64,000 nt of DNA, taken from the NCBI RefSeq assembly GCF_011057685.1, contig NZ_LNFY01000001.1, forward strand, positions 620,001-684,000, read 5' to 3'. A program made the translations under genes and the position numbers. Below are positions 1 through 64,000 of the stretch, piece after piece. The stretch is from Thermotoga sp. Ku-13t. Lineage in GTDB: Bacteria > Thermotogota > Thermotogae > Thermotogales > DSM-5069. The number at the start of each line of letters is the position of its first letter. Within the stretch, counting starts at the first letter, position 1. The notes under the pieces were generated by a model. That model saw only the letters and a program-made list of their open reading frames with translations. It did not search any database and was not told where the DNA came from.

Positions 1-412
1 TCTTTTTCAGGTTCTCCTCAAGCCCGAGCTCGCAGGATTTGAGCAGTTCCAACGCTCTGCTATCGACGTGGCCGAAGGTGAGACCTCTGAAACCCTTTTT
101 CCTTGCGAGCATGAGGTTCTCTTCGATGCTCAGATTTGGAAAGATACCAAGGTTCGGATCTTGACAGACGATGCTGCCACATTTGAAAATCTTCTCTTCT
201 CTCAACACCCGACCCATGATTCGACAGACTCCGAAAGTCGGTTTTACCTCACCCACGATGACTTTCATCAACGTGCTCTTTCCCGCCCCGTTGGCCCCCA
301 CTATCACAACGAACTGACCTTCCTCAACGAACAGATCGATGTCCCTCAACGCGACTTTCTCATCGAGTGTGCCCCTGTTGTAAATGACTGTGACTTTCTG
401 GAGCTCTATCAT
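1..412 (-). CDS. trpZ: Tryptophan-type ABC importer, ATP-binding subunit (3' part outside window)
   Basis: N-terminal 137 residues of an ABC ATPase; the gene runs off the left edge. It begins MIELQKV and contains a Walker A motif read as GANGAGKST, followed by a Q-loop region (CQDPNLG). The signature and Walker B motifs would lie outside the window. The ATG overlaps the stop of the upstream permease by 4 bp, so the two are translationally coupled. It would energise the importer formed with the next two genes (family COG1101 in the COG2984/COG4120/COG1101 type of system). The tryptophan assignment comes from the leader peptide upstream of the operon, not from this protein. Sure of the ATPase family; substrate is inferred. 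Confidence 0.85.
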   Translation of the reverse strand, partial: MIELQKVTVIYNRGTLDEKVALRDIDLFVEEGQFVVIVGANGAGKSTLMKVIVGEVKPTFGVCRIMGRVLREEKIFKCGSIVCQDPNLGIFPNLSIEENLMLARKKGFRGLTFGHVDSRALELLKSCELGLEENLKK

Positions 413-1371
413 ACGGTCACCTCGCTCTTTTTGAACCTTCTTGCGGCTATCACGCTGACAACGAACATCGCGGTGAGCAACTTCATATCACTCGGTCTGA
501 AACCGATGCGATAGCCGTACTTCATCGCGAGCGACAAAAGAATTTGATAGACCACAGCGCCCACAACTGGAAAGAACAGTCCATAAGCGAATTCTCTCGA
601 GCCAAAGATGATCTCCCCGAGTATTACCGATGCCAGGCACACCACAACCATGCCCGCGCCCATGTTCACATCGGCAAAACCACTGTACATGCTGAACAAT
701 GCACCAGACAGGCCCACCAAGAAGTTCGCAACCGTGAGGCCCATCAATGCAAAGAAATTTGGATTCACACCCAGTACCTTCACAGCAAACCTGTTGCGAC
801 CATAACCTCTGAGCATCGTACCGAGCTCGGTACGAAGGAACAACCATAGAAGGAACCCGATGGCCACCACAAACAGGACAATGAGAAACAGGTCATGCCC
901 ATCAGCTTTGTTGTTGAACGGCACGATCGCAGCCTTCACGCCTTCCTTTTCGTACTGAAAGTTTTCAAGACCTCCAAGAATGTCGTCCAGAGGAGTTTTT
1001 CCCACGATCTGTTCGTAAGAGAGCACCTTCTCGGTACTGAAGCGTGGGATCGGCAGATTCGGCGAGTTCATGATGCGTATGGCAACCGAGTAAAGACCCG
1101 TCATGACCATGATGGATGCGAGGAGCGTGTGGATTTTGAAACGTGTGCTTATCAACGCGGTGATGAATCCGGCTGCGCTGGCGGCAAGCGCAGCCAGAAA
1201 CACCGAACTGACCCACCCATGGCCGGAACGAAGAAGGGCCGCCACGACAGCCCCACCAACGATGTAGGAACCGTCTGGCGTCAGATCGGGAAGATCCACA
1301 AGGCGGAAAGATATGTAAACACCCATGGCGGCCAGAGCCAGCAACAAGCCCTGCTCGAGGATCGCTATCAT
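409..1371 (-). CDS. trpY: Tryptophan-type ABC importer, permease
   Basis: A 320-residue hydrophobic protein with about eight to nine predicted membrane segments, starting MIAILEQGLLLALAAMGVY. It resembles the branched-chain/BMP-type permease fold of COG4120, which is normally encoded between a COG2984 binding protein and a COG1101 ATPase, as here. The region around GTMLRGYGRNRFAVKVLGVN is the cytoplasmic loop expected to contact the ATPase. ATG overlaps the binding-protein stop by 4 bp, and its own stop overlaps the ATPase start by 4 bp. Together the genes form one transcript controlled by the attenuator upstream. Confidence 0.85.
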   Translation of the reverse strand: MIAILEQGLLLALAAMGVYISFRLVDLPDLTPDGSYIVGGAVVAALLRSGHGWVSSVFLAALAASAAGFITALISTRFKIHTLLASIMVMTGLYSVAIRIMNSPNLPIPRFSTEKVLSYEQIVGKTPLDDILGGLENFQYEKEGVKAAIVPFNNKADGHDLFLIVLFVVAIGFLLWLFLRTELGTMLRGYGRNRFAVKVLGVNPNFFALMGLTVANFLVGLSGALFSMYSGFADVNMGAGMVVVCLASVILGEIIFGSREFAYGLFFPVVGAVVYQILLSLAMKYGYRIGFRPSDMKLLTAMFVVSVIAARRFKKSEVTV

Positions 1372-2348
1372 CTTTTCACCTCTTGACCGTTTTGAACGAT
1401 GATGTTGGCCCTGTCGATGATTTCTTGAGGAATGCTCACGTTCAGTTCCTTCATCAGATCGAGGTTGATGAACAACAGCAGAGATTCAGGACCAATCAGG
1501 TGAGATTCCAGCTCGCTGGGTTTCTTGCCCTTCAGGATTTCTACGACGAGTTTTCCCGTCTCGACACCCACCTGGAAGTAGTCAAAACCGAAACCTATCA
1601 GTCCACCTTGACGTGCGATGTTGATGTCGGCTGCCACGATGGGTTTTTTCAACCTGAGTGCCGCAGCTCCGATCGCCTGCATCGAGGCTGCGGCGGTGTT
1701 GTCCGTACCGATGTAGATCACGTCCACATCTGGTCCGACGCTGTTCACCGCGGCGACCATCTCGCTCGCGTTGGTACCCGTCATGTCCACTATCGTCAAT
1801 CCGAGCGATGGCGCGGCAGCTTTGGCCATGTTTGTCAGCGTAACGGAGTTGGACTCACCAGGATTGTAGAGAACCCCCACCCTCTTTGCGTTGGGAAACA
1901 CCGTCTTGATCAACTTCAAATGTGTCGAAACCGGTACCATATCAGAAACGCCCACAACGTTGGAATCGTTCCTTCCCATCTGTTTGATGAGTCCAGCGCC
2001 AACTGGGTCGGTGACCGCGGAGAACACCACGGGTCTGTCCGTGATCACCTGAACACAGGCCTGGGCGCTCGGAGTTGTTATCGCGACGACGATGTCCACT
2101 TTCTCACTTGCGAACTTCCTCGCGATCGCTGCGGCGTTCTGTACGCTACCTTGAGCGTTCTGTCTGTCGATGAGAACATCGGTGCCGATCTTGAAACCCG
2201 CATCTTCGATCGCCTTGACGATGCCGTCAAAGACCGCGTTGAGTGCCGGATGGTCCACAATCTGGGTGATGCCGATTCTCACAGCTCCAAAACTCAAAAC
2301 CGATACAATCAGTAAAATTACCACGGCGGTTAAAGTTTTCCTCAACAT
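1368..2348 (-). CDS. trpX: Tryptophan-type ABC importer, periplasmic binding protein
   Basis: A 326-residue COG2984-family solute-binding protein with an N-terminal signal peptide (MLRKTLTAVVILLIVSVLSFG). I see no lipobox cysteine, so it is probably periplasmic or anchored by an uncleaved signal. ATG 2348 is chosen over GTG 2354 because a GGAGGT site ends just before 2354, leaving about six bases to the ATG. The body shows the two-lobed pattern of the family (VVAITTPSAQ, NPGESNSV, IYIGTDNTAA, FGFDYFQVG). The family carries aromatic amino acids in several Gram-positive bacteria (trpXYZ). Here the tandem-Trp leader at 2433-2540 points to tryptophan. First structural gene after the attenuator. 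Confidence 0.85.
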   Translation of the reverse strand: MLRKTLTAVVILLIVSVLSFGAVRIGITQIVDHPALNAVFDGIVKAIEDAGFKIGTDVLIDRQNAQGSVQNAAAIARKFASEKVDIVVAITTPSAQACVQVITDRPVVFSAVTDPVGAGLIKQMGRNDSNVVGVSDMVPVSTHLKLIKTVFPNAKRVGVLYNPGESNSVTLTNMAKAAAPSLGLTIVDMTGTNASEMVAAVNSVGPDVDVIYIGTDNTAAASMQAIGAAALRLKKPIVAADINIARQGGLIGFGFDYFQVGVETGKLVVEILKGKKPSELESHLIGPESLLLFINLDLMKELNVSIPQEIIDRANIIVQNGQEVKR

Positions 2349-2377
2349 ACCCACACCTCCACATGTTTGAATGGTTT

Positions 2378-2490
2378 AAAAAAGAGGGCATCCTTTTTCT
2401 GGATGCCCTCTTCCTTTTTACTCTGGATTCCCCTATGTGCCAAGTGGCTTAGGGGGAATCCCGGAAGAGGGCCTTCCCCTAAACCACCAG
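2378..2490 (-). promoter_or_regulatory. Tryptophan attenuator (alternative RNA hairpins and terminator)
   Basis: Three mutually exclusive pairings can be read directly, all on the minus strand. (1) Protector hairpin: 2486-2476 (TGGTTTAGGGG) pairs with 2455-2445 (CCCCTAAGCCA), 11 pairs with one G-U; its 5' arm includes the second Trp codon. (2) Antiterminator: 2472-2463 (GCCCTCTTCC) pairs perfectly with 2414-2405 (GGAAGAGGGC), and inside it 2461-2450 pairs with 2435-2425 (TAGGGGAATCC) with one bulge. (3) Terminator: 2410-2401 (GAGGGCATCC) pairs perfectly with 2393-2384, followed by six T at 2383-2378. A ribosome stalled on the Trp codons would block (1) and favour (2); one reaching the stop codon would disrupt (2) and favour (3). 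This is classical ribosome-mediated attenuation, here ahead of a transporter. Confidence 0.88.
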
Positions 2491-2540
2491 TAAGCGTATG
2501 CAAATTCACCAAACCTGGTCCTGACGGCTATCGCTTTCAT
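2433..2540 (-). CDS. trpL: Trp leader peptide (35 aa) with tandem Trp codons
   Basis: A 35-codon ORF from ATG 2540 to TAG 2433, preceded by a G-rich ribosome site (GGGGG, about six bases upstream). It starts MKAIAVR, and residues 14-20 read AYAYWWF, so codons 18 and 19 are adjacent TGG. There are no other Trp codons. The stop codon lies at the 5' edge of the inner antiterminator arm, so the position of a terminating ribosome affects the RNA fold. The peptide itself is unlikely to have a function beyond reporting Trp-tRNA charging. The enterobacterial trp leader is comparable in role, but not long enough to claim homology. Confidence 0.85.
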   Translation of the reverse strand: MKAIAVRTRFGEFAYAYWWFRGRPSSGIPPKPLGT

Positions 2541-2570
2541 AGAAACCCCCGTTCGCATTTGTTTGGATTG

Positions 2571-2599
2571 AGTATATCATCTCGTCTTTCATCTGTCAA
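2571..2599 (-). promoter_or_regulatory. Promoter of the Trp transporter operon
   Basis: Perfect -35 TTGACA (2599-2594), 17-bp spacer, -10 TATACT (2576-2571). It lies just downstream of the tRNA-Leu gene. The start site would be near 2564, about 24 bases before the leader-peptide ATG. Confidence 0.85.
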
Positions 2600-2614
2600 G
2601 ACAGTTAACAAAAA

Positions 2615-2702
2615 TGGTGCCGGGGATCGGATTCGAACCGACACGGGGCCTCGCCCCAGCGGATTTTAAGTCCGCAGCGTCTGCCTGTTCCGCCACCCCG
2701 GC
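2615..2702 (-). tRNA. tRNA-Leu (anticodon UAA)
   Basis: An 88-nt tRNA with encoded CCA. Acceptor stem GCCGGGG pairs with CCCCGGC; anticodon stem GCGGA/TCCGC encloses loop CTTAAAA (anticodon TAA); the long variable arm is typical of class II tRNA; T-arm contains GGTTCGAATCC. It lies between ggt and the Trp operon, with its own promoter and no clear terminator before the next promoter. Confidence 0.97.
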
Positions 2703-2713
2703 ACCACATTTAG

Positions 2714-2743
2714 AGTCTACAACCAGTTCAATTCTTCCGTCAA
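2714..2743 (-). promoter_or_regulatory. Promoter of tRNA-Leu(UAA)
   Basis: -35 TTGACG (2743-2738), 18-bp spacer, -10 TAGACT (2719-2714). The -10 ends 11 bases before the mature tRNA 5' end. The -35 sits immediately after the ggt stop codon. Confidence 0.65.
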
Positions 2744-2763
2744 GTCTTCCGACAAAAACACAT

Positions 2764-4482
2764 TCATGGTACTCCTATAACTGTGCCTTCCCTTCGTGGG
2801 TCCGCCCCACCGTAAAGTTTACCGGTCTCGAGGTCTATCACTATGCTCTGTACACTGCCCATCACGATCGGGTTCTCTGCCATCTTGTGCCCGCGAAGCT
2901 CCAGTTCGCGTTTCACGTGTTCTGCTATGCCAGCTTCCCACTGCACCGTCGGATAGCTCGAGCTGAAGATCCTCGGTGCGTTGATAGCTTCCTGAACGCT
3001 CATACCGTGATCGATCATGTTCATGATCACCTGCATGACCGTCGTTATGATCCTCGCTCCACCGGGTGAACCAACGCTGAAGATCGGTTTTCCGTCTTTG
3101 AACACGATAGTAGGTGTCATGCTGCTTCTCGGACGCTTCCCGGGCTGAACTTCGTTCGCACCACCTGGTACAAAGTCGAAGTCGGTCATTTCGTTGTTGA
3201 GTATGAAACCGAAGCCCGGTACCATGAGACCGGATCCAAAAACATCTTCAATCGTCGTCGTGCAGGCGACCAGATTACCCCACTTATCGCGGACCGTGTA
3301 GTGTGTGGTTTGAGAGGTCTCGCTCTCGCAATTCAACGCGGCGAATCTGTCGAAATCTGCCTCGACGTCCGTCTCTCCGTATTCCCAGGGGTTACCCGGT
3401 TTTATGTTCGGATTTGCCTTTTGGAAATCTATGAGCGATCGTCTCTGTTCGATGTAGCGATCGTCCAGATACCCTTTGAACGGTATCTGGACAAAATCTG
3501 CGTCGGCCAGATATTTACCCCTGTCGGCGTAGGCAATACGCATGGCTTCGATCATCAAATGCAGAGTCTGCGTAGTGTTGTGCCCAAGCGCGTGAATGTC
3601 GTAAACTTCAAGTATTTTCAGCATCTGCAAGAGCGTGAGCCCTCCTGAGCTTGGAGGAGGCATGGACACGATCTCGTAGCCACGATACGTTCCGCGTATC
3701 GGTTCTCTGAACTTGACCTCGTAATTTGCGAGGTCTTCAAGGGTCATCGTGCCTCCACGACTCTGGACAGCTTCGACGATGGCTTTGGCTATGTCGCCCT
3801 TGTAGAAGATATCAGGCCCATGGTCTCTGATGAGCTTGAACGTCTTGGCCAGATCCGGTTGTACGAGTAGCGCACCTTCAGGCAACGGTTCACCGTTCGG
3901 TGAGAACACCTGCTTGGCCGCCTCGTTGAACTTGTACATGCTGTCCTTGATTGACTGAGCCAGGACTCTGTTCACCATCACGCCCTTTTCGGCGAGCTCG
4001 ATCGCTGGTTCGATCACCTGGGCGAGGCTCATGGTACCGAATTTTTCGAGTGCTGTAACCATGCCTTTCAGTGTACCTGGAACACCGATCGCATGACCAG
4101 TGAGTATAGCTGCTCTGAAAGGCAAAGGTTTACCTTCCGCGTTGAGGAACATCGTCGGTTTGGCTCCGGCAGGCGCTTTCTCGCGATAATCGATCACGAC
4201 AACTTTGTTTTCATTAGACAGGTAGATCATCATGAAACCTCCGCCACCGATGCCCGACATCATAGGCTCGACGACGTTCAGCGCGAACTGAATCGCAACG
4301 GCGGCGTCCACCGCGTTTCCACCTTGCTGGAGTATCCTGGCGCCAACCAAAGATGCCAGAGGATGTGAGGTGGCCACCATCCCCGTGTAAACAGAAGGTA
4401 CGTCTTTGGGAACGCCAGGTGTGAAAGACAACAAAGTTACGACGATCGCCAGGACGAAGATCGTTGCGAGCAACCTTTTCAC
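2764..4482 (-). CDS. ggt: Gamma-glutamyltransferase
   Basis: A 572-residue exported enzyme that cleaves or transfers the gamma-glutamyl group of glutathione-like peptides. GTG 4482 (VKRLLATIF) is chosen because it opens a signal peptide and has a GGGGG site just upstream; a further in-frame extension to 4530 has neither. The family maturation motif is present: TTHYTV, whose first Thr is the expected autocleavage nucleophile, separating large and small subunits. Downstream motifs GSPGGARIITTV and the N-terminal GGNAVDAAVA and GIGGGGFMM match the family. Length is normal. It is expressed alone from the promoter at 4503-4530, in an organism group not known for glutathione, so cysteine or gamma-glutamyl peptide scavenging is plausible but unproven. 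Confidence 0.93.
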   Translation of the reverse strand: MKRLLATIFVLAIVVTLLSFTPGVPKDVPSVYTGMVATSHPLASLVGARILQQGGNAVDAAVAIQFALNVVEPMMSGIGGGGFMMIYLSNENKVVVIDYREKAPAGAKPTMFLNAEGKPLPFRAAILTGHAIGVPGTLKGMVTALEKFGTMSLAQVIEPAIELAEKGVMVNRVLAQSIKDSMYKFNEAAKQVFSPNGEPLPEGALLVQPDLAKTFKLIRDHGPDIFYKGDIAKAIVEAVQSRGGTMTLEDLANYEVKFREPIRGTYRGYEIVSMPPPSSGGLTLLQMLKILEVYDIHALGHNTTQTLHLMIEAMRIAYADRGKYLADADFVQIPFKGYLDDRYIEQRRSLIDFQKANPNIKPGNPWEYGETDVEADFDRFAALNCESETSQTTHYTVRDKWGNLVACTTTIEDVFGSGLMVPGFGFILNNEMTDFDFVPGGANEVQPGKRPRSSMTPTIVFKDGKPIFSVGSPGGARIITTVMQVIMNMIDHGMSVQEAINAPRIFSSSYPTVQWEAGIAEHVKRELELRGHKMAENPIVMGSVQSIVIDLETGKLYGGADPRREGTVIGVP

Positions 4483-4757
4483 AGGAAATCCCCCTTGCTT
4501 CGATTGTAGCACTTCGACGAACAGCTCCAAGTTCGGATGTGGAAACGAAATTCAACCAGCATGAGGGTATGAAAATGCTGAAAAAACCGGGATCAGGTGA
4601 ATCAACACACAATCTGCTCTTCAAATCCAACTTGAAGAGCTTGCGGAAAGCGGAGCGCTGAATCACTGAAGAAACTTTCGGGGGGAACTAGTCGCCGTAC
4701 ACGATTGTTCCAGCGATCATGGAACAAAGGCTTGAGTGAACAGTGTGTACGACTGCC
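4483..4757. other. Intergenic region between ggt and fliE with two hairpin-forming repeats
   Basis: No convincing gene. It holds the ggt promoter, a perfect inverted repeat GCTCTTCAA (4616-4624) / TTGAAGAGC (4632-4640) with a 7-nt spacer, and a nested repeat further right: TTGTTCC and GGAACAA separated by 9 nt at about 4705-4728, flanked by CGTACAC and GTGTACG. The nested structure could form at the 3' end of the flgB-flgC-fliE transcript, but no T-run follows in that direction, so it is not a standard terminator. Confidence 0.6.
4503..4530 (-). promoter_or_regulatory. Probable ggt promoter
   Basis: Extended -10 TGC-TACAAT (TACAAT at 4508-4503), 16-bp spacer, weak -35 TTGGAG (4530-4525). The start site would be near 4496, leaving a leader of about 14 bases. 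Confidence 0.5.
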
Positions 4758-5051
4758 TCACAACTGCATGCGCATGATCTCTCTGTAGGCTTCAACAATC
4801 CTGTTCCTCACCTCGGTGGTGAGTCTGAGAGCGATCGTGGCTTTCTCCGCTTCGATGATGACTTCGTGGATGTTGCTGATCTTTCCCAGGGCAAAATCTG
4901 AAGCCATCTTTTCGGCGTTCTTCTGCACCTGGTTCACCTTATCGAAGGCTTCTTTCAGTATCTCGGCGAAGTCTGGGGCACTTCTTGAGCCTTTCTGATC
5001 CTGAGGTTTTTGAATGCCAGAAGGTTCAATCCTGCTGATTCCATCTATCAC
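4758..5051 (-). CDS. fliE: Flagellar hook-basal body protein FliE
   Basis: 97 residues, GTG start. FliE joins the MS ring to the proximal rod and is exported early in flagellar assembly. The C-terminal half carries the family pattern ([45 protein letters not shown]), quoted in parts: residues from about 50 to the end match the conserved MS-ring/rod contact helices. Starts seven bases after the flgC stop and is last in flgB-flgC-fliE. Length is usual for the family. Confidence 0.95.
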
Positions 5052-5057
5052 TCAAGA

Positions 5058-5465
5058 TCAACCCCTTCCGATCTGCAGAGCGCTGTTTATCATTGATTTC
5101 GTGACGTTGAAAGCCGAAACGTTGGCTTCGTAAGATCTCTGAGCGTTGATCAGATCTACCATTTCTCTGAGCACGTTCACGTTGGGATATCGCACATAAC
5201 CGTTCTCGTCGGCGTCTGGATGCGATGGATCGTAAACGAGTCTGAACGGTGAAGGATCCTCTTCTATGCGCACCACCCTCACAGCCGAGGTGCCAGCATT
5301 GTCTATGAGATATTCGGCGAAGATCGGAATCCTTCTTCTGTAAGGTTCACCGCGCTCGGTTCTGGTGGTCTCCGAATTCGCTATGTTGCTCGCTATGACG
5401 TCGAGCCTGAGGCGCTGAGCCGTCATTCCAGAAGCGCTGACCCTGAAAATCGTGAACTCGTTCAT
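5058..5465 (-). CDS. flgC: Flagellar basal-body rod protein FlgC
   Basis: 135 residues. Proximal rod protein. The N-terminal rod-family motif is clear (FRVSASGMTAQRLRLDVIASN followed by IANSETTRTERGEPYRR), as is the C-terminal helix with YEANVSAFNVTKSMINSALQ. ATG 5465 is used because a GAGGGGTG site lies 4-11 bases upstream within the end of flgB; the longer in-frame start at 5474 would sit inside that site. Two bases separate it from the flgB stop. Confidence 0.96.
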   Translation of the reverse strand: MNEFTIFRVSASGMTAQRLRLDVIASNIANSETTRTERGEPYRRRIPIFAEYLIDNAGTSAVRVVRIEEDPSPFRLVYDPSHPDADENGYVRYPNVNVLREMVDLINAQRSYEANVSAFNVTKSMINSALQIGRG

Positions 5466-5466
5466 A

Positions 5467-5844
5467 TTATACACCCCTCAAAACCGTGTTGTAGTATTCG
5501 ATGTTCTTGGACATGAGCCTCGAAAGCACCTCGTATCTCAGACCGTTCGCGACCATCTGGGACACTTCGTAATCGATGTCCACACCGTTGAAATCGTTCC
5601 TGTAGAAAGATTGTTTGTCGACTTCGATGCGTGCCCGCGGAATGGATTGAACTGAGGCTATGTGCCTTTCGTTTGTCGTGGCGAGACGAACTTTCGAAGC
5701 TTCTTTCAGAAATTCTTCGAACAGAACGTACTTGCGTTGATAGTTAGGCGTCTCGGCGTTCGCTATGTTCTGAGCATGAACGCTCTGTCTTAGCATCGCA
5801 ACGTCCATGGCAACCTTTATGATCTGAAAGTTGGCGTTGAACAT
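5467..5844 (-). CDS. flgB: Flagellar basal-body rod protein FlgB
   Basis: 125 residues. Proximal rod protein with the conserved N-terminal AMLRQSVHAQNIANAETPNYQ and a C-terminal helix ending in YNTVLRGV. ATG 5844 is preceded by GGGAGG at suitable spacing; an upstream in-frame GTG at 5886 lacks a site. First gene of the flagellar rod operon and divergent from the Sua5 gene; only about 80 bases separate the two starts, so their promoters must be close or overlapping. Confidence 0.95.
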   Translation of the reverse strand: MFNANFQIIKVAMDVAMLRQSVHAQNIANAETPNYQRKYVLFEEFLKEASKVRLATTNERHIASVQSIPRARIEVDKQSFYRNDFNGVDIDYEVSQMVANGLRYEVLSRLMSKNIEYYNTVLRGV

Positions 5845-5924
5845 GATCTGCCTCCCGGTGAACTTTTCTACATATGCGTGTGTCACTCCTAAGGTAGAAT
5901 GGTTGTGAAAAAGGGGTGTTCATC

Positions 5925-6938
5925 TTGAGCATGATCCTGAAGGTAGATCCGATAAACCCTTCTGCCGAAATACTCAAGAAGGCGGCTGAGGTGATCAAGA
6001 AAGGTGGGACCGTCGCCTTCCCGACGGAAACCGTGTACGGTCTTGGAGCAAATTGCTTCGACAGGGTGGCGGTCCTTCGCATATTCGAGGTCAAAAGAAG
6101 ACCCGCGGACAATCCACTCATCGTGCACATATCGAATCTGAAACAACTCGATCTTTTGATCGAAGACGACATCAGCAAGGCAAAAACCTTGATCGAAACG
6201 TTCTGGCCAGGCCCCGTGACAATCATCTTCAAAAAGAAGGCCCAGGTTCCCAAGGAAGTCACTGGCGGATTGGAAACGGTCGCAGTGAGAATGCCGAGTC
6301 ATCCTGTGGCAAAAATGCTCATAGAACTCAGCGGTACGCCCATCGCTGCACCGAGTGCGAATCTTTCTGGAAGACCGAGTCCGACGAGTGCACAGCACGT
6401 CATAGAGGACCTCTACGGATCAGTGGATGTGATCATCGATGCTGGTGAAACTCCCCTGGGTTTGGAATCGACCGTGATAGACCTTTCCCGGGAAAGGCCT
6501 ACACTTTTGAGGCCGGGCCCTGCCACGGTGGAAGAGATACAAAAAGTTGTTCCGGAACTGCATATACCCGATTTTCTGCTCGGAAAAGCCCAGGTCGAAA
6601 GACCGCTCGCACCAGGCATGATGTACAGACACTACGCGCCGAACAAGCCTTTGATCTTGGTCTTAGATGAGAAGAAACTTGACAGCGTTCTGATGATGCA
6701 TCCAGATGCGCCCATCGTTTGTCCCGAAGAAATGGTGGGAAACTTCTACGGAAGAAGGATCATCGTCATGGGAAAACTTTCAGAACCTTACACGATCGCT
6801 CAGAATCTCTTCAGGGTGCTCAGAGCCGTGGACAACTACGCTGCGGATGTTGCCATCGTGGTCGGTCTGCCGGAGAAAGGCATACTGTTCTCGGTGATGA
6901 ACAGACTCAGGAAAGCCGCGAGCCAGGTGGTTGAATGA
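5925..6938 (+). CDS. tsaC: L-threonylcarbamoyladenylate synthase (Sua5 type)
   Basis: About 337 residues. Forms threonylcarbamoyl-AMP from threonine, bicarbonate and ATP for the t6A modification at tRNA position 37. The N-terminal YrdC domain shows AFPTETVYGLGANCFD and APSANLSGRPSPTSA; after about residue 210 there is the extra C-terminal Sua5 domain (RPLAPGMMYRHYAPNKPL), so this is the long two-domain form. TTG 5925 lies six bases after an AAGGGGTG site; ATG 5931 is the alternative. The window also encodes MtaB, which acts on the product tRNA base. Monocistronic or leading into the methionine operon. Confidence 0.92.
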   Translation: MSMILKVDPINPSAEILKKAAEVIKKGGTVAFPTETVYGLGANCFDRVAVLRIFEVKRRPADNPLIVHISNLKQLDLLIEDDISKAKTLIETFWPGPVTIIFKKKAQVPKEVTGGLETVAVRMPSHPVAKMLIELSGTPIAAPSANLSGRPSPTSAQHVIEDLYGSVDVIIDAGETPLGLESTVIDLSRERPTLLRPGPATVEEIQKVVPELHIPDFLLGKAQVERPLAPGMMYRHYAPNKPLILVLDEKKLDSVLMMHPDAPIVCPEEMVGNFYGRRIIVMGKLSEPYTIAQNLFRVLRAVDNYAADVAIVVGLPEKGILFSVMNRLRKAASQVVE

Positions 6939-7017
6939 ACCTTCAAATTTTGTTTGTGCACGTTTCACAATGTTTCAGCGTGAATGTTGTATCATCGTGG
7001 ACAAAGGGGGACGAGAA

Positions 7018-7587
7018 TTGGTCGAACTTTACGTTCCAAAACTCGAAGAGTACATGCCCGACAAAGCGGTGTTCCTCGCGCGATTGAGAACGCGGTACAG
7101 AAACGTCGTTGCCGAGACAGACATGCTCGTGCGCTTCAACGAGCTCTTTCTCGAGGGACTGAAGGTTTCAAAACCCATCGTTCATCATGCTGTTTTTCCT
7201 GTAGAAGAACTTCCTTCCTCCCTAGTTCCCCGTTCCTTCAATGGTGTGAAACGTGTCAGCCTTTTTCTTTCGACACTGGGAAAAGAAATCGATGAACTGG
7301 TTAATTCACTGCTCGAAGAAAATCGAACCTACGATGCGGCCGTTATAGACGCGTGGGCTTCCGAGGCACTGGAGGCGTTGAACGATGCGTTCGACAGGAA
7401 ATTGAGAGAAAGGTTCGGCAAAGGAACGATGCGTTTTTCACCAGGTTACGGCGATGTGGATATAAGGTGGAACAGATACATAGTGGAGCTTCTGCGGGTG
7501 GGAAACGTTGAGGTTCTGGACAGCGGTGTCATGGTTCCGCGGAAGACCACAACATGCATGATAGGGTGGTACGATGAAGAGGAATGA
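7018..7587 (+). CDS. Stand-alone methionine synthase activation domain
   Basis: 189 residues matching the AdoMet-binding reactivation domain that normally forms the C-terminus of MetH. It would help reductive methylation of oxidised cob(II)alamin. Family features seen: long helical N-terminal half, then RFSPGYGDVDIRWNRYIVELL, where the RxSPGYG motif contacts AdoMet. TTG 7018 is chosen for the GGGGGA site just upstream; in-frame ATG 6970 has no site. It overlaps the metH ORF by 14 bp. A separate activation protein next to a short MetH is known from Thermotoga (a TM0269 structure exists), so this is a split enzyme, not a truncation. Confidence 0.9.
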   Translation: MVELYVPKLEEYMPDKAVFLARLRTRYRNVVAETDMLVRFNELFLEGLKVSKPIVHHAVFPVEELPSSLVPRSFNGVKRVSLFLSTLGKEIDELVNSLLEENRTYDAAVIDAWASEALEALNDAFDRKLRERFGKGTMRFSPGYGDVDIRWNRYIVELLRVGNVEVLDSGVMVPRKTTTCMIGWYDEEE

Positions 7588-9898
7588 ATTTCTGAGCCTT
7601 CTCGAAAAGCGAGTGCTCTTCCTGGACGGTGCCTACGGTACCGAGCTGTTCAAAAGAGGATTTCAAGGAAAACTGATCGAAACTTTGAACATAGATGATC
7701 CCAAGATGGTCAGACAGCTCCAGCAGGATTACATCGACGCGGGAGTGGACATACTGCTCACAAACACCTTCAGTGCGAACAGATTCAAACTCAGCCAGTA
7801 CGACCTGGCAGAATCGATAGAACAGATCAACAGAAAGGCAGTAGAGATAGCGAAATCTGTTTGTAAGAACGGTCAGCTCGTGTTCGGTGACATGTCTTCG
7901 ACGGGCAGTTTCGTCAAGCCCATGGGGGAGATCGACTTTGAAGAAGCGTACGAAGTTTTCAAAGAACAGGCTTCCATCTTGATAGATGCGGGTGTGGATG
8001 GGATCATCATCGAAACAATGAGCGATCTGAAAGAGTTGAAAGCCGCGATACTCGCTGTGAGGGATGTGTCTGAAGAAATTCCGCTGGTGGTATCGATGAC
8101 CTTCGAAGAGGATGGAAAATCTGTGACGGGAACATCGGTGGAGATCTTCGCTACACTCATGAACGATCTGGACGTGGACGTGGTAGGAATAAACTGCACG
8201 CTCGAACCGAAGCAGATGCTTTCTGTGTTTTCAAGGCTTGCCAAGTACTGCAGAAAACCACTCTGTGTCGAACCGAACGCGGGAAAACCGTTACTGGTCG
8301 GGAACAGGCTCGTTTACAGAACCAGCCCCGAGGAGTTCGCCATCTATATGAGGGACTTCGTTGAAATGGGTGCGAACATCGTCGGTGGATGCTGCGGTAC
8401 GGGTCCCGAGCACATAAAGATGATGACCAGCTACGTGGGACAAAGAAGGCCGGTTGAAAGGCAGGTCGTTGAGCAACAGTTTCTTTCCTCCAGAACAGTT
8501 TTGAAACCAGTTGAACCTTTTCTCATCATTGGGGAAAGGATCAACGCGACGGGGAAGAAAAAGCTTCAGGAAGAGATCAGACAGATGAACTTCTCCCAGC
8601 TGATCAAGCTCGCACAGGAACAGGAACAGGAAGGGTGCGCGATCATAGACGTGAACCTCGGACTCGAAAAAGTGCTCAGCGAAGAACACTTCAAGGTTTT
8701 GATCAACGAGCTGGACAGATACGCGAGCCTGCCGCTCTCCATAGACGTTCAGACGCTGGATTTTCTGAAGGTGTGTTTCAGAGAGTACGTCGGCAGGCCC
8801 ATTCTGAACTCCGCAACGTGCAATGAGAAGCATCTACTCTCACGAATAGAGCTGATCAAACGCTACGGCGGCATGCTCATTGTATTGTGCATGGAGAAAG
8901 AAATTCCGGAAGACAGCGAAGGCAGGGTGAGAATCGCGAAAAAGGCTGCGGAGATTTTGAAGTCTGAAGGCGTGGATCTGGACAGAGTTTTTTTCGATCC
9001 TCTGGTCCTTCCAATCGGTGCGAAAAAGGATCACCGTGTCACTGTGGAAACCATAAGAAAGCTGAAGGAACTTGGTCTGAAGAGCAGCATAGGTCTTTCG
9101 AACCTGAGTTTTGGTTTGCCCGAGAGAGAAAGTGTGAACGCAGCGTTTTTGTCTCTCTGTGTCGACGCTGGCCTGAACGCGGCGATACTGAACAGCAAGG
9201 AACAGACGACCATGAACGTTCTGAAAGGTGCGCTGACTCTGAGGGGAGAACAGATCGTGAAACTGGAACAGCTCGAAGAGGAACCCCTGGTGAATTACAT
9301 ACTGAAAGGTCATCGCGAGCAGATCATGGAACTGGTCAAAGACCTGTTGAAGGACCACGATCCACTGTACGTGAGCCAGAACGTCCTGGCGAAGGCGATG
9401 GAGAGAGTCGGTCAGCTCTACGCGACCGGGAAGATTTATCTACCACACCTCTTGCTCGCAGCGGAGACGGTCCAGCCCGTCTTCGACTATCTAAACAGCC
9501 TGATAGGAGGTTCGCATAAGAAGCTCGGAACCGTGGTTCTTGCGACGGTGCAGGACGACATACACGACATAGGAAAGAAGATCGTCGCCACGGTGCTGAG
9601 AAGCGGAGGATTCGAAGTGGTAGACCTTGGAAAGAACGTGCCGGCTGAGAGAATACTCGAGGCGGTGAGGGAGATCAAACCGAACATCGTGGGCCTTTCG
9701 GCGATGATGACGACGACCGTGGGCTATGTTAAAGAGACCGCCGACCTTTTGAGAGGAAGCGGTGTGGACATCTTCATCGTGGCAGGTGGGGCGTCGATGA
9801 ACCAGCAGCTTGCGCAACAGTTCCAGGTGTATTACGCGAAGGACGCACTAGAAGCGTTGAACCTCTGTAAAAGGTTGGTTGGAGGTGAGAGGAATTGA
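7574..9898 (+). CDS. metH: Cobalamin-dependent methionine synthase, lacking activation domain
   Basis: 774 residues; full-length MetH is about 1,200. Transfers methyl from methyltetrahydrofolate to homocysteine via cobalamin. Domain order: homocysteine-binding TIM barrel (about 1-290) with zinc ligands in GINCT and GGCCGT; pterin-binding barrel (about 315-570) starting FLIIGERINATGKKK; B12-binding cap and Rossmann domain (about 590-774) with DDIHDIGKK carrying the lower-ligand histidine. It ends after the B12 domain, and the missing fourth domain is encoded just upstream. The lysC start overlaps its stop (TTGA). Confidence 0.96.
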   Translation: MKRNEFLSLLEKRVLFLDGAYGTELFKRGFQGKLIETLNIDDPKMVRQLQQDYIDAGVDILLTNTFSANRFKLSQYDLAESIEQINRKAVEIAKSVCKNGQLVFGDMSSTGSFVKPMGEIDFEEAYEVFKEQASILIDAGVDGIIIETMSDLKELKAAILAVRDVSEEIPLVVSMTFEEDGKSVTGTSVEIFATLMNDLDVDVVGINCTLEPKQMLSVFSRLAKYCRKPLCVEPNAGKPLLVGNRLVYRTSPEEFAIYMRDFVEMGANIVGGCCGTGPEHIKMMTSYVGQRRPVERQVVEQQFLSSRTVLKPVEPFLIIGERINATGKKKLQEEIRQMNFSQLIKLAQEQEQEGCAIIDVNLGLEKVLSEEHFKVLINELDRYASLPLSIDVQTLDFLKVCFREYVGRPILNSATCNEKHLLSRIELIKRYGGMLIVLCMEKEIPEDSEGRVRIAKKAAEILKSEGVDLDRVFFDPLVLPIGAKKDHRVTVETIRKLKELGLKSSIGLSNLSFGLPERESVNAAFLSLCVDAGLNAAILNSKEQTTMNVLKGALTLRGEQIVKLEQLEEEPLVNYILKGHREQIMELVKDLLKDHDPLYVSQNVLAKAMERVGQLYATGKIYLPHLLLAAETVQPVFDYLNSLIGGSHKKLGTVVLATVQDDIHDIGKKIVATVLRSGGFEVVDLGKNVPAERILEAVREIKPNIVGLSAMMTTTVGYVKETADLLRGSGVDIFIVAGGASMNQQLAQQFQVYYAKDALEALNLCKRLVGGERN

Positions 9899-11247
9899 GC
9901 AGGTTCGTTCTCAAGTTCGGTGGTTCCAATCTGAAGAGCAGAGACGACCTTTTCAAGATCCTGGACGTTGTGAGGATGTACAAAGGCAGTCTGATTGTGG
10001 TGGTATCCGCGGTCTACGGTGTCACGAACCAGTTGATAGACGCCGTTTCGAAGATCGATCGGCTTGATGTGGATGCCTTTCTTCAATCTCTGTACGAGCG
10101 CTATCAATCCTTCCTAGATAGAGACGATGAAGGGTTGAAGGATCGGGTTTTCGAGATCAGAGACGTCCTGCTGGGTTCAAAATTTTTGAAAGAAGTTCCT
10201 GTAGAATTTCAGGATTACATCGTCAGCCACGGTGAACGCTGTTCGTCTCTGATGATAACCAGATTTTTCAACGAACATGGTCTGGACTTCGAAGAAGCTT
10301 TGCCCGAGTGGTTCGGACTTGTGACAGACGGCAAGTTCGGTAACGCAACGGTCGACCTTGAGGCGAGCCGTCGGAACGCGGTTGCGTTCTTCAAGAAGGA
10401 TAGAAACTACGTCGTTCCTGGTTTTTACGGGCTTCACGATGGAAGAGTCACTATACTGGGCCGTGGTGGGAGCGATTATACAGCGACTTCGCTGGCTTAC
10501 TGTCTTGACGCGGAAAGGGTGGATCTGTACAAAGATGTGTCCGGTTTCATGACGTGTGATCCGAAGCACGTGAAGAACGTCAAACCCGTGAAGATGCTTT
10601 CTTACGATGAAGCTGCAGAGCTCTCCTATTTCGGAGCGAAGATACTGCACCACGCGACTGTTGAACCTTTGAGAAAGAAGGGCATACCGCTGTACGTGTT
10701 CAACATAAACCAGTTCAAAGGCATCGACGAACCTGACACAATCATAACCGCGAACGGTTCGACGACGAAGGACGTGGTCAAGAGCATTTCTTTCACCGAC
10801 GACATCGCCGTCGTTCAGTTCAAAGGTTCCAACGTGGGTCGTGTACCGGGTTTGCTCGGTCAGATCGCATCGACGTTTGGCGCCGAGAACATCAACATAA
10901 AGTCCGTGATAACGGCTCAGACGAGTATAAACGTGCTCATTTCGCGGCAGGATCTGGAAAAATCGAAGAAGATCGTTTCAAAGCTGAACATCCCGGAGGT
11001 CGAACAGATCGATTTCAAAACGAACATATCCCTGATCGCGGCAGTGGGAAACGGTGTGCTCCAGAAACACGGAATAGCCGCGAGGATCTTCTCCGCCGTG
11101 TCCAGGGAGAAGATCAACGTTTTGATGATCTCGGCCGGTGCATCGGAAGTGACCGTGTACTTCATTGTCAGCGTTGAGGACAGAGACAAAGCCCTCAGGG
11201 CGATACACGAAGAATTCTTTGGAGGTGTTGAAGATGAGAACGATTGA
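9895..11247 (+). CDS. lysC: Aspartate kinase
   Basis: 450 residues. Phosphorylates aspartate, the first step toward aspartate semialdehyde. N-terminal kinase domain begins FVLKFGGSNLKS; downstream are SAVYGVTNQL, GRGGSDYTA and KDVSGFMTCDPK, the expected ATP and aspartate contacts. Two ACT domains follow from about residue 300 (AVVQFKGSNVGRVPGLLGQI and LIAAVGNGVLQKHGIAARIF), suggesting feedback control by an aspartate-family amino acid. TTG start with GGAGGTGAGAGG upstream. Monofunctional: no homoserine dehydrogenase is fused and none lies in the operon. Confidence 0.95.
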   Translation: MSRFVLKFGGSNLKSRDDLFKILDVVRMYKGSLIVVVSAVYGVTNQLIDAVSKIDRLDVDAFLQSLYERYQSFLDRDDEGLKDRVFEIRDVLLGSKFLKEVPVEFQDYIVSHGERCSSLMITRFFNEHGLDFEEALPEWFGLVTDGKFGNATVDLEASRRNAVAFFKKDRNYVVPGFYGLHDGRVTILGRGGSDYTATSLAYCLDAERVDLYKDVSGFMTCDPKHVKNVKPVKMLSYDEAAELSYFGAKILHHATVEPLRKKGIPLYVFNINQFKGIDEPDTIITANGSTTKDVVKSISFTDDIAVVQFKGSNVGRVPGLLGQIASTFGAENINIKSVITAQTSINVLISRQDLEKSKKIVSKLNIPEVEQIDFKTNISLIAAVGNGVLQKHGIAARIFSAVSREKINVLMISAGASEVTVYFIVSVEDRDKALRAIHEEFFGGVEDEND

Positions 11248-12556
11248 AGAAATCAACAAAAAGATTCTGAACGGTGAGGCGGTAGTACTCACGGCAGAAG
11301 AGGTTGTCAGACTGGCGAAAGAAGAGGGAGTTAAGGAAGTCGCCAGGAAGGTCGACGTGGTGACGACGGCCACCTTCGCACCTATGTGCTCGAGTGGGGC
11401 GTTCGTGAACTTCGGCCACACCAGACCACCCATGAGGATGGAGAAGATAGAGATCGAAGGCGTGGAGGTCTACGGCGGTCTGGCGGCCGTGGACGGTTAC
11501 ATAGGTGCGACGCAGGAATCGAAGCAGGATAAAAGTTTCGGCGGAGCACACATCATAGAACTGCTCATCAGAGGGCAGAACCTCAAGTTGAAGGCGGAAG
11601 GGAAAGGAACGGACTGTTATCCGAGGAAGCAGTTCGAAGGTTATGTGAACAAAGACATGATAAACGACTTCTTCATGTTCAACCCGAGGAACGCGTACCA
11701 GAACTACGCCGCGGCCACGAACAGTTCTGACAGGACCATATACACCTACATGGGCAAACTGCTCGCAAACTTTGGAAACGTCACCTATTCCACCTCGGGC
11801 GAACTGAGCCCGTTGCTGAAAGATCCAAAGCTGCTCACGATCGGACTGGGAACGAAGATCTTCCTCTGCGGCACGGAAGGTTACGTGGTATGGCCAGGCA
11901 CGCAGTTCAGAAACAACGTGCACACGAACGAACACGGCATACCCATCTCCGCTGCGAGGACCCTCGCTGTGATAGGCGATGCGAAGAGGATGAATCCGAG
12001 GTATCTGAGGGCTGCGTATTTCAAAAATTACGGTGTGACGATGTTCATCGGCATAGGTGTACCGATACCCGTCCTGAACGAGGAGATCGCTTACTATGTG
12101 AGCAGATCGAACGAAGAAATAACCACGGAGCTGAGGGACTACGGAAAATCAGGAAGGCCCGTGCTGAGGCTCGTCAACTACGCAGAACTCAGGTCCGGCT
12201 GGATCGAGATAGAGGGTAAAAAGGTGAAGACTGCACCGATCTCGAGCCTTGCGATGGCACGCGAAATCGCAGAAGTTTTGAAACGCTGGATCCACGAAGG
12301 TCAGTTCACGCTCACGAACCCTGTCAAATTGTTCGACGAGCCGAGGAGTATGAAGGGGCTCGAGGAAGTGAAAGAAGCCGAGAGGTTCAGAATGGAAGAA
12401 CCAACTTGTGTGAACTGCGGCATGTGTGTGGGCGTGTGCCCCTTCGACGCGTTGAAGCTCGTCGACGATGTTCTGAAGTTTGAGAGAGATCTTTGCACGA
12501 ACTGTGGACTGTGCAGCGACGTATGTCCCGTTGGGGTGAAGCTGCCTCCGCTGTGA
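11234..12556 (+). CDS. COG1900/DUF39 homocysteine-forming protein fused to a 2x[4Fe-4S] ferredoxin
   Basis: 440 residues. The first ~370 are a DUF39 (COG1900) domain; archaeal members with a ferredoxin partner convert aspartate semialdehyde and sulfide to homocysteine (L-aspartate semialdehyde sulfurtransferase). Cys52 (APMCSSGAF) and Cys128 (GTDCYPRK) sit where conserved cysteines occur in the family. The C-terminus has two four-cysteine motifs, CVNCGMCVGVCP and CTNCGLCSDVCP. In the methanogen system the ferredoxin is a separate protein with a NIL domain; here it is fused and I see no NIL domain. ATG 11234 follows GGAGGTG. Context between aspartokinase, MetF and Asd supports the role. Confidence 0.85.
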   Translation: MRTIEEINKKILNGEAVVLTAEEVVRLAKEEGVKEVARKVDVVTTATFAPMCSSGAFVNFGHTRPPMRMEKIEIEGVEVYGGLAAVDGYIGATQESKQDKSFGGAHIIELLIRGQNLKLKAEGKGTDCYPRKQFEGYVNKDMINDFFMFNPRNAYQNYAAATNSSDRTIYTYMGKLLANFGNVTYSTSGELSPLLKDPKLLTIGLGTKIFLCGTEGYVVWPGTQFRNNVHTNEHGIPISAARTLAVIGDAKRMNPRYLRAAYFKNYGVTMFIGIGVPIPVLNEEIAYYVSRSNEEITTELRDYGKSGRPVLRLVNYAELRSGWIEIEGKKVKTAPISSLAMAREIAEVLKRWIHEGQFTLTNPVKLFDEPRSMKGLEEVKEAERFRMEEPTCVNCGMCVGVCPFDALKLVDDVLKFERDLCTNCGLCSDVCPVGVKLPPL

Positions 12557-13296
12557 GAAGGTTTTACAGAAATTTTCACAGTCAGAGGTTACATGCTTTC
12601 ACCGTTCGATACAAAGAAACGGACCTGTGGATCGGTGTCGACAGGTACGATCCACAGATGCCAGAGGCTGTACTCGGGTTCGTTGAGGATCTGTACCGAC
12701 AGCTTCTGGAGGTTGCGAAAGTCTGGCCGGAGTTCTTTTCTTCGCTCGAGCCGGTGGAATTGTCCGACGGACCGAAGGTCGCGATGAAGATGGTCGAGGC
12801 GGCGAAGCTTGCCGGCGTCGGTCCCACGGCGGCGGTGGCTGGAGCGTTCGCAGACGAGGTCGGTGAGTTCCTGTTGAAGAATTTCGACTGCGAAGAGGTG
12901 ATCGTGGAGAACGGGGGAGACATTTTCATCAAATGCAGCAGCGACATCGTTTCGGCCGTGTACGCGGGAAGCTCTCCCCTCTCTGGCAGGGTGGGATTGA
13001 AGATTCCAGAAGGTAGCTGGGGTGTCTGCACCTCCTCTGGAAGGTTTGGACATTCCCTGAGCTTTGGCAACGCGGACGCGGTAACTGTGATCAGCAGTAG
13101 CGCAACGATCGCAGATGCGTTCGCCACAGCTTACTGCAACATGGTGAAAAAGAAGGAGGATGTGGAGGATTTGTTGAAATGTGCGATCAACGAAAATGTA
13201 CTCGGTGTTCTGGTCATTTTCGAGGACAAACTTGGGGTGAAAGGACAATTCGAGATCGTTCTCCTGAAAGGTGATGCGAATGAAGCTGGTCGATAA
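12553..13296 (+). CDS. COG2122 (UPF0280) ApbE-like protein, homocysteine biosynthesis
   Basis: 247 residues of the UPF0280 family, distantly like ApbE. Members have been implicated genetically, together with COG1900, in sulfide-dependent homocysteine synthesis in methanogens and some sulfate reducers; the chemistry of this subunit is not settled. Conserved parts include GPTAAVAGAFADEVGEFLL, VENGGDIFIK, GVCTSSGRFGHSLSFG and ATIADAFATAYCNMV. GTG 12553 overlaps the previous stop as GTGA, giving MRRFYRNF, close to the usual start of the family; a longer frame to 12493 lies inside the ferredoxin. Confidence 0.82.
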   Translation: MRRFYRNFHSQRLHAFTVRYKETDLWIGVDRYDPQMPEAVLGFVEDLYRQLLEVAKVWPEFFSSLEPVELSDGPKVAMKMVEAAKLAGVGPTAAVAGAFADEVGEFLLKNFDCEEVIVENGGDIFIKCSSDIVSAVYAGSSPLSGRVGLKIPEGSWGVCTSSGRFGHSLSFGNADAVTVISSSATIADAFATAYCNMVKKKEDVEDLLKCAINENVLGVLVIFEDKLGVKGQFEIVLLKGDANEAGR

Positions 13297-14230
13297 AATA
13301 AAGGAAGGTCCGATCCTGTCCATAGAAGTCCTGCCGCCGAACAGGGGACACGACGTTGAAGAGATCTTCAAAACGGTCGATGAGCTGATGGATTTTCCCA
13401 TATCCTTCATCAATGTCACGAGGCACGCCCCTGAAGTCGCTTACGTCGAGATCGATGGTCAGATCGTGAAGGTGACCAAGGTCAAGAGGCCCGGCACGGT
13501 CGGTCTGAGCGCGGCACTCATGCACCGTTACAAGATCGACGTTGTGCCGCACGTCATCTGCTACGGTATGGACAAATACCAGATCGAAGATCTGTTGATA
13601 GACCTGCACCTGATAGGTATCAGAAACGTGTTTGCCGTCAGAGGCGAGTACGAAAATCCCATGAGCGAACAGCAGGATAGAAGTTCTTACAGGCACGCGG
13701 TGGAGCTGGTGAGACACATCGCGAACCTGAACAGAGGAATCTATCTTTATCCAACGGAACAGAGCGTGCCCACAGATTTCTGCATCGGTGTCGCGGGTTA
13801 TCCTGAGAAACACTTCGAAGCGCCGAACATGGAGGAAGACCTTCTGAATTTGAAGCGGAAGATCGACGCCGGGGCACACTACGTTATAACCCAGATGGTC
13901 TTCGACGTGGAGATATACAGAAGGTTCGTACAGCTCGCGAGAGATTTCGGCATAAACGTTCCCATCATACCCGGGATAAAACCTGTTGTCAATCTGAAGA
14001 GCATCTACTCCATCCCGAAGAAGTTCTTCGTGACCATACCTGCGCACTTCGTATCGCAGATGCAACAGGCACGCAGCAGCGAGGAAGAGTTCAAGGTTGG
14101 TGTGAGGTTCGCCGCGAAACTTGCAGAAGGACTGCTCGCATCAGGCGCTCCGGGCATCCACATCTTCACCATGGGAAGGGCGAAGGCAACGAAAGCGATG
14201 CTCAGCCTGCTTTATTCGAAACAGGCCTGA
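13280..14230 (+). CDS. metF: 5,10-methylenetetrahydrofolate reductase
   Basis: 316 residues, FAD-dependent TIM barrel that makes the 5-methyl-THF used by MetH. The start MKLVDKIKEGPILSIEVLPPNRG places the catalytic Glu of the SIEVLPP motif early as in the family; FAVRGEY and the FCIGVAGYPEKH, DAGAHYVITQMVFD and PIIPGIKPV segments are characteristic. ATG 13280 follows AAGGTGA by seven bases, inside the end of the COG2122 gene (17-bp overlap). Confidence 0.95.
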   Translation: MKLVDKIKEGPILSIEVLPPNRGHDVEEIFKTVDELMDFPISFINVTRHAPEVAYVEIDGQIVKVTKVKRPGTVGLSAALMHRYKIDVVPHVICYGMDKYQIEDLLIDLHLIGIRNVFAVRGEYENPMSEQQDRSSYRHAVELVRHIANLNRGIYLYPTEQSVPTDFCIGVAGYPEKHFEAPNMEEDLLNLKRKIDAGAHYVITQMVFDVEIYRRFVQLARDFGINVPIIPGIKPVVNLKSIYSIPKKFFVTIPAHFVSQMQQARSSEEEFKVGVRFAAKLAEGLLASGAPGIHIFTMGRAKATKAMLSLLYSKQA

Positions 14231-14244
14231 GGAGGGATTGAGAA

Positions 14245-15279
14245 ATGAAAAGAAAGGTGGCGATTCTTGGCGCGACAGGCACGGTTGGGCAGCGGTTCGT
14301 ACAGCTGCTCGCGAACCATCCGTTCTTCGAAATAACTTTGCTCGCAGCTTCCGAAGCGTCGGCCGGGAAGAAGTACGCGGACATAGTCCACTGGCATTTA
14401 CCCTGCGAAATTCCGGAAAAGGTTAAGAACATGGAGATCGTCAGTGTCGATTCGAACTTCGACTGCGATTACGTTTTTTCGGCACTGCCTTCCGACGTGG
14501 CTGGACCGGTTGAGAAGCGCCTGGTGGAGCGGGGCTATACGGTCTTTTCGAACGCGGCGAGCCACAGGATGGACGAAGATGTACCTCTGCTCGTACCCGA
14601 AGTGAACCTGGAACACATGAAACTGGTGGAGCTACAGAAAACACCTGGCAGGCTGATCACTAACCCGAACTGTTCCACGATAGGTCTGGTGATGGCGCTC
14701 AAGCCCATCGCAGACCTTTTCGGGATAGAGTTCGTCAGCGTCGTAACGATGCAGGCCGTTTCGGGCGCAGGATACCCTGGGGTCGCCTCCCTGGACATCA
14801 TAGACAACGTGATACCATACATAAAGAACGAGGAAGACAAGATGTGCACCGAACCGAAGAAGATCCTGGGCAAGTTCACAGAGCGTGGTATCGAGTTTGC
14901 CGGATTCGAGATTGTCGCACAGTGCAACAGAGTACCCGTTCAGGATGGTCACATGATCAGTGCTTACATCGAGACGAGTGAAAGAGTCGATATCGACAGG
15001 CTGATACAGGCCATAGAGAACTTTGCGCCCTTGAAAGGATACAAACTTCCAACGGCCCCGGAAAAACCTTTGATGTATCTGCCAGCTAAAGACGCTCCAC
15101 AGCCGAGACTCCACAGAGATTTAGGAAACGGTATGACGGTGAGCGTAGGAAGGTTGGTGAAGGTTTCCGATCGTGCGCTCAGGTTCGTTGCCCTGGTGCA
15201 CAACACGATCAGGGGTGCTGCAGGATGTGCCGTTCTGAACGCGGAGGTGTACGAAGCTCTGTACCGAACTGGCGCGTGA
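14245..15279 (+). CDS. asd: Aspartate-semialdehyde dehydrogenase, archaeal/fungal type
   Basis: 344 residues. Reduces aspartyl phosphate to aspartate semialdehyde. NADP-binding GATGTVGQRFVQLL at the N-terminus; catalytic cysteine in NPNCSTIG; QAVSGAGYPG and the His of QPRLHRDLG complete the active site. The sequence follows the archaeal/fungal subclass in these motifs rather than the Gram-negative one. GGAGG upstream of ATG. Supplies the substrate of the COG1900 enzyme encoded three genes upstream; the next gene starts at its stop (GTGA). Confidence 0.94.
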   Translation: MKRKVAILGATGTVGQRFVQLLANHPFFEITLLAASEASAGKKYADIVHWHLPCEIPEKVKNMEIVSVDSNFDCDYVFSALPSDVAGPVEKRLVERGYTVFSNAASHRMDEDVPLLVPEVNLEHMKLVELQKTPGRLITNPNCSTIGLVMALKPIADLFGIEFVSVVTMQAVSGAGYPGVASLDIIDNVIPYIKNEEDKMCTEPKKILGKFTERGIEFAGFEIVAQCNRVPVQDGHMISAYIETSERVDIDRLIQAIENFAPLKGYKLPTAPEKPLMYLPAKDAPQPRLHRDLGNGMTVSVGRLVKVSDRALRFVALVHNTIRGAAGCAVLNAEVYEALYRTGA

Positions 15280-15782
15280 GTTTTATAACGATCCAGATGC
15301 TCATCTATCTGATCGTCTCGCTCTGCTTCATCGCGATAGCTGGGCTGTGTTTGAACACGACGATCACGCACTTCTTCCAGGTGACAAAACGTCTGGAAGA
15401 GGACATAGATCTGATGATGGTGGTCGATTTCCTGAGGCACGATTTCTGGTACAGATCGATCAGCACAGCGCGTGTGAGTGATTCTGCGATCAGTTTCTGG
15501 GAGAAGGTTGAGGGCAGGGAGAAGCAGGTCTGGTACAGGGTGGAGTCCGAGCAAGGAAGTTACACGATCAAGAGGGTTGCGAGCGATGGGGTGAACGTGG
15601 TCTACAGATCCAGTCAACCCATCAGTTTCTATGAAGAAAAAGGCATCTGGGGTGTGAGGATCGGCAATCTGTGCTTCGAGATGCTCAACGCCACACCCTC
15701 GAACGTGAGAGAAAGGCTGAACATCAAACCGGGTGAGCTTCCTTACTTTCTGGTCCCAAAGCCGGTGAACGTCTCAAGATGA
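15276..15782 (+). CDS. Membrane-anchored protein, pseudopilin-like N-terminus
   Basis: 168 residues, not recognised with certainty. GTG 15276 overlaps the asd stop. One N-terminal hydrophobic segment (MLIYLIVSLCFIAIAGLCL) is followed by a helix and a small beta-rich region, the general layout of a minor pseudopilin, but no prepilin peptidase site (G|FTLxE) is present. The gene is in the methionine transcript with no visible functional link. Its last 59 bases overlap the 3' end of rsmD on the other strand. Confidence 0.6.
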   Translation: MSFITIQMLIYLIVSLCFIAIAGLCLNTTITHFFQVTKRLEEDIDLMMVVDFLRHDFWYRSISTARVSDSAISFWEKVEGREKQVWYRVESEQGSYTIKRVASDGVNVVYRSSQPISFYEEKGIWGVRIGNLCFEMLNATPSNVRERLNIKPGELPYFLVPKPVNVSR

Positions 15783-16284
15783 GCAATTCGCTGTCACCGT
15801 AAGTCCTCTGCTTGATCAGCTCGAAGCGATCCGGGATCGCCACCTTCTCTCTTTTCGACTTTTCCACGACGATCGTCTCTGCCACGTCTTTTCCTGACAA
15901 AAGTTTCAGCGCTTCGCTCACAAAGTCCAGATCGTACGGTGGATCCAAAAAAACTACATCGAATCTCTCCATGTTCTTTTCAAGGAACCTTCTGTAATCC
16001 ATGCACAGCACTGTGAGATCCACGCCGAGCCTCTGGGCGTTTTTCCTCGCGATCTGAACGGCGAGCTTCGAAACGTCGACCGCCACGGCTCTCCTGGCGC
16101 CTCTGCTGATCGCCTCGATGGAGACCACGGCGCTGCCACAGAAGAGCTCCAGAAAGCTTTTCCCAGACACATCGATCATGCTGAACAGCGCCTGGCGCAC
16201 CATTGAACTGGTGTAGCGCGTCCTTGGATCCGGAACGGGCTCGATTTTTCTTCCTCTCAGACTACCTCCTGTGATCTGCAGCAG
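15724..16284 (-). CDS. rsmD: 16S rRNA (guanine966-N2)-methyltransferase RsmD, apparent CTG start
   Basis: About 186 residues, AdoMet-dependent class I methyltransferase. Motif I LELFCGSAVVSIEAISRGA, catalytic DPPY (VVFLDPPYDLDF). The first ATG (16203) would remove the conserved N-terminus; the frame is open upstream and encodes LQITGGSLRGRKIEPV, which matches the family start (xIxGGxxRGRxL). The only plausible codons there are CTG 16284 or CTG 16281, with GAGAGG about ten bases upstream; an in-frame TGA lies at 16293. So either CTG initiation or a sequence error. Starts 15 bases after the GH4 gene. Confidence 0.88.
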   Translation of the reverse strand: MLQITGGSLRGRKIEPVPDPRTRYTSSMVRQALFSMIDVSGKSFLELFCGSAVVSIEAISRGARRAVAVDVSKLAVQIARKNAQRLGVDLTVLCMDYRRFLEKNMERFDVVFLDPPYDLDFVSEALKLLSGKDVAETIVVEKSKREKVAIPDRFELIKQRTYGDSELLILRRSPALGPESKEAHPV

Positions 16285-16298
16285 GAGCGATCATCCTC

Positions 16299-17534
16299 TC
16301 AATGTAGCTGGAAGTGTTCCCTGTTGGCGTCGCATATGTCTTCCAGCAGTTCTTTCACGTTGTGAGACCTCGGACCGAGCGGATGCAAAAGTAGAGCTTT
16401 GATCGCCATCGCTTTCGATCTTTTCAGATACGCTTCTATGGTGAGCCTTTCGTACATCTTTATCGTGTGGATGAGTCCAGCTGCGAAATGATCCGCATCA
16501 CCCATGCTGAGCGGTGAGACAGCGTTGGCCTTCGTCACGCAAGGTATTTCGAGCACGTAATCGGCCGGCAAATTAGCGATCGCGCCTCTGTTTTTCGTGT
16601 TGACGATGTGCACCGAGTTGTTCGAAAGGGCTAGATCTTTGATCAGCATGGCCGCCGCCGTGGAATAAAGGCTCCCGCCCCTCAGGGAGAGTTCTTTTGG
16701 AATCTCACTCTCCGTCTCATACTTTTTGAAGAGTTGTTCTTCGATCTGGATCACCTTTTCGGCACGCGTGCCTTCATGAATGATCTTTTCGAACATCGTC
16801 TGCGTCGACAAATAGTACCGAAGATACGGATTCACGATGAGTCTCAACGATTCCAAGATCCATGCCGGCATCTCTGGAGTGTCGTACTGTGAAACCAGCT
16901 GGAAAACTTTCTGCGTGACATCTTCGTTCTTCAACCACACCTTCTCAACGAAGCTCAAGTGGTTCAGCCCGTAGTACTTCAGGAAAAGATCGTTCACCTC
17001 GCAGGAAAGGAGACGGGCGAGCTGGTTCAAAAGGTTGATGGGTACGTTGCAGAGACCTACGAACCGTTCAAAACCGAGGTAGTTCAACACGAACTCCGTC
17101 ACGTGACCCGAAGGGTTGGTGAAGTTGATGACAACCGCCTCGCTGTGTTTGTCCAAAAGATCGATGTACCGTTCAACGACGGGAAACGCCCTCAGGGCCG
17201 CGGCAAAGCCTCCAACTCCCGTGGTCTCCTGTCCTATGAGGTTGTATTTGAGTGGGATTTCTTCGTCCAGCCTGCGAGCCTTCAAACCACCCGGCCTGAA
17301 CTGGAAGACCACGTACTTTGCTTGTTTCACAGCTTCAACGAAATCCTGGGTTTTGAACAGTTTGAACCTGTCTTTCACCAGCCTCTGGCAGAAAGCGTGC
17401 ATGATCTGAAGCTTTCTTTCGTCGATGTCGTGCATCCAGACTTCCTTAAGCTCGACCTCGTTCGAGATCTGCAACAGACCAGATATGAGCTCTGGAGTGT
17501 AACTGCTACCTGCCCCCACGATCGCCATCTTCAT
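16299..17534 (-). CDS. bglT: GH4 6-phospho-glycosidase (6-phospho-beta-glucosidase type)
   Basis: 411 residues, GH4 family, which cleaves phosphorylated glycosides by an NAD+/Mn2+ redox-elimination mechanism. N-terminal NAD motif AIVGAGSSYTPELI; metal and catalytic residues expected in NPSGHVT (about 140), GLCNVP (Cys162) and GLNHL (His192). Length close to Thermotoga BglT. Its ATG overlaps the stop of the kinase upstream, so both are made together. Beta-glucoside specificity is inferred from similarity to BglT; other GH4 specificities are possible. Confidence 0.9.
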   Translation of the reverse strand: MKMAIVGAGSSYTPELISGLLQISNEVELKEVWMHDIDERKLQIMHAFCQRLVKDRFKLFKTQDFVEAVKQAKYVVFQFRPGGLKARRLDEEIPLKYNLIGQETTGVGGFAAALRAFPVVERYIDLLDKHSEAVVINFTNPSGHVTEFVLNYLGFERFVGLCNVPINLLNQLARLLSCEVNDLFLKYYGLNHLSFVEKVWLKNEDVTQKVFQLVSQYDTPEMPAWILESLRLIVNPYLRYYLSTQTMFEKIIHEGTRAEKVIQIEEQLFKKYETESEIPKELSLRGGSLYSTAAAMLIKDLALSNNSVHIVNTKNRGAIANLPADYVLEIPCVTKANAVSPLSMGDADHFAAGLIHTIKMYERLTIEAYLKRSKAMAIKALLLHPLGPRSHNVKELLEDICDANREHFQLH

Positions 17535-18493
17535 GCACCATCCCCCCAGTGACAGATCAACCTTTCGATCGACTCTTCGCTGAACCTGTAACCTGCCAGC
17601 TCGGCAGCCAGAAGCACCGCCCCGATCACCGGTGGATGCTTCGGAACGATCAGCTGATAATCTCTTCCGAGGGCGGTCTGGATCATTTCCAGAAGCATGG
17701 GATCCGCGTTCTTGAAGAAACTACCTTCAAGCACCAGCTTTATCGGAGGTGTGAAACTCAGTTTCGATCTGAACGCCCTGACGATGCTGAGGACCTCTTC
17801 AACGATCTCGGAGAGTATTTTCAGAGCAACGAAATCATGCTTTCGGGCGGCAGAGAAGAGGATTTTTATCAGTAAAACTACGTATTCCCTCATCTTTTCG
17901 TAATCACCTTCGTATTCGAAATGCATGATGTCTTCGATGTTCGTTTGAACCTGAGATTCGAACATTTCCACCATGATCGTGTTTTCCGACCTTCCATCCT
18001 TCGCCCTCACGATCGCAGAGGCCACCTTACCCGCAACGATGTACGAACCGAGCCTCTCACCGAAAAATGTTGAGAATCCCCCAATTCTCTCGATCTTCTT
18101 TCCATCGCACGCGTAGTTGATCCCACCGGTGCCGCAGCTTATCATGATGCCAACATCGTTGAAAGTTCCAGATCTCAAAGCGATCCTACCATCGTTGTCA
18201 AAAGCGTAGTTTTTCAATCCGAGTCTTTCGAGCATCGAACGCACTATTCTGTTTTCGTACTCGAAGTCGGCCCCAGCCACGCCGAAGAAACTCGCGTCCA
18301 GCTCCTCAACTGTCAGCGACGCTTTCTCCAGCGCCTCTGCTATGGTCTGTCTGAGATTCTGAATGGCTTTCTCCACACCCATTCCCTGGTAATTCGCGCC
18401 GGGTCCCTCGTGAAAGACGATCACGTTTCCAGATTCGTCAACGATCAGAACGTGTGTTTTCGTACCTCCAACGTCCACGCCGAGAAAGTACAT
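17531..18493 (-). CDS. BadF/BadG-family sugar kinase (N-acetylglucosamine-kinase-like)
   Basis: 320 residues with the ASKHA fold. Phosphate-1 loop FLGVDVGGTKTHVLIVD, phosphate-2 SCGTGGINYA and a C-terminal GSFFKNADP adenosine region. ATG 18493 has GGGGTGG seven bases upstream; the open frame continues to 18880 without a site and overlaps the divergent gene. No cysteines for a 4Fe-4S cluster, so this is the sugar-kinase branch and not a dehydratase activator. Coupled to the GH4 gene, suggesting it phosphorylates the glycoside or released sugar handled by that enzyme. Confidence 0.82.
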   Translation of the reverse strand: MYFLGVDVGGTKTHVLIVDESGNVIVFHEGPGANYQGMGVEKAIQNLRQTIAEALEKASLTVEELDASFFGVAGADFEYENRIVRSMLERLGLKNYAFDNDGRIALRSGTFNDVGIMISCGTGGINYACDGKKIERIGGFSTFFGERLGSYIVAGKVASAIVRAKDGRSENTIMVEMFESQVQTNIEDIMHFEYEGDYEKMREYVVLLIKILFSAARKHDFVALKILSEIVEEVLSIVRAFRSKLSFTPPIKLVLEGSFFKNADPMLLEMIQTALGRDYQLIVPKHPPVIGAVLLAAELAGYRFSEESIERLICHWGDGA

Positions 18494-18520
18494 CCAAACC
18501 ACCCCGATGAAAGTACAAGG

Positions 18521-18526
18521 TATAAT
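18521..18526 (+). promoter_or_regulatory. Probable -10 element for the GGDEF gene
   Basis: A perfect TATAAT 34 bases before GTG 18560, in the divergent gap between the kinase and GGDEF genes. No good -35 at 17 bp, so strength or activator dependence is uncertain. Confidence 0.45.
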
Positions 18527-18559
18527 CGCATTGAAGTACAGCATTGGGAGTGGTACAAC

Positions 18560-20080
18560 GTGCGATTCAGAATCACGAACGCTATTCCACTGGTATTGAT
18601 CTTCGTCGCAGCGGTTTTCACACTGATAGTTTATCCGATCTGGCTGGTACTTCCAAAATTGCACAAGACATTTCTGGATCATCAACTCAACGGCTTGACG
18701 CACCAGCTGGACATAGCGATCACGTTGCTGGATCATTACTTTTCGAGCCACAAGAAAGGCACGTTTGACGAGCAAACCGCCCAGCTCAACGCCCTCGAAG
18801 AGCTCAAGCTTCTTCGGTACGGTCCAGAGGGTAAAGACTACTTCTTCGTTCTGAACGAAGAAGGAATTCTCCTGGCGCACCCTTACAAACCGGAGCTGGA
18901 AGGACAGAGCGGGTTCAATACGAACGATGCGGTTTTCGCTGCCGCAGTTCGCGCGATCGTTGAAGCAGCAAAGCAGAACAGAAAATTCGCCGAGTACGAT
19001 TGGTACGTCTACGGGGAACAGAGGCTGGAGAGAAAGATCTCAGCGATAAGAACCTTCGAACCTTGGAGCTGGATAATAGGTACTGGTCTGTACAGCGAAA
19101 CGTTAGAGGAACAGTTCGAAAAGATCGCAGGACAGTTTCGGCGTGTGATCGTCGCGTTCGGTGTCATTTACGTTCTGGTCTCGCTGTTTTTCACGGTATC
19201 TCTCAATCGTTACCACAAAGAAAGAGAGAAACTTTTATCACTGCAATCGCAAGAAAGAGAAAGACTGCAGATCATCCTGAGCTTGCTGCCACAACCCATC
19301 GCGGTGCTCAGGAACGAAGAGGTTATTTTCATGAACCAAGCTTTCAGGAAAATGTTCGTGCAAAAAACCGGAGATTCAGACACACTGCTGCCAGAGGTCG
19401 TTCAAATGTTCGAGACAACACTGAATCAGATCAAAAAGGTTGGAAGGAACGTGGTGAAAACGATCTCGCTGCCCATCGATCAAACAAACAGGTGGTTCGA
19501 AGTGCACGCGATTCCACGTTTCGAGGCCAGGAAAGTGGTTGAGACGATCTTTATTTTGATCGATACGACCCGGCAGGTGAAACAGATAGATCTCTGGAAA
19601 TCCAGAGCAAAGATTGACAGATTGACGGGTTTGGCCAACAGGAACGTTCTGGAAGAGATTTCTCATAATCTGCAGAGCCTCGGTGAAAGATTCTGTGTGA
19701 TCATGCTCGACCTGGACGGTTTCAAGAAAATAAACGACGTTTATGGGCACATTGTGGGAGACGAGGTGCTCAAAGAAGTTGCCCGAAGGTTGTTGGAAAA
19801 CGCGAGGAAAGACACCATACTGATCCGTTATGGGGGAGACGAAATGCTGCTGATAGTTCCCAACTCAGACAAGAAAGCAGGTTACAGCGTGGCACAGAGG
19901 CTGCAGGAAGTAGTGAAGAAGCCCTTCCAGATTGAGAATCTCACCCTGAATCTGAGTGTGTCGGTGGGGCTTTCACAGTTTCCAGAAGATGGCAACAATC
20001 TTGAAACACTCATAAGAGTCGCTGACGAAAGACTTTACAGAGCGAAGGCGATGGGTAAAGGCGGCCTGTGTACAGATTGA
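18560..20080 (+). CDS. Membrane diguanylate cyclase, Cache-PAS-GGDEF
   Basis: 506 residues. Two membrane segments (about 7-30 and 190-215) bracket an extracytoplasmic Cache-type sensor (DYFFVLNEEGILLAHPYKP). A PAS-like region follows (about 240-345), then a GGDEF domain from about 350 (DRLTGLANRNVLEE, CVIMLDLDGFKKINDVYGH). The signature reads GGDEM at 425-429, a Phe-to-Met change at the last position, with other catalytic residues present, so activity is likely. The RxxD inhibitory site is not in register. GTG start with GGGAGTGG upstream. It would make c-di-GMP in response to a small ligand. Confidence 0.88.
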   Translation: MRFRITNAIPLVLIFVAAVFTLIVYPIWLVLPKLHKTFLDHQLNGLTHQLDIAITLLDHYFSSHKKGTFDEQTAQLNALEELKLLRYGPEGKDYFFVLNEEGILLAHPYKPELEGQSGFNTNDAVFAAAVRAIVEAAKQNRKFAEYDWYVYGEQRLERKISAIRTFEPWSWIIGTGLYSETLEEQFEKIAGQFRRVIVAFGVIYVLVSLFFTVSLNRYHKEREKLLSLQSQERERLQIILSLLPQPIAVLRNEEVIFMNQAFRKMFVQKTGDSDTLLPEVVQMFETTLNQIKKVGRNVVKTISLPIDQTNRWFEVHAIPRFEARKVVETIFILIDTTRQVKQIDLWKSRAKIDRLTGLANRNVLEEISHNLQSLGERFCVIMLDLDGFKKINDVYGHIVGDEVLKEVARRLLENARKDTILIRYGGDEMLLIVPNSDKKAGYSVAQRLQEVVKKPFQIENLTLNLSVSVGLSQFPEDGNNLETLIRVADERLYRAKAMGKGGLCTD

Positions 20081-20106
20081 CAGTGATGACGGTCGCGTGG
20101 TAAAAT
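20077..20106 (+). promoter_or_regulatory. Promoter of tRNA-Leu(GAG)
   Basis: Perfect -35 TTGACA (20077-20082) overlapping the stop of the GGDEF gene, 18-bp spacer, -10 TAAAAT (20101-20106), 12 bases before the tRNA. Confidence 0.85.
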
Positions 20107-20118
20107 TTCATACGGACT

Positions 20119-20205
20119 GCCGAGGTGGTGGAATTGGCAGACACGCATGGTTGAGGGCCATGTGGGTTTCGGCCCGTGCGGGTTCAAGTCCCGCCCTCGG
20201 CACCA
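20119..20205 (+). tRNA. tRNA-Leu (anticodon GAG)
   Basis: 87 nt including encoded CCA. Acceptor GCCGAGG/CCTCGGC, anticodon stem CATGG/CCATG with loop TTGAGGG (anticodon GAG), class II variable arm, T-arm GGGTTCAAGTCCC. Confidence 0.97.
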
Positions 20206-20207
20206 GG

Positions 20208-20230
20208 GGGAGCGAAAGCTCCCTCTTTTT
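20208..20230 (+). terminator. Rho-independent terminator after tRNA-Leu(GAG)
   Basis: GGGAGC (20208-20213), GAAA tetraloop, GCTCCC (20218-20223), then TCTTTTT. Ends 24 bases before the HAD gene start. Confidence 0.88.
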
Positions 20231-20254
20231 GTTATACTTTGAACGGTGAGGCGC

Positions 20255-21097
20255 TTGATCAAGCTCGTTTGCATAGACCTCGATGGTACGCTTTTAGACA
20301 GCAAGAAATGCATATCGGAAAGTAACAGAGAGAGTATACGGCGCACGATCGAGCTCGGAGTCAACGTCACGATCTTCACCGGTAGAAGTTTTGGTTCGGC
20401 GGCTCGCTACGTTAGGGAGCTGGAGATAAGCATTCCAGCCGTCTTTCAGAACGGAGCTCTGATCATCGATCCTGTGGGCATGAAGGTCTACAGAAGCATC
20501 GAGCTTGATTCAACGTTGGCACGCCACTTTGTGGAATCATGCCGTGCACATTCTGTCTATCCCGTGGTCTACGAATCCTTCTTTTCGGAGAAAGACATGC
20601 TCGTTGAAGGACCTTATCACGGTGCTTTTGACGAATATTTCAGATTGAACACACATCGGATCACGCTGGTTAAGGACCTGATCGAAGAGCTGAGGAAGAA
20701 AAACAGTGTGGTGGAAGTCGCACTCGTCGGCAGCGTCGACGATGTTAACAGAGCAATCAGGGACGTTTCTTCGATCGCCCACGATGGTTACACGGTCGTG
20801 GAAAACCAGAAGAGAGATGGAGAAGCGTTCGTGGAGATCTTTGGACCCAACGTTGGGAAGGAGAAAGCGCTCGAGTTTTTCTTGGACATGTACGGCATCA
20901 GCCCAAGAGAAGTGATGTACGTAGGGGACAATCTGAACGACGTCTCGATCATGCGCATGGTTGGCATCTCTGTGGCGATGATGAACGCTCCAGAGGAGGT
21001 TAGAGAAATCGCAACGTACGTTACAGAAAGCAACGACGATTCTGGTGTGGCGAAAGCTCTGGAAAGGTTCATCCTTCAGGAGTGTGTTCGAGAATGA
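20255..21097 (+). CDS. Cof-type HAD-IIB phosphatase
   Basis: 280 residues. Likely a sugar-phosphate or nucleotide phosphatase of broad specificity. Motif I LVCIDLDGTLLDS with both catalytic Asp, motif II TIFTGR, motif III Lys around GKEKAL, motif IV VGDNLNDVSI; the large cap after motif II marks the Cof subclass. TTG 20255 gives the usual MIKLVCIDLDG start and has GGTGAGG just upstream; GTG 20246 is an alternative. First gene of a coupled group with lnt and deoB. Confidence 0.88.
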   Translation: MIKLVCIDLDGTLLDSKKCISESNRESIRRTIELGVNVTIFTGRSFGSAARYVRELEISIPAVFQNGALIIDPVGMKVYRSIELDSTLARHFVESCRAHSVYPVVYESFFSEKDMLVEGPYHGAFDEYFRLNTHRITLVKDLIEELRKKNSVVEVALVGSVDDVNRAIRDVSSIAHDGYTVVENQKRDGEAFVEIFGPNVGKEKALEFFLDMYGISPREVMYVGDNLNDVSIMRMVGISVAMMNAPEEVREIATYVTESNDDSGVAKALERFILQECVRE

Positions 21098-22587
21098 GTT
21101 TTCTCTTCCTTGCCCTTTCGAGTGTCTTGACAGCTCTGGCGATGCCAGGTTTCCTCTTTGGCTTTTTCGTATGGTTCAGTTTGATATTCCTCTTCATCGC
21201 CTTGGAGAACAAAAGCGTTCTCGAAAGTACACTGTACGGTTTTCTGTACTTTTTCTTCTTCAGTGCGATCAACCTCTACTGGGTGCTGCCAGTCCTCGTG
21301 GAGAATCTGCCCAGAACGTTTTCGAGGTTTCCAAGCTGGCTGGGTTTCTTCGTCTTCGTGCTCATGCTGGTCATCGAAGCGTTACCCTTTGCTTTGTTCG
21401 GTTTGCTGTATGCGATCGGAAAAAGATCAGTTGAAAATCGAATCTGGCTCGACGCATTCTTCGTCGCATCTCTCTATACCCTTGTGGATTATCTGAGAGG
21501 CCTCGGCGAGATGGGATTCACGGGGGGAACCTTGGCGGACGCTCTGTACAGGGAAGTCGGATTGCTCCAGCTCGCACCCATCTTAGGTTCTTACGGTCTG
21601 ACGTTTTTGATTGTTCTGGTCAACAGGTTGCTGTACACGATGATGAAGAAGAGTTCAAGACCGATCGAAAGGGTTGCCCTGGCCGTGCTCTTGATCGTTC
21701 TTGTTTCACGCAGCGTGGAGAACTTCCTGCCCCTGCCTCAAGACGGTGAAACGAAGCTGGTGGCGCTGCAGACTCACGTCACACCGGAGGAAAAGTACAG
21801 ATCCTCGAGCATGGAGCTCTATTCCAAACTTGAAGGACACCTGGAGAAACTCGGCAATGTGCTGGTTGTCCTGCCGGAAGATGTGTTTCCTTCAGATCCG
21901 ACGAGAGACGAAGTTGGAGAAAATCTCCACAAACTCGCCAGCGAAAAGAACTTGAAGATCGTGCTCGGAGCGGTATCGAGAGAAGGGCCGAAGAATAGCC
22001 TCTTCTTGATCGATGAATGGGGTATCAGGAGGATCTACTCCAAGGTCAGGCTTTTCCCGTTCGTGGAAATGTTGCCTTACGAAAGGATCTTCGGCGCGTT
22101 CAACTTCTTAAGGGGTCTGGCTTACTTCCAGCCCGGTGAAGCTTTCTCACCCGTGAAGGTCGAAGGTTATCCTTCGATAGGATTTCAAATATGCTTCGAA
22201 TCGTACTTCAGCGAGCCGTCTCGAAAGCTCGTCGTCAACGGTGCCGAAGTTTTGATAGTCTGCACGAATGATGGCTGGTTCGCTTACAACATCGCCTTGA
22301 TGCAACATTTCTCAAAAGCGGTGTTTCGAGCGGTGGAGACCAGACGCCAGCTGGTTCAGGTTTCCAACGCGGGCATAACCGGTGTTGTGGATCCTTATGG
22401 GAGGATCGTGAAGGTCTCACCCGTGAGGATGTACGATGCGCTGGAAGTGAGCTTGATCCCGCGCGAAGAGATCACGTTTTACACGAGGTACGGAGACCTC
22501 GTGGTGTGGTTCTGCGTTGGTTTCGTTCTTTTGGGTCTTCTGCTGCCGGACCAGAGGAGGATTCGGGTGAGGAGGATCTGGAGATGA
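21094..22587 (+). CDS. lnt: Apolipoprotein N-acyltransferase
   Basis: 497 residues. Adds the third acyl chain to lipoproteins in the inner membrane. N-terminal half has about six to seven membrane segments; the C-terminal nitrilase-like domain holds the expected Glu (LPEDVFP), Lys ([11 protein letters not shown]) and Cys (IGFQICFES) triad; a final membrane segment closes the protein. ATG overlaps the HAD stop and its own stop overlaps the deoB ATG. Its presence implies triacylated lipoproteins. Confidence 0.93.
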
Positions 22588-23765
22588 GGGTGATCGCGAT
22601 CGTTCTGGACAGTGTTGGTATAGGTGAACTTGCTGATGCACATCTTTACGGTGACGAGGGAAGCAACACGCTCGTGAACACCGCGAAAGCGGTGGGCGGT
22701 CTGAACTTACCAAACTTGGCGAAGATGGGCCTCGGCAATCTGGACGAGATACCAGGCGTTCCGAGAATGCCTGCCATGGGTGCTTACGGCATCATGCTCG
22801 AAAAGAGCCCCGGGAAGGATTCGACGACGGGGCACTGGGAACTTGCGGGCATCGTGCTGAAAAAGCCCTTCGATCTTTTTCCCAACGGTTTTCCGAAGGA
22901 ATTGATAGAGGAATTCGAACGGAGAACTGGCAGGAAAGTGATCGGAAACAAACCTGCCTCGGGCACCGAGATCATCAAAGAACTCGGGCCGGAGCATGAA
23001 AGAACGGGAGCTTTGATCGTCTACACCTCCGCAGACAGCGTTTTTCAAATCGCTGCCAAAGAAGAAATAATCCCAGTTGAAGAACTTTACAGATACTGTG
23101 AGATCGCGCGGAACCTGCTCGACGAGATGGGATTCAAGGTTGCCAGAGTGATCGCGAGGCCCTTCACGGGCGAGTGGCCCAACTACGTGAGAACGCCCAG
23201 AAGACACGATTATTCTCTGCCACCGGAGGGTCGCACACTGCTGGATGTACTCACAGAAAGCAATATTCCAGTTTACGGAGTGGGCAAAATATACGATCTT
23301 TACGCTGGAAGGGGAATAACGGAAAGTTTCAAGACCGAGGACAACATGGACGGTGTGGACAAAACGATCTGGGTGATGAAGAACAAAAGACACGACTGCA
23401 TGATCTTCACCAACTTGGTCGACTACGACATGAAGTACGGGCACAGGAACGATGTGAAAGGATACGCCAGAGCACTCGAAGAGTTCGATGCGAGGCTTCC
23501 CGAAATCTGGAGTGCCATGGAGCAAGACGACGTTCTGTTCATCACGGCGGACCACGGCTGTGATCCCACCACACCATCGACGGACCATTCGAGGGAGCGA
23601 GTGCCCATCTTGGTCTGCGGTGAACGCGTGTGCAAAGATGTGAATCTGGGCGTCAGAGAATCCTTCGCCGATTTTGGACAAACTGTGGCTGACATCTTCC
23701 AGGTCGAAAGGCTCGCCAACGGTGTCTCGTTCAAAGACCTCCTTTTCTATTGTTCGAACGGATGA
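22584..23765 (+). CDS. deoB: Phosphopentomutase
   Basis: 393 residues, alkaline-phosphatase superfamily. Interconverts (deoxy)ribose 1- and 5-phosphate in nucleoside salvage. N-terminal metal Asp in [13 protein letters not shown], catalytic Thr in [13 protein letters not shown], and C-terminal metal ligands in [18 protein letters not shown]. Full family length. Four-base overlap with lnt before and with the dehydratase-like gene after. Thymidine kinase elsewhere in the window belongs to the same salvage network. Confidence 0.96.
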
Positions 23766-25012
23766 GCAAGAAGAGCGTAGCTTACGGTAAACTGATCAGA
23801 TTCTTCTGGAAGAGACCGACCACGGCGCGGAAGTTGCTCAAATTCGGTGTTGAGCTGGAACTTGCGCGTCGCAAGACTGTCGCAGCTGTGAAAAACGATT
23901 TTTCGAGCTGGATCGATCTTTCAGCGCTTTCGATCGTTGCTTCCGCCTTCAACGATGAAGAGATCGCGCTGGTCAATCTGTTCTTCCCAACGGAAATCAT
24001 GGCCGGTTTTGGCTTGAAGTGCGTCTCCGCCGAAGGGCTTGCGGGCACGCTCGCTGCGATGCAGCTGGAAGATTTTGCACTCGCCCGAGCGGAGGCAATG
24101 GGCGTTTCGAAGAACACCTGCTCCTTCCACCGTGCAGGACTCGGTCTGAACCTTTTGAGGATGCTGAGAAACGTCAAAGCTGTTGCGGTCACGAACATGC
24201 TCTGTGACGGCAACATTCCCGTGTTCAGAACGATGGCCCAGCTACACGGTGTCGAGCCCGTGGTGCTCGACGTTCCGCGGACTTTCGACGAGTCTGGGGT
24301 TGAATACGTTTCAAGACAGCTGGAAAACGCAGTCTACGAATTAGAAAACCAGCTGAACAGAAAGTTCGATCATAGAAGATTCGAAGAGCAGCTGAAGATG
24401 GAGTTAGAGATCTTCGAGACATTAAGAGAAATCTATCCGAAGCTGTGTGAAAGACCCGTCAAGCTGCATCTGTACCAGCACGTGAATCTGCTCTATGTTC
24501 TTCACGTCAGGCCGGATGTGTACATGCTGAAGGCCGTTCGGTCGCTCAGAAAACAGCTTGAAACTCAGGTCGAACACATCGATAAAAGATTTTTCTGGAT
24601 GCACCTGAGTCCCTACTACGACAACGTTCTGAACGAAATCTTTTCCAAACACAGCCGGTACACGGTGGTGGCCTGCGAACTCTCGTGGGACTGGATGGAC
24701 TGGAAGGTGGATGTGAGCCATCCGTTCAAAAGTATTGCCGAAAAGTTGTTGCTCAATCCTTTGCTGAGCGGGGTTGACAAGAGAATCCAGTTTGCGAAGC
24801 GACTCACTCTGGACTTCAGAGCTGATGGTGTGATACACTTCAACCATCTTGGGTGTAAACAATCGAGCGGTTCGGTCGAATTCATAAAGAGAGCTTTCGA
24901 TGAACTGAAGATCCCTTTTCTGTCGCTCGACGGAGATTGTGTGGATCACACGAACAGTTCTGCTGAACAGTTCAAAACGAGAGTCGAGGCTTTCCTGGAG
25001 ATGATCCGATGA
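23762..25012 (+). CDS. 2-hydroxyacyl-CoA dehydratase (HgdB/D-component)-like subunit
   Basis: 416 residues, HgdB/FldC/double-cubane family. Cysteines lie where Fe-S ligands are expected: NTCSFHRAG (about 120), TNMLCDGN (about 145) and, in the third domain, [12 protein letters not shown] followed by [12 protein letters not shown]. The last segment is the typical D-component ending ([11 protein letters not shown], gip-like turn, acidic loop). The reaction cannot be assigned: family members dehydrate 2-hydroxyacyl-CoA or reduce small molecules at low potential. Start taken at ATG 23762, overlapping the deoB stop. Its partner is the next gene. Confidence 0.78.
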
Positions 25013-26694
25013 TCGTGTACAACTGTCCTCTGGTTCCGTTCGAGTTCTTTCACGCGCTGAAAATCCCTTTCAGGAGGATAGAACCAGGCTCGGGTGAATT
25101 TCAATACCTCCATCCCAACGTGTGCGCTTTCTGCAGAACCGCAGTGTGCTCCGTCAAACCTGATGAGGTTTTGGTATGGACAGACTCGTGCGATTCGATG
25201 AGAAGATCCTACGATTTTTTGAAGAAGAATCGTTCTTTCTATTTGCACGTTCCTGTGAAAAACGACGAAATCTCGGTACGTTTCTTCGCGAGGGAGCTTC
25301 AAAGGCTGTGGGAGTTCCTCAAAACCACGTTCAAGAGGGAGGTATCTCTGGACCAGCTCGAAAAGACGCACCAGTGGTTCGTCGATAGATCAAGCGAGCT
25401 GCAACGAGCCATGACTGAAGATCCGTACAGGGCGAAGGCGATCTTCGAGGAACTTTCAAACCAAAAATGGATAGGCTCGCTCGAAAAGAGAGGTAGACTC
25501 GTCCTTTTGCTGGGTTCCTGGGCGAGCGATGAAGTGGTGAAGATCGTGGAAGAAGCGGGAGACTTTACCCTGAATGCAACCTGCTCTGGTCCTTACGCAC
25601 TCATCTCGGACGTGCAGACGGGCCCGGACGTCTTCGAATCCATCGCAAGAAGGATCCTGAACAAAAGACTTCCCTGTGGAAGGTTCGCACGTGAAAGACA
25701 TCTGCAATCCTTGATCGGGCGGTTTCGTCCGGATGTCATCGTCCTCCACACAGTGAAATTCTGCGATTTTTACCATTTCGACGAAGGAATGCTGAGAAAA
25801 TTGACAGTACCGTTTGTGACGATCGAAAACGACTTCACGAACGCTCTGGAGCAGTCCAGAACCAGGATCGAAGCCTTACTGGAAAGAGTAAGGGAAAGAG
25901 GTGACAGAAAGAATCTCAGATCTTCGTATTTCATCGGGATAGACAGTGGTTCCACAAGCACGAAGATCGTCGTTCTGAACGAACGTGGAGAAATCCTGTT
26001 CGAACAAATTTCCAGAACCGGTGCCGATCCAAGAGAAAGTGCGAAGCGTTTGATGGACCATGCGATGAAAACTTTGAAGTTCAATGAAGAAAACTGCTTC
26101 GTCGTTGCCACAGGATACGGACGCGGTACCATCGACTTCGCTCACGAAAGGATGACCGAGCTGACCTGTCATGCGGTGGGCGTCAGCCACCTTTATCCCG
26201 ATGTGAGAACGATCATAGACGTCGGAGGACAGGACAGCAAGGTGATGAGAGTCGAAAAAGGAAAGATCGTCGATTTCGTGATGAACGATAAGTGTGCGGC
26301 GGGTACTGGCAGATTTTTGGAGATCGTTTCATCGATTCTTGAGGTTCCCCTGGAGAAGATGGGCAAGGAATCTTTGAAGGCAAAGCAGCAGCTGAACATC
26401 AGCAGCGTGTGCGCGGTCTTCGCCGAGAGTGAGATCATATCCTTGCGCAGCAAAGGTTACAGCAGGCAGGACATACTGTTCGCCGCGCACAGCGCGATCG
26501 CCAGAAGGCTTGCGACCATGTACGAAAGAATCAAAGGCGTTCCACCGGTGGTGCTCACGGGCGGAGTCGCACTGAACGAAGGATTGAAGAATGCGCTGGA
26601 ACGGCTGCTCGGCGTCGAGCTCATCGTCCCGAAAAACCCTGTGACGACGGGAGCACTCGGTGCCGCGCTGATGGGCCTTCAGCAGAAACGGTGA
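25009..26694 (+). CDS. Fusion of a dehydratase-like subunit and an ATP-dependent activator
   Basis: 561 residues. Residues 1 to about 300 are a second, short 2-hydroxyacyl-CoA-dehydratase-like domain (CAFCRTAVCS, WTDSCDSMRR). Residues about 305-561 are a BcrAD/BadFG/HgdC activator: FIGIDSGSTSTKIVVLN, VATGYGRG, DVGGQDSKVM, and MNDKCAAGTGRFLEI plus SSVCAVFAESE, whose two cysteines would ligate the dimer-bridging 4Fe-4S cluster; GGVALNEGL near the end. In known systems the activator is a separate dimer that fires electrons into the dehydratase upon ATP hydrolysis. Its 3' end overlaps ispE by 16 bp. Confidence 0.82.
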   Translation: MIVYNCPLVPFEFFHALKIPFRRIEPGSGEFQYLHPNVCAFCRTAVCSVKPDEVLVWTDSCDSMRRSYDFLKKNRSFYLHVPVKNDEISVRFFARELQRLWEFLKTTFKREVSLDQLEKTHQWFVDRSSELQRAMTEDPYRAKAIFEELSNQKWIGSLEKRGRLVLLLGSWASDEVVKIVEEAGDFTLNATCSGPYALISDVQTGPDVFESIARRILNKRLPCGRFARERHLQSLIGRFRPDVIVLHTVKFCDFYHFDEGMLRKLTVPFVTIENDFTNALEQSRTRIEALLERVRERGDRKNLRSSYFIGIDSGSTSTKIVVLNERGEILFEQISRTGADPRESAKRLMDHAMKTLKFNEENCFVVATGYGRGTIDFAHERMTELTCHAVGVSHLYPDVRTIIDVGGQDSKVMRVEKGKIVDFVMNDKCAAGTGRFLEIVSSILEVPLEKMGKESLKAKQQLNISSVCAVFAESEIISLRSKGYSRQDILFAAHSAIARRLATMYERIKGVPPVVLTGGVALNEGLKNALERLLGVELIVPKNPVTTGALGAALMGLQQKR

Positions 26695-27436
26695 CGCCCA
26701 TGTGTTTCATGCACGGCGAAAACGCACGAACCGGTACCCGTGAGCTGGGCAACTATGGGGTTTGTGCTCCACGCGGTTTTCAACGCTTCGTCGATTTCCC
26801 TGTGGATCGAGCACACGAGAGCTTGAAAGACGTTGTAGGACATGCGTGCGATCACGTCGTGTTCGTGGTTGATGTAAGCTTCGTACAGCCTCTCGACAGG
26901 TTTTGGCCCCCTGCGGAAATCGTCTTCTTTCAGCATCGAATAAGCCTTCGCCGTGCTCATACTCACGCCCGGGCAGAACAGATCCACCGTGTAACCAGTT
27001 ATGGGGTGTAACGGCGTGATCTTCTCGCCCTTCCCTTCCACGATCGCGGTACCACCGAAGAGAAAGAATGGCACATCCGAACCAACCTGAACGGCGATCT
27101 CGATGAGTTCGGACGGTGAAACGTTCGTACTCTTCGCAAGAAATCTGAGCGTGGCTGCGGCGTCAGAACTACCGCCTCCGAGCCCGGATCCGATGGGTAT
27201 GTGTTTTTTGAGTATCACCTTCAAACCGAAATCGACTGGAAAATGTTCGAAGAACTTTCTGTAGGCTTTCTCGACGAGATTTTCTCCCGTTATTTGAACA
27301 TCACATTCCACAACGATCTCTCCGGCGTTGTCTGTTTGAAGGAAAAGAAGTTCATCGTACAGGTCGATGGTCTGGAACAGACCGATGATGTCGTGATAAC
27401 CGTCTGAACGTTTGCCAACCACGTCCAGATAGAGGT

Positions 27437-28580
<1,144 letters not shown>

Positions 28581-29444
28581 TCATTCCTCCTCCACCAGAA
28601 CGTTGACCGCTGCGAACTTCTCTTCGTCGAGCAGGTGCAGATAAGTACTCGTGGTCGAAAGGTTCGCGTGCCCCAGAAGTTCCTGGACGACCCTGACACT
28701 CACTCGTTTCTGCAGCAGGTGAGTGGCGAACGAATGGCGCAACGTGTGTGGATGAACTTTCTTTTTTATGTTGCAGAGACTAGCATACTTTCGAACGATC
28801 CTGAACACCGTGCTTGGGTGCAACCTTTTTCTGTCTGCGAAAAGGTACTCATCGCTCTCTTTTCTGCTCCTTTCCACGTACATTTTCAGTTCGTTCGCAA
28901 GATGCCTGTTCAAAGGAACGATTCGATCCTTTCTTCCTTTGCCCATCTCTATCCTCACAAACGCCGGTGAAAAAGAAACATCTCTAACCCTGAGGTTGCA
29001 GAGTTCGCTGACTCTCAAACCACAGTAGTACAGCATGCACAAGATCAGATGGTCTCTTTCGCTTTGCTCACTGGCTTTCAGCAATTTTTCCGCTTCTTCT
29101 TTCGTCAGAAAATCCGGTGCCCTCTTTCTGAGTCTCGGACTTCTGACCTTCAGCCACGGGTTGCTGGAAACGTGGTGTCTGAGCAGAAGGTAATCGAAGA
29201 AGTTCCTGAGCGATGAAATCTTCCGTGCCAGGGTTGAAACGCTCGGCGGTTTGTCGTAACTTTTCGAAAGATGCTTCAAATAGTCTTCGGCATCCTTCAC
29301 GCCGAACGCTGCCAGGTCTATGCCTCTCTCTTGCAAGAACTGCAAGAACTGCGCAACATCGATCCCGTAAGCTGTGATCGTATTCTCAGAAGCTCTGCGG
29401 ACGTACCTGAGATATTCTAAGTATTCTTGAAAAAGCTGTTCCAA
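28581..29444 (-). CDS. xerA: Tyrosine recombinase XerC/XerD-like
   Basis: 287 residues. Probably the chromosome-dimer resolvase; no mobile-element features flank it. N-terminal SAM-like DNA-binding domain, then the catalytic set: Arg in YYCGLRVSEL, Lys in GKGRKDR, HTLRHSFATHL, His in LGHANLSTT and the nucleophile Tyr in STYLHL. TTG 29444 (MEQLFQEYLEYL) has GGTGAGG five bases upstream and matches usual Xer starts; the frame continues to 29471 without a site. The symbol follows single-recombinase usage and is tentative. Confidence 0.88.
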   Translation of the reverse strand: MEQLFQEYLEYLRYVRRASENTITAYGIDVAQFLQFLQERGIDLAAFGVKDAEDYLKHLSKSYDKPPSVSTLARKISSLRNFFDYLLLRHHVSSNPWLKVRSPRLRKRAPDFLTKEEAEKLLKASEQSERDHLILCMLYYCGLRVSELCNLRVRDVSFSPAFVRIEMGKGRKDRIVPLNRHLANELKMYVERSRKESDEYLFADRKRLHPSTVFRIVRKYASLCNIKKKVHPHTLRHSFATHLLQKRVSVRVVQELLGHANLSTTSTYLHLLDEEKFAAVNVLVEEE

Positions 29445-29451
29445 GAGGTCC

Positions 29452-30726
29452 TCACCATCCCAGCAAACCAATTAGCAAGGTGTAAACGCTCGAGATCGCC
29501 AGGGCTATCAGAACAAACGGAAGGGAAGTCTGGAAGAAATCTCCGAACGAAAGACTCTTTCCAGTGAACTTCTTCAACAATGAAACACCGACTATGTTAA
29601 CGGCCGCACCTATGGGTGTCAGATTCGCGCCCAGTCCAATACCCAAAGCCAGAGCCCACCACAGCTGAACAGGATAACCCAGACCGATCAAGTACTTCAT
29701 CACCGGTACCAGAGTTATCGCCGTCGGTACCGCGCTCAGCAAAGAGGCCATAACGGCGCTGAGCCAGGTGAGGACGATGAACAGAACTGGTACGTATTGT
29801 AGCCTGGAGATGAGACCGGCGAACCGATCGAGAATGCCTGTCACCTGCACGGCGTGCGTGAGTGAGAACAATCCCATGAAGAAGAAGAGCGTGTCCCATT
29901 CGACCTCTTTAGCGACGTCCTCAAAACTCCTTCCTGCGAGAACGAGGCTCAAAGCCGCTCCGAGGAGCGCGATCAAAGCCATGTCGATCTCCAGAACATT
30001 GTGGAACGCAAAACCAAGAATCGTTGCCAAAAAGACTAAGGCAATCTTTATGAGCAACTTCTTGTCCGTCACGGCCTGCTTCGGATCGGTCGCCGCCAGG
30101 TTCTTCAGACCCGCCTCGGATACGTGCTCTCCGGATACAGTACCTAATAACATCCTTACGGCTATCAACAGAACCAGTAAAGATATGGGTACCAGGTGAA
30201 CGATAAAACTGTTGAAACTCAAACCGCTCGCGCTTCCTATGACGATGTTCGGAGGATCACCGATCATCGTTGACATGCCACCGATGTTCGATGAGATCAC
30301 ACCGAGCATCAGTAACTTGGACGGGTTTATTTCGACCGCATCGCTCACTAGAAAGAGAATAGGAGCAAATATCAAAAGTGTTGTGACGTTGTCCAGCACT
30401 GCCGAGAGTACCGCTATGAAGACCATCAACAATGAGACGGTTCTCTTCAGTTCCCCCTTTCCAAACCGAACCGCGTAAATGGCTGCCATCTGGAAGAAAC
30501 CCGTGGTCTTCAGGACTGACACGATGATCATCATGCCCAGCAGAAGGCCTATGGTGTTGAAGTCCACCACGTGCGATATGTTCTCCATCGTCAAACTTTC
30601 TGAGAGTTTCAGAACGGCAGCCATGAGACCGAGCAAGAACACTTTGACGGATGTCCTTCGAGCCTGGCTGAGAATCACGTAGTACGCGCCGAAGTAAAGA
30701 CAGAGCGCTAAAACCTGTTTGACCAT
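29452..30726 (-). CDS. ArsB/NhaD-type ion transporter
   Basis: 424 residues with 11 to 12 membrane segments. The IT-superfamily motif is complete: DNVTTLL and NIGGMSTMIGDPPNIVIG in the first half, and the related GLGANLTPIGAAVNIVG in the second. Candidates are arsenite export, Na+/H+ exchange (NhaD) or a dicarboxylate/P-protein role; the sequence alone does not decide. It lies between moeA and xer in one transcript, which could suggest oxyanion transport, but that is only context. Confidence 0.8.
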   Translation of the reverse strand: MVKQVLALCLYFGAYYVILSQARRTSVKVFLLGLMAAVLKLSESLTMENISHVVDFNTIGLLLGMMIIVSVLKTTGFFQMAAIYAVRFGKGELKRTVSLLMVFIAVLSAVLDNVTTLLIFAPILFLVSDAVEINPSKLLMLGVISSNIGGMSTMIGDPPNIVIGSASGLSFNSFIVHLVPISLLVLLIAVRMLLGTVSGEHVSEAGLKNLAATDPKQAVTDKKLLIKIALVFLATILGFAFHNVLEIDMALIALLGAALSLVLAGRSFEDVAKEVEWDTLFFFMGLFSLTHAVQVTGILDRFAGLISRLQYVPVLFIVLTWLSAVMASLLSAVPTAITLVPVMKYLIGLGYPVQLWWALALGIGLGANLTPIGAAVNIVGVSLLKKFTGKSLSFGDFFQTSLPFVLIALAISSVYTLLIGLLGW

Positions 30727-30732
30727 CTTACA

Positions 30733-31983
30733 TCACCACCCGGACCAGAGCGTGTAGAATTCCACCAGATCGCCCGCATAGAAACCTTCAACGTTCGATG
30801 GCACTCGTACCACACCGTTGGCTTCGACCAGGTTCGACACCTGAGCAGTCTCACTCTCCAATGGCTCGGCCCAGACCTGACCATCCTTCACGAACGTTTT
30901 TACTCTGACAAAATGTTCCCTACCCTGCCTTGAAGATACGTTCTTCGCCAACCTCACCATCCCTGAAGGTTTCGGAAGAACGTTCTTCTCACCTTCCATC
31001 TTCCTCAAAACAGGTAGAAGGACAAACCTTGCACTGACGGCGAAAGAAACAGGATTTCCTGGCAACCCCATGACAGGTTTTCCATCCGCAAGGGCGAGGA
31101 TCGTGGGTTTTCCAGGTTGAATCAGAATTCCATGGAAGAGCACGCCAGGTTTTCCCAGACGCGCAATCGCGGCTTCGGTGAAGTCCCTCGCTCCTATGGA
31201 ACTTCCCCCACTGATGATTAGCACATCGTACTTGCTGAAAGAATCTTTCAACATACGAAAGAGCTCATCTTCGCTGTCACGACACAGACCGACGCGTTCG
31301 GCTTCAAAGCCCATAGATTTCAGCCAGGCGACGAGTCCATAGCTGTTGCTGTCGCGCACCTGTACAACGGACTTATCTTTAATGAAAGGCTCGACGATCT
31401 CGTCCCCCGTCGCTATCACCCCAACTTTCGCACGTCGAAACACCCTCACTTTATCGATACCAAGTTGCAGCATGAGCTGGATGTGTCCCAGCCCGGTCCT
31501 TTGACCTTTGCTGAGTACGAGCTGACCTTCCTTCACGTCCTCATCCTTCCTGAGCACGTTTTCGCCCACGGCGACGGGTTTCATCACCTCGACGAACTCG
31601 TTGAACCTCTGCGTGTGCTCTTCCATCACCACAGCGTCGGCACCGTCTGGCAGCATGGCACCGGTGGCGATCCAGGCAGCTTCATTTTCGCCGAGGGACC
31701 TCTCTGGCTTTTCTCCCACTTTGATTTCGAAGGCGAAACGCAGCATCGATGGAAAGCTGGCGCTCGCACCGACAACATCTTTCGATCTGACTGCATAACC
31801 ATCGACCAGGGATTTATCGAAACCGGGTAGATCGTGCGGTGCGAATACGTCTTCGGCAGCCACAAAATTCAGTGATTCCAGCACGGAAACATCTACGGCC
31901 TCATCGATGGCTTTCACAGACTGCAGGTACTCCGAGTAGACCCTGTCGAGCGTGGCGAGCCTGAGAAATTTCGACCTGTTCAA
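30733..31983 (-). CDS. moeA: Molybdopterin molybdenumtransferase MoeA
   Basis: 416 residues. Inserts Mo or W into adenylated molybdopterin. Domains: N-terminal DLPGFDKSLVDGYAVRS, catalytic MoaB-like fold with ATGDEIVEP and SGGSSIGARDF, GLPGNPVSFAVSARF, and C-terminal domain ending near 410. TTG 31983 follows AAGGTGAG by about six bases and overlaps the moaB stop region; the open frame extends to 32043 inside moaB. Paired with a second MoeA paralog two genes upstream. Confidence 0.93.
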   Translation of the reverse strand: MNRSKFLRLATLDRVYSEYLQSVKAIDEAVDVSVLESLNFVAAEDVFAPHDLPGFDKSLVDGYAVRSKDVVGASASFPSMLRFAFEIKVGEKPERSLGENEAAWIATGAMLPDGADAVVMEEHTQRFNEFVEVMKPVAVGENVLRKDEDVKEGQLVLSKGQRTGLGHIQLMLQLGIDKVRVFRRAKVGVIATGDEIVEPFIKDKSVVQVRDSNSYGLVAWLKSMGFEAERVGLCRDSEDELFRMLKDSFSKYDVLIISGGSSIGARDFTEAAIARLGKPGVLFHGILIQPGKPTILALADGKPVMGLPGNPVSFAVSARFVLLPVLRKMEGEKNVLPKPSGMVRLAKNVSSRQGREHFVRVKTFVKDGQVWAEPLESETAQVSNLVEANGVVRVPSNVEGFYAGDLVEFYTLWSGW

Positions 31984-31984
31984 T

Positions 31985-32479
31985 TCACTCACCTTCTGGA
32001 GCGTGACAATCTTTTGTCGAACCTTTAATCTTTTCGATCGCATGCGGTATGGCCGGCAATATCGCCTTCAGGTTCTGCTGCACGGCATTTGGACTGCCCG
32101 GCAAATTGATGATCAGAGTCTGTTTTCTCACACCCACAACCGCCCGCGACAGCATCGCCGTGGGTGTGTATTTAAGCGCCTCGAGCATCATCGCCACTTC
32201 CATGCCGTAGAGCCTCTTTTCTATGACCTGCGCGGTTGCTTCGGGTGTGACGTCCCTGGGTGATACTCCCGTGCCTCCACAGGTGACAACCACGTCGAAA
32301 CCTTCTTCGCTCAATTTCAAAAGCTCGTGTCTTATCAGCTCGGCTTCGTCCGGGACGACGGACCTTTTCTCAACCCGAGCACCGATCTGATTCATGAGCT
32401 CTTCGACCGTGCCCGCGTTTTTGTCGTTCATGATACCCTTACTCACCCTGTCGCTGACCACCACGACTGCGACTCTCAC
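31985..32479 (-). CDS. moaB: Molybdopterin adenylyltransferase (MoaB/MogA family)
   Basis: 164 residues. Adenylates molybdopterin ahead of metal insertion. VVVVSDRVSKG at the N-terminus and VTCGGTGVSPRDVTPEATAQ are the MPT/ATP site. ATG 32479 overlaps the moeA-PBP stop by 4 bp; the moeA start follows directly. Confidence 0.94.
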   Translation of the reverse strand: MRVAVVVVSDRVSKGIMNDKNAGTVEELMNQIGARVEKRSVVPDEAELIRHELLKLSEEGFDVVVTCGGTGVSPRDVTPEATAQVIEKRLYGMEVAMMLEALKYTPTAMLSRAVVGVRKQTLIINLPGSPNAVQQNLKAILPAIPHAIEKIKGSTKDCHAPEGE

Positions 32480-34389
32480 ACAGGTTCACCTTCCACAACG
32501 ATCTTCCCCATATCTGAGATATCATAACCTGCGCACCGTAAGACGAGGTTTCTGAATTCCTTTGATTTTATCGTATCGATTATGATTTGGAAACGTTCAT
32601 CTTCGACGAACTCTGGAAGGATCAAAAGGTCGTACTCCTCCCAGCACAAAGGTACAAAGTCCAGGTCCATGAGCTGGGCAACGTGGGCAACCGCCAGGCC
32701 AGCATCCGCCTGATTCTTTTTGATCTTCAGCGCGACTGCTATGTGTGTGATCTCTTCGCTGTCGTAACCGTTGATTTCGTGATGATCTATACCGAGTTTG
32801 GAGAGATAGTGATCCAGCAAGATCCTCGTTCCCGAAGCTTTCTGCCTGTTCACGAACCTGACATCCTTGCGCGCCAGATCGTAAAGCGTTCTTATGGACT
32901 TCGGGTTTCCCTTCTGAACCACGATACCCTGAAGCCTTCTGGCAAACTTGACCAGCACGAAGCGTTTCAGCATTCTTCTCAAATAGGGCAGGTTGTAAGT
33001 TTCACTCTCAGGGTCGAAAAGATGGATTCCGGCGAGGTGCGCGAAGGATCTCGCTATCGCACGCACACCACCCAGGCTGCCCACACTCACAGCAGACAAC
33101 CTCACACCACGCTCTGCGAGGAGGTTCGTCATGAGGTCGATCAGAGGATCGTTGCTACCGATGAACAGAACGGTTCCATCGATCTGGGATTTCGGAACTT
33201 CAAGCTGAATGGCGATCCTCTCGCCTTCTTCCACAACTTCCTGTCCCTTTGGAACGACGATCGTACCATCCATTCTTGTGAGAGAAGACATCGTAGCCGC
33301 TCCCCTTTTCAGGGGAACACAGAGGTATCGCTCCTTCACCTTCGCAAGAGCGACCCTGACGAATTCCTCGTCACCGACCGATGAAAAAATCCTCGTTGCA
33401 CTCTCCGCCTCTATGTAATCCTTCGTTTCAACCGGTTGATGGTACCATTCCTGAACGATGGGTTTGACGATGCGTTCCAACACGGTGTAACACGACGCCG
33501 GAAAACCGGGTAGACCGATCACGGGCTTGTTCTCGACGAGAGCTAAAACTGTGGGTTTGCCCGGCCTGATGCTGAGACCATGTACTATGACCTCGCCGAC
33601 GTTTTCGAGCACACGGTAAACGAAATCTCTACTCCCCGCGGAAGAACCTCCTATGAAAAGTACAAGATCATGGTCGATCAGGATCCGTCGCAAGGTCGAT
33701 TCTATCCTGACAGGATCGTCGCCGAGTGTTCCGTACACCTTCACATTAGCTCCTAGTTTTTCCAGGAAAGCCTTGACGAGCGTGGAATTCGTTTCCGGTA
33801 TAAAACCATCTTTCGGCTCTCCGGCTGGCTCGACGATCTCGTCGCCCGTGGGAACAACGGCACAATCGATCTTTCTGATGACTTCCACTTCGAATACCCC
33901 GGCGGCGAGTAACAATGAAAGATCCTGCGGTGCGAGGCGGTGGAACTTCGTGAAAAGCATATCGTGCTCTATGACATCCTCACCAATGGTTCTCACGTTG
34001 TGGAATGGCGGCACGGGATCGAGGATCTCCACCGATCCGTCTCCCAGCAAGTGAACATCCTCCATCATGATCACCGCATCGAAACCACCAGGTAGTGGCT
34101 GGCCCGTGTTCACAAACAGAAACTGGTTTTCTGTGAGCCTTCTGGGATTGCGCTTCGAGGCCTGGGTTGTGTCAACGCTCCGAACGGCTATTCCATCGAC
34201 CGCAGCCGCACTGTAGTGTGGAACGCTCCTGCGTGCAAAAACGGCGGCTGCCAGGACTCTATCGAGCGCCTCACCCACACCGATCCTTTCAGTCTTCGGT
34301 TCGAAGAACCCAATCTTTTTCAAACGCGTGAGGTAAAGCCGCAGTGCCTGATCGAGGTCCATCTTTTTGAGATATATCTTTCTGTCCAG
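32476..34389 (-). CDS. MoeA fused to a C-terminal substrate-binding domain (MoeA-PBP), apparent CTG start
   Basis: 637 residues. Residues 1 to about 405 are MoeA (PHYSAAAVDGIAVRS, PTGDEIVEP, GGSSAGSRDFVYR, GLPGFPASCYTVLE); about 430-637 is a periplasmic-binding-protein-like domain (SNDPLIDLMTNLL, RQKASGTRILLDHYL), seen in MoeA-PBP proteins of anaerobes and archaea, perhaps an oxyanion sensor. The best start is CTG 34389: GGAGGTG ends six bases upstream, and it keeps the RKIYLKKM segment typical of homologs. ATG 34362 has no site. A TAGAAT -10 at 34415-34410 would place transcription start just before the GGAGGTG. Confidence 0.88.
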   Translation of the reverse strand: MDRKIYLKKMDLDQALRLYLTRLKKIGFFEPKTERIGVGEALDRVLAAAVFARRSVPHYSAAAVDGIAVRSVDTTQASKRNPRRLTENQFLFVNTGQPLPGGFDAVIMMEDVHLLGDGSVEILDPVPPFHNVRTIGEDVIEHDMLFTKFHRLAPQDLSLLLAAGVFEVEVIRKIDCAVVPTGDEIVEPAGEPKDGFIPETNSTLVKAFLEKLGANVKVYGTLGDDPVRIESTLRRILIDHDLVLFIGGSSAGSRDFVYRVLENVGEVIVHGLSIRPGKPTVLALVENKPVIGLPGFPASCYTVLERIVKPIVQEWYHQPVETKDYIEAESATRIFSSVGDEEFVRVALAKVKERYLCVPLKRGAATMSSLTRMDGTIVVPKGQEVVEEGERIAIQLEVPKSQIDGTVLFIGSNDPLIDLMTNLLAERGVRLSAVSVGSLGGVRAIARSFAHLAGIHLFDPESETYNLPYLRRMLKRFVLVKFARRLQGIVVQKGNPKSIRTLYDLARKDVRFVNRQKASGTRILLDHYLSKLGIDHHEINGYDSEEITHIAVALKIKKNQADAGLAVAHVAQLMDLDFVPLCWEEYDLLILPEFVEDERFQIIIDTIKSKEFRNLVLRCAGYDISDMGKIVVEGEPV

Positions 34390-34452
34390 CCTTTCCACCT
34401 CCGAATTACATTCTACCGCGCTACGTGATAATATGTGTCGTGGGGTGAAACG

Positions 34453-34860
34453 ATGAGTTTTTCCGAACTGCAGGTGGGTCAGGAACACGAAGCGAGTTTC
34501 ACGGTGAGCGACGATATGGTGAAAACGTTCGCAGAGATCACCGGTGACAAGAACCCCGTCCATCTGGACGAAGATTACGCGAGGAACACGAGGTTCAAAA
34601 AGAGGATCTGCCATGGCATGCTGGTCGCATCGCTGATTTCAAAGGTTCTCGGTATGGACTTTCCAGGACCGGGGACGATCCTGGTCAAACAGCAACTCGT
34701 TTACAGGGCGCCCGTGTTCGTGGGCGAGACGGTGAAAGTTCATGTGAAGGTGATCGAAAAGAAAGAAGAAAAGCACAGAGTCGTTCTCTCAACGAACGTT
34801 TTGAAAGCGGACGGCACGGTCGCGATCGAAGGTCAAGCGGAAGTTTTTCTCGAACAGTGA
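34453..34860 (+). CDS. MaoC-like hydratase (R-specific enoyl-CoA hydratase type)
   Basis: 135 residues, single hotdog domain. Catalytic motif AEITGDKNPVHLDEDYA followed by RICHGMLVASLISKVLG matches the (R)-hydratase family (Asp and His of the D-x5-H pattern). ATG 34453 has GGGGTGA about five bases upstream. First gene of the long plus-strand array; a GATAAT element at 34427-34432 may be its -10. Role possibly in acyl-CoA metabolism; no other fatty-acid genes nearby. Confidence 0.85.
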   Translation: MSFSELQVGQEHEASFTVSDDMVKTFAEITGDKNPVHLDEDYARNTRFKKRICHGMLVASLISKVLGMDFPGPGTILVKQQLVYRAPVFVGETVKVHVKVIEKKEEKHRVVLSTNVLKADGTVAIEGQAEVFLEQ

Positions 34861-35594
34861 GGCCTTACGGTCAGCACTTCCTCAGGTGTGACGAGATCGC
34901 TTTTGAACTCGTAAAAAGATTGAACCCGCGCAGGGAAGATGTAGTCGTTGAGATAGGGTGCGGAACGGGTTTTCTCACGAGGTTCGTCGCCCAGACAGGG
35001 TGCAGAGTTTTGTGTTACGAAATAGACGAATCGCTGAGCCTGGAGTTTGCGAAGAACGTACCTCACGAGAACGTCGAGCTGAGGATCAAAGATTTTTTGA
35101 AGGTGACTCGCGAAGAGCTCCAAGGCGCAGAACTGTGCTACGGCAGTATCCCCTATCAGATATCCTCCAGAATCGTTCGAAAGGCCATTGAACTCGGCTT
35201 CCAGAGGTGTATCTTCATCGTTCAGGAAGAGTTCGCCGAGAAGATGATCTGGGGGCGTGAAAAACACAGAGGTACGTTTATGACTGCGCTGTGTCAAACG
35301 TTCTTCGATGTGTCGATCCTCCGTCGAGTACCGAGACGCTGTTTCGAACCCCCTCCGAAGGTGGATTCCGTGCTGGTGGAAATGGTGAGAAAGAACGTGG
35401 CAGTGGATCTTGACAGCTATGAACGTTTCCTGAGAGAGCTTTTCTCCAGGCCTAACAGGAATGTGAAATCCGTCCTCAGGGAAATGAACATTGACTGTGA
35501 CGACTTCGAAAACGTGAGAGTGCGCGATTTGCGAATAGAACAGCTGATGAACATCTATTCGAGGTGGTTACATGACAAGAGAAGAACTGTTTGA
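34857..35594 (+). CDS. rRNA adenine dimethyltransferase family protein (KsgA/RsmA-like)
   Basis: 245 residues, slightly shorter than usual KsgA. GQHFL start signature, motif I EIGCGTGFLTRFV, motif II CYEIDESL. The catalytic motif, normally NIPY or NLPY, reads GSIPYQISS, so the target-contacting Asn is Ser. C-terminal helical domain with PNRNVKSVLR is present. Most likely the 16S rRNA A1518/A1519 dimethylase, but the Ser substitution leaves activity open. GTG overlaps the previous stop (GTGA); its end overlaps the next gene by 23 bp. Confidence 0.82.
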   Translation: MRPYGQHFLRCDEIAFELVKRLNPRREDVVVEIGCGTGFLTRFVAQTGCRVLCYEIDESLSLEFAKNVPHENVELRIKDFLKVTREELQGAELCYGSIPYQISSRIVRKAIELGFQRCIFIVQEEFAEKMIWGREKHRGTFMTALCQTFFDVSILRRVPRRCFEPPPKVDSVLVEMVRKNVAVDLDSYERFLRELFSRPNRNVKSVLREMNIDCDDFENVRVRDLRIEQLMNIYSRWLHDKRRTV

Positions 35595-37296
35595 AACCGT
35601 TCTGAACTCCATCGTCGAAGGAGTCATCATCGTCGACAAAAACGCAAGAGTTGTGTACATGAACAAACAGGCGTCCGTCATACTGGGTATACCAGTCTCG
35701 AACGTGATCAACAAACACGTGGTTGACGCCATACCGAATACGAGGTTGCACATCGTTGTTCAGACGGGTAAAGCCGAGATAGACCACGTTCAGGATCTCG
35801 GAAACGTGAAGATAATAACCTCAAGGATACCCATCAGAGACACCAGCGGACAGATTATAGGAGCCGTGGCGATCTTCAGAGACATCACGAGCGTGCAGAA
35901 AATGGTCGAAGAAGTCACGAACCTTCGCGAGATGGAGGCTTTGCTCAAGGCGATCATAGAATCGACGAACGATGCCATATCAGTGGCGGACGCTGAGGGA
36001 AAGATCGTGATGGTGAACAAGGCGTACACCAGAATCACAGGTTTCTCCGCCCAGGAAGTGATTGGCAAACCCGCCACCATAGACATCGCAGAAGGAGAGA
36101 GCATGCACATGAAGGTCGCACAAACGAAGCAACCCATATACGGAGCGAGGTTACTCGTCGGACCGACACGCAAGGAAGTGGTCGTGGACGTCACGCCACT
36201 GTTCGTGAAGGGCGAGTTCAGGGGAAGCGTCGGAGTCATACACGATGTTTCGGAAATTGTGAAACTGAGCAGGGAACTTGAAGAAATGCGTCGAATCGTG
36301 AGACGGATGGGTGCAAAGTACACCTTCGACGACATCGTTGCCGAGAGCCCCAAGATGAAGCGCATCGTGGAACAAGCCATGAAGGTGGCACAAACCCCTG
36401 CAACGGTGTTGTTGAGGGGTGAGAGCGGTACGGGCAAAGAGTTACTCGCACACGCCATACACAACGCAAGCGATAGAAAAGACCAACCGTTCGTGAGCGT
36501 CAACTGTGCGGCGATACCAGAGTCGGTGCTTGAATCGGAATTGTTTGGTTACGCCCCAGGCGCATTCACAGGTGCCCGCAGGGAAGGAAAGAAAGGTCTG
36601 TTCGAAGAAGCTCACAAAGGCACCATTTTCCTGGACGAAATAGGGAAGATGCCCCTGGCAGTGCAGCCGAAACTGCTGAGATTTCTGGAAACGAAAGAGA
36701 TAACACCTGTGGGCGGTACGAAACCAATCAAGATCGACGTGAGGATCATCGCCGCAACGAACATGAACCTGGAAAAGATGGTGGAAGAAGGTTCTTTCCT
36801 TGCGGACCTGTACTTCAGGCTGAACGTCTTCCCCATACACATACCCCCGCTGAGAGAAAGGAAAGAGGACATACCAATGCTTGTGCAGCACATCATAAAG
36901 AAACTGAACCAGGAGTACGGCAGAACGGTCGAGGGAATATCTCCGGAAGCTTTACACAAACTCACCTCGTACGACTGGCCTGGGAATGTGAGAGAACTCG
37001 AGAACATCATCGGTAGAGCCATGATAATCATGGAGCCGGATGAGAGGTTCATCAGGGCGCACCACTTGCCACCGTTGAGGTTGACCTATCAGGCCCAGGA
37101 GGTCGCGAGCGATGTGAAGGACCTGAAAAGAGCTTTGAGAGAGTACGAGAAGGGACTGATAGTGAGGGCGCTCGAACGCAACGACTGGAACGTTCAGAAA
37201 ACCGCTCAGAAGCTTGGAATGAGTGTTAGAACACTGTACCACAGGATGAAACTGTTGCAGATCGTCAGACCTGCGGGTAAGAAACATCAGTCTTAA
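35572..37296 (+). CDS. Sigma-54-dependent activator, PAS-PAS-AAA+-Fis
   Basis: 574 residues. Two PAS domains (about 5-105 and 125-235), AAA+ domain (about 262-490) with Walker A GESGTGKE, the sigma-54-contact loop GAFTGA, Walker B GTIFLDEIG and arginine-finger region, then a Fis-type helix-turn-helix (about 535-565, VQKTAQKLGMSVRTLYHR). An intact GAFTGA implies a sigma-54 factor in the genome. Signal unknown; no receiver domain. ATG 35572 with GAGGTGG upstream. I see no clear -24/-12 promoter near it. Confidence 0.92.
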   Translation: MTREELFETVLNSIVEGVIIVDKNARVVYMNKQASVILGIPVSNVINKHVVDAIPNTRLHIVVQTGKAEIDHVQDLGNVKIITSRIPIRDTSGQIIGAVAIFRDITSVQKMVEEVTNLREMEALLKAIIESTNDAISVADAEGKIVMVNKAYTRITGFSAQEVIGKPATIDIAEGESMHMKVAQTKQPIYGARLLVGPTRKEVVVDVTPLFVKGEFRGSVGVIHDVSEIVKLSRELEEMRRIVRRMGAKYTFDDIVAESPKMKRIVEQAMKVAQTPATVLLRGESGTGKELLAHAIHNASDRKDQPFVSVNCAAIPESVLESELFGYAPGAFTGARREGKKGLFEEAHKGTIFLDEIGKMPLAVQPKLLRFLETKEITPVGGTKPIKIDVRIIAATNMNLEKMVEEGSFLADLYFRLNVFPIHIPPLRERKEDIPMLVQHIIKKLNQEYGRTVEGISPEALHKLTSYDWPGNVRELENIIGRAMIIMEPDERFIRAHHLPPLRLTYQAQEVASDVKDLKRALREYEKGLIVRALERNDWNVQKTAQKLGMSVRTLYHRMKLLQIVRPAGKKHQS

Positions 37297-37355
37297 ACTT
37301 TGCTAAAAGCTGAGGTAATTCACCCGCCGTAGTATTTATCGTGAGAGGTGATCGC

Positions 37356-37517
37356 ATGCAGAAATCACAGAAAAACCTCAAAACCCTGTCCCAGTATGAG
37401 CTGCTGAAGCTTCTCAAAGACGGCCAGGAGGAAGCGAAAGAAGAGATGCTCAGGAGGATGTACCTGGAGAACGGTGATGGGAATGGAAGAAAACCAGAAA
37501 AGGACAAGGAGTCGTAG
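37356..37517 (+). CDS. Small protein of 53 aa, unknown
   Basis: ATG 37356 has a strong GAGAGGTGA site six bases upstream. The product is highly charged and predicted helical (LSQYELLKLLKDGQEEAKEE, ending in a basic tail), with no cysteines or membrane segment. It overlaps the following ABC-type gene by 35 bp, so it may mainly couple translation to that gene or be its partner. Not recognised. Confidence 0.6.
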   Translation: MQKSQKNLKTLSQYELLKLLKDGQEEAKEEMLRRMYLENGDGNGRKPEKDKES

Positions 37518-38211
37518 TTCAGTAGAACTGAGAAACTTCTCTATGACCATAGACAGTGTACCGGTGTTGAAGGACGTGAACCTCTTCCTCGAAGCCGGTC
37601 AGTTCACGGTCATTTACGGTCCTAGGGGCGCCGGTAAATCTGCGCTCCTCAGATCGTTCTCCGGATTGAACCGGGAGATCTACGAAAACGTCAGCTGGTC
37701 CGGGGAGTTGCTCATAAATGAGAAACCCATACAGGTTTACGATAAAAAGCTGCTCAGACAGATGGTTTCTTACGTCGAGCCTTCTTTTGTCGAGGCGATG
37801 GATGAACTCACTTTTGCTGATTTCATAAAGATAACCCTTTCAGAATCCAGTGTTTCCTTAGATGATTTCACTTCGGAGCTCGACAGGCTCGGCATCCTCA
37901 AGTTCCTCAGACGTGAGCTCAAGACCCCCGTGAGGCAGTTCTACACAATGGAAAAAATAATGCTTCTGTTGTTCGCGGCAATAGTAAAAAAGTCGATGAT
38001 CGTTGTACTCGACTGTATCCTGGACCATCTGGACGACGACACGCTGGTTCCCGTTCTCAAAGAATTGTTGAATATAAAGCAGGATAGGATCGTTGTGCTC
38101 AGTACGCGGCATAAACTGAGATTTTTACCCATCGCGGATCAGTTTGTGATGATGAAGAGTGGTACAATTGAGTACAGGGGTCCCGCGAGGGAGTTCGTCT
38201 TGGAGAGGTGA
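37483..38211 (+). CDS. Degenerate ABC-type ATPase domain protein
   Basis: 242 residues with the overall order of an ABC ATPase: Walker A GPRGAGKSALL (intact), then a Q-loop position reading YVEPSF (Gln missing), a signature position reading FYTMEK instead of LSGGQ, and Walker B IVVLDCILDHLDDD in which the catalytic Glu is Cys; the H-loop reads STRHK. It can probably bind a nucleotide but not turn over like a transporter ATPase. No membrane partner is adjacent. ATG 37483 is preferred; 37474 and 37477 are alternatives. Confidence 0.75.
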   Translation: MEENQKRTRSRSSVELRNFSMTIDSVPVLKDVNLFLEAGQFTVIYGPRGAGKSALLRSFSGLNREIYENVSWSGELLINEKPIQVYDKKLLRQMVSYVEPSFVEAMDELTFADFIKITLSESSVSLDDFTSELDRLGILKFLRRELKTPVRQFYTMEKIMLLLFAAIVKKSMIVVLDCILDHLDDDTLVPVLKELLNIKQDRIVVLSTRHKLRFLPIADQFVMMKSGTIEYRGPAREFVLER

Positions 38212-38215
38212 GAGG

Positions 38216-39178
38216 TTGAAAGTTGTAACTGTGACACTCAATCCAGCACTTGATAGACAGTTCATAATCGAAGGGTTCAGTGTGAACGCCTATCACAGGA
38301 TCAAGGACTGGAAGCATATGCTCATGAGCCCTGGTGGTAAAGGAATCAACGTTTCGATGATGCTTGCACGTTTGGGGGTTTCTTCCATCGCGATAGGCAT
38401 CCTCGGCGGTTACACCGGTCGCGTGTTGCTCACGGAGCTGAACAAGGTGAGCCCACTGATCAGCACGAGTTTCGTACATATCGAGGAGGAGACGAGGGAA
38501 AACATCGTGATCATGGATCCTGTGAACCACACCATGACCTCCATAAACTCGCCCGGTCCCAGGGTGGACAGGAAAGCGGTCGAACTGCTCATGAAACGTT
38601 ACGAAATATACCTCTCCAGAGCCGAGGCCGTGGTGCTCTCCGGAAGTTTGCCTCAGGGACTGACCGGTGAGATCTACGGAAAAATGGCCAAGATGGCCAA
38701 GGAAAGAGGAAGAATGGTGTTCTTTGATGTGATAGACGAGTATCTGACTCCCGCCCTTGAGATCTGCGTCCCCGAGGTCATCAAACCCGATGTGAGGGGC
38801 AGCACGACGGTCCTGGGAGAACGGCTCGAGAAACTTGAAGATTACGTCGACGCGGCCACCAAGTTGATCAGGAAAGGTTGCAAGCTGGTTGTCATATCGT
38901 ACGAAGTCAAAAACGACGTGGTCGCAACGCAGGATGGAGTGTGGTTGATCAGCACCCAAGGGGAAGTTGAACCAGAGACCATCCTCGGAGCGGGAGATGC
39001 CTACGTAGCGGCGATGGTTTACAAGAGGCTCACAGATAAAAATGCGAACATGCTTGATGTGGCAAAGTTTGGTTACGCTGCCGCTCTGGCAAAGACCAGA
39101 AAGCTAACAAAGGAGATGCCGACGTACGATGAGATAAACGAAGCACTTGGTCTGTGCACACTGGAGCGCCTGAGATGA
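38216..39178 (+). CDS. PfkB-family kinase, 1-phosphofructokinase type
   Basis: 320 residues. TLNPALDRQF at the N-terminus and GGKGINVSMMLARLG follow the FruK/LacC/tagatose-6-phosphate-kinase subgroup; catalytic Asp in LGAGDAYVAAMV. The substrate is therefore likely a phosphorylated hexose. TTG 38216 follows GAGAGGTGAGAGG and gives MKVVTVTLNPALD. Begins four bases after the ABC-type gene. Confidence 0.87.
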   Translation: MKVVTVTLNPALDRQFIIEGFSVNAYHRIKDWKHMLMSPGGKGINVSMMLARLGVSSIAIGILGGYTGRVLLTELNKVSPLISTSFVHIEEETRENIVIMDPVNHTMTSINSPGPRVDRKAVELLMKRYEIYLSRAEAVVLSGSLPQGLTGEIYGKMAKMAKERGRMVFFDVIDEYLTPALEICVPEVIKPDVRGSTTVLGERLEKLEDYVDAATKLIRKGCKLVVISYEVKNDVVATQDGVWLISTQGEVEPETILGAGDAYVAAMVYKRLTDKNANMLDVAKFGYAAALAKTRKLTKEMPTYDEINEALGLCTLERLR

Positions 39179-39193
39179 GGCGGGGATGATGAG

Positions 39194-39640
39194 ATGAGGA
39201 TTTACGACGTTATGATCAGGGACGTGACGGCCGTCGCACAGGACGAAACAGTTGAGAATGTTGTAAGGATCATGGCGTCCCAGTTTCTGAGCGGAATTCC
39301 AGTTGTTAACGAAGACATGCGGGTGATAGGTTTCGTGAGTGAGAGCGACATAATAAGGGCAGTAGTGCCAGGGTATTTTTCTCTCTTGCAGTCGACCACC
39401 TTCATTCCGGATATGAACCAGTTTCTCAAAATGGCAGCCAAAATTAAGGATAAACCTGTTAGGGAGATCATGACGCATCCTCCCCTCGTCGTCAACGAAA
39501 ACGCGTCTCTCGTTCACGTGGCTGACCTCATGATAAAGCACAACGTGAAGGTCCTTCCAGTGGTGGACGAACATGGCCGGCTCCTCGGTATCATAACCAG
39601 GACGAACGTCGTACGCGCAGCCATGGAAGGATACCTATGA
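39194..39640 (+). CDS. Two-CBS-domain protein
   Basis: 148 residues made up of two CBS motifs (VMIRDVTAVAQDETVENVV and REIMTHPPLVVNENASLVH), each ending in the usual IIT/FVSESDI or GIITRTN turn. Such proteins bind adenine nucleotides and regulate a partner. The partner is unknown; neighbours are a sugar kinase and MtaB. Stop overlaps the mtaB ATG by 4 bp. Confidence 0.9.
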   Translation: MRIYDVMIRDVTAVAQDETVENVVRIMASQFLSGIPVVNEDMRVIGFVSESDIIRAVVPGYFSLLQSTTFIPDMNQFLKMAAKIKDKPVREIMTHPPLVVNENASLVHVADLMIKHNVKVLPVVDEHGRLLGIITRTNVVRAAMEGYL

Positions 39641-40938
39641 GGGCGTTCGTCACTTTCCTGGGCTGTAAGGTCAACCAGTACGAAACGGAGCTGATCATAG
39701 AACAACTCGAGCGTGCTGGGATCGTGGTGTCTCCAGATCCCACCAGCGTCGATATATGCGTTTTGAACACGTGTATGGTGACGAACGAAGCCGCCAGGCA
39801 GTCGAGACAGTATTTGAGAAAACTCAGAAGGCTGAATCCAAACGCTTTGCTCGTCGCGGTGGGATGCTATTCGCACTTGGACGCGGACTCGATCAAGAAA
39901 TGTGGTGTTGATCTGATCCTTGGAAACAAAGAGAAAAGAGAGATCCTCACTTACATAAACGAGTGGCTTCAGAAGAGAGAGCAGAAGGTCGAAGTCTCGC
40001 AACCCAACTATGAAATCGACGAACGCGTGAACAATTTCCTCGCGGAACGGGTCCGGGCCTACGTGAAAATCGAAGATGGCTGTGACGAATACTGCACTTA
40101 TTGCATCGTACCACTCGCGAGGGGCAGGAAGATCAGGAGTAAGCCCGTTGAGATCGTGGTTCAGGAAGTGAGGAACCTGGTCTCCTCGGGATACAAAGAG
40201 ATCGTCCTGACGGGTGTGAACCTTGGCAGGTACGGTCGGGACACTGGCGACGACCTTACACTACTTTTGAGACAGATTTTTAAAGCCGTGCCGGGCGAAT
40301 TTCGTATCAGGCTGAGCTCGATCAACGTGCAAGACATCTCTGAGGACCTGATAGAGATGTTCAAAATCAACGAGAAATTGTGTCCACACTTGCACGTACC
40401 TGTTCAGAGTGGATCGAACAGGATTTTGAAGACGATGAACCGGAACTACACCGTCGAACAAGTGCTGAACCTTCTCGAACGACTGCGCAGCATAGATACG
40501 GACTTCTCCGTGACGACCGACATAATCGTTGGCTTTCCAGGTGAAACCATCGGTGATTTCGAAAAAACGCTGCAGCTCGTTGAGCGAGCGGTGTTCTCCA
40601 GAGTCCATGCGTTCAAATATTCGGACAGACCGGGTACGCCGGCTTCTCGAATGAAACAGAAGGTTCCACCAGAAGAGAAAGACAGGCGCATGAAACTGCT
40701 CAGAGAAGTCGCAGAGAAGGTCGCTGCAGATTACAGAATGAACGCCGTTGGAAAGATCAGAACAGTTCTGGTGGAGATGAGAAAAAACGGCGTGAGTTAC
40801 GGTTACGATGAGTACTACGTTCGCCACGAACTCGTTTCGACGAGCGTGGGCGTTCTCACAAAGGTGATGGTGAGGAAGCCCAACGGCGCGGGGGTGGTGT
40901 CTCAAATTGCTGGTCTGGAGAGGAACCTGGTGGAATGA
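39637..40938 (+). CDS. mtaB: tRNA t6A37 methylthiotransferase MtaB
   Basis: 433 residues, radical-SAM methylthiotransferase that converts t6A37 to ms2t6A. N-terminal cluster cysteines in FLGCKVNQYE, LNTCMVT and AVGCYS; radical-SAM CDEYCTYC; central (S)SI and PVQSGSNRILKTMNR; C-terminal TRAM-like tail. The CKVNQYE signature is of the MtaB subgroup rather than MiaB or RimO. Works downstream of the threonylcarbamoylation started by the Sua5 protein of this window. Confidence 0.93.
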   Translation: MRAFVTFLGCKVNQYETELIIEQLERAGIVVSPDPTSVDICVLNTCMVTNEAARQSRQYLRKLRRLNPNALLVAVGCYSHLDADSIKKCGVDLILGNKEKREILTYINEWLQKREQKVEVSQPNYEIDERVNNFLAERVRAYVKIEDGCDEYCTYCIVPLARGRKIRSKPVEIVVQEVRNLVSSGYKEIVLTGVNLGRYGRDTGDDLTLLLRQIFKAVPGEFRIRLSSINVQDISEDLIEMFKINEKLCPHLHVPVQSGSNRILKTMNRNYTVEQVLNLLERLRSIDTDFSVTTDIIVGFPGETIGDFEKTLQLVERAVFSRVHAFKYSDRPGTPASRMKQKVPPEEKDRRMKLLREVAEKVAADYRMNAVGKIRTVLVEMRKNGVSYGYDEYYVRHELVSTSVGVLTKVMVRKPNGAGVVSQIAGLERNLVE

Positions 40939-41740
40939 GAAAGATGTGAAACTCGAGATAGATGAACCTGGATTCCTGTACGGAGGCGTGGCTTACGAAA
41001 CTCTTCGAACCTACGACAGGAGATTGTTCGCCGCAAGATACCACTATGAACGCTTATCGGTGACGCTTTCACACCTGGGTGTGTCTTTACCTGTGGACTA
41101 CGCGGACTTCAGAAGAATATTGGAAGAAGGTGTCGAGAGACTCGGTGTTGAAGCTTCGATAAGGGTGGTCGCGACGCCGAGGGGTAGATTCAGCGCCTTC
41201 GACTACGTTCCAGCCGGCTGCGAGCTGATCGTTTACATCATGGAACTGAAACTGGAACCACTTGGTTACGTCAAAGTGAAGGTCTCCAGCGTGAGAAAGA
41301 TAGATCCAATCTCAACGCCTGCGGATCTGAAAGTGGCTGGCAGAACGGACATACTTCTGGCCAAACGTTTCAAAGGTGACGCGTACGATGTCATAATGCT
41401 TGGAAACCACGGTCAGGTGTGTGAAGGAACGTTCACGAACATCTTCCTTGTGAAAGATGGCAGACTGATCACTCCCAGTATCGACAGCGGGATTCTGCCC
41501 GGCATCACGAGGTTGAACACGATAAGGCTTTGCCAGAGTCTTGGGATGAGTGTCGAAGAACGCTGGGTTGAACCGTCGGAACTCTACGGTGCCGACGAGC
41601 TGTTTTTGACCCACACGAGCAGGGGCATCGTTCCGGTGAACGAACTCGACGGTTGGCGGCGGTACGACACCAAAGTTGGTCAGTTCCTTGCAAGTAGGTT
41701 CGAGGAATTCATAAAGAGCGTCGAGGAGAACTGGGAATGA
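40907..41740 (+). CDS. Class IV PLP aminotransferase/lyase
   Basis: 277 residues. Could be a branched-chain or D-amino acid aminotransferase or aminodeoxychorismate lyase. Family marks: DEPGFLYGGVAYETLR, PLP lysine in TPADLKVAGR, and CEGTFTNIFLVKDGRLITPSIDSGILPG (in two parts) followed by GITR. TTG 40907 lies inside the end of mtaB (32-bp overlap) and preserves the conserved VWRGTWW start. Position next to folate- or cofactor-type genes is not informative. Confidence 0.83.
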   Translation: MLVWRGTWWNEKDVKLEIDEPGFLYGGVAYETLRTYDRRLFAARYHYERLSVTLSHLGVSLPVDYADFRRILEEGVERLGVEASIRVVATPRGRFSAFDYVPAGCELIVYIMELKLEPLGYVKVKVSSVRKIDPISTPADLKVAGRTDILLAKRFKGDAYDVIMLGNHGQVCEGTFTNIFLVKDGRLITPSIDSGILPGITRLNTIRLCQSLGMSVEERWVEPSELYGADELFLTHTSRGIVPVNELDGWRRYDTKVGQFLASRFEEFIKSVEENWE

Positions 41741-42030
41741 AAAGGTTGAAGGATGTTTTTGAGTCGCTCACCAGGTCCGATCCTTTTTTCAGGCAACTGA
41801 AACTTAGACTGGTTCTCTCGGACCTTTCGAGCGTTCTGGGAGAATCTCTGGCTCGCCACTGTAGGTTCGTTGAGTTTTCCAACGGAACTGTGTTGTTCGA
41901 ATGCGACAACGACGTTTGGTTAACCGAGGCACGTTTCATGTCCAGAAAGATCGTCGAGAAGTTGAACGAAAAACTCGGCGAAAAGATGGTCGACGACGTC
42001 GTGTTCAGGAGGGGTCGAAATGGCAACTGA
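41737..42030 (+). CDS. dciA: DciA-like (DUF721) protein
   Basis: 97 residues. DUF721/DciA domain proteins load or operate the replicative helicase DnaB where DnaC/DnaI is absent. The core pattern W/ARHCRFVEFSNGTVLFECDND followed by WLTEARFMSRKIVEKLNEKLG is typical (split here at the turn). The location directly before gyrB (11-bp overlap) is common for this family. Short but complete. Confidence 0.78.
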   Translation: MKRLKDVFESLTRSDPFFRQLKLRLVLSDLSSVLGESLARHCRFVEFSNGTVLFECDNDVWLTEARFMSRKIVEKLNEKLGEKMVDDVVFRRGRNGN

Positions 42031-43924
42031 TTATAGACCGGAAGACATAAAAGTGCTCAAAGGTCTCGAGGCAGTGCGCATGAGGCCCGGTATGTACATA
42101 GGTTCCACCGGCAAGAGTGGACTGCACCATTTGCTGTATGAGATCGTCGACAACAGCATCGACGAGGCCATGGCGGGAGTGTGTGACAGGATCAGAGTGA
42201 TCCTCCACGAAGACGGATCTGCGGAAGTTGAAGACAACGGAAGGGGTATTCCCGTCGAAGTTCATCCGGAGACCGGGAAAAGCACACTGGAAACGGTCAT
42301 GACGACACTGCACGCAGGTGGAAAGTTTTCCAGCTCGGCGTACAAAGTCAGTGGAGGACTCCACGGAGTCGGAGCATCCGTGGTGAACGCGCTGTCTGAG
42401 GTCATGGAAGTGTGGGTTCGAAGGAACGGAAAAGTTTATTACCAGAAGTATTCGAGGGGTGAACCCCTCTGCGAAGTCAGGGAGCTCGGGGAAACTACCG
42501 AACATGGTACAACGGTGCGGTTCAAACCCGATCCAGAGATATTCTCAACAACGGAGTTCGATCCCGACGTCATCGAGAACAGACTGAGAGAGCTCGCCTT
42601 CTTGAACCCGGGCTTGACCATAGAGTTTGAAGATCGGATAAACGACTATAAAACTACGTTTTACTACGACGGTGGTATAAAAGAATTCATAAACTACATC
42701 TTGAAGAACAACAATCTCAAATCATTGCACGAAACGATACATGTTTCCGGCACTTACGAAGACATCAAGATCGAAGTGGCCTTCGTCTACACCGCACTGC
42801 AAGATGAAGAAAAAATCTATTCCTTCGTGAACAACATCAGAACGATAGACCACGGAACACACGTGACAGCGTTCAGAAACGTCTTGACGCGGTTACTCAA
42901 CGATTACGGGAAAAGTCTCGGCTATCTGCGCAAAGACGATTCGTTCCAGGGTGAAGATGTTAGGGAAGGTCTTGTCGCGATCGTGAACGTTCTCATGCCG
43001 AATCCGGAGTTCGAGGGCCAGACGAAGGGCCGACTCGGAAGCGAGAGTGCCGGGACTGCCGTCACCAAGATCGTGAGGGAGCGCCTCACGGAACTCTTCG
43101 AAATCAACAGAGGCTTGTTGAAGACTATACTAGAAAGGGTTCAGGAATCTAAGAGAGCTAGGGAAGAAGCCAGAAAAGTTCGAGAACTGGTGAAAAGAAA
43201 GAGCGCCTTCGAAGGCGCCCAGTTACCGGGAAAGCTCGCAGACTGTGTGACTAACGATGTGGAGAAATCGGAACTGTTCATAGTTGAGGGTGACTCCGCT
43301 GGTGGTTCTGCAAAGCAAGCTAGGGATAGGGAATTCCAGGCGATACTGCCGTTGAGGGGAAAGATCCTGAACGTGGAGAAATCGTCGATGCAGAAATTGC
43401 TCAACAACGAACAGATTAAAGATATAATCTATGCGATTGGAACCGGAATAGGCGAGAGATTCGACCGGAGTAAACTGCGCTATGGAAAGATCATCATCAT
43501 GACCGATGCCGACATCGACGGGGCACACATAAGAGTACTCTTGCTCACGTTTTTCTTCAGATACATGAGGCCGCTGATAGAGGAAGGAAGGATCTACATA
43601 GCCGTCGCGCCGCTTTACAAGATTCAACTGACGGACAGGACACTGTACCTTTACAGCGACGAAGAGTACCAGGCTCTGATGAAAGAACTGAACGGCTCCG
43701 AGAAGATTGTTGAGGTGCAGCGTTACAAAGGCCTCGGAGAGATGAACCCAGAACAGCTCTGGGAAACAACCATGAACCCTGTCACAAGACGTTTAATTTG
43801 TGTTACGATAGAGAATGCGGAGGAAGCGGACGCATTGTTCGAGATTCTGATGGGTGAGGACACGCAGGAGAGAAAGAATTTCATCGAGCGACACGCTTTA
43901 AAGGTGACCTATCTGGATGTATGA
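42020..43924 (+). CDS. gyrB: DNA gyrase subunit B
   Basis: 634 residues. ATPase subunit of gyrase. GHKL motifs EIVDNSIDEAMAG, DNGRGIPV and GGLHGVGASVVNALS; transducer; TOPRIM with VEGDSAGGSA, PLRGKILNVE and MTDADIDGAHIR; C-terminal QRYKGLGEMNPEQLWETT. Normal length without the Gram-negative insert. Overlaps dciA before and the FtsQ-like gene after. Confidence 0.97.
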   Translation: MATDYRPEDIKVLKGLEAVRMRPGMYIGSTGKSGLHHLLYEIVDNSIDEAMAGVCDRIRVILHEDGSAEVEDNGRGIPVEVHPETGKSTLETVMTTLHAGGKFSSSAYKVSGGLHGVGASVVNALSEVMEVWVRRNGKVYYQKYSRGEPLCEVRELGETTEHGTTVRFKPDPEIFSTTEFDPDVIENRLRELAFLNPGLTIEFEDRINDYKTTFYYDGGIKEFINYILKNNNLKSLHETIHVSGTYEDIKIEVAFVYTALQDEEKIYSFVNNIRTIDHGTHVTAFRNVLTRLLNDYGKSLGYLRKDDSFQGEDVREGLVAIVNVLMPNPEFEGQTKGRLGSESAGTAVTKIVRERLTELFEINRGLLKTILERVQESKRAREEARKVRELVKRKSAFEGAQLPGKLADCVTNDVEKSELFIVEGDSAGGSAKQARDREFQAILPLRGKILNVEKSSMQKLLNNEQIKDIIYAIGTGIGERFDRSKLRYGKIIIMTDADIDGAHIRVLLLTFFFRYMRPLIEEGRIYIAVAPLYKIQLTDRTLYLYSDEEYQALMKELNGSEKIVEVQRYKGLGEMNPEQLWETTMNPVTRRLICVTIENAEEADALFEILMGEDTQERKNFIERHALKVTYLDV

Positions 43925-44420
43925 TTTTAGAAAAGCGGTGTCTTTTCTTGCTGTACTCTGTTCAGTCTGTGTCTTCTTTCTAGTATCGAGGTCCGTGAAC
44001 GCGACGGTTGCGCTGAGCGAAGAAGAACGCAATTTTCTGGTCGCCCACAAGGGAAGACTGTGGTGGGTGGGACAGAGCGGTAGGCTCATTGAAGTTGCCA
44101 GTGTGGAAGATGCCTTATCGCAAGCCTACGTGAGCGGTGTAGAGGTTCAGAATGGACGTATCGAGGAATCTGTCGTAGGTTTGGTAGAGAAGTTGAAACC
44201 GCTGTTAACCAATCCGTACGTTGTTGAGGTGATACCAAAAGAGAGAAGGGTCGTACTCTTGAAGGGTGTGAGTTTGAGGTTCAACGAATGGGAAGATCTG
44301 CTGAGAAATTTGAACACTTTGAATGAGGCGATAAAGAAGATGGAGCCTAAGGGGGAATATTTTTTGTCCTCCCATGGGCTTTTTTACAAGTTAAGAGGTG
44401 GGGACGATGAGGAAAGGTGA
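43917..44420 (+). CDS. Short FtsQ/DivIB-like membrane protein
   Basis: 167 residues: one N-terminal membrane segment (AVSFLAVLCSVCVFFLV), then about 140 extracytoplasmic residues. RLWWVGQSGRLIEVA, a helix (VGLVEKLKPLL) and VVEVIPKERRVVLLKGVSLRF followed by LLRNLNTLNEAIKKM resemble the beta domain of FtsQ/DivIB. The POTRA domain usually found between the membrane segment and this domain appears absent. Its place immediately before ftsA (14-bp overlap) is the usual ftsQ position. Assignment rests on pattern and context. Confidence 0.6.
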   Translation: MYDFRKAVSFLAVLCSVCVFFLVSRSVNATVALSEEERNFLVAHKGRLWWVGQSGRLIEVASVEDALSQAYVSGVEVQNGRIEESVVGLVEKLKPLLTNPYVVEVIPKERRVVLLKGVSLRFNEWEDLLRNLNTLNEAIKKMEPKGEYFLSSHGLFYKLRGGDDEER

Positions 44421-45663
44421 AACTTACTGTCTGATCGATGTTGGCAGTCACAGTTGCAAAGGTGCAGTTCTCAGGCATACGAACCAGGGTCTGGAAGTTT
44501 TGGCAAAAGCCGCCATGAGAGCGAGAGGAATAGAGGGTGGGGATGTCAGAGACGTCGCGGCAATCAGTGAGGTGGTCGAATCGCTCGTTGATGAGCTCGA
44601 GCGAGAATCGAGAGTCAGGCGCGCAGACTTCATAATCTCGAGCAGTCACAGTGGTGTGAAACTGGTTGAACACGGAGCGGAGTTGACGGTCTCAGAGAAC
44701 GAAAAGAAACCGGTCGATGAATCGATCGTTGAGTCACTCAGAACCACAGTGGAGGGAGAACTCTCAGAAAAGTACAGAGTGTTGCACTTTTACCCAAAGA
44801 GATACGTAGTCGATGGGACGAAGTTCGTTCTGAATCCGATCGGAATGAACGCCAGCAGGGTCAGGTTCGAAGTGACAACCGTTGTCCTGGAAAAAGATTC
44901 CAGTTCTGTCTTTGATTTCCTGAACGATGTCCTACCAGAACCGTTGCTCGTTGGTCATTCAAGCTTTCTCGCCGGAGAATGCGCTTTGAGTGATGTGGAG
45001 AAAGAAAACGGCGTGTGTCTGATAGACCTTGGACATTCCCACACCTTCGTAGTGATATACTCAGCCTCCGTTCCGGCCAAACTGCAAGTGATACCGCTCG
45101 GTATCAAGAACGTGCTGCGTGACATATCGATCGTTCTCGGTACGTCAATGGAGGAAGCCGAACGGTTGCTCAGATCGGAAGGCAGCGCCGTTTACGGAGA
45201 GACAACGTACGCTCAGCAGACGATCGAGTACAGAGGCCTGGACGGGAGGACTTTGAAGGTCACAACCAAAGAGGAACTAGCCCGAATAATACACGCACGT
45301 TTGAGAGAAATACTCATGAAGGCCAGGAGAACGATCAGAGAGTTCGCGTTGCAGAATCCTTCCAGCACGGTCGGGAAGCTACCGGGTGGAGTGGTCTTCG
45401 TTGGTGGCGGGGCAAAGATTCCAAGGCTCATAGATCTGGCCTTGGACGTGTTCGAAGGCCCTGCGCGTGTTGGAACGTTCAACGTTCCGAACCTTCTCAT
45501 TCTGAACGACGAAGACGTTGCGGAAGATCCCGCACTGTGCGGCTTGCTGGGTGGCATGACCCAACTTTTGAGACAGACTCAGCCCATGGTCACTGCAAAA
45601 GTTCCAAGTTCAAAGCAGGGTTTCTTCAAGAAACTCGTTGAGATGTTCAAGAGTCTGTGGTGA
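44407..45663 (+). CDS. ftsA: Cell division protein FtsA
   Basis: 418 residues, actin-like membrane tether for FtsZ. CLIDVGSHSCKG (phosphate 1), LIDLGHSHTF (phosphate 2), VVFVGGGAKIPRL (adenosine). The C-terminus ends in an amphipathic helix (GFFKKLVEMFKSLW) that would bind the membrane. ATG 44407 follows AGAGGTGGGG. Eighteen bases before ftsZ. Confidence 0.95.
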   Translation: MRKGETYCLIDVGSHSCKGAVLRHTNQGLEVLAKAAMRARGIEGGDVRDVAAISEVVESLVDELERESRVRRADFIISSSHSGVKLVEHGAELTVSENEKKPVDESIVESLRTTVEGELSEKYRVLHFYPKRYVVDGTKFVLNPIGMNASRVRFEVTTVVLEKDSSSVFDFLNDVLPEPLLVGHSSFLAGECALSDVEKENGVCLIDLGHSHTFVVIYSASVPAKLQVIPLGIKNVLRDISIVLGTSMEEAERLLRSEGSAVYGETTYAQQTIEYRGLDGRTLKVTTKEELARIIHARLREILMKARRTIREFALQNPSSTVGKLPGGVVFVGGGAKIPRLIDLALDVFEGPARVGTFNVPNLLILNDEDVAEDPALCGLLGGMTQLLRQTQPMVTAKVPSSKQGFFKKLVEMFKSLW

Positions 45664-45681
45664 ACACGAGGAGGCGGTTCT

Positions 45682-46746
45682 ATGCCATTCGAGCTGGGAA
45701 AATCGGAAAAAGGCAAAGAGACAGAAAAAATATCGAGGAAGAGGATACCGATCATAAAGGTCATAGGGGTTGGGGGAGCAGGTAACAACGCCGTGAACCG
45801 CATGGCAAGGATGGGACTGAAGAACGTGCAGCTCATAGCCGTGAACACGGACGTGCAGGTTCTCGAGGAAACGGAGGCCGATTTGAAGATTCAAATAGGA
45901 GAACGCAGAACACGTGGTCTCGGTGCGGGAGGAAACCCGAAGGTTGGGGAAGAAGCCGCTCTGGAGAGCTTGGACAAAATAGAACAGGTTCTCAAGGACA
46001 CGGACATGTTGTTTCTCACGGCGGGCTTCGGCGGTGGTACCGGGACCGGCGCGACCCCCGTGATAGCGGATATGGCCAAGAAGATGGGAGTTCTCACCGT
46101 GGCGGTCGTAACCACGCCTTTCTATTTCGAAGGTAAAGAACGCTGGCAAACGGCGATAGAAGGATTGCGAAGACTCAAGCCGAACGTGGACACACTCATA
46201 AAGGTGTCGAACAACAAATTACTTGAAGAATTGCCACCAGACGTAACCGCAGTTGAGGCGTTCGCGGCGGCGGACGAGATGCTCCATCAAGGGGTGAAAG
46301 GTATTTCAGAACTCATAACGAAACGAGGTTACATAAACCTTGACTTCGCCGATGTCGAATCGGTCATGAGAAACGCGGGTGTGGCGATGCTCGGAATCGG
46401 GATAGGAAAAGGAGCGAACAGGGCGGCTGAGGCAGCGAAGAGAGCCATGACGAGCAAGCTGATGGAGCAACCTGTGGAAAACGCCAGGGCGATAATACTG
46501 AACGTTGCTGCACCCAAAACAGTACAGCTGAGAGAGCTGCACCTAGCCGCTTCGATCGTCAGGCAAAGTTGCAGTGAAGATGCGGACGTCAAGTTCGGCC
46601 TGATCATCGACGACGAACTCAAGGAAGACGAAATGAAGGTGACAGTCATAGCGACGGGTTTCGATCAGGAAGAAAGGATCCTTTTCCCGGAAACGGACAT
46701 TCCCGCGATATACAGGTTCGGACTGGAGGACATGATGAATGCCTGA
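45682..46746 (+). CDS. ftsZ: Cell division protein FtsZ
   Basis: 354 residues, tubulin-like GTPase. IKVIGVGGAGNNAVNRM, tubulin signature GGGTGTGATPVIA, synergy-loop region NLDFADVESVMRNAG. The linker is very short, and the C-terminal peptide ETDIPAIYRFG, which binds FtsA, is intact. GAGGAGG upstream of ATG. Eight-base overlap with the next gene. Confidence 0.98.
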   Translation: MPFELGKSEKGKETEKISRKRIPIIKVIGVGGAGNNAVNRMARMGLKNVQLIAVNTDVQVLEETEADLKIQIGERRTRGLGAGGNPKVGEEAALESLDKIEQVLKDTDMLFLTAGFGGGTGTGATPVIADMAKKMGVLTVAVVTTPFYFEGKERWQTAIEGLRRLKPNVDTLIKVSNNKLLEELPPDVTAVEAFAAADEMLHQGVKGISELITKRGYINLDFADVESVMRNAGVAMLGIGIGKGANRAAEAAKRAMTSKLMEQPVENARAIILNVAAPKTVQLRELHLAASIVRQSCSEDADVKFGLIIDDELKEDEMKVTVIATGFDQEERILFPETDIPAIYRFGLEDMMNA

Positions 46747-48439
46747 GAAGATCAGATACAGGCGTATCGGTGAGGTTCTCCTCCAGAAGGGCATCATCAC
46801 GAAAGAACAGCTCAACAGGGCTCTGGAACAACAGAGATTGACCAAGAAACCACTGGGTGAAACGCTCGTTGAACTTGGATATGTGACGTGGGAGGAACTC
46901 ACAGAAGCCCTTGCGGAGCAGTACAATCTTCCCATACTCAAAGATCCACCTAGAACGGTTTCGGCTGAGGTTTTGGGCAGCTTGCCTCGAGCCCTGATCG
47001 AGGAACTCCGCATCGTTCCCATAGACAAACGTGATGGTCGACTGGTACTCGTCACGGACACTATCCATAATTTGAGCAGAATCATGGGAGAAGTCAAATT
47101 CATCACCGGGCAGGAACCGCTGGTTTATCTCACAACTCCCTCTCTGTTCGCGTTCATGTACAAACAATTCATCCAGGGTGGGATCGCCGAACTGGCACAG
47201 CAGATTCCAGTCTTAGAAGAACCCGAACCTGAGGTTCTGACCATCGAAGAGGCTGAAGAAGTGGAGGCAGAACCAGAGGCACCGATCATCAAGATGGTGA
47301 ACGCCCTCATTCAAAGAGCGGTGCAGATGGAGGCGAGCGACATCCACATAGAACCTTTCAGAAACTACGTGAGAGTGAGATACAGGGTGGATGGCCTTCT
47401 GAGAAAGATAGTGGATTATCCTAAAGCTCAGCACAACGCTGTGGTCACGCGAATAAAGATCATGTCGGGACTCGACATATCCGAAAAGCGTTTACCTCAG
47501 GATGGAAAGTTCTACATGAACATACAGGGTGAACAGTACGACTTTCGTGTTTCCACAATGCCTTCGGTTCATGGAGAAAAGGTCGTGATGAGGATACTCA
47601 AAGTTTCCTCTGCTTACAGACAGCTCGAGGAACTGGGTTTCAGCGAGTACAACTACAAACTCATCTCGAACCTCCTGACCAGACCGAATGGCATAATACT
47701 CGTGACGGGGCCCACTGGAAGTGGAAAATCTACGACGCTCGTTGCCATGATAAACAAGCTCAAGGATATCACCGTGAACATCGTGACCGCTGAAGATCCT
47801 GTGGAGTACACGATCGACGGAGTGATCCAGTGCCAGGTGAACCCGGAGATAGGCCTGACCTTCGCGAGATTCCTGAGATCGTTCCTGCGACAGGACCCTG
47901 ACATCATCATGATCGGAGAGATGAGGGACAAAGAAACGGCGAACCTCGCGATCGAGGCCGCTCTCACCGGACACTTGGTGCTGAGCACACTCCATACCAA
48001 CAGTGCCACGGCAGCCGTTGACAGGCTCGTGAACCTTGGTATCGACAGACACCTTCTTTCAACCGCCCTCATCGGGGTGATCAGTCAAAGGCTAGTACGA
48101 AAGCTCTGTGAAAACTGCAGGGTCAAGGTGGAGCTGAGACCTGAATATCTGCAGATGTGGAAAGAAGTCTTTCCAGAACTTGAACCTGTGGAATACACAG
48201 TTGGGCCTGGGTGTACCACCTGCAACGGAGTGGGTTACAGAGGAAGGGTCGCGATCGGTGAGGTCCTTGTCATTGATAGGGAAATCAAGGATCTGATCGT
48301 TTCTGGTGGTGGTGAAAGAGAAATATACGATCTTGCGCTGCGTAAGGGTATGCGCCCGATGTTCATAGATGGTTTCGAAAAGGTCTTGAAAGGCATAACA
48401 TCCTTCGAAGAAGTGCTCAGGGTGACCTCTTCGATATGA
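46739..48439 (+). CDS. pilB: Type IV pilus/type II secretion ATPase (PilB/GspE)
   Basis: 566 residues. N-terminal MshEN domain (RIGEVLLQKGIITKEQLNRALEQQ and LGETLVELGYVTWEEL), a fold that binds c-di-GMP in other PilB/MshE proteins. ATPase core: LITGPTGSGKS-type Walker A, Asp box AEDPVEYTIDGV, Walker B DIIMIGEMRDKET, His box LVLSTLHTNSA, zinc site CENCR and CTTCNGVGYRGR. Powers pilus extension or pseudopilus. Sits in the division cluster without other pil genes. Confidence 0.94.
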   Translation: MPEKIRYRRIGEVLLQKGIITKEQLNRALEQQRLTKKPLGETLVELGYVTWEELTEALAEQYNLPILKDPPRTVSAEVLGSLPRALIEELRIVPIDKRDGRLVLVTDTIHNLSRIMGEVKFITGQEPLVYLTTPSLFAFMYKQFIQGGIAELAQQIPVLEEPEPEVLTIEEAEEVEAEPEAPIIKMVNALIQRAVQMEASDIHIEPFRNYVRVRYRVDGLLRKIVDYPKAQHNAVVTRIKIMSGLDISEKRLPQDGKFYMNIQGEQYDFRVSTMPSVHGEKVVMRILKVSSAYRQLEELGFSEYNYKLISNLLTRPNGIILVTGPTGSGKSTTLVAMINKLKDITVNIVTAEDPVEYTIDGVIQCQVNPEIGLTFARFLRSFLRQDPDIIMIGEMRDKETANLAIEAALTGHLVLSTLHTNSATAAVDRLVNLGIDRHLLSTALIGVISQRLVRKLCENCRVKVELRPEYLQMWKEVFPELEPVEYTVGPGCTTCNGVGYRGRVAIGEVLVIDREIKDLIVSGGGEREIYDLALRKGMRPMFIDGFEKVLKGITSFEEVLRVTSSI

Positions 48440-49635
48440 AGTATCTTTCCAGAGATCCGGAAAGCTGGAAAATGAAAGAGCGAGAAATCTTGAAGAGAGA
48501 ACAAGAAAGAACCCAGAAGTACCGCAGACGTGGGTTTTATTTTTTGCTGCTGAATCTTGTGGTGGTTTTTCTTTTCTTCTTCGGTATCAGAAGCTATTAC
48601 GCACAACTTTCGATCGAAAAAGCACCGCTGAACCAGATCCTCATACGGTGCGAGGACACTTACAGTTCGGGATCCACACTCGATGTTCAGGTCAGACTCT
48701 ACAACAACTCGGACAAGCGAAGAGAAGTCACCATCATAGATTTTTCTTTTCAGATCCTCAACGCTGAGAATCAGCAGATTTACAGTTTTAAGCAGACTCA
48801 GCCTGTCCGTGGGGTTCTTGATGCTTTCGTTAGCCGATTACTCTTCGATCTGAAGAGAGAGAAGGAAATAACGAACCTTCCTTCCGGAGAATACACGATC
48901 CGGGTGGAACTCACTGTGGATGACAAGAAAGTTTCGGCGGAGAAGAAGTTCACGAGTATCGAAAGATACCAGTTGATCGTGGAGAACCTCAACGATTTTT
49001 ACTTCGTGGGAGAGCGAGCCCAACCGAGAGTTAACTTACTCAATCAAACTTCACGAACTCAGGATCTCAGAATAGACGCTTTGAGTGTGAGCCTGAAACA
49101 GGACGACAGGACCGTGTGGCAGAGTGACGTCCAGGTCAAACCGCTTTGGCAGAACGTCAGGGTCGGTGAGGCTGTCGAGCTGGCAGAGGTAGAAGTTCCT
49201 TTCGATAGAGAAGGCATATACTCCATCCAGTTCGACTGCGTCGTGAACGGTTCGATGAATTCTCTGATCCTGCCGTTAGCGTGTGTGAGCAGTTCAGAAA
49301 GGAACTTGAGAAAGGTCAAGATCTACACTGACGCCCCAAAGCTTGCCAGCCTGAGAAATCCACTGGAATTCTCCGTTTATCTTCTGAACGACACGAAAGA
49401 CAACATCTATCTCGAAGTCGAAGAAATAGTTGTTTCACTGCTACCATCGTCTCTGAGCGTTAGAAAGGGACCGGTAAGGATGTGGCTGACACCGTATTCG
49501 AAGTACGAGATCTTCAAGTTCTACCCTTACAGCACAGCCGCCATAACACAGCCTGGTACCTACAAGCTCTTGGTGAAAGTGGCCACGAAGAACGATCGGC
49601 TGGACTTCGAAACCACCATGCAGATCAGCGAGTAG
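48436..49635 (+). CDS. Membrane-anchored beta-sandwich protein of unknown function
   Basis: 399 residues. A basic cytoplasmic N-terminus (about 33 residues), one membrane segment (FYFLLLNLVVVFLFFFGI), then about 340 extracytoplasmic residues rich in beta strands, reading like three to four Ig-like or BsuPI-like modules (for example STLDVQVRLYNNSDKRREV and LPSGEYTIRVELTVDDKK). Not recognised. Its overlap with pilB suggests a link to pili or envelope. Ends 24 bases before mutS2. Confidence 0.75.
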   Translation: MKYLSRDPESWKMKEREILKREQERTQKYRRRGFYFLLLNLVVVFLFFFGIRSYYAQLSIEKAPLNQILIRCEDTYSSGSTLDVQVRLYNNSDKRREVTIIDFSFQILNAENQQIYSFKQTQPVRGVLDAFVSRLLFDLKREKEITNLPSGEYTIRVELTVDDKKVSAEKKFTSIERYQLIVENLNDFYFVGERAQPRVNLLNQTSRTQDLRIDALSVSLKQDDRTVWQSDVQVKPLWQNVRVGEAVELAEVEVPFDREGIYSIQFDCVVNGSMNSLILPLACVSSSERNLRKVKIYTDAPKLASLRNPLEFSVYLLNDTKDNIYLEVEEIVVSLLPSSLSVRKGPVRMWLTPYSKYEIFKFYPYSTAAITQPGTYKLLVKVATKNDRLDFETTMQISE

Positions 49636-49659
49636 AATACCAATTGGAGGTGTTTTTCC

Positions 49660-51957
49660 ATAGAAGTCCACACGCTTGAGAGACTCGAGTACGACAAGTT
49701 TTTGTCGCTGCTCTCATCGTACGCGGTGACACAGCTTGGAAAAAAGTTCGTGCGCGCTTTGAAACCAAAAAAAGATCCCACACACGAATTGAAGTTTGTG
49801 GAAGAAGTTATAGAACTGGTCAAATCGTCGCACAACCTTTTGTCCAACAACGTGCAGAGCGCGGACGTGGAAGATGTGCTCGATAAACTCAATGCTGGCT
49901 CTGTCCTTGAGCCGCAACAGCTTTTGAGATTGGCGGACGCCATCGCCGTGACAAAGGTTTTGAAAGAAAGGCTCGAAAGACTCCCGGATCAGTTCACGAT
50001 AAAAGAACTGGCTCGGAGCGTAGAACCAGCCATGGATATCGTTTCAGAGATCCACAGATGTATCGATCCGAACGGACTGATCAAAGACGGGGCCTCTGAG
50101 AAGCTGAGAGAGATAAGGCAGCAAATCAAGAATTCTCTGGAAGAGGTAAAAAGAAGAAGCGATGCCTTCATCAAGACAAACAGGACGCTTCTTCAAGATC
50201 CCATCTGCGTTTTGAAAGATGGAAGACACGTTTTCCCTGTCAAGGCGAGTCACAGAGGGCAGGTCAGAGGCATAGTGCACGGTGTTTCCGCTTCGTCCGC
50301 CACCTGCTTTGTCGAGCCGGACGAGTTCGTACCTCTGAACAACAAACTGTACGAGCTGAGAGAGGAAGAAGCGAAAGAGATAAACAGAATTCTGAGGGAA
50401 CTGACTGGCCTTGTGAGGCAGAACGCGAAGCGCATAGAAGCAGGTCTCAACTTCGTTGCGACGATAGATTCCATTCACGCGAGAGCCTCGTTCGCGGTCG
50501 ATTATGAGGCCATCGTGGTTTATCCATCCTCACGAAGGATGGTGCATCTGGTTCAGGCAAGACATCCGTTGCTCGACCGCTCGAGGTTGGTACCCATAGA
50601 TCTTTCGCTTCCAACGAACAAATCCGGTCTCATTTTGACAGGTCCCAACACCGGTGGTAAAACAGTTTCACTGAAAACCGTGGGCCTGTTTTGCTGCATG
50701 ATGAAGGCTGCCATACCTCTGCCCTGCGCACATGGTACGGAGATATTCGGATTCGATAGCGTGTTCGTCGACGTCGGAGACGAGCAGAGTATCGAGCAGA
50801 ACCTCAGCACCTTTTCATCACACCTGCGAAACGTAATACTCGCTCTCCAGAGGGCGAACGAAAACAGTCTGGTCCTGATCGACGAGCTCGGCGCCGGGAC
50901 CGACCCGGTTGAAGGTGCGGCACTGGGCCTCGCCATCATAGAGCGTTTGAAACAGATTGGTTGCAAGTTCATCGTGACCACACACCTCACGCCGATCAAG
51001 CTCCACGCCGTGAACGACGAGAGCCTGGTCAGTGCTTCCCTCGAGTTTGACCCTGAAACGCTGAAACCGACCTACCGCATACTCATGGGCGTTGTCGGTG
51101 GTTCTCACGCACTCGAAATAGCGCAAAAACTTGGTCTGGATGAATCTGTCCTGCAGATGGCCAGAGATTACCTCGGCAAAGACTATGTCGAGGTGGCCAG
51201 GGTCGTGGAAGAGTATCAAAAACAGCTCGTGCTCACAAAGAAGAGGATAGAGGATCTTGAAAAAGAAAGGCTCCAGCTGGAAAAGGTAAAGCAAGAGTAT
51301 GAACAAAAATATCAGGAGCTCAAGCAAAAGAAGATTGAAGAACTAGACAGAGAATTGAAACAGCTGTACGACTACATAAAACAGGCGAAGAAGCAGGTCG
51401 ACGAAACCATAAGATCCATAAAGAGTAAAGAAGATCTAGCGAGTTTGAAAAGCGCTTCGAAACACTTCGAAGACCACGCGGCGAAAGTTAGACAGCTACA
51501 GTTCGAGCAGGAAGTGGTTTCAGATTCTCAGATAGACGTTGGAGATACCGTGAGACTGAGAAACGGCGAGGCTGTTGGAAAAGTCGTTGAAAAGAGAGGA
51601 GATAGGTACATCGTCGATTTCAACGGTCTCAGGCTCGAGGCGCGCAAGAGAAATCTGGTCAAGGTGGAACAGGTCTTACAGCAGGAAGAAGTGAGTCTCT
51701 CCGTCAGTTTCGAGCTGAAAAAACCAGAGATAGATGTGCGGGGCCTCACGGTCGAAGAGGCCGAACCGCTGGTGGAGAAATTCATAGACGATCTGTGTCT
51801 TTCGGACTTCAAGGTCGGCTACATCATACACGGGAAAGGCACGGGGAGGCTCGCTGTAGGGATCTGGCAGATTCTGAGGAGAGATCCCAGGGTGAAACGC
51901 TACAGGTTCGGCACACCGAACGAGGGTGGAACGGGTGTGACGGTGGTCGAGGTATGA
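49660..51957 (+). CDS. mutS2: MutS2 endonuclease, apparent ATA start
   Basis: 765 residues. MutS2 limits recombination and rescues collided ribosomes. Core: GPNTGGKTVSLKTVGL Walker A, GDEQSIEQNLSTFSSHL, LIDELGAGTDPVEG, coiled coil about 500-620, KOW-like region (VGDTVRLRNGEAVG), C-terminal Smr domain with IDVRGLTVEEAEP and HGKGTGRL. No ATG, GTG or TTG occurs in frame between the upstream TAG (49633) and TTG 49702. ATA 49660 has GGAGGTG seven bases upstream and restores EVHTLERLEYDKFL, matching the family N-terminus, which TTG 49702 would cut off. Confidence 0.93.
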   Translation: MEVHTLERLEYDKFLSLLSSYAVTQLGKKFVRALKPKKDPTHELKFVEEVIELVKSSHNLLSNNVQSADVEDVLDKLNAGSVLEPQQLLRLADAIAVTKVLKERLERLPDQFTIKELARSVEPAMDIVSEIHRCIDPNGLIKDGASEKLREIRQQIKNSLEEVKRRSDAFIKTNRTLLQDPICVLKDGRHVFPVKASHRGQVRGIVHGVSASSATCFVEPDEFVPLNNKLYELREEEAKEINRILRELTGLVRQNAKRIEAGLNFVATIDSIHARASFAVDYEAIVVYPSSRRMVHLVQARHPLLDRSRLVPIDLSLPTNKSGLILTGPNTGGKTVSLKTVGLFCCMMKAAIPLPCAHGTEIFGFDSVFVDVGDEQSIEQNLSTFSSHLRNVILALQRANENSLVLIDELGAGTDPVEGAALGLAIIERLKQIGCKFIVTTHLTPIKLHAVNDESLVSASLEFDPETLKPTYRILMGVVGGSHALEIAQKLGLDESVLQMARDYLGKDYVEVARVVEEYQKQLVLTKKRIEDLEKERLQLEKVKQEYEQKYQELKQKKIEELDRELKQLYDYIKQAKKQVDETIRSIKSKEDLASLKSASKHFEDHAAKVRQLQFEQEVVSDSQIDVGDTVRLRNGEAVGKVVEKRGDRYIVDFNGLRLEARKRNLVKVEQVLQQEEVSLSVSFELKKPEIDVRGLTVEEAEPLVEKFIDDLCLSDFKVGYIIHGKGTGRLAVGIWQILRRDPRVKRYRFGTPNEGGTGVTVVEV

Positions 51958-54047
51958 AAAGCGTTTTCGCGCTGGATATTGGAACGAGGAAAGTGGCAGG
52001 TCTCATAGGAATGTTTGAAGATGAGGTTTTGACCGTCGTCGATTACGAAGCAATTGAGCATCCTGTGAGGAGCATGCTGGACGGTCAGATACACGACATC
52101 AAGAGTGTCGCTAGGATAATCGAAAAGGTGAAGAAGAACCTCGAGAATCGCAACGACACGGTGCTTGAAGAGGTTGCGGTCGCAGTTGCTGGAAGGTTTT
52201 TGAAAACGCAGATCGTGGAAGCCACCATGAAGATACCAAACCGTCCAATCGACGAGAAGATCCTCAAAGAACTCGAAGCACAAGCACTGGAAAATGTGAA
52301 TTTCGCGAGCGATTCGACCAGTAGGCTTTACTGCGCGGGCTATTCAGTTCTGGAATACAAGCTGGATGGATTCTGGATCAAGAATCCCCTCGGACACAGA
52401 GGAGAAGAACTCTACACGAAACTGATCGTTGCAATGTTGCCGAATCAGGTCATAGACGCGATGATCAGCGCCTTGCATTTGGCAGGGTTGCGGTGTTCTT
52501 TCTTGACGCTTGAGCCCATGGCGGTGTTCGAAATAGCGTTGCCCGATGAGCTTAGGTTTCTGAACGTGGCCCTGGTGGACATCGGTGCCGGAACCAGCGA
52601 CATCGCGATCGCGAAGGCTGGCACCGTGCTCGGCTACGACATGGTCCCACTCGCAGGCGATGAGGTGACCGAGGCAATAGCCAGGCATTACCTGCTCGAT
52701 TTCAAGACTGCAGAAACGCTCAAAAGGAACATTGAATCTTTGCAGTTCATGGAGGTCAGGAACATCACAGGTGAGACCATCTTCGTGGAAAGATCAGAAT
52801 TCGAAAGAGTTATAGAACCGACCGTCACAGAGATCGCAGAAAGCATAGCCGAACGCATTGAAGCTCTGAACCTGGGCAATCCGAGCGCGGTTTTACTGGT
52901 AGGAGGTGGGGCCAAACTTTCGTCGCTGAGGGCAAAGCTCGCTGAACGGCTCAAACTTCCGAAGGAACGTGTGGCCCTGAGGTCGGTTGAGGAACTGGAG
53001 ACGGTGAGGTCCATCAAGGAAGGTTTTGTCGGCAGCGAGTACGTGACGCTCGCCGGGATTGCATACATGAAGGCAAAAGAACTCGGTTCTGTCTACGACG
53101 TGGCCCGGCTCAACGGCGAAGAAGTGAGAGTTCTGAGGCTGAACAAAAACCCGACCGTCCTGCAGTTGCTCACCCAGGCGGGTTACAGTTTGAAGGAACT
53201 CATAGGCGTGGTCCAACCACCCGTTCAGTACAGAGTCAACGGTGAAGAGAAGATGGTGCAAGGTTTTGTGAAGAAGAAGTTCCGTGTGAAACTCAACGGC
53301 AGAGAATGTGCCCTGCACGAGACTCTTAAAACGGGAGACGAAGTTGTGGTGGAACCAGTGGAAGTGGGAAACGTGGAGCTTCCAAGACTGAAGGATCTGA
53401 TCAAACCGATTCGGGTCTTCTTCAACGGGAACGAAGTCTTCCAAACTCTGCCAGAGGTTCACGTCAACGGTAAAAAGGTGGAAGATCTCGAGCGAGTCAT
53501 CAGAGATGGTGACGACATCCTGATCGCGTGGCCAAAGAAGGAAGAGATAGAGCAACTTCTGAAAGAAAAACTCGGTTCTGTGAGCTGTACCATCGATGGG
53601 GAAACGAAGCGGGTGGATAGGTACAGATTGGCCCTACAGAAGATCGAAGAGGGCGAATCGGAAATACTGTACTACTTTGAGGGTGGAGAGACACGGATAA
53701 AAGATCTGCTCCCGGAACCTGGTTCTGTAACGGTGAAGTTCAACGGCAGGGAATTGAAGATCTTTCAGAAGAATCATATCGTCCTGGTGGATGGTGAGTA
53801 CGTCAGTTCGGACAGACCGCTCTGGGACGGAATGAAGCTGCAACTTTCAAAGTTTGAACCCATCGTGGCTGACGTTCTGGCCAGCGTGGAAATAGATCTG
53901 AAGAACCTCAAGGATTACACACTCACACTCAACGGAAAACCTGCGAGCTTCCTCGATCGAATCAAAGATGGAGACGAACTGAACTTCGTTGCGAGATCAA
54001 AAAGTCTCGACGAACCCAAAGCGCCATCTGAACCTGCCGTTCAGTAA
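51954..54047 (+). CDS. FtsA-like ATPase with a long C-terminal repeat region
   Basis: 697 residues. Residues 1 to about 365 are FtsA/PilM-like (FALDIGTRKVAGLI, VDIGAGTSDIAIA, LLVGGGAKLSSL) and include an SHS2-type insertion. The remaining ~330 residues contain repeating units with NG turns and (I/L)xDGDE-type motifs (for example LKTGDEVVVEP, IRDGDDILIAWP, IKDGDELNFVA), suggesting tandem beta-grasp or ubiquitin-like modules. No amphipathic tail. ATG overlaps the mutS2 stop by 4 bp. Not canonical FtsA; role unknown, possibly envelope or division. Its last 51 bases overlap the gene on the other strand. Confidence 0.78.
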   Translation: MKSVFALDIGTRKVAGLIGMFEDEVLTVVDYEAIEHPVRSMLDGQIHDIKSVARIIEKVKKNLENRNDTVLEEVAVAVAGRFLKTQIVEATMKIPNRPIDEKILKELEAQALENVNFASDSTSRLYCAGYSVLEYKLDGFWIKNPLGHRGEELYTKLIVAMLPNQVIDAMISALHLAGLRCSFLTLEPMAVFEIALPDELRFLNVALVDIGAGTSDIAIAKAGTVLGYDMVPLAGDEVTEAIARHYLLDFKTAETLKRNIESLQFMEVRNITGETIFVERSEFERVIEPTVTEIAESIAERIEALNLGNPSAVLLVGGGAKLSSLRAKLAERLKLPKERVALRSVEELETVRSIKEGFVGSEYVTLAGIAYMKAKELGSVYDVARLNGEEVRVLRLNKNPTVLQLLTQAGYSLKELIGVVQPPVQYRVNGEEKMVQGFVKKKFRVKLNGRECALHETLKTGDEVVVEPVEVGNVELPRLKDLIKPIRVFFNGNEVFQTLPEVHVNGKKVEDLERVIRDGDDILIAWPKKEEIEQLLKEKLGSVSCTIDGETKRVDRYRLALQKIEEGESEILYYFEGGETRIKDLLPEPGSVTVKFNGRELKIFQKNHIVLVDGEYVSSDRPLWDGMKLQLSKFEPIVADVLASVEIDLKNLKDYTLTLNGKPASFLDRIKDGDELNFVARSKSLDEPKAPSEPAVQ

Positions 54048-54551
54048 GTCCATCCCGACGAAGAACCTGTCTGTGAAATGCTTGCCTTCAGGCGGTGTCA
54101 GAAAGAAGTTCACGGCAACGTAGATGGATTCGACCACATCGAATCCTTTCAAAAATGGATACATCATTCCGACACTGAACTCGAGGTTTTCAAAAACGTA
54201 ATCGACGAAGGCCCCCGCTCCCACGTTCGCTGACCAGGTTGGTGTGGACTCGCCCGTTGTGAAATTGCCCAGAGTCGCACTGACCATGGGCCCGAGGGAG
54301 AAAGATTCAACACTGTACAGGCAGAGCTTCGCCAGAACTTCAAAGCTGTACATGTCAAACTGAGAGCCACTGAAGATCCCGCCAACGTCGAAGGTCAGGC
54401 CAGTCTCAACGGAAAACCTTCGATCGAGAAAGCCTACAGAGAGATTCCAACCCTGTACTTTGGCCAAACACAGGCCTGTCGATACGACGAAATGCGAGGC
54501 AAAAACATGAACGACCAGAGCGAGAAGCATCAACAACAAGATCTTTCTCAT
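53997..54551 (-). CDS. Small exported beta-rich protein, perhaps an outer-membrane barrel
   Basis: 184 residues with a signal peptide (MRKILLLMLLALVVHVFA) and alternating amphipathic strands rich in aromatics (WNLSVGFLDRRFSVETGLTF, GAFVDYVFENLEFSVGM), ending in F. This looks like an 8-strand barrel of the toga or outer membrane, but there is no motif to prove it. Last gene of the BMP transporter transcript, nine bases after the permease. Confidence 0.6.
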   Translation of the reverse strand: MRKILLLMLLALVVHVFASHFVVSTGLCLAKVQGWNLSVGFLDRRFSVETGLTFDVGGIFSGSQFDMYSFEVLAKLCLYSVESFSLGPMVSATLGNFTTGESTPTWSANVGAGAFVDYVFENLEFSVGMMYPFLKGFDVVESIYVAVNFFLTPPEGKHFTDRFFVGMDLLNGRFRWRFGFVETF

Positions 54552-54560
54552 CGACCCACC

Positions 54561-55514
54561 TCACTTTTCGTACGGTACTCCGTCTGCTGCAGGTGGCCGC
54601 GTCTTGCCGATGAAACCTGCGATCACGATCAAGGTGACGATGAACGGGAACATGTTGAACAGCGGTTTCGTCGTGGATGCAACCCTCAGCAAAGGACTGC
54701 TTTGAAGCTGGTTAGCGAACGCTTCGGAAAAACCAAACAACAGGCTCGCCCACATGGCACCCACCGGATTCCAGTTGCCCAGTATCATTGCAGCGAGCGC
54801 TATGAAACCTCGCCCACCAGTCATCAGTTCGCGGAAGTTACCCACTTCCCCAACGCTCAGAAACGCTCCACCCAGCGAAGCCATTACGCCGCTCATCAGA
54901 ACGCCGAAATACCTCACCGCATACACGTTGACACCCAGCGTATCGGCAGCCTCAGGATTTTCCCCCACAGACCTCATTCTCAATCCGAGTTTGGTTTTGT
55001 ATATGATGAACCAGGTGATCGCCACGGAGGCGAAGGCCATGTAAATCATCGGGCTCAGCTCTCCGATGGACTGCGCCAGGAACCTGTTCTTCATCAATAA
55101 AGGAATCTTAACTTCCGGAATCTTGCCCACGATATCTGTCTGACCCGGCCTGCCGAATATTGGTTCCATCAAAAAACCTGTCAATCCCTGCGCTAAGAGT
55201 ATCAGCGCGGTACCGGAGACTATCTGGTTTCCCCTCCAGGTTATGCTCGCCCACGCATGCAACCAGGCCATCCCCACTCCCACGAAGACGGCGAAGAGCA
55301 CACCGATCCATGCGTTGCCCGTGAGCCAGGTGAAGACGACCGAGACGAACGCACCCATGAGCATGATGCCTTCCAGAGCGATGTTCACAACACCCGTTAT
55401 TTCGCTGAAAACTCCTCCCAAGGAAGCGAAGATCAAGGGTGTAGCAGCCGTCAGCGTGAGTTTGTAGAACGCGGGGTTGGTGAATATATCTATCAGAGCC
55501 AGGAAGAGTCTCAT
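54561..55514 (-). CDS. ABC importer permease, BMP/nucleoside type (second subunit)
   Basis: 317 residues, about eight membrane segments, BPD_transp_2 family. FASLGGVFSEITGVVNIALEGIML near the N-terminus and LRMRSVGENPEAADTLGVN (the ATPase-contact loop) are typical of the NupQ/YufQ type. ATG overlaps the preceding permease by 4 bp. Pairs with the longer permease upstream to form the channel. Confidence 0.9.
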   Translation of the reverse strand: MRLFLALIDIFTNPAFYKLTLTAATPLIFASLGGVFSEITGVVNIALEGIMLMGAFVSVVFTWLTGNAWIGVLFAVFVGVGMAWLHAWASITWRGNQIVSGTALILLAQGLTGFLMEPIFGRPGQTDIVGKIPEVKIPLLMKNRFLAQSIGELSPMIYMAFASVAITWFIIYKTKLGLRMRSVGENPEAADTLGVNVYAVRYFGVLMSGVMASLGGAFLSVGEVGNFRELMTGGRGFIALAAMILGNWNPVGAMWASLLFGFSEAFANQLQSSPLLRVASTTKPLFNMFPFIVTLIVIAGFIGKTRPPAADGVPYEK

Positions 55515-56545
55515 CTGGCCACCTTCTTTCTTAAAAAGATGGTCCTGACGATGCGGTCAGCTGCAACGAGGAAAATAATGATCGCCTGAACGATCATTAT
55601 GATGTGCTTCGGAACCCCAATGAACTGCATCTCGTTCGAACCGTTGCGGAGCGCACCCATGAGCAACGCAGCGAAGATGATTCCTATGGGATTGTTCTGA
55701 CCTATCAAAGCTATGGAAATACCATCAAAGCCTTTCCCACCCGAGAGCGTTCCCAGAAATCTGTGATGGACTCCCATGACTTCCAGCGTGCCCGCAAGGC
55801 CTGCCAGTGCCCCGCTTATCGCCATGGCGAGGACTATGTTCTGTGCGAGTTTTATGCCTCCGTACTCAGCAGCATAAGGATTGAAGCCCGCCGCTTTGAG
55901 TTCGTATCCTTTGCTGGTCTTGTCGAGCAATATCTTGACCAAGATGGCGGCGATCACGGCGATTATGATGCCGCTGGTGAGTTCGGTCGCCTGAACCACC
56001 ATCAAAGGGGGTAGCTTCGCGCTGGATGCAATCTCAGGGCTTTTCGGTGTTCCAAAACCAACACCCATAGGCACTGTGACGACGTAGCTGGAAAGATAAT
56101 CCGCTATCCAGTTCAACATGATCGTGGTGACCACTTCGTGAGCACCCGTTTTCGCCTTCAAGAAACCTGCGATCGAAGCATAACCGGCTCCAGCGAGCAT
56201 GCCCACGAGCATCGTCAGAGGGATCGCGAGGACGGCTGGAATAGAACCTGCGTTGATGGCGAAGGCCGTCGCCGCCATCGCACCGACGATCATCTGACCT
56301 TCGGCGCCTATGTTGAAAAGACCAGCTCTGAAACCGAACCCAACCGCAAGACCAGTCAGAATCAGCGGAGTTGTCTTAACGATGGTGGAAGCTACGGCCA
56401 GTCTGGAACCAAAGGCACCCCTGAAGAGCGCCGCATAGGCCGTTATGGGATTTTTACCTATCATCAATATCACGAAAGACGCGATGATCAGCGCAACGAG
56501 CACCGAAAGTACCGGTACGAGGAACGCCCAGAGCCTCTGGTTCAA
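55511..56545 (-). CDS. ABC importer permease, BMP/nucleoside type (first subunit)
   Basis: 344 residues, NupP/YufP type. TPLILTGLAVGFGFRAGLFNIG followed by AEGQMIVGA is the family signature, and YELKAAGFNPYAAEYGGI the coupling loop. Overlaps the ATPase gene by 4 bp at its start and the next permease at its end. Confidence 0.9.
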   Translation of the reverse strand: MNQRLWAFLVPVLSVLVALIIASFVILMIGKNPITAYAALFRGAFGSRLAVASTIVKTTPLILTGLAVGFGFRAGLFNIGAEGQMIVGAMAATAFAINAGSIPAVLAIPLTMLVGMLAGAGYASIAGFLKAKTGAHEVVTTIMLNWIADYLSSYVVTVPMGVGFGTPKSPEIASSAKLPPLMVVQATELTSGIIIAVIAAILVKILLDKTSKGYELKAAGFNPYAAEYGGIKLAQNIVLAMAISGALAGLAGTLEVMGVHHRFLGTLSGGKGFDGISIALIGQNNPIGIIFAALLMGALRNGSNEMQFIGVPKHIIMIVQAIIIFLVAADRIVRTIFLRKKVAR

Positions 56546-58074
56546 GCCACACGCCCCCTGATCTCTTCCAGTCTGTGCCCAGCCATCATGAGACCTATCT
56601 CCTCGATCGTGACGGAACCTGGTTCCACCTCTCCCATGATCTGACCGTTGTACATCACGGCGATCCGATCGGCCAGCGACAGGACTTCCTCGAGCTCCAT
56701 CGAAACGAGCAGAACGGCGACGTTCGAGTCTCTGAGTTGCAGGAGCGTTCTGTGGACGAATTCCGTCGCACCAACATCTAAGCCTCTCGTAGGTTGAGAA
56801 ACTATCATGAGCTTTGGTTCCAGGCCAATTTCTCTCGCGATCACGATCTTCTGCTGGTTACCGCCTGAAAAATTGGCTCCGAGCATTCTCACGTTGTTGG
56901 GTCGAACGTCGAACCTTTTGAATAGCTCTTCTGCAAAGCTGAGGATCTTTCCGTGAACCAGAAATTCACCGTTCGCAAACGGTGGTCTGTAATGTCTCCC
57001 GAGGATCACGTTGTAATACGCGGGAAACTGAAGTATGAGACCGTACTTGTGTCTGTCTTCCGGAATGTGACCCATGCCCATTTCCCTGAGTTCTCTCGGT
57101 GTTGCGTGGGTAACGTCCTTTCCGAGGAAATACACCTTGCCGGAGACGGGTCTTCTCAAACCTGTGAGCGCCTCGATCAGTTCCGACTGACCGTTGCCTG
57201 CCACTCCTGCGATGGCGTAGATCTCTCCAGATCGGACTTCGAACGATACTCCCTTAACGGCTTCCAGATTTCTGTAATCCTTGACACGGAGATTTTCAAC
57301 CTTGAGGACTACTTCGCCTGGCCTGGCGGGCGTCTTTTCCACTATGAAGACAACGTCTCTGCCGACCATAAGGCGTGCTATTTCTCGAGGATTGGTTTCG
57401 CTCTTGTTCAACACACCCGTGACTTTCCCCTGTCTCGTCACCGTGATCCGATCGCTGACCCTCATCACTTCGTTCAGTTTATGTGAAATGAAGATGATCG
57501 TTTTCCCGCTCTCTTTCAACCTGAACATGGTTTCAAAAAGTTCCTCGGTCTCCTGCGGTGTGAGAACGGCGGTGGGTTCGTCCAGTATCAGGATCTCCGC
57601 ACCCCTGTAGAGCACTTTCAGTATCTCGACTCTCTGCTGCATCCCAACTGGAAGGTCTTCTATCTTCGCGTCCGGATCGACGTGAAGACCGTAGCGTTTG
57701 GAAAGTTCCGCAACCTTTTTCCTCGCACCTTTAAGATCGAACAAGAAACCGAAACCAGTTTCAGAACCGAGCACGACGTTCTCGGCCACGGTCAGGTTGT
57801 TCACCAGCATGAAGTGCTGATGCACCATACCGATACCCATTGCTATCGCGTCACGGGGACTTTTGAAGCTGACTTTCTTGCCGAAAATGTGTATCTCACC
57901 GGAATCCGGTTTCAAGAGGCCGTAGAGCTGGTTCATGAGTGTGGTTTTTCCCGCCCCGTTTTCTCCCACGATCGCGTGTATTTCTCCTTTGTATACTGTG
58001 AGATCCACGTGGTCGTTCGCAACCACCTGCGGAAACTTCTTTACTATCTGGATCATCTCCACTGCCTTTTCCAC
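56542..58074 (-). CDS. ABC importer ATPase, BMP/nucleoside type (two ATPase domains)
   Basis: 510 residues with duplicated ATPase domains as in sugar and nucleoside importers. First domain: GENGAGKTTL, DLPVGMQQRVEI, ILDEPTAVLTPQE. Second: a degenerate Walker A (GVAGNGQSEL), FSGGNQQKIVIARE, VSQPTRGLDVGA. GTG start with GAGAGGTTG upstream, about 50 bases after the binding-protein stop and its hairpin. Confidence 0.93.
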   Translation of the reverse strand: MEKAVEMIQIVKKFPQVVANDHVDLTVYKGEIHAIVGENGAGKTTLMNQLYGLLKPDSGEIHIFGKKVSFKSPRDAIAMGIGMVHQHFMLVNNLTVAENVVLGSETGFGFLFDLKGARKKVAELSKRYGLHVDPDAKIEDLPVGMQQRVEILKVLYRGAEILILDEPTAVLTPQETEELFETMFRLKESGKTIIFISHKLNEVMRVSDRITVTRQGKVTGVLNKSETNPREIARLMVGRDVVFIVEKTPARPGEVVLKVENLRVKDYRNLEAVKGVSFEVRSGEIYAIAGVAGNGQSELIEALTGLRRPVSGKVYFLGKDVTHATPRELREMGMGHIPEDRHKYGLILQFPAYYNVILGRHYRPPFANGEFLVHGKILSFAEELFKRFDVRPNNVRMLGANFSGGNQQKIVIAREIGLEPKLMIVSQPTRGLDVGATEFVHRTLLQLRDSNVAVLLVSMELEEVLSLADRIAVMYNGQIMGEVEPGSVTIEEIGLMMAGHRLEEIRGRVA

Positions 58075-58097
58075 GCTTTCAACCTCTCTTCGAAGAA

Positions 58098-58117
58098 GGG
58101 GCGCCGCCCGGCGCCCC
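58098..58117 (-). promoter_or_regulatory. Stable hairpin between binding-protein and ATPase genes
   Basis: GGGGCGCC and GGCGCCCC with a 4-nt loop, seven bases after the binding-protein stop. On the minus (coding) strand no T-run follows; the T-run lies on the other side, so it is not a terminator of this transcript. It probably protects the upstream mRNA end and raises binding-protein yield relative to the ATPase and permeases. Confidence 0.6.
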
Positions 58118-58124
58118 AGTTTTT

Positions 58125-59207
58125 TCAGAACGGGAACGATATGGCGGGAACCTGGAACGCCTTGAGTGCGTCCTCCGTATCTGGAATGACGAGTTTGCCG
58201 TCCTTTATCAGCTTCGTGAGGTATTCAAGTTCAGCGATGACTCTGTTCGGTATCATGCCTTTGGTGTACTTCATCGGGCTCACACCGGCACCATCTTCCT
58301 TGACGCCGAGAACTTTCAATCCGCCTTCGAACGTGCCTTCCCACGCCGCCTTAACGCCGTAGTAGGCCGCCATGGAGATCCCCTTCATCGCGCTGCAGAG
58401 CACGACACCCGGAGCCATGTAGTCTTGGTCGACGTCCACACCGATCGCGAAGAATCCTCTATTGTTCTTCGTGACGTAGTCGATGATGTCGACCAGCCTG
58501 TCAGAACCCACAAGTGCGACCATCTTTTCCTTCGCGGCTTCGATACCACCGTTGCCACAGGCACCAGCCGCCAGGAAGACGATGTCCGCACCCTGAGCGT
58601 ACTGTGCCATCGTGAGGTCCTTGCCCTTCTTGGGATCTTCGAAGTCGTTGGTGTAACCTCTCAAGATCTCAACCTTCTTCCTGTGTAGCGTGGAATAAAT
58701 CTTCGCACCGGCTTCGTAACCGTAGCGGAACCTTTCGACTGGTGGGATCGGAATGCCTCCAACGAAACCGATCTTTCCGGTCGCAGTCATGGCCGCAGCG
58801 ATGTAACCGGCGTAGAAACCAGCATGTTCCTCCTTGAACACGTAGCACAGCACGTTCGGTAGGCTCTCTCCCTCAGGTGGCACGATGTCGATTCCGACAA
58901 AATACACGTTCGGGAACTGCTTGGCAACTTTGAACAGCGCGTCCGTCATCATGAATCCCACTGCGAAGACCACGTCCGCTTCCTGTGCCGCCCTGGTGAG
59001 GTTGGGTATGTAGTCTGCCTGTTCGTAGGATTGAATGACCTTGGCTTCTGCTCCGATCTCTTTCGCTGCCGTCAGGATGCCTTCCCAAGTTCCATCGTTG
59101 AAGGACTTATCACCCAGACCTCCAACGTCTGTGACCATGATGACTTTGAACGCCATGGCGAAGACCGCGAGCGCGACGATCAGAAACAGTGCGATCAACC
59201 TTTTCAT
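58125..59207 (-). CDS. BMP-family ABC substrate-binding protein
   Basis: 360 residues, Bmp/Med family, which binds nucleosides, riboflavin or related ligands. Signal peptide MKRLIALFLIVALAVFAMA without a lipobox Cys. Family marks: VTDVGGLGDKSFNDG, AVGFMMTDAL, GFVGGIPIPPVERF, GACGNGGIEAA and GVDVDQDYMAPG. ATG 59207 has GGGGGGAG upstream and overlaps the stop of the large membrane protein by 4 bp. Ligand cannot be fixed; a purine nucleoside is the commonest for this architecture. Confidence 0.92.
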   Translation of the reverse strand: MKRLIALFLIVALAVFAMAFKVIMVTDVGGLGDKSFNDGTWEGILTAAKEIGAEAKVIQSYEQADYIPNLTRAAQEADVVFAVGFMMTDALFKVAKQFPNVYFVGIDIVPPEGESLPNVLCYVFKEEHAGFYAGYIAAAMTATGKIGFVGGIPIPPVERFRYGYEAGAKIYSTLHRKKVEILRGYTNDFEDPKKGKDLTMAQYAQGADIVFLAAGACGNGGIEAAKEKMVALVGSDRLVDIIDYVTKNNRGFFAIGVDVDQDYMAPGVVLCSAMKGISMAAYYGVKAAWEGTFEGGLKVLGVKEDGAGVSPMKYTKGMIPNRVIAELEYLTKLIKDGKLVIPDTEDALKAFQVPAISFPF

Positions 59208-61126
59208 ACTGACTCCCCCCTTCTGAAGAGTTTGAAAACATTGACGGCGACCAGAAAGATAGCTGTCAGGAAGAGCAATGGATTGACGAACGAATCCGTC
59301 TGCGATCTCAGCACGGGTGACGTCTGTTCCACGATCAGGATCAACTCGTGACTGTTCAGCCACGCCCAGATCGAACCAACCAGGAGAATCACAGACGGTC
59401 CGAGAGATATCTTAGGACTCAGGAAGAAACCTGTCAAGAACACGAGCAACAGAACCAGAAGGACCGAAAGTGAGTATCTGTTGTTGAAAACGTTGATGTG
59501 TGGTGGTCGTACCTCTTCCGAAGTCTGAAAAACTTCCTGATCGAAAGTTGTTAACAGATCAGAGAGAATGGGATACTTCATACTGAAGAGATCTTGCACA
59601 TGCTGTTTGAACTCATCCCTGAGCCTCGGCGCAGAGTAGTTCACCAACCTCTTACTGTATTTGAGTAGCGCATCGAGGTCTTTCTTGAAACTTCTCATGC
59701 GTGACTTCTCATCGAGCAGGTAAAACCTGAGCACATTGGACAGAGGTTGAAATTCTCCCAGTCTCGCACTGGCATTGCTGTAGCTGAAAAAGTTCGAACG
59801 GTCGTTGAAAAAGACGGCGTGTCTCGGTGTCAGGAGGATCTCCGTTATGACTCCTTTCGAATTGAGATCGCCGATTCTTTCCACAAGATCATCAATCACG
59901 GCCTTCGTGTCTTCCAGGCTGGTGTACATGGTCGAAGACAGGCGCCTGACGTAATGAGCCACTCTCGAAAGTTCGTCGACGTACAGTTCTCGCTTCAGAA
60001 GATCGTAGTACTTCGACTCGAGGAAACTCTCCTGTCTGTCCATAGACAGCTCTTCACATCGTGGGACCAGCGGCAAGATGAGAGACAACAGTATCAAAGC
60101 TATGGAAACGATCTCAAGCAATTTTGAGCGCCTCTTCGGTAATCTGAGAACCGCAAACATAAGACCCAGGAACAGGACCGAACCGTAGGCCATAGATTCA
60201 TAACGCGATGTAGGATTAAAGAGAAAGAACAGATAGACAGATTCGAAGATCAAGACACAGCTCAGCGCGATGTTTCGAATCTTTGGATATCTGAACACCA
60301 CCACTAACACCAGTGCATAAACGACAAACCTCAGCCACCAGTAGTTCCTCGTGTTCGGCGTCAGTTTCTGTACCATCTGTGCCACGTTCGCTTGAAGACT
60401 CGTGATCGGTTTGACGATGTCTCTCGCCACGAAAGCCGCTTCCCTGTTTATGTGTGCCACAACCCTTGCAGGGTCTCTCTGTATGTTTTCGAACGCCCTG
60501 TTCACGGCTTGATCGAGCATCGCTTGAATGTTCGGATCTTGATAGAACTGCGTTAAATCCGAAAGGTGCTTCAGATCGGATGGAGGGGTGAAAACGTAGT
60601 CCGAAAGTTCGAGTTGAAATCTCTGTTCAACGTTCACTGGCGGTCTTTCATCCGTGAGCCCCAGCTGGTAAGCTATGATCCACGAGAAGAGCGTTCTCGC
60701 TTCCCTGCTCACCACGTCCCTGTAGCGGGTGAAGAAATCTATGAAAGAAGCGTTCTTCATCACTTGATCTGCCGCCAGGCGCGCCTTCGACAGTTTGCTC
60801 GAAAGGTACGAAAAAAACAGCGCACTGGCGAGCTGTTCTTCTTCGCTCTCGAAACTGTACGAACTGTAGATCAATCCCAGATAGTATCCGAGATCCGGCG
60901 TGGCTTCTCTTTTATCCACGCTGCCGGCGATTAGGAACCTGTAGAAACGATACAGCGAAAGATGACGCAGTGACTCTTCCACCTGGATGAGAAACGGATG
61001 CTGGATCGAACCAGACTCGTACTCACGAACCAGCTTCAGATAAAGCTCCAGCGCATCAGGAATTTGAAGGGCTAAAAAAGTCAAAGGTAAAAGTAGAACA
61101 AATACCAGAAAAATTCTCCTGAGCAC
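59204..61126 (-). CDS. Large membrane protein of unknown function, coupled to the BMP importer
   Basis: 640 residues, not recognised. Signal-like N-terminal segment, about 230 mostly helical extracytoplasmic residues, a block of five to six membrane segments (about 275-370), about 175 helical residues, and a final group of three segments (about 555-630). No catalytic motif seen. GTG 61126 has GGAGGATG six bases upstream. It is first in the transcript and its stop overlaps the binding-protein ATG, so it may be an accessory factor or sensor for this importer. An extended -10 (TGCTATATT, about 61157-61149) may be the promoter. Confidence 0.75.
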   Translation of the reverse strand: MLRRIFLVFVLLLPLTFLALQIPDALELYLKLVREYESGSIQHPFLIQVEESLRHLSLYRFYRFLIAGSVDKREATPDLGYYLGLIYSSYSFESEEEQLASALFFSYLSSKLSKARLAADQVMKNASFIDFFTRYRDVVSREARTLFSWIIAYQLGLTDERPPVNVEQRFQLELSDYVFTPPSDLKHLSDLTQFYQDPNIQAMLDQAVNRAFENIQRDPARVVAHINREAAFVARDIVKPITSLQANVAQMVQKLTPNTRNYWWLRFVVYALVLVVVFRYPKIRNIALSCVLIFESVYLFFLFNPTSRYESMAYGSVLFLGLMFAVLRLPKRRSKLLEIVSIALILLSLILPLVPRCEELSMDRQESFLESKYYDLLKRELYVDELSRVAHYVRRLSSTMYTSLEDTKAVIDDLVERIGDLNSKGVITEILLTPRHAVFFNDRSNFFSYSNASARLGEFQPLSNVLRFYLLDEKSRMRSFKKDLDALLKYSKRLVNYSAPRLRDEFKQHVQDLFSMKYPILSDLLTTFDQEVFQTSEEVRPPHINVFNNRYSLSVLLVLLLVFLTGFFLSPKISLGPSVILLVGSIWAWLNSHELILIVEQTSPVLRSQTDSFVNPLLFLTAIFLVAVNVFKLFRRGESV

Positions 61127-61322
61127 ATATCATCCTCCGTACATTCAAAATATAGCACATGAAGGTCAAACGTGAGACACGCATGGCTCAGGCTGTCCCC
61201 TTGAAATTTTACTGCTAAAGAGATTCCAGTTGAAAGGATGGACATTGGTCTTCCGGTTAGGTCATGAATCTAAGAATATGCTCTACGTGAACATGGTAAA
61301 ATAAAAAAGGGGATAGGGTAAA

Positions 61323-62288
61323 ATGATGCTGTCCATGTTCGGTCATTTAAGGTTCATAAATGACAAGGGGGAAATTTTAGATATCCAAACCATAAGGTCA
61401 AGAAAAGCGCGCGAATTGCTGCGTTATTTCGTTGTTTTCCACAGGCGGAGGATCCCCAAAGAAGTTCTGTTCGAAATGTTCTGGCCCGGTATGGAAGAAA
61501 ACTATGCCTGCAGGAACCTACAAACAGCAATATCCATGATCCGAAGGTTTCTTGGAAAGGATTTGCTGACCTATCGTGATGGGACCTACTGCTTCGACGA
61601 GAACGGCGAAGTTTCTGTGGATGCGGAAGAATTCGAGAAAAAGATTGCAAGAGCGAGGTCATGTAGCGATGTAAAAGACAAAGTTGCGATCCTCAAGTGT
61701 GCTGTGGATGAATATCTGGATGATGTTCTGATCGAATGTGGGTACGAAGATTGGGCTATGCAGGCACGAGAACACTACAAAGATCTTTTGATTGAAGCAC
61801 TGCTCGAATTGATCGCCTTCCACGAGGCAAAGAATGAGTACACGGAAGTCTGTAACTTGGCGAAACGGGTGCTGGAGAAGGATCCATACAACGAATCGGC
61901 GTGTATGAGTCTTCTTAAGGCTATGAGCAAGCTCGGCCAGGAACTTGAAGCCCTGAGTTTCTACAGATCTTTCGCAAGCAGGATGGAGAAAGAGCTCGGG
62001 GTGATTCCTTCACAGGAACTCAGAGATCTCTACGAACACCTCCTTGCACAGCGAAAGAGAACCGTGTGGATCATCACTATCGAGACAGATCGAACCGATG
62101 AAGTCATTCAGCACCTGAAAGGAATTCTCAGGGAAACCGACGCGGTCAAGATTTTTTCAAAAGGAAAGCTTGGCATCTTCATACGCGATGTTGACGATCC
62201 CATCGCGAAATCGATTCAAAAGAGGATAGAATTGGCCTTGAAGCAGTGCTCTTCTCACTGCAAGATTTCCTTAAGAAAGGCACGCTGA
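61323..62288 (+). CDS. SARP/BTAD-type transcriptional regulator
   Basis: 321 residues. N-terminal OmpR-like winged helix (about 1-95: MFGHLRFINDKGEILDI, SRKARELLRYFVV, PKEVLFEMFWPGMEENYACRNLQTAISMIRRFLG in parts), then a BTAD helical domain (about 100-245: VDAEEFEKKI, EALLELIAFHEAKNEY, YNESACMSLLKAM, EKELGVIPSQELRDLYE). The C-terminal ~75 residues resemble a small alpha/beta domain of unknown role. SARP proteins bind direct heptamer repeats at 11-bp spacing; such repeats lie right after this gene. Divergent from the BMP operon. Confidence 0.87.
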   Translation: MMLSMFGHLRFINDKGEILDIQTIRSRKARELLRYFVVFHRRRIPKEVLFEMFWPGMEENYACRNLQTAISMIRRFLGKDLLTYRDGTYCFDENGEVSVDAEEFEKKIARARSCSDVKDKVAILKCAVDEYLDDVLIECGYEDWAMQAREHYKDLLIEALLELIAFHEAKNEYTEVCNLAKRVLEKDPYNESACMSLLKAMSKLGQELEALSFYRSFASRMEKELGVIPSQELRDLYEHLLAQRKRTVWIITIETDRTDEVIQHLKGILRETDAVKIFSKGKLGIFIRDVDDPIAKSIQKRIELALKQCSSHCKISLRKAR

Positions 62289-62321
62289 GTTTTGAGCTGT
62301 TCTTGAGTTTTTTCTGAGCTT
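62286..62321 (+). promoter_or_regulatory. Direct repeats, candidate SARP/BTAD operator
   Basis: TGAGCTG (62293), TGAGTTT (62304) and TGAGCTT (62315) recur at exactly 11-bp spacing; a fourth TGAG copy at 62286 (the stop codon of the regulator gene) is 7 bp before the first. The last repeat ends five bases before the -10 of the next gene, overlapping the region where RNA polymerase binds, as in SARP operators. Confidence 0.6.
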
Positions 62322-62332
62322 TTTATTACAAT
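62303..62332 (+). promoter_or_regulatory. Promoter of the zinc-ribbon/MshEN gene
   Basis: -35 TTGAGT (62303-62308), 18-bp spacer, -10 TACAAT (62327-62332). The -35 coincides with the middle direct repeat. Confidence 0.6.
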
Positions 62333-62372
62333 TTTCTAAGAGTTTTCACCTAAACTTTTTCCGAGAGAGAGG

Positions 62373-62702
62373 GTGACAGTTACGCACAAGTTCAAGTGCA
62401 TCAACTGTGGGGACGAGAGTTACTCAGCTGCGTCGCTGGAGTATCAAAAGTTCCCGAGGTGTGAGAAATGCGGGGGTAAAATATTGAGAGTGCACCCGCC
62501 CATGAAACTGGGTGAGATATTGATCGCCTTGGGAATGATAAACGATCTTGACCTTCAGAGGGCTTTGAAGATCCAGAACGATCTGAGCGAGCATCTCGTT
62601 TTAGGTAAACTTCTCATCAAGCTCAAGCTCATCAGCACAACAGAGCTCGAAAGAGCGCTGAGGCTTCAGCGCGACATGATGGGTGGCACAGCGATTCAGT
62701 AG
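62373..62702 (+). CDS. Zinc-ribbon plus MshEN-like domain protein
   Basis: 109 residues. Residues about 8-38 form a zinc ribbon (CINCGDE...CEKCGGK). Residues about 44-105 contain two half-repeats, MKLGEILIALGMINDLDLQRAL and VLGKLLIKLKLISTTELERAL (each about 22 residues, split across turns), the pattern of the MshEN domain found at the start of the PilB protein in this window. A stand-alone copy could bind c-di-GMP or a partner. GTG start with GAGAGAGAGG. Convergent with the next gene (7-bp overlap). Confidence 0.72.
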   Translation: MTVTHKFKCINCGDESYSAASLEYQKFPRCEKCGGKILRVHPPMKLGEILIALGMINDLDLQRALKIQNDLSEHLVLGKLLIKLKLISTTELERALRLQRDMMGGTAIQ

Positions 62703-63475
62703 ATCGCGTACGGCAGGCCCGTCGAGGGATCCTGGATCAACCTGAAACGGGTGTTGTACACGCACTCCAGTAGTTGCTCGGTCAGTACGCTTTTTGGATG
62801 ACCTTCTGCAACAATCCTGCCATCCTTCATAATCACGATCCTGTCGGAAAGCCTCACGGCAAAGTTTATCTCGTGGAACGCTGCCAGGATAGTTCTCCTT
62901 TCCTCGTGTAACTTCTTCAATATGTTCAGCACCTCGACCGCGTGGCCCGGATCCAGATGCGCCGTCGGTTCATCGAACAGAAGGATGGGTGTATCCTGCG
63001 CGAAGATTCGGGCGATCGAAACACGCTTTCTTTCACCAGCGCTCAACTCGTTGAAATATCTGTCGAAATACGAGAGTGCGTCGACCTTCGCGAGGGCTTC
63101 CTTCGCTTTTTGAAAGTCGAGTTCGTCCCAAGAAGCGAACAGACTGTTCTTGTACGGGAGTCTCCCTGTCAGAACTATCTGACTCACACGGAACGGATAG
63201 ATGGGGTTGAGATCTTCCGTGACGAAACCGACCGTTCTTGCCAGTTTTCTTCTGCTTGTCTTACTCGGTTGCATGTTCCCGACCAGAACGGTGCCACTCT
63301 TTGGTTTCAACAACCCTGCCACGAGTTTCAAAAGGGTCGTCTTTCCCGAACCGTTCGGCCCTATGAGCGAAACGAACTCACCTTTTTCGATTCGCAGATT
63401 TATGGACTTCAGTACAAGTTCATCGGTGTAACCGAAATCGACGTTGCGTAAAAGTATTTCAACCACGGCCTTCAC
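62696..63475 (-). CDS. ABC ATPase, iron/cobalamin (FecE/BtuD) type
   Basis: About 259 residues. GPNGSGKTTLLKL Walker A, NELSAGERKRVSIAR signature (LSAGE variant), ILLFDEPTAHLDPGH Walker B, FHEINFAVRLSDR H-loop. Belongs with the FecCD-type permease upstream; substrate may be siderophore iron, haem or cobalamin, the last being attractive because MetH here needs B12, but nothing in the sequence decides. GTG 63475 or GTG 63466. Confidence 0.9.
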   Translation of the reverse strand: MKAVVEILLRNVDFGYTDELVLKSINLRIEKGEFVSLIGPNGSGKTTLLKLVAGLLKPKSGTVLVGNMQPSKTSRRKLARTVGFVTEDLNPIYPFRVSQIVLTGRLPYKNSLFASWDELDFQKAKEALAKVDALSYFDRYFNELSAGERKRVSIARIFAQDTPILLFDEPTAHLDPGHAVEVLNILKKLHEERRTILAAFHEINFAVRLSDRIVIMKDGRIVAEGHPKSVLTEQLLECVYNTRFRLIQDPSTGLPYAIY

Positions 63476-64000
63476 CCTTCTTTATCAAAACTAGCATCAC
63501 GGGTACCCCAACGAAAGCCGTCACAACACCTATGGGCATCTCCGATGGACTCACCATGACCCTCGCGAGCGCATCGCAGACGGCTAAGAAAGACGCACCG
63601 ATCAGGGCACTCGAAATGAGCAGAACTCTGTGGTCGGCCCCGAACAACCTCCTGGCCATGTGGGGTGTGATCATGCCCACAAAACCTATCACGCCAGTTT
63701 TTGACACCACAGAAGCTGCCGCGAGACTTCCCAGACTGTAGACGATCAGCTTGACCAGTTCGGTGTTCACACCGCTTATCTTCGCGTGGATTTCTCCCAT
63801 TGCCATCGCGTTCAGCTGGTAAGACAGTCCGAGCGACACGATGAAGAAGATCACAAAAGAAACGAACGGACCAGGCAAATCGTCCCAGCTCACACCGGAA
63901 AGACTGCCGAACAACCACACGTACGCGTGTGTTATGTTCCTGCGCAAAAGCATCAGCAACGTGATCGTGGCCGAGTTGAAGAGTACGCTGATCATCACTC
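63459..64000 (-). CDS. FecCD/BtuC-type ABC permease, 5' part outside window
   Basis: C-terminal ~180 residues of a FecCD-family permease. SGVNTELVKLIVYSLGSLAAAS, KTGVIGFVGMITPHMARRLFGADHR (coupling region with the family GxxxFxGLxxPHxxR pattern), and MPIGVVTAFVGVPVMLVLI at the end. The frame stays open to the right edge, so the true start lies beyond 64000. Overlaps the ATPase start by 17 bp. Confidence 0.9.
   Translation of the reverse strand, partial: VMISVLFNSATITLLMLLRRNITHAYVWLFGSLSGVSWDDLPGPFVSFVIFFIVSLGLSYQLNAMAMGEIHAKISGVNTELVKLIVYSLGSLAAASVVSKTGVIGFVGMITPHMARRLFGADHRVLLISSALIGASFLAVCDALARVMVSPSEMPIGVVTAFVGVPVMLVLIKKGEGRG

Follow-up and report, generated by a model that had tools for sequence, protein, structure and literature searches.

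The minus strand of the 64,000-nucleotide stretch of Thermotoga sp. Ku-13t DNA analysed here (the window) carries a compact leader in front of an ABC importer operon. This raises two questions: whether the leader decides, by means of a translating ribosome, if the importer genes are transcribed, and which amino acids such a switch would sense. An initial annotation had described the locus as a ribosome-mediated tryptophan attenuator and had seen in it strong evidence that the importer carries tryptophan. We consider it highly probable, judging from sequence, comparison and folding models, that the leader is a ribosome-mediated transcription attenuator of an aromatic amino-acid ABC importer. 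The restriction to tryptophan is probably too narrow.

Layout of the leader and the predicted switch

Table 1. Features of the leader and of the importer operon (window coordinates)
Feature	Position	Strand	Remarks
-35 hexamer TTGACA	2594..2599	-	similar boxes visible in many relatives' leaders
-10 hexamer TATACT, TG before it	2571..2576	-	from the sequence
GGGGG, probable ribosome-binding site of the leader ORF	2546..2550	-	relatives have GGAGG or a similar motif here
Leader ORF MKAIAVRTRFGEFAYAYWWFRGRPSSGIPPKPLGT, 35 codons and TAG	2433..2540	-	ORF kept in relatives
Putative sensor codon run F13-A-Y15-A-Y17-W18-W19-F20	2481..2504	-	aromatic run at a similar offset in 46/46 homologs analysed
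Protector arm P TTTAGGGGAA	2474..2483	-	pairs with 2458-2449, encloses arm A
Protector 3' arm TTCCCCCTAA	2449..2458	-	pairs with P
Antiterminator arm A GCCCTCTTCC	2463..2472	-	complementary to 2414-2405
Inner antiterminator helix, 5' strand GGATTCCCC	2453..2461	-	pairs with 2433-2425; overlaps the protector 3' arm
Inner-helix partner GGGGAATCC	2425..2433	-	pairs with 2461-2453; its first base is also the final base of the leader TAG
Arm B GGAAGAGGGC	2405..2414	-	common to antiterminator and terminator
Intrinsic terminator	2378..2412	-	12-bp stem 2412-2382, 7-nt loop, T6 2383-2378
trpX-type substrate-binding protein (SBP), PF04392	1368..2348	-	ATG 2348 after GGAGG 2360-2356
Permease, PF02653	409..1371	-	start codon overlaps the SBP stop codon
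ABC ATPase, clipped by the window edge	1..412	-	248 aa in the genome

The promoter named in the initial annotation is borne out by the minus strand, with a 17-nt spacer and a match to the consensus at 11 of 12 positions. The same applies to the 35-residue leader peptide, whose coordinates, length and codon numbers (TGG TGG at codons 18-19) proved correct. All parts of an attenuator are present and in the correct order: promoter, leader ORF, protector arm, antiterminator arms and terminator. The three competing hairpins proposed there are indeed mutually exclusive and end in the terminator, with one refinement. The antiterminator is a composite stem, in which the helix GCCCTCTTCC:GGAAGAGGGC is joined by the inner helix GGATTCCCC:GGGGAATCC; the former competes with the terminator, and the latter by itself is clear of it.

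As annotated, the leader runs into a three-gene ABC importer operon, in which the successive starts of the SBP, permease and ATPase genes overlap the preceding stops. The SBP matches PF04392 (ABC_sub_bind) with 270.5 bits, above the gathering score of 25.9.

In the proposed mechanism, transcription would begin just downstream of 2571 and a ribosome would trail the polymerase into the leader ORF. A shortage of charged tRNA-Phe, tRNA-Tyr or tRNA-Trp would make this ribosome stall in the run FAYAYWWF and hinder the protector, leaving arm A (2472-2463) free. Arm A would then pair with arm B (2414-2405), assisted by the inner helix; no terminator would form, and the importer genes would be transcribed. 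If all three charged tRNAs were plentiful, the ribosome would cover arm A on its way to the stop codon, B would pair with arm C (2393-2384) and transcription would stop at 2383-2378. Translation of the leader ORF, stalling and termination in vivo are what we infer from this layout.

Folding energies and chance tests

At 37 °C, the computed energies were -15.0 kcal/mol for the protector hairpin (2483-2449), -38.9 kcal/mol for the composite antiterminator (2472-2401) and -21.4 kcal/mol for the terminator. The protector hairpin can thus form, and at equilibrium it is outweighed by the antiterminator. The fold of the 193-nt leader surpassed all of 200 dinucleotide shuffles (z -3.8). In addition, the A:B helix scored 27 against a shuffle mean of 14, where the p value of 0.003 is the floor of 300 shuffles.

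The whole arrangement was also searched for, a match requiring a terminator, an ORF, a complementary arm and an aromatic run before that arm. On both strands of the window, the only match was the attenuator site. Three mononucleotide shuffles of the plus strand of the window yielded no match, and neither did both strands of 215 kb of other Thermotogota loci. The same scan recovered 38 of the 46 TrpX leaders described below.

Conservation across Thermotogota

Among 103 Thermotogota genomes, 43 contained an SBP match; discarding weak hits (E near 1e-4) left 47 SBP genes from 40 genomes. Leaders of 46 of these were analysed in full and the 47th (G101) was read by eye. Of the named relatives in the collection, a Pseudothermotoga MAG is the closest; its SBP shares 91% identity with that of the window.

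Each of the 47 clear TrpX-type importer genes is closely preceded by an intrinsic terminator and has a leader ORF with a run of aromatic codons. Attenuation by a ribosome, as claimed in the initial annotation, is supported at the sequence level by the codon run and the complementarity, which are kept in 46/46 homologs; the relatives were checked precisely for the loss of both. In all 46, the arm that pairs with the terminator 5' arm begins 2-9 nt past the codon run. The best A:B helix measures 6-15 bp, with p below 0.05 against shuffles in 40/46, these per-locus values being non-independent because the leaders share ancestry. Likewise, the independent cases number fewer than 46, since the genomes are related and there are about six distinct arm sequences.

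The strongest evidence for a switch is the joint change of three arms. Arms A, B and C covary between lineages (GCCCTC, ACGTCC, AGACACC, GGCATCCAC, ACCCTTT, ACACTCG); A and C are identical at most positions, and the leader arm and the terminator 3' arm stay near copies. Outside the arms the sequence varies from lineage to lineage, and the codon run is kept. In 21 representatives, which were hand-picked and in which position is defined by the detected arm, aromatic codons account for 98/167 of the eight codons before arm A and for 51/526 elsewhere in the leaders (odds ratio 13). Altogether, the parts, their order, their conservation, the joint change of the arms and the spacing from run to arm A can be read directly from the sequence and its comparison.

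These patterns bear on two explanations that do without a translating ribosome. In the first, the hairpin would be a constitutive terminator for transcription of the upstream tRNA-Leu gene (2702-2615), the ORF would be a matter of chance and the importer would not be regulated by its leader. The tRNA gene does lie 16 nt before the -35 box, with no strong terminator directly behind it. However, trpX keeps its leader at loci without the tRNA, e.g. L007, L008 and L010, and a mere terminator would need neither the conserved codon run nor its spacing nor arm A, making this explanation very improbable indeed.

In the second, a ligand, a tRNA or a protein (riboswitch, T-box or TRAP-like factor) would drive the choice between antiterminator and terminator. 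Firmicutes TrpX operons use a T-box (PMC9382623), and the composite antiterminator could belong to a ligand-binding fold. Against this, Rfam returned only tRNA matches in the window, with the Trp leader and T-box families below the gathering score, and a survey of T-boxes detected none in the Fusobacteria/Thermotogae genomes that it covered (PMC2494555). The variable sequence outside the arms, beside a constant codon run, also speaks against this explanation. We regard this second explanation as highly unlikely.

The search was extended to other genes and phyla. No attenuators of this kind were detected in the 215 kb before trpE and the Tyr/Trp/Phe-tRNA synthetase genes of relatives, suggesting that here the element is tied to the importer. 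The arrangement scan likewise found none at the TrpX loci of a Desulfobacteraceae (L004) and a Dehalococcoidia MAG (L005, with little upstream DNA).

Modelling of ribosome stalling

In the stall model, the RNA beneath a ribosome was masked at each leader codon, and the share of arm B held by upstream RNA before the terminator 3' arm exists was computed. The model consists of equilibrium folds with standard parameters and was also run at 65 and 75 °C. Averaged over the 46 leaders, the predicted antiterminator probability was 0.69 when the ribosome sat on the run, fell to 0.33 across the five codons that follow and reached 0.22 at the stop codon. On the run, the modelled values exceeded those past it in 45/46 leaders at 37 °C and in 46/46 at 65 °C, a drop that is partly a mere consequence of arm A adjoining the codon run. 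For E. coli trpL, the model gave 0.62 when the ribosome stood on the Trp codons and 0.00 when it had reached the stop, and thus recovers the known case.

In the case of the window leader, stalling at Phe13, Tyr15 or Tyr17 would permit the antiterminator fully (0.9). For assumed ribosome footprints between 9 and 15 nt (37 °C), values ranged from 0.6 to 0.9 at Trp18 and from 0.5 to 0.9 at Trp19, and they dropped at Phe20 and beyond. For a ribosome still far upstream, equilibrium folding of the window leader yields about 0.9, and the antiterminator is favoured with the ribosome at the start codon as well; the value for E. coli trpL at its start codon is 0.13. On this calculation the protector is therefore weak, and untranslated leader RNA might read through.

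Codon run, binding pocket and substrate

The run of the window leader is a mixture of Phe, Tyr and Trp codons. Runs in relatives are diverse: some lack Trp (NVYYF in L024, YAYY in L040/L041, FAFAF/FVFAF in L044/L045, FSFF in L049), those of L046 and L048 are Trp-only (WWW), and mixed runs such as FYFWYW occur elsewhere. In four genomes (G045, G057, G087, G095), two or three paralogous importers carry differing runs.

Regarding the substrate, proteins related to the SBP bind Phe, Tyr or Trp according to Bradshaw et al. (PMC6816091), with two residues apparently determining which. The nearest solved relatives are VC_1101 (Phe, 3LKV; E 7e-65), CD0873 (Tyr, 6HNI; E 2e-58) and SP1069 (Trp, 3LFT; E 6e-50), each of which holds an aromatic amino acid (PMC6816091). 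The Asp/Tyr pocket of the window SBP is closest to that of Tyr-binding CD0873 (Glu, Tyr) and unlike that of Trp-binding SP1069 (Ala, Gln): Asp stands where CD0873 has Glu and the other two have Ala, and Tyr stands where SP1069 has Gln. At Gln-284 of SP1069, where Gln is said to admit Trp (PMC6816091), the window SBP and all 46 homologs have Tyr. The model NF041285 (TrpX, tryptophan-specific SBP) scored 251.5 bits, below the NCBI equivalog cut-off of 390.

The acidic pocket Asp, which corresponds to the CD0873 Glu that binds the Tyr hydroxyl, is found in 41/41 SBPs whose run contains Tyr. It is replaced by Phe in three SBPs from two branches, all with Tyr-less runs, and retained in the SBPs of two Tyr-less leaders (L048, L049). 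That the pocket residue tracks the leader codons is suggestive; the association is not significant, and four independent pairs cannot reach significance.

The genome itself was searched for aromatic biosynthesis. Chorismate synthase, prephenate dehydratase, TrpE and TrpA were not detected in the window genome (99.5% complete), and the positive controls of these searches matched in all 14 control genomes. A cell obliged to take up all three aromatics, with a single importer of the TrpX-type family, would benefit from sensing each of them; other transporters may exist. No phylum-wide link between TrpX presence and TrpA absence was seen in the 103 genomes: TrpA occurs in 12/40 genomes with TrpX and in 20/63 without, and relatives with biosynthesis also keep the element.

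Could the leader nevertheless sense tryptophan only, through TGG 18-19, and serve a tryptophan importer, with the Phe and Tyr codons being incidental? Two adjacent TGG codons do lie beside the protector arm, the family is named TrpX, and its Streptococcus suis member imports Trp under a Trp T-box (PMC9382623). Yet relatives have Trp-less runs (L024, L040, L041, L044, L045, L049), 41/46 runs contain Tyr codons, and in the stall model Tyr15 and Tyr17 are placed at least as well as Trp18 and Trp19, which permit the antiterminator partly or fully depending on the footprint. Together with the pocket residues and the lack of detectable aromatic synthesis, this makes a tryptophan-only attenuator unlikely. 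The claim of strong evidence for tryptophan transport falls with the pocket, the missed NF041285 cut-off and the undetected synthesis of the three aromatics. Given attenuation, we think it likely from these sequence features that the importer carries Phe, Tyr and Trp rather than Trp alone, Trp probably being one substrate among several.

Comparison with known attenuators

The window leader resembles E. coli trpL in its tandem Trp codons within a leader ORF, its mutually exclusive antiterminator and terminator and its behavior in the stall model. It differs in the mixed run, in preceding an importer instead of biosynthesis genes, in its phylum and in its composite antiterminator. Its protector is also weaker in the equilibrium model, and the untranslated state may differ. 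Streptococcus suis trpXYZ (PMC9382623) is a homologous SBP/permease/ATPase operon that likewise chooses between terminator and antiterminator on aminoacylation; there, however, a T-box binds the tRNA directly and for Trp only, in contrast to the predicted translation of a codon run here.

A 2010 paper (PMC2965389) states that leader-peptide systems were known only in Proteobacteria and Actinobacteria before its Firmicutes hisS case. Outside Proteobacteria, such attenuators have been proposed for the hisS group in bacilli (PMC2965389), ilvB motifs (PMC10272879) and aroF in Acholeplasma (PMC8632094). The mechanism is the same, and the accessible parts of these sources present none for Thermotogota, the TrpX importer family or tyrosine codons. 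The specificities listed in PMC3766115 are His, Leu, Thr, Trp, Ile/Val and Phe, and PMC8632094 and PMC10272879 add Cys, Phe and branched-chain candidates. Possible tyrosine-sensing attenuators would therefore be a specificity absent from the PMC3766115 list.

Within the literature covered, to which most subscription papers do not belong, we found no leader-peptide attenuator for Thermotogota, the TrpX importer family or tyrosine codons. A broad prediction survey (Lopatovskaya et al. 2010, Mol Biol 44:128) could already include some such leaders. The mechanism is thus classical, and it is the host phylum, the importer family and the tyrosine codons for which no earlier report was found. The window leader would put classical leader-peptide attenuation on importers in a thermophile phylum, conserved across families.

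A wider hypothesis, to which we give an even chance, is that of a phylum-wide, reprogrammable attenuator, whose run would be rewritten as importer paralogs change substrate and whose leader peptide would predict that substrate. Paralog runs are Phe-only (L044, L045, L049), Tyr-rich and Trp-less (L040, L041), Trp-only (L046, L048) or mixed; if the hypothesis is true, the system would include tyrosine-codon attenuators. The pocket Asp found with every Tyr-containing run lends it partial, statistically non-significant support. Paralogs with differing runs in the same genome form a natural experiment on whether the run follows the substrate carried, and codon runs could become a cheap route to annotating importer specificity.

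Neighbouring genes and variant loci

The tRNA-Leu gene (TAA; window 2615-2702, minus strand) is found at the same place in the near relatives L006 and L009 and is absent in L007, L008 and L010. Upstream of tRNA and attenuator, a gamma-glutamyltransferase gene (TIGR00066, 608 bits; window 2764-4530) lies on the same strand. At the other end, just below window position 1 (L084, G000:C1:617500-620500), a lysA-like ORF (diaminopimelate decarboxylase) was recognized by eye from the sequence. It lies on the same strand about 20 nt past the ATPase stop (genome 619666), with AAGGAG before its start, and the attenuated transcript may extend into lysine synthesis.

Some loci deviate in detail. L040 and L041, the third paralogs of G045 and G057 with the Tyr-run leaders YAYYRAKPS, have no clear promoter within 400 nt upstream, and these leaders may be transcribed from the neighbouring importer operon. 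Two SBP frames (G087:C5:128342-129250 and G079:C17:51289-52242) contain one in-frame stop each (TAA and TGA, respectively) behind otherwise intact leaders, and are presumably decaying copies or sequence errors. At L048 (G087, contig C10 near 75693), two consecutive terminator-like hairpins stand between the WWW leader and the SBP gene.
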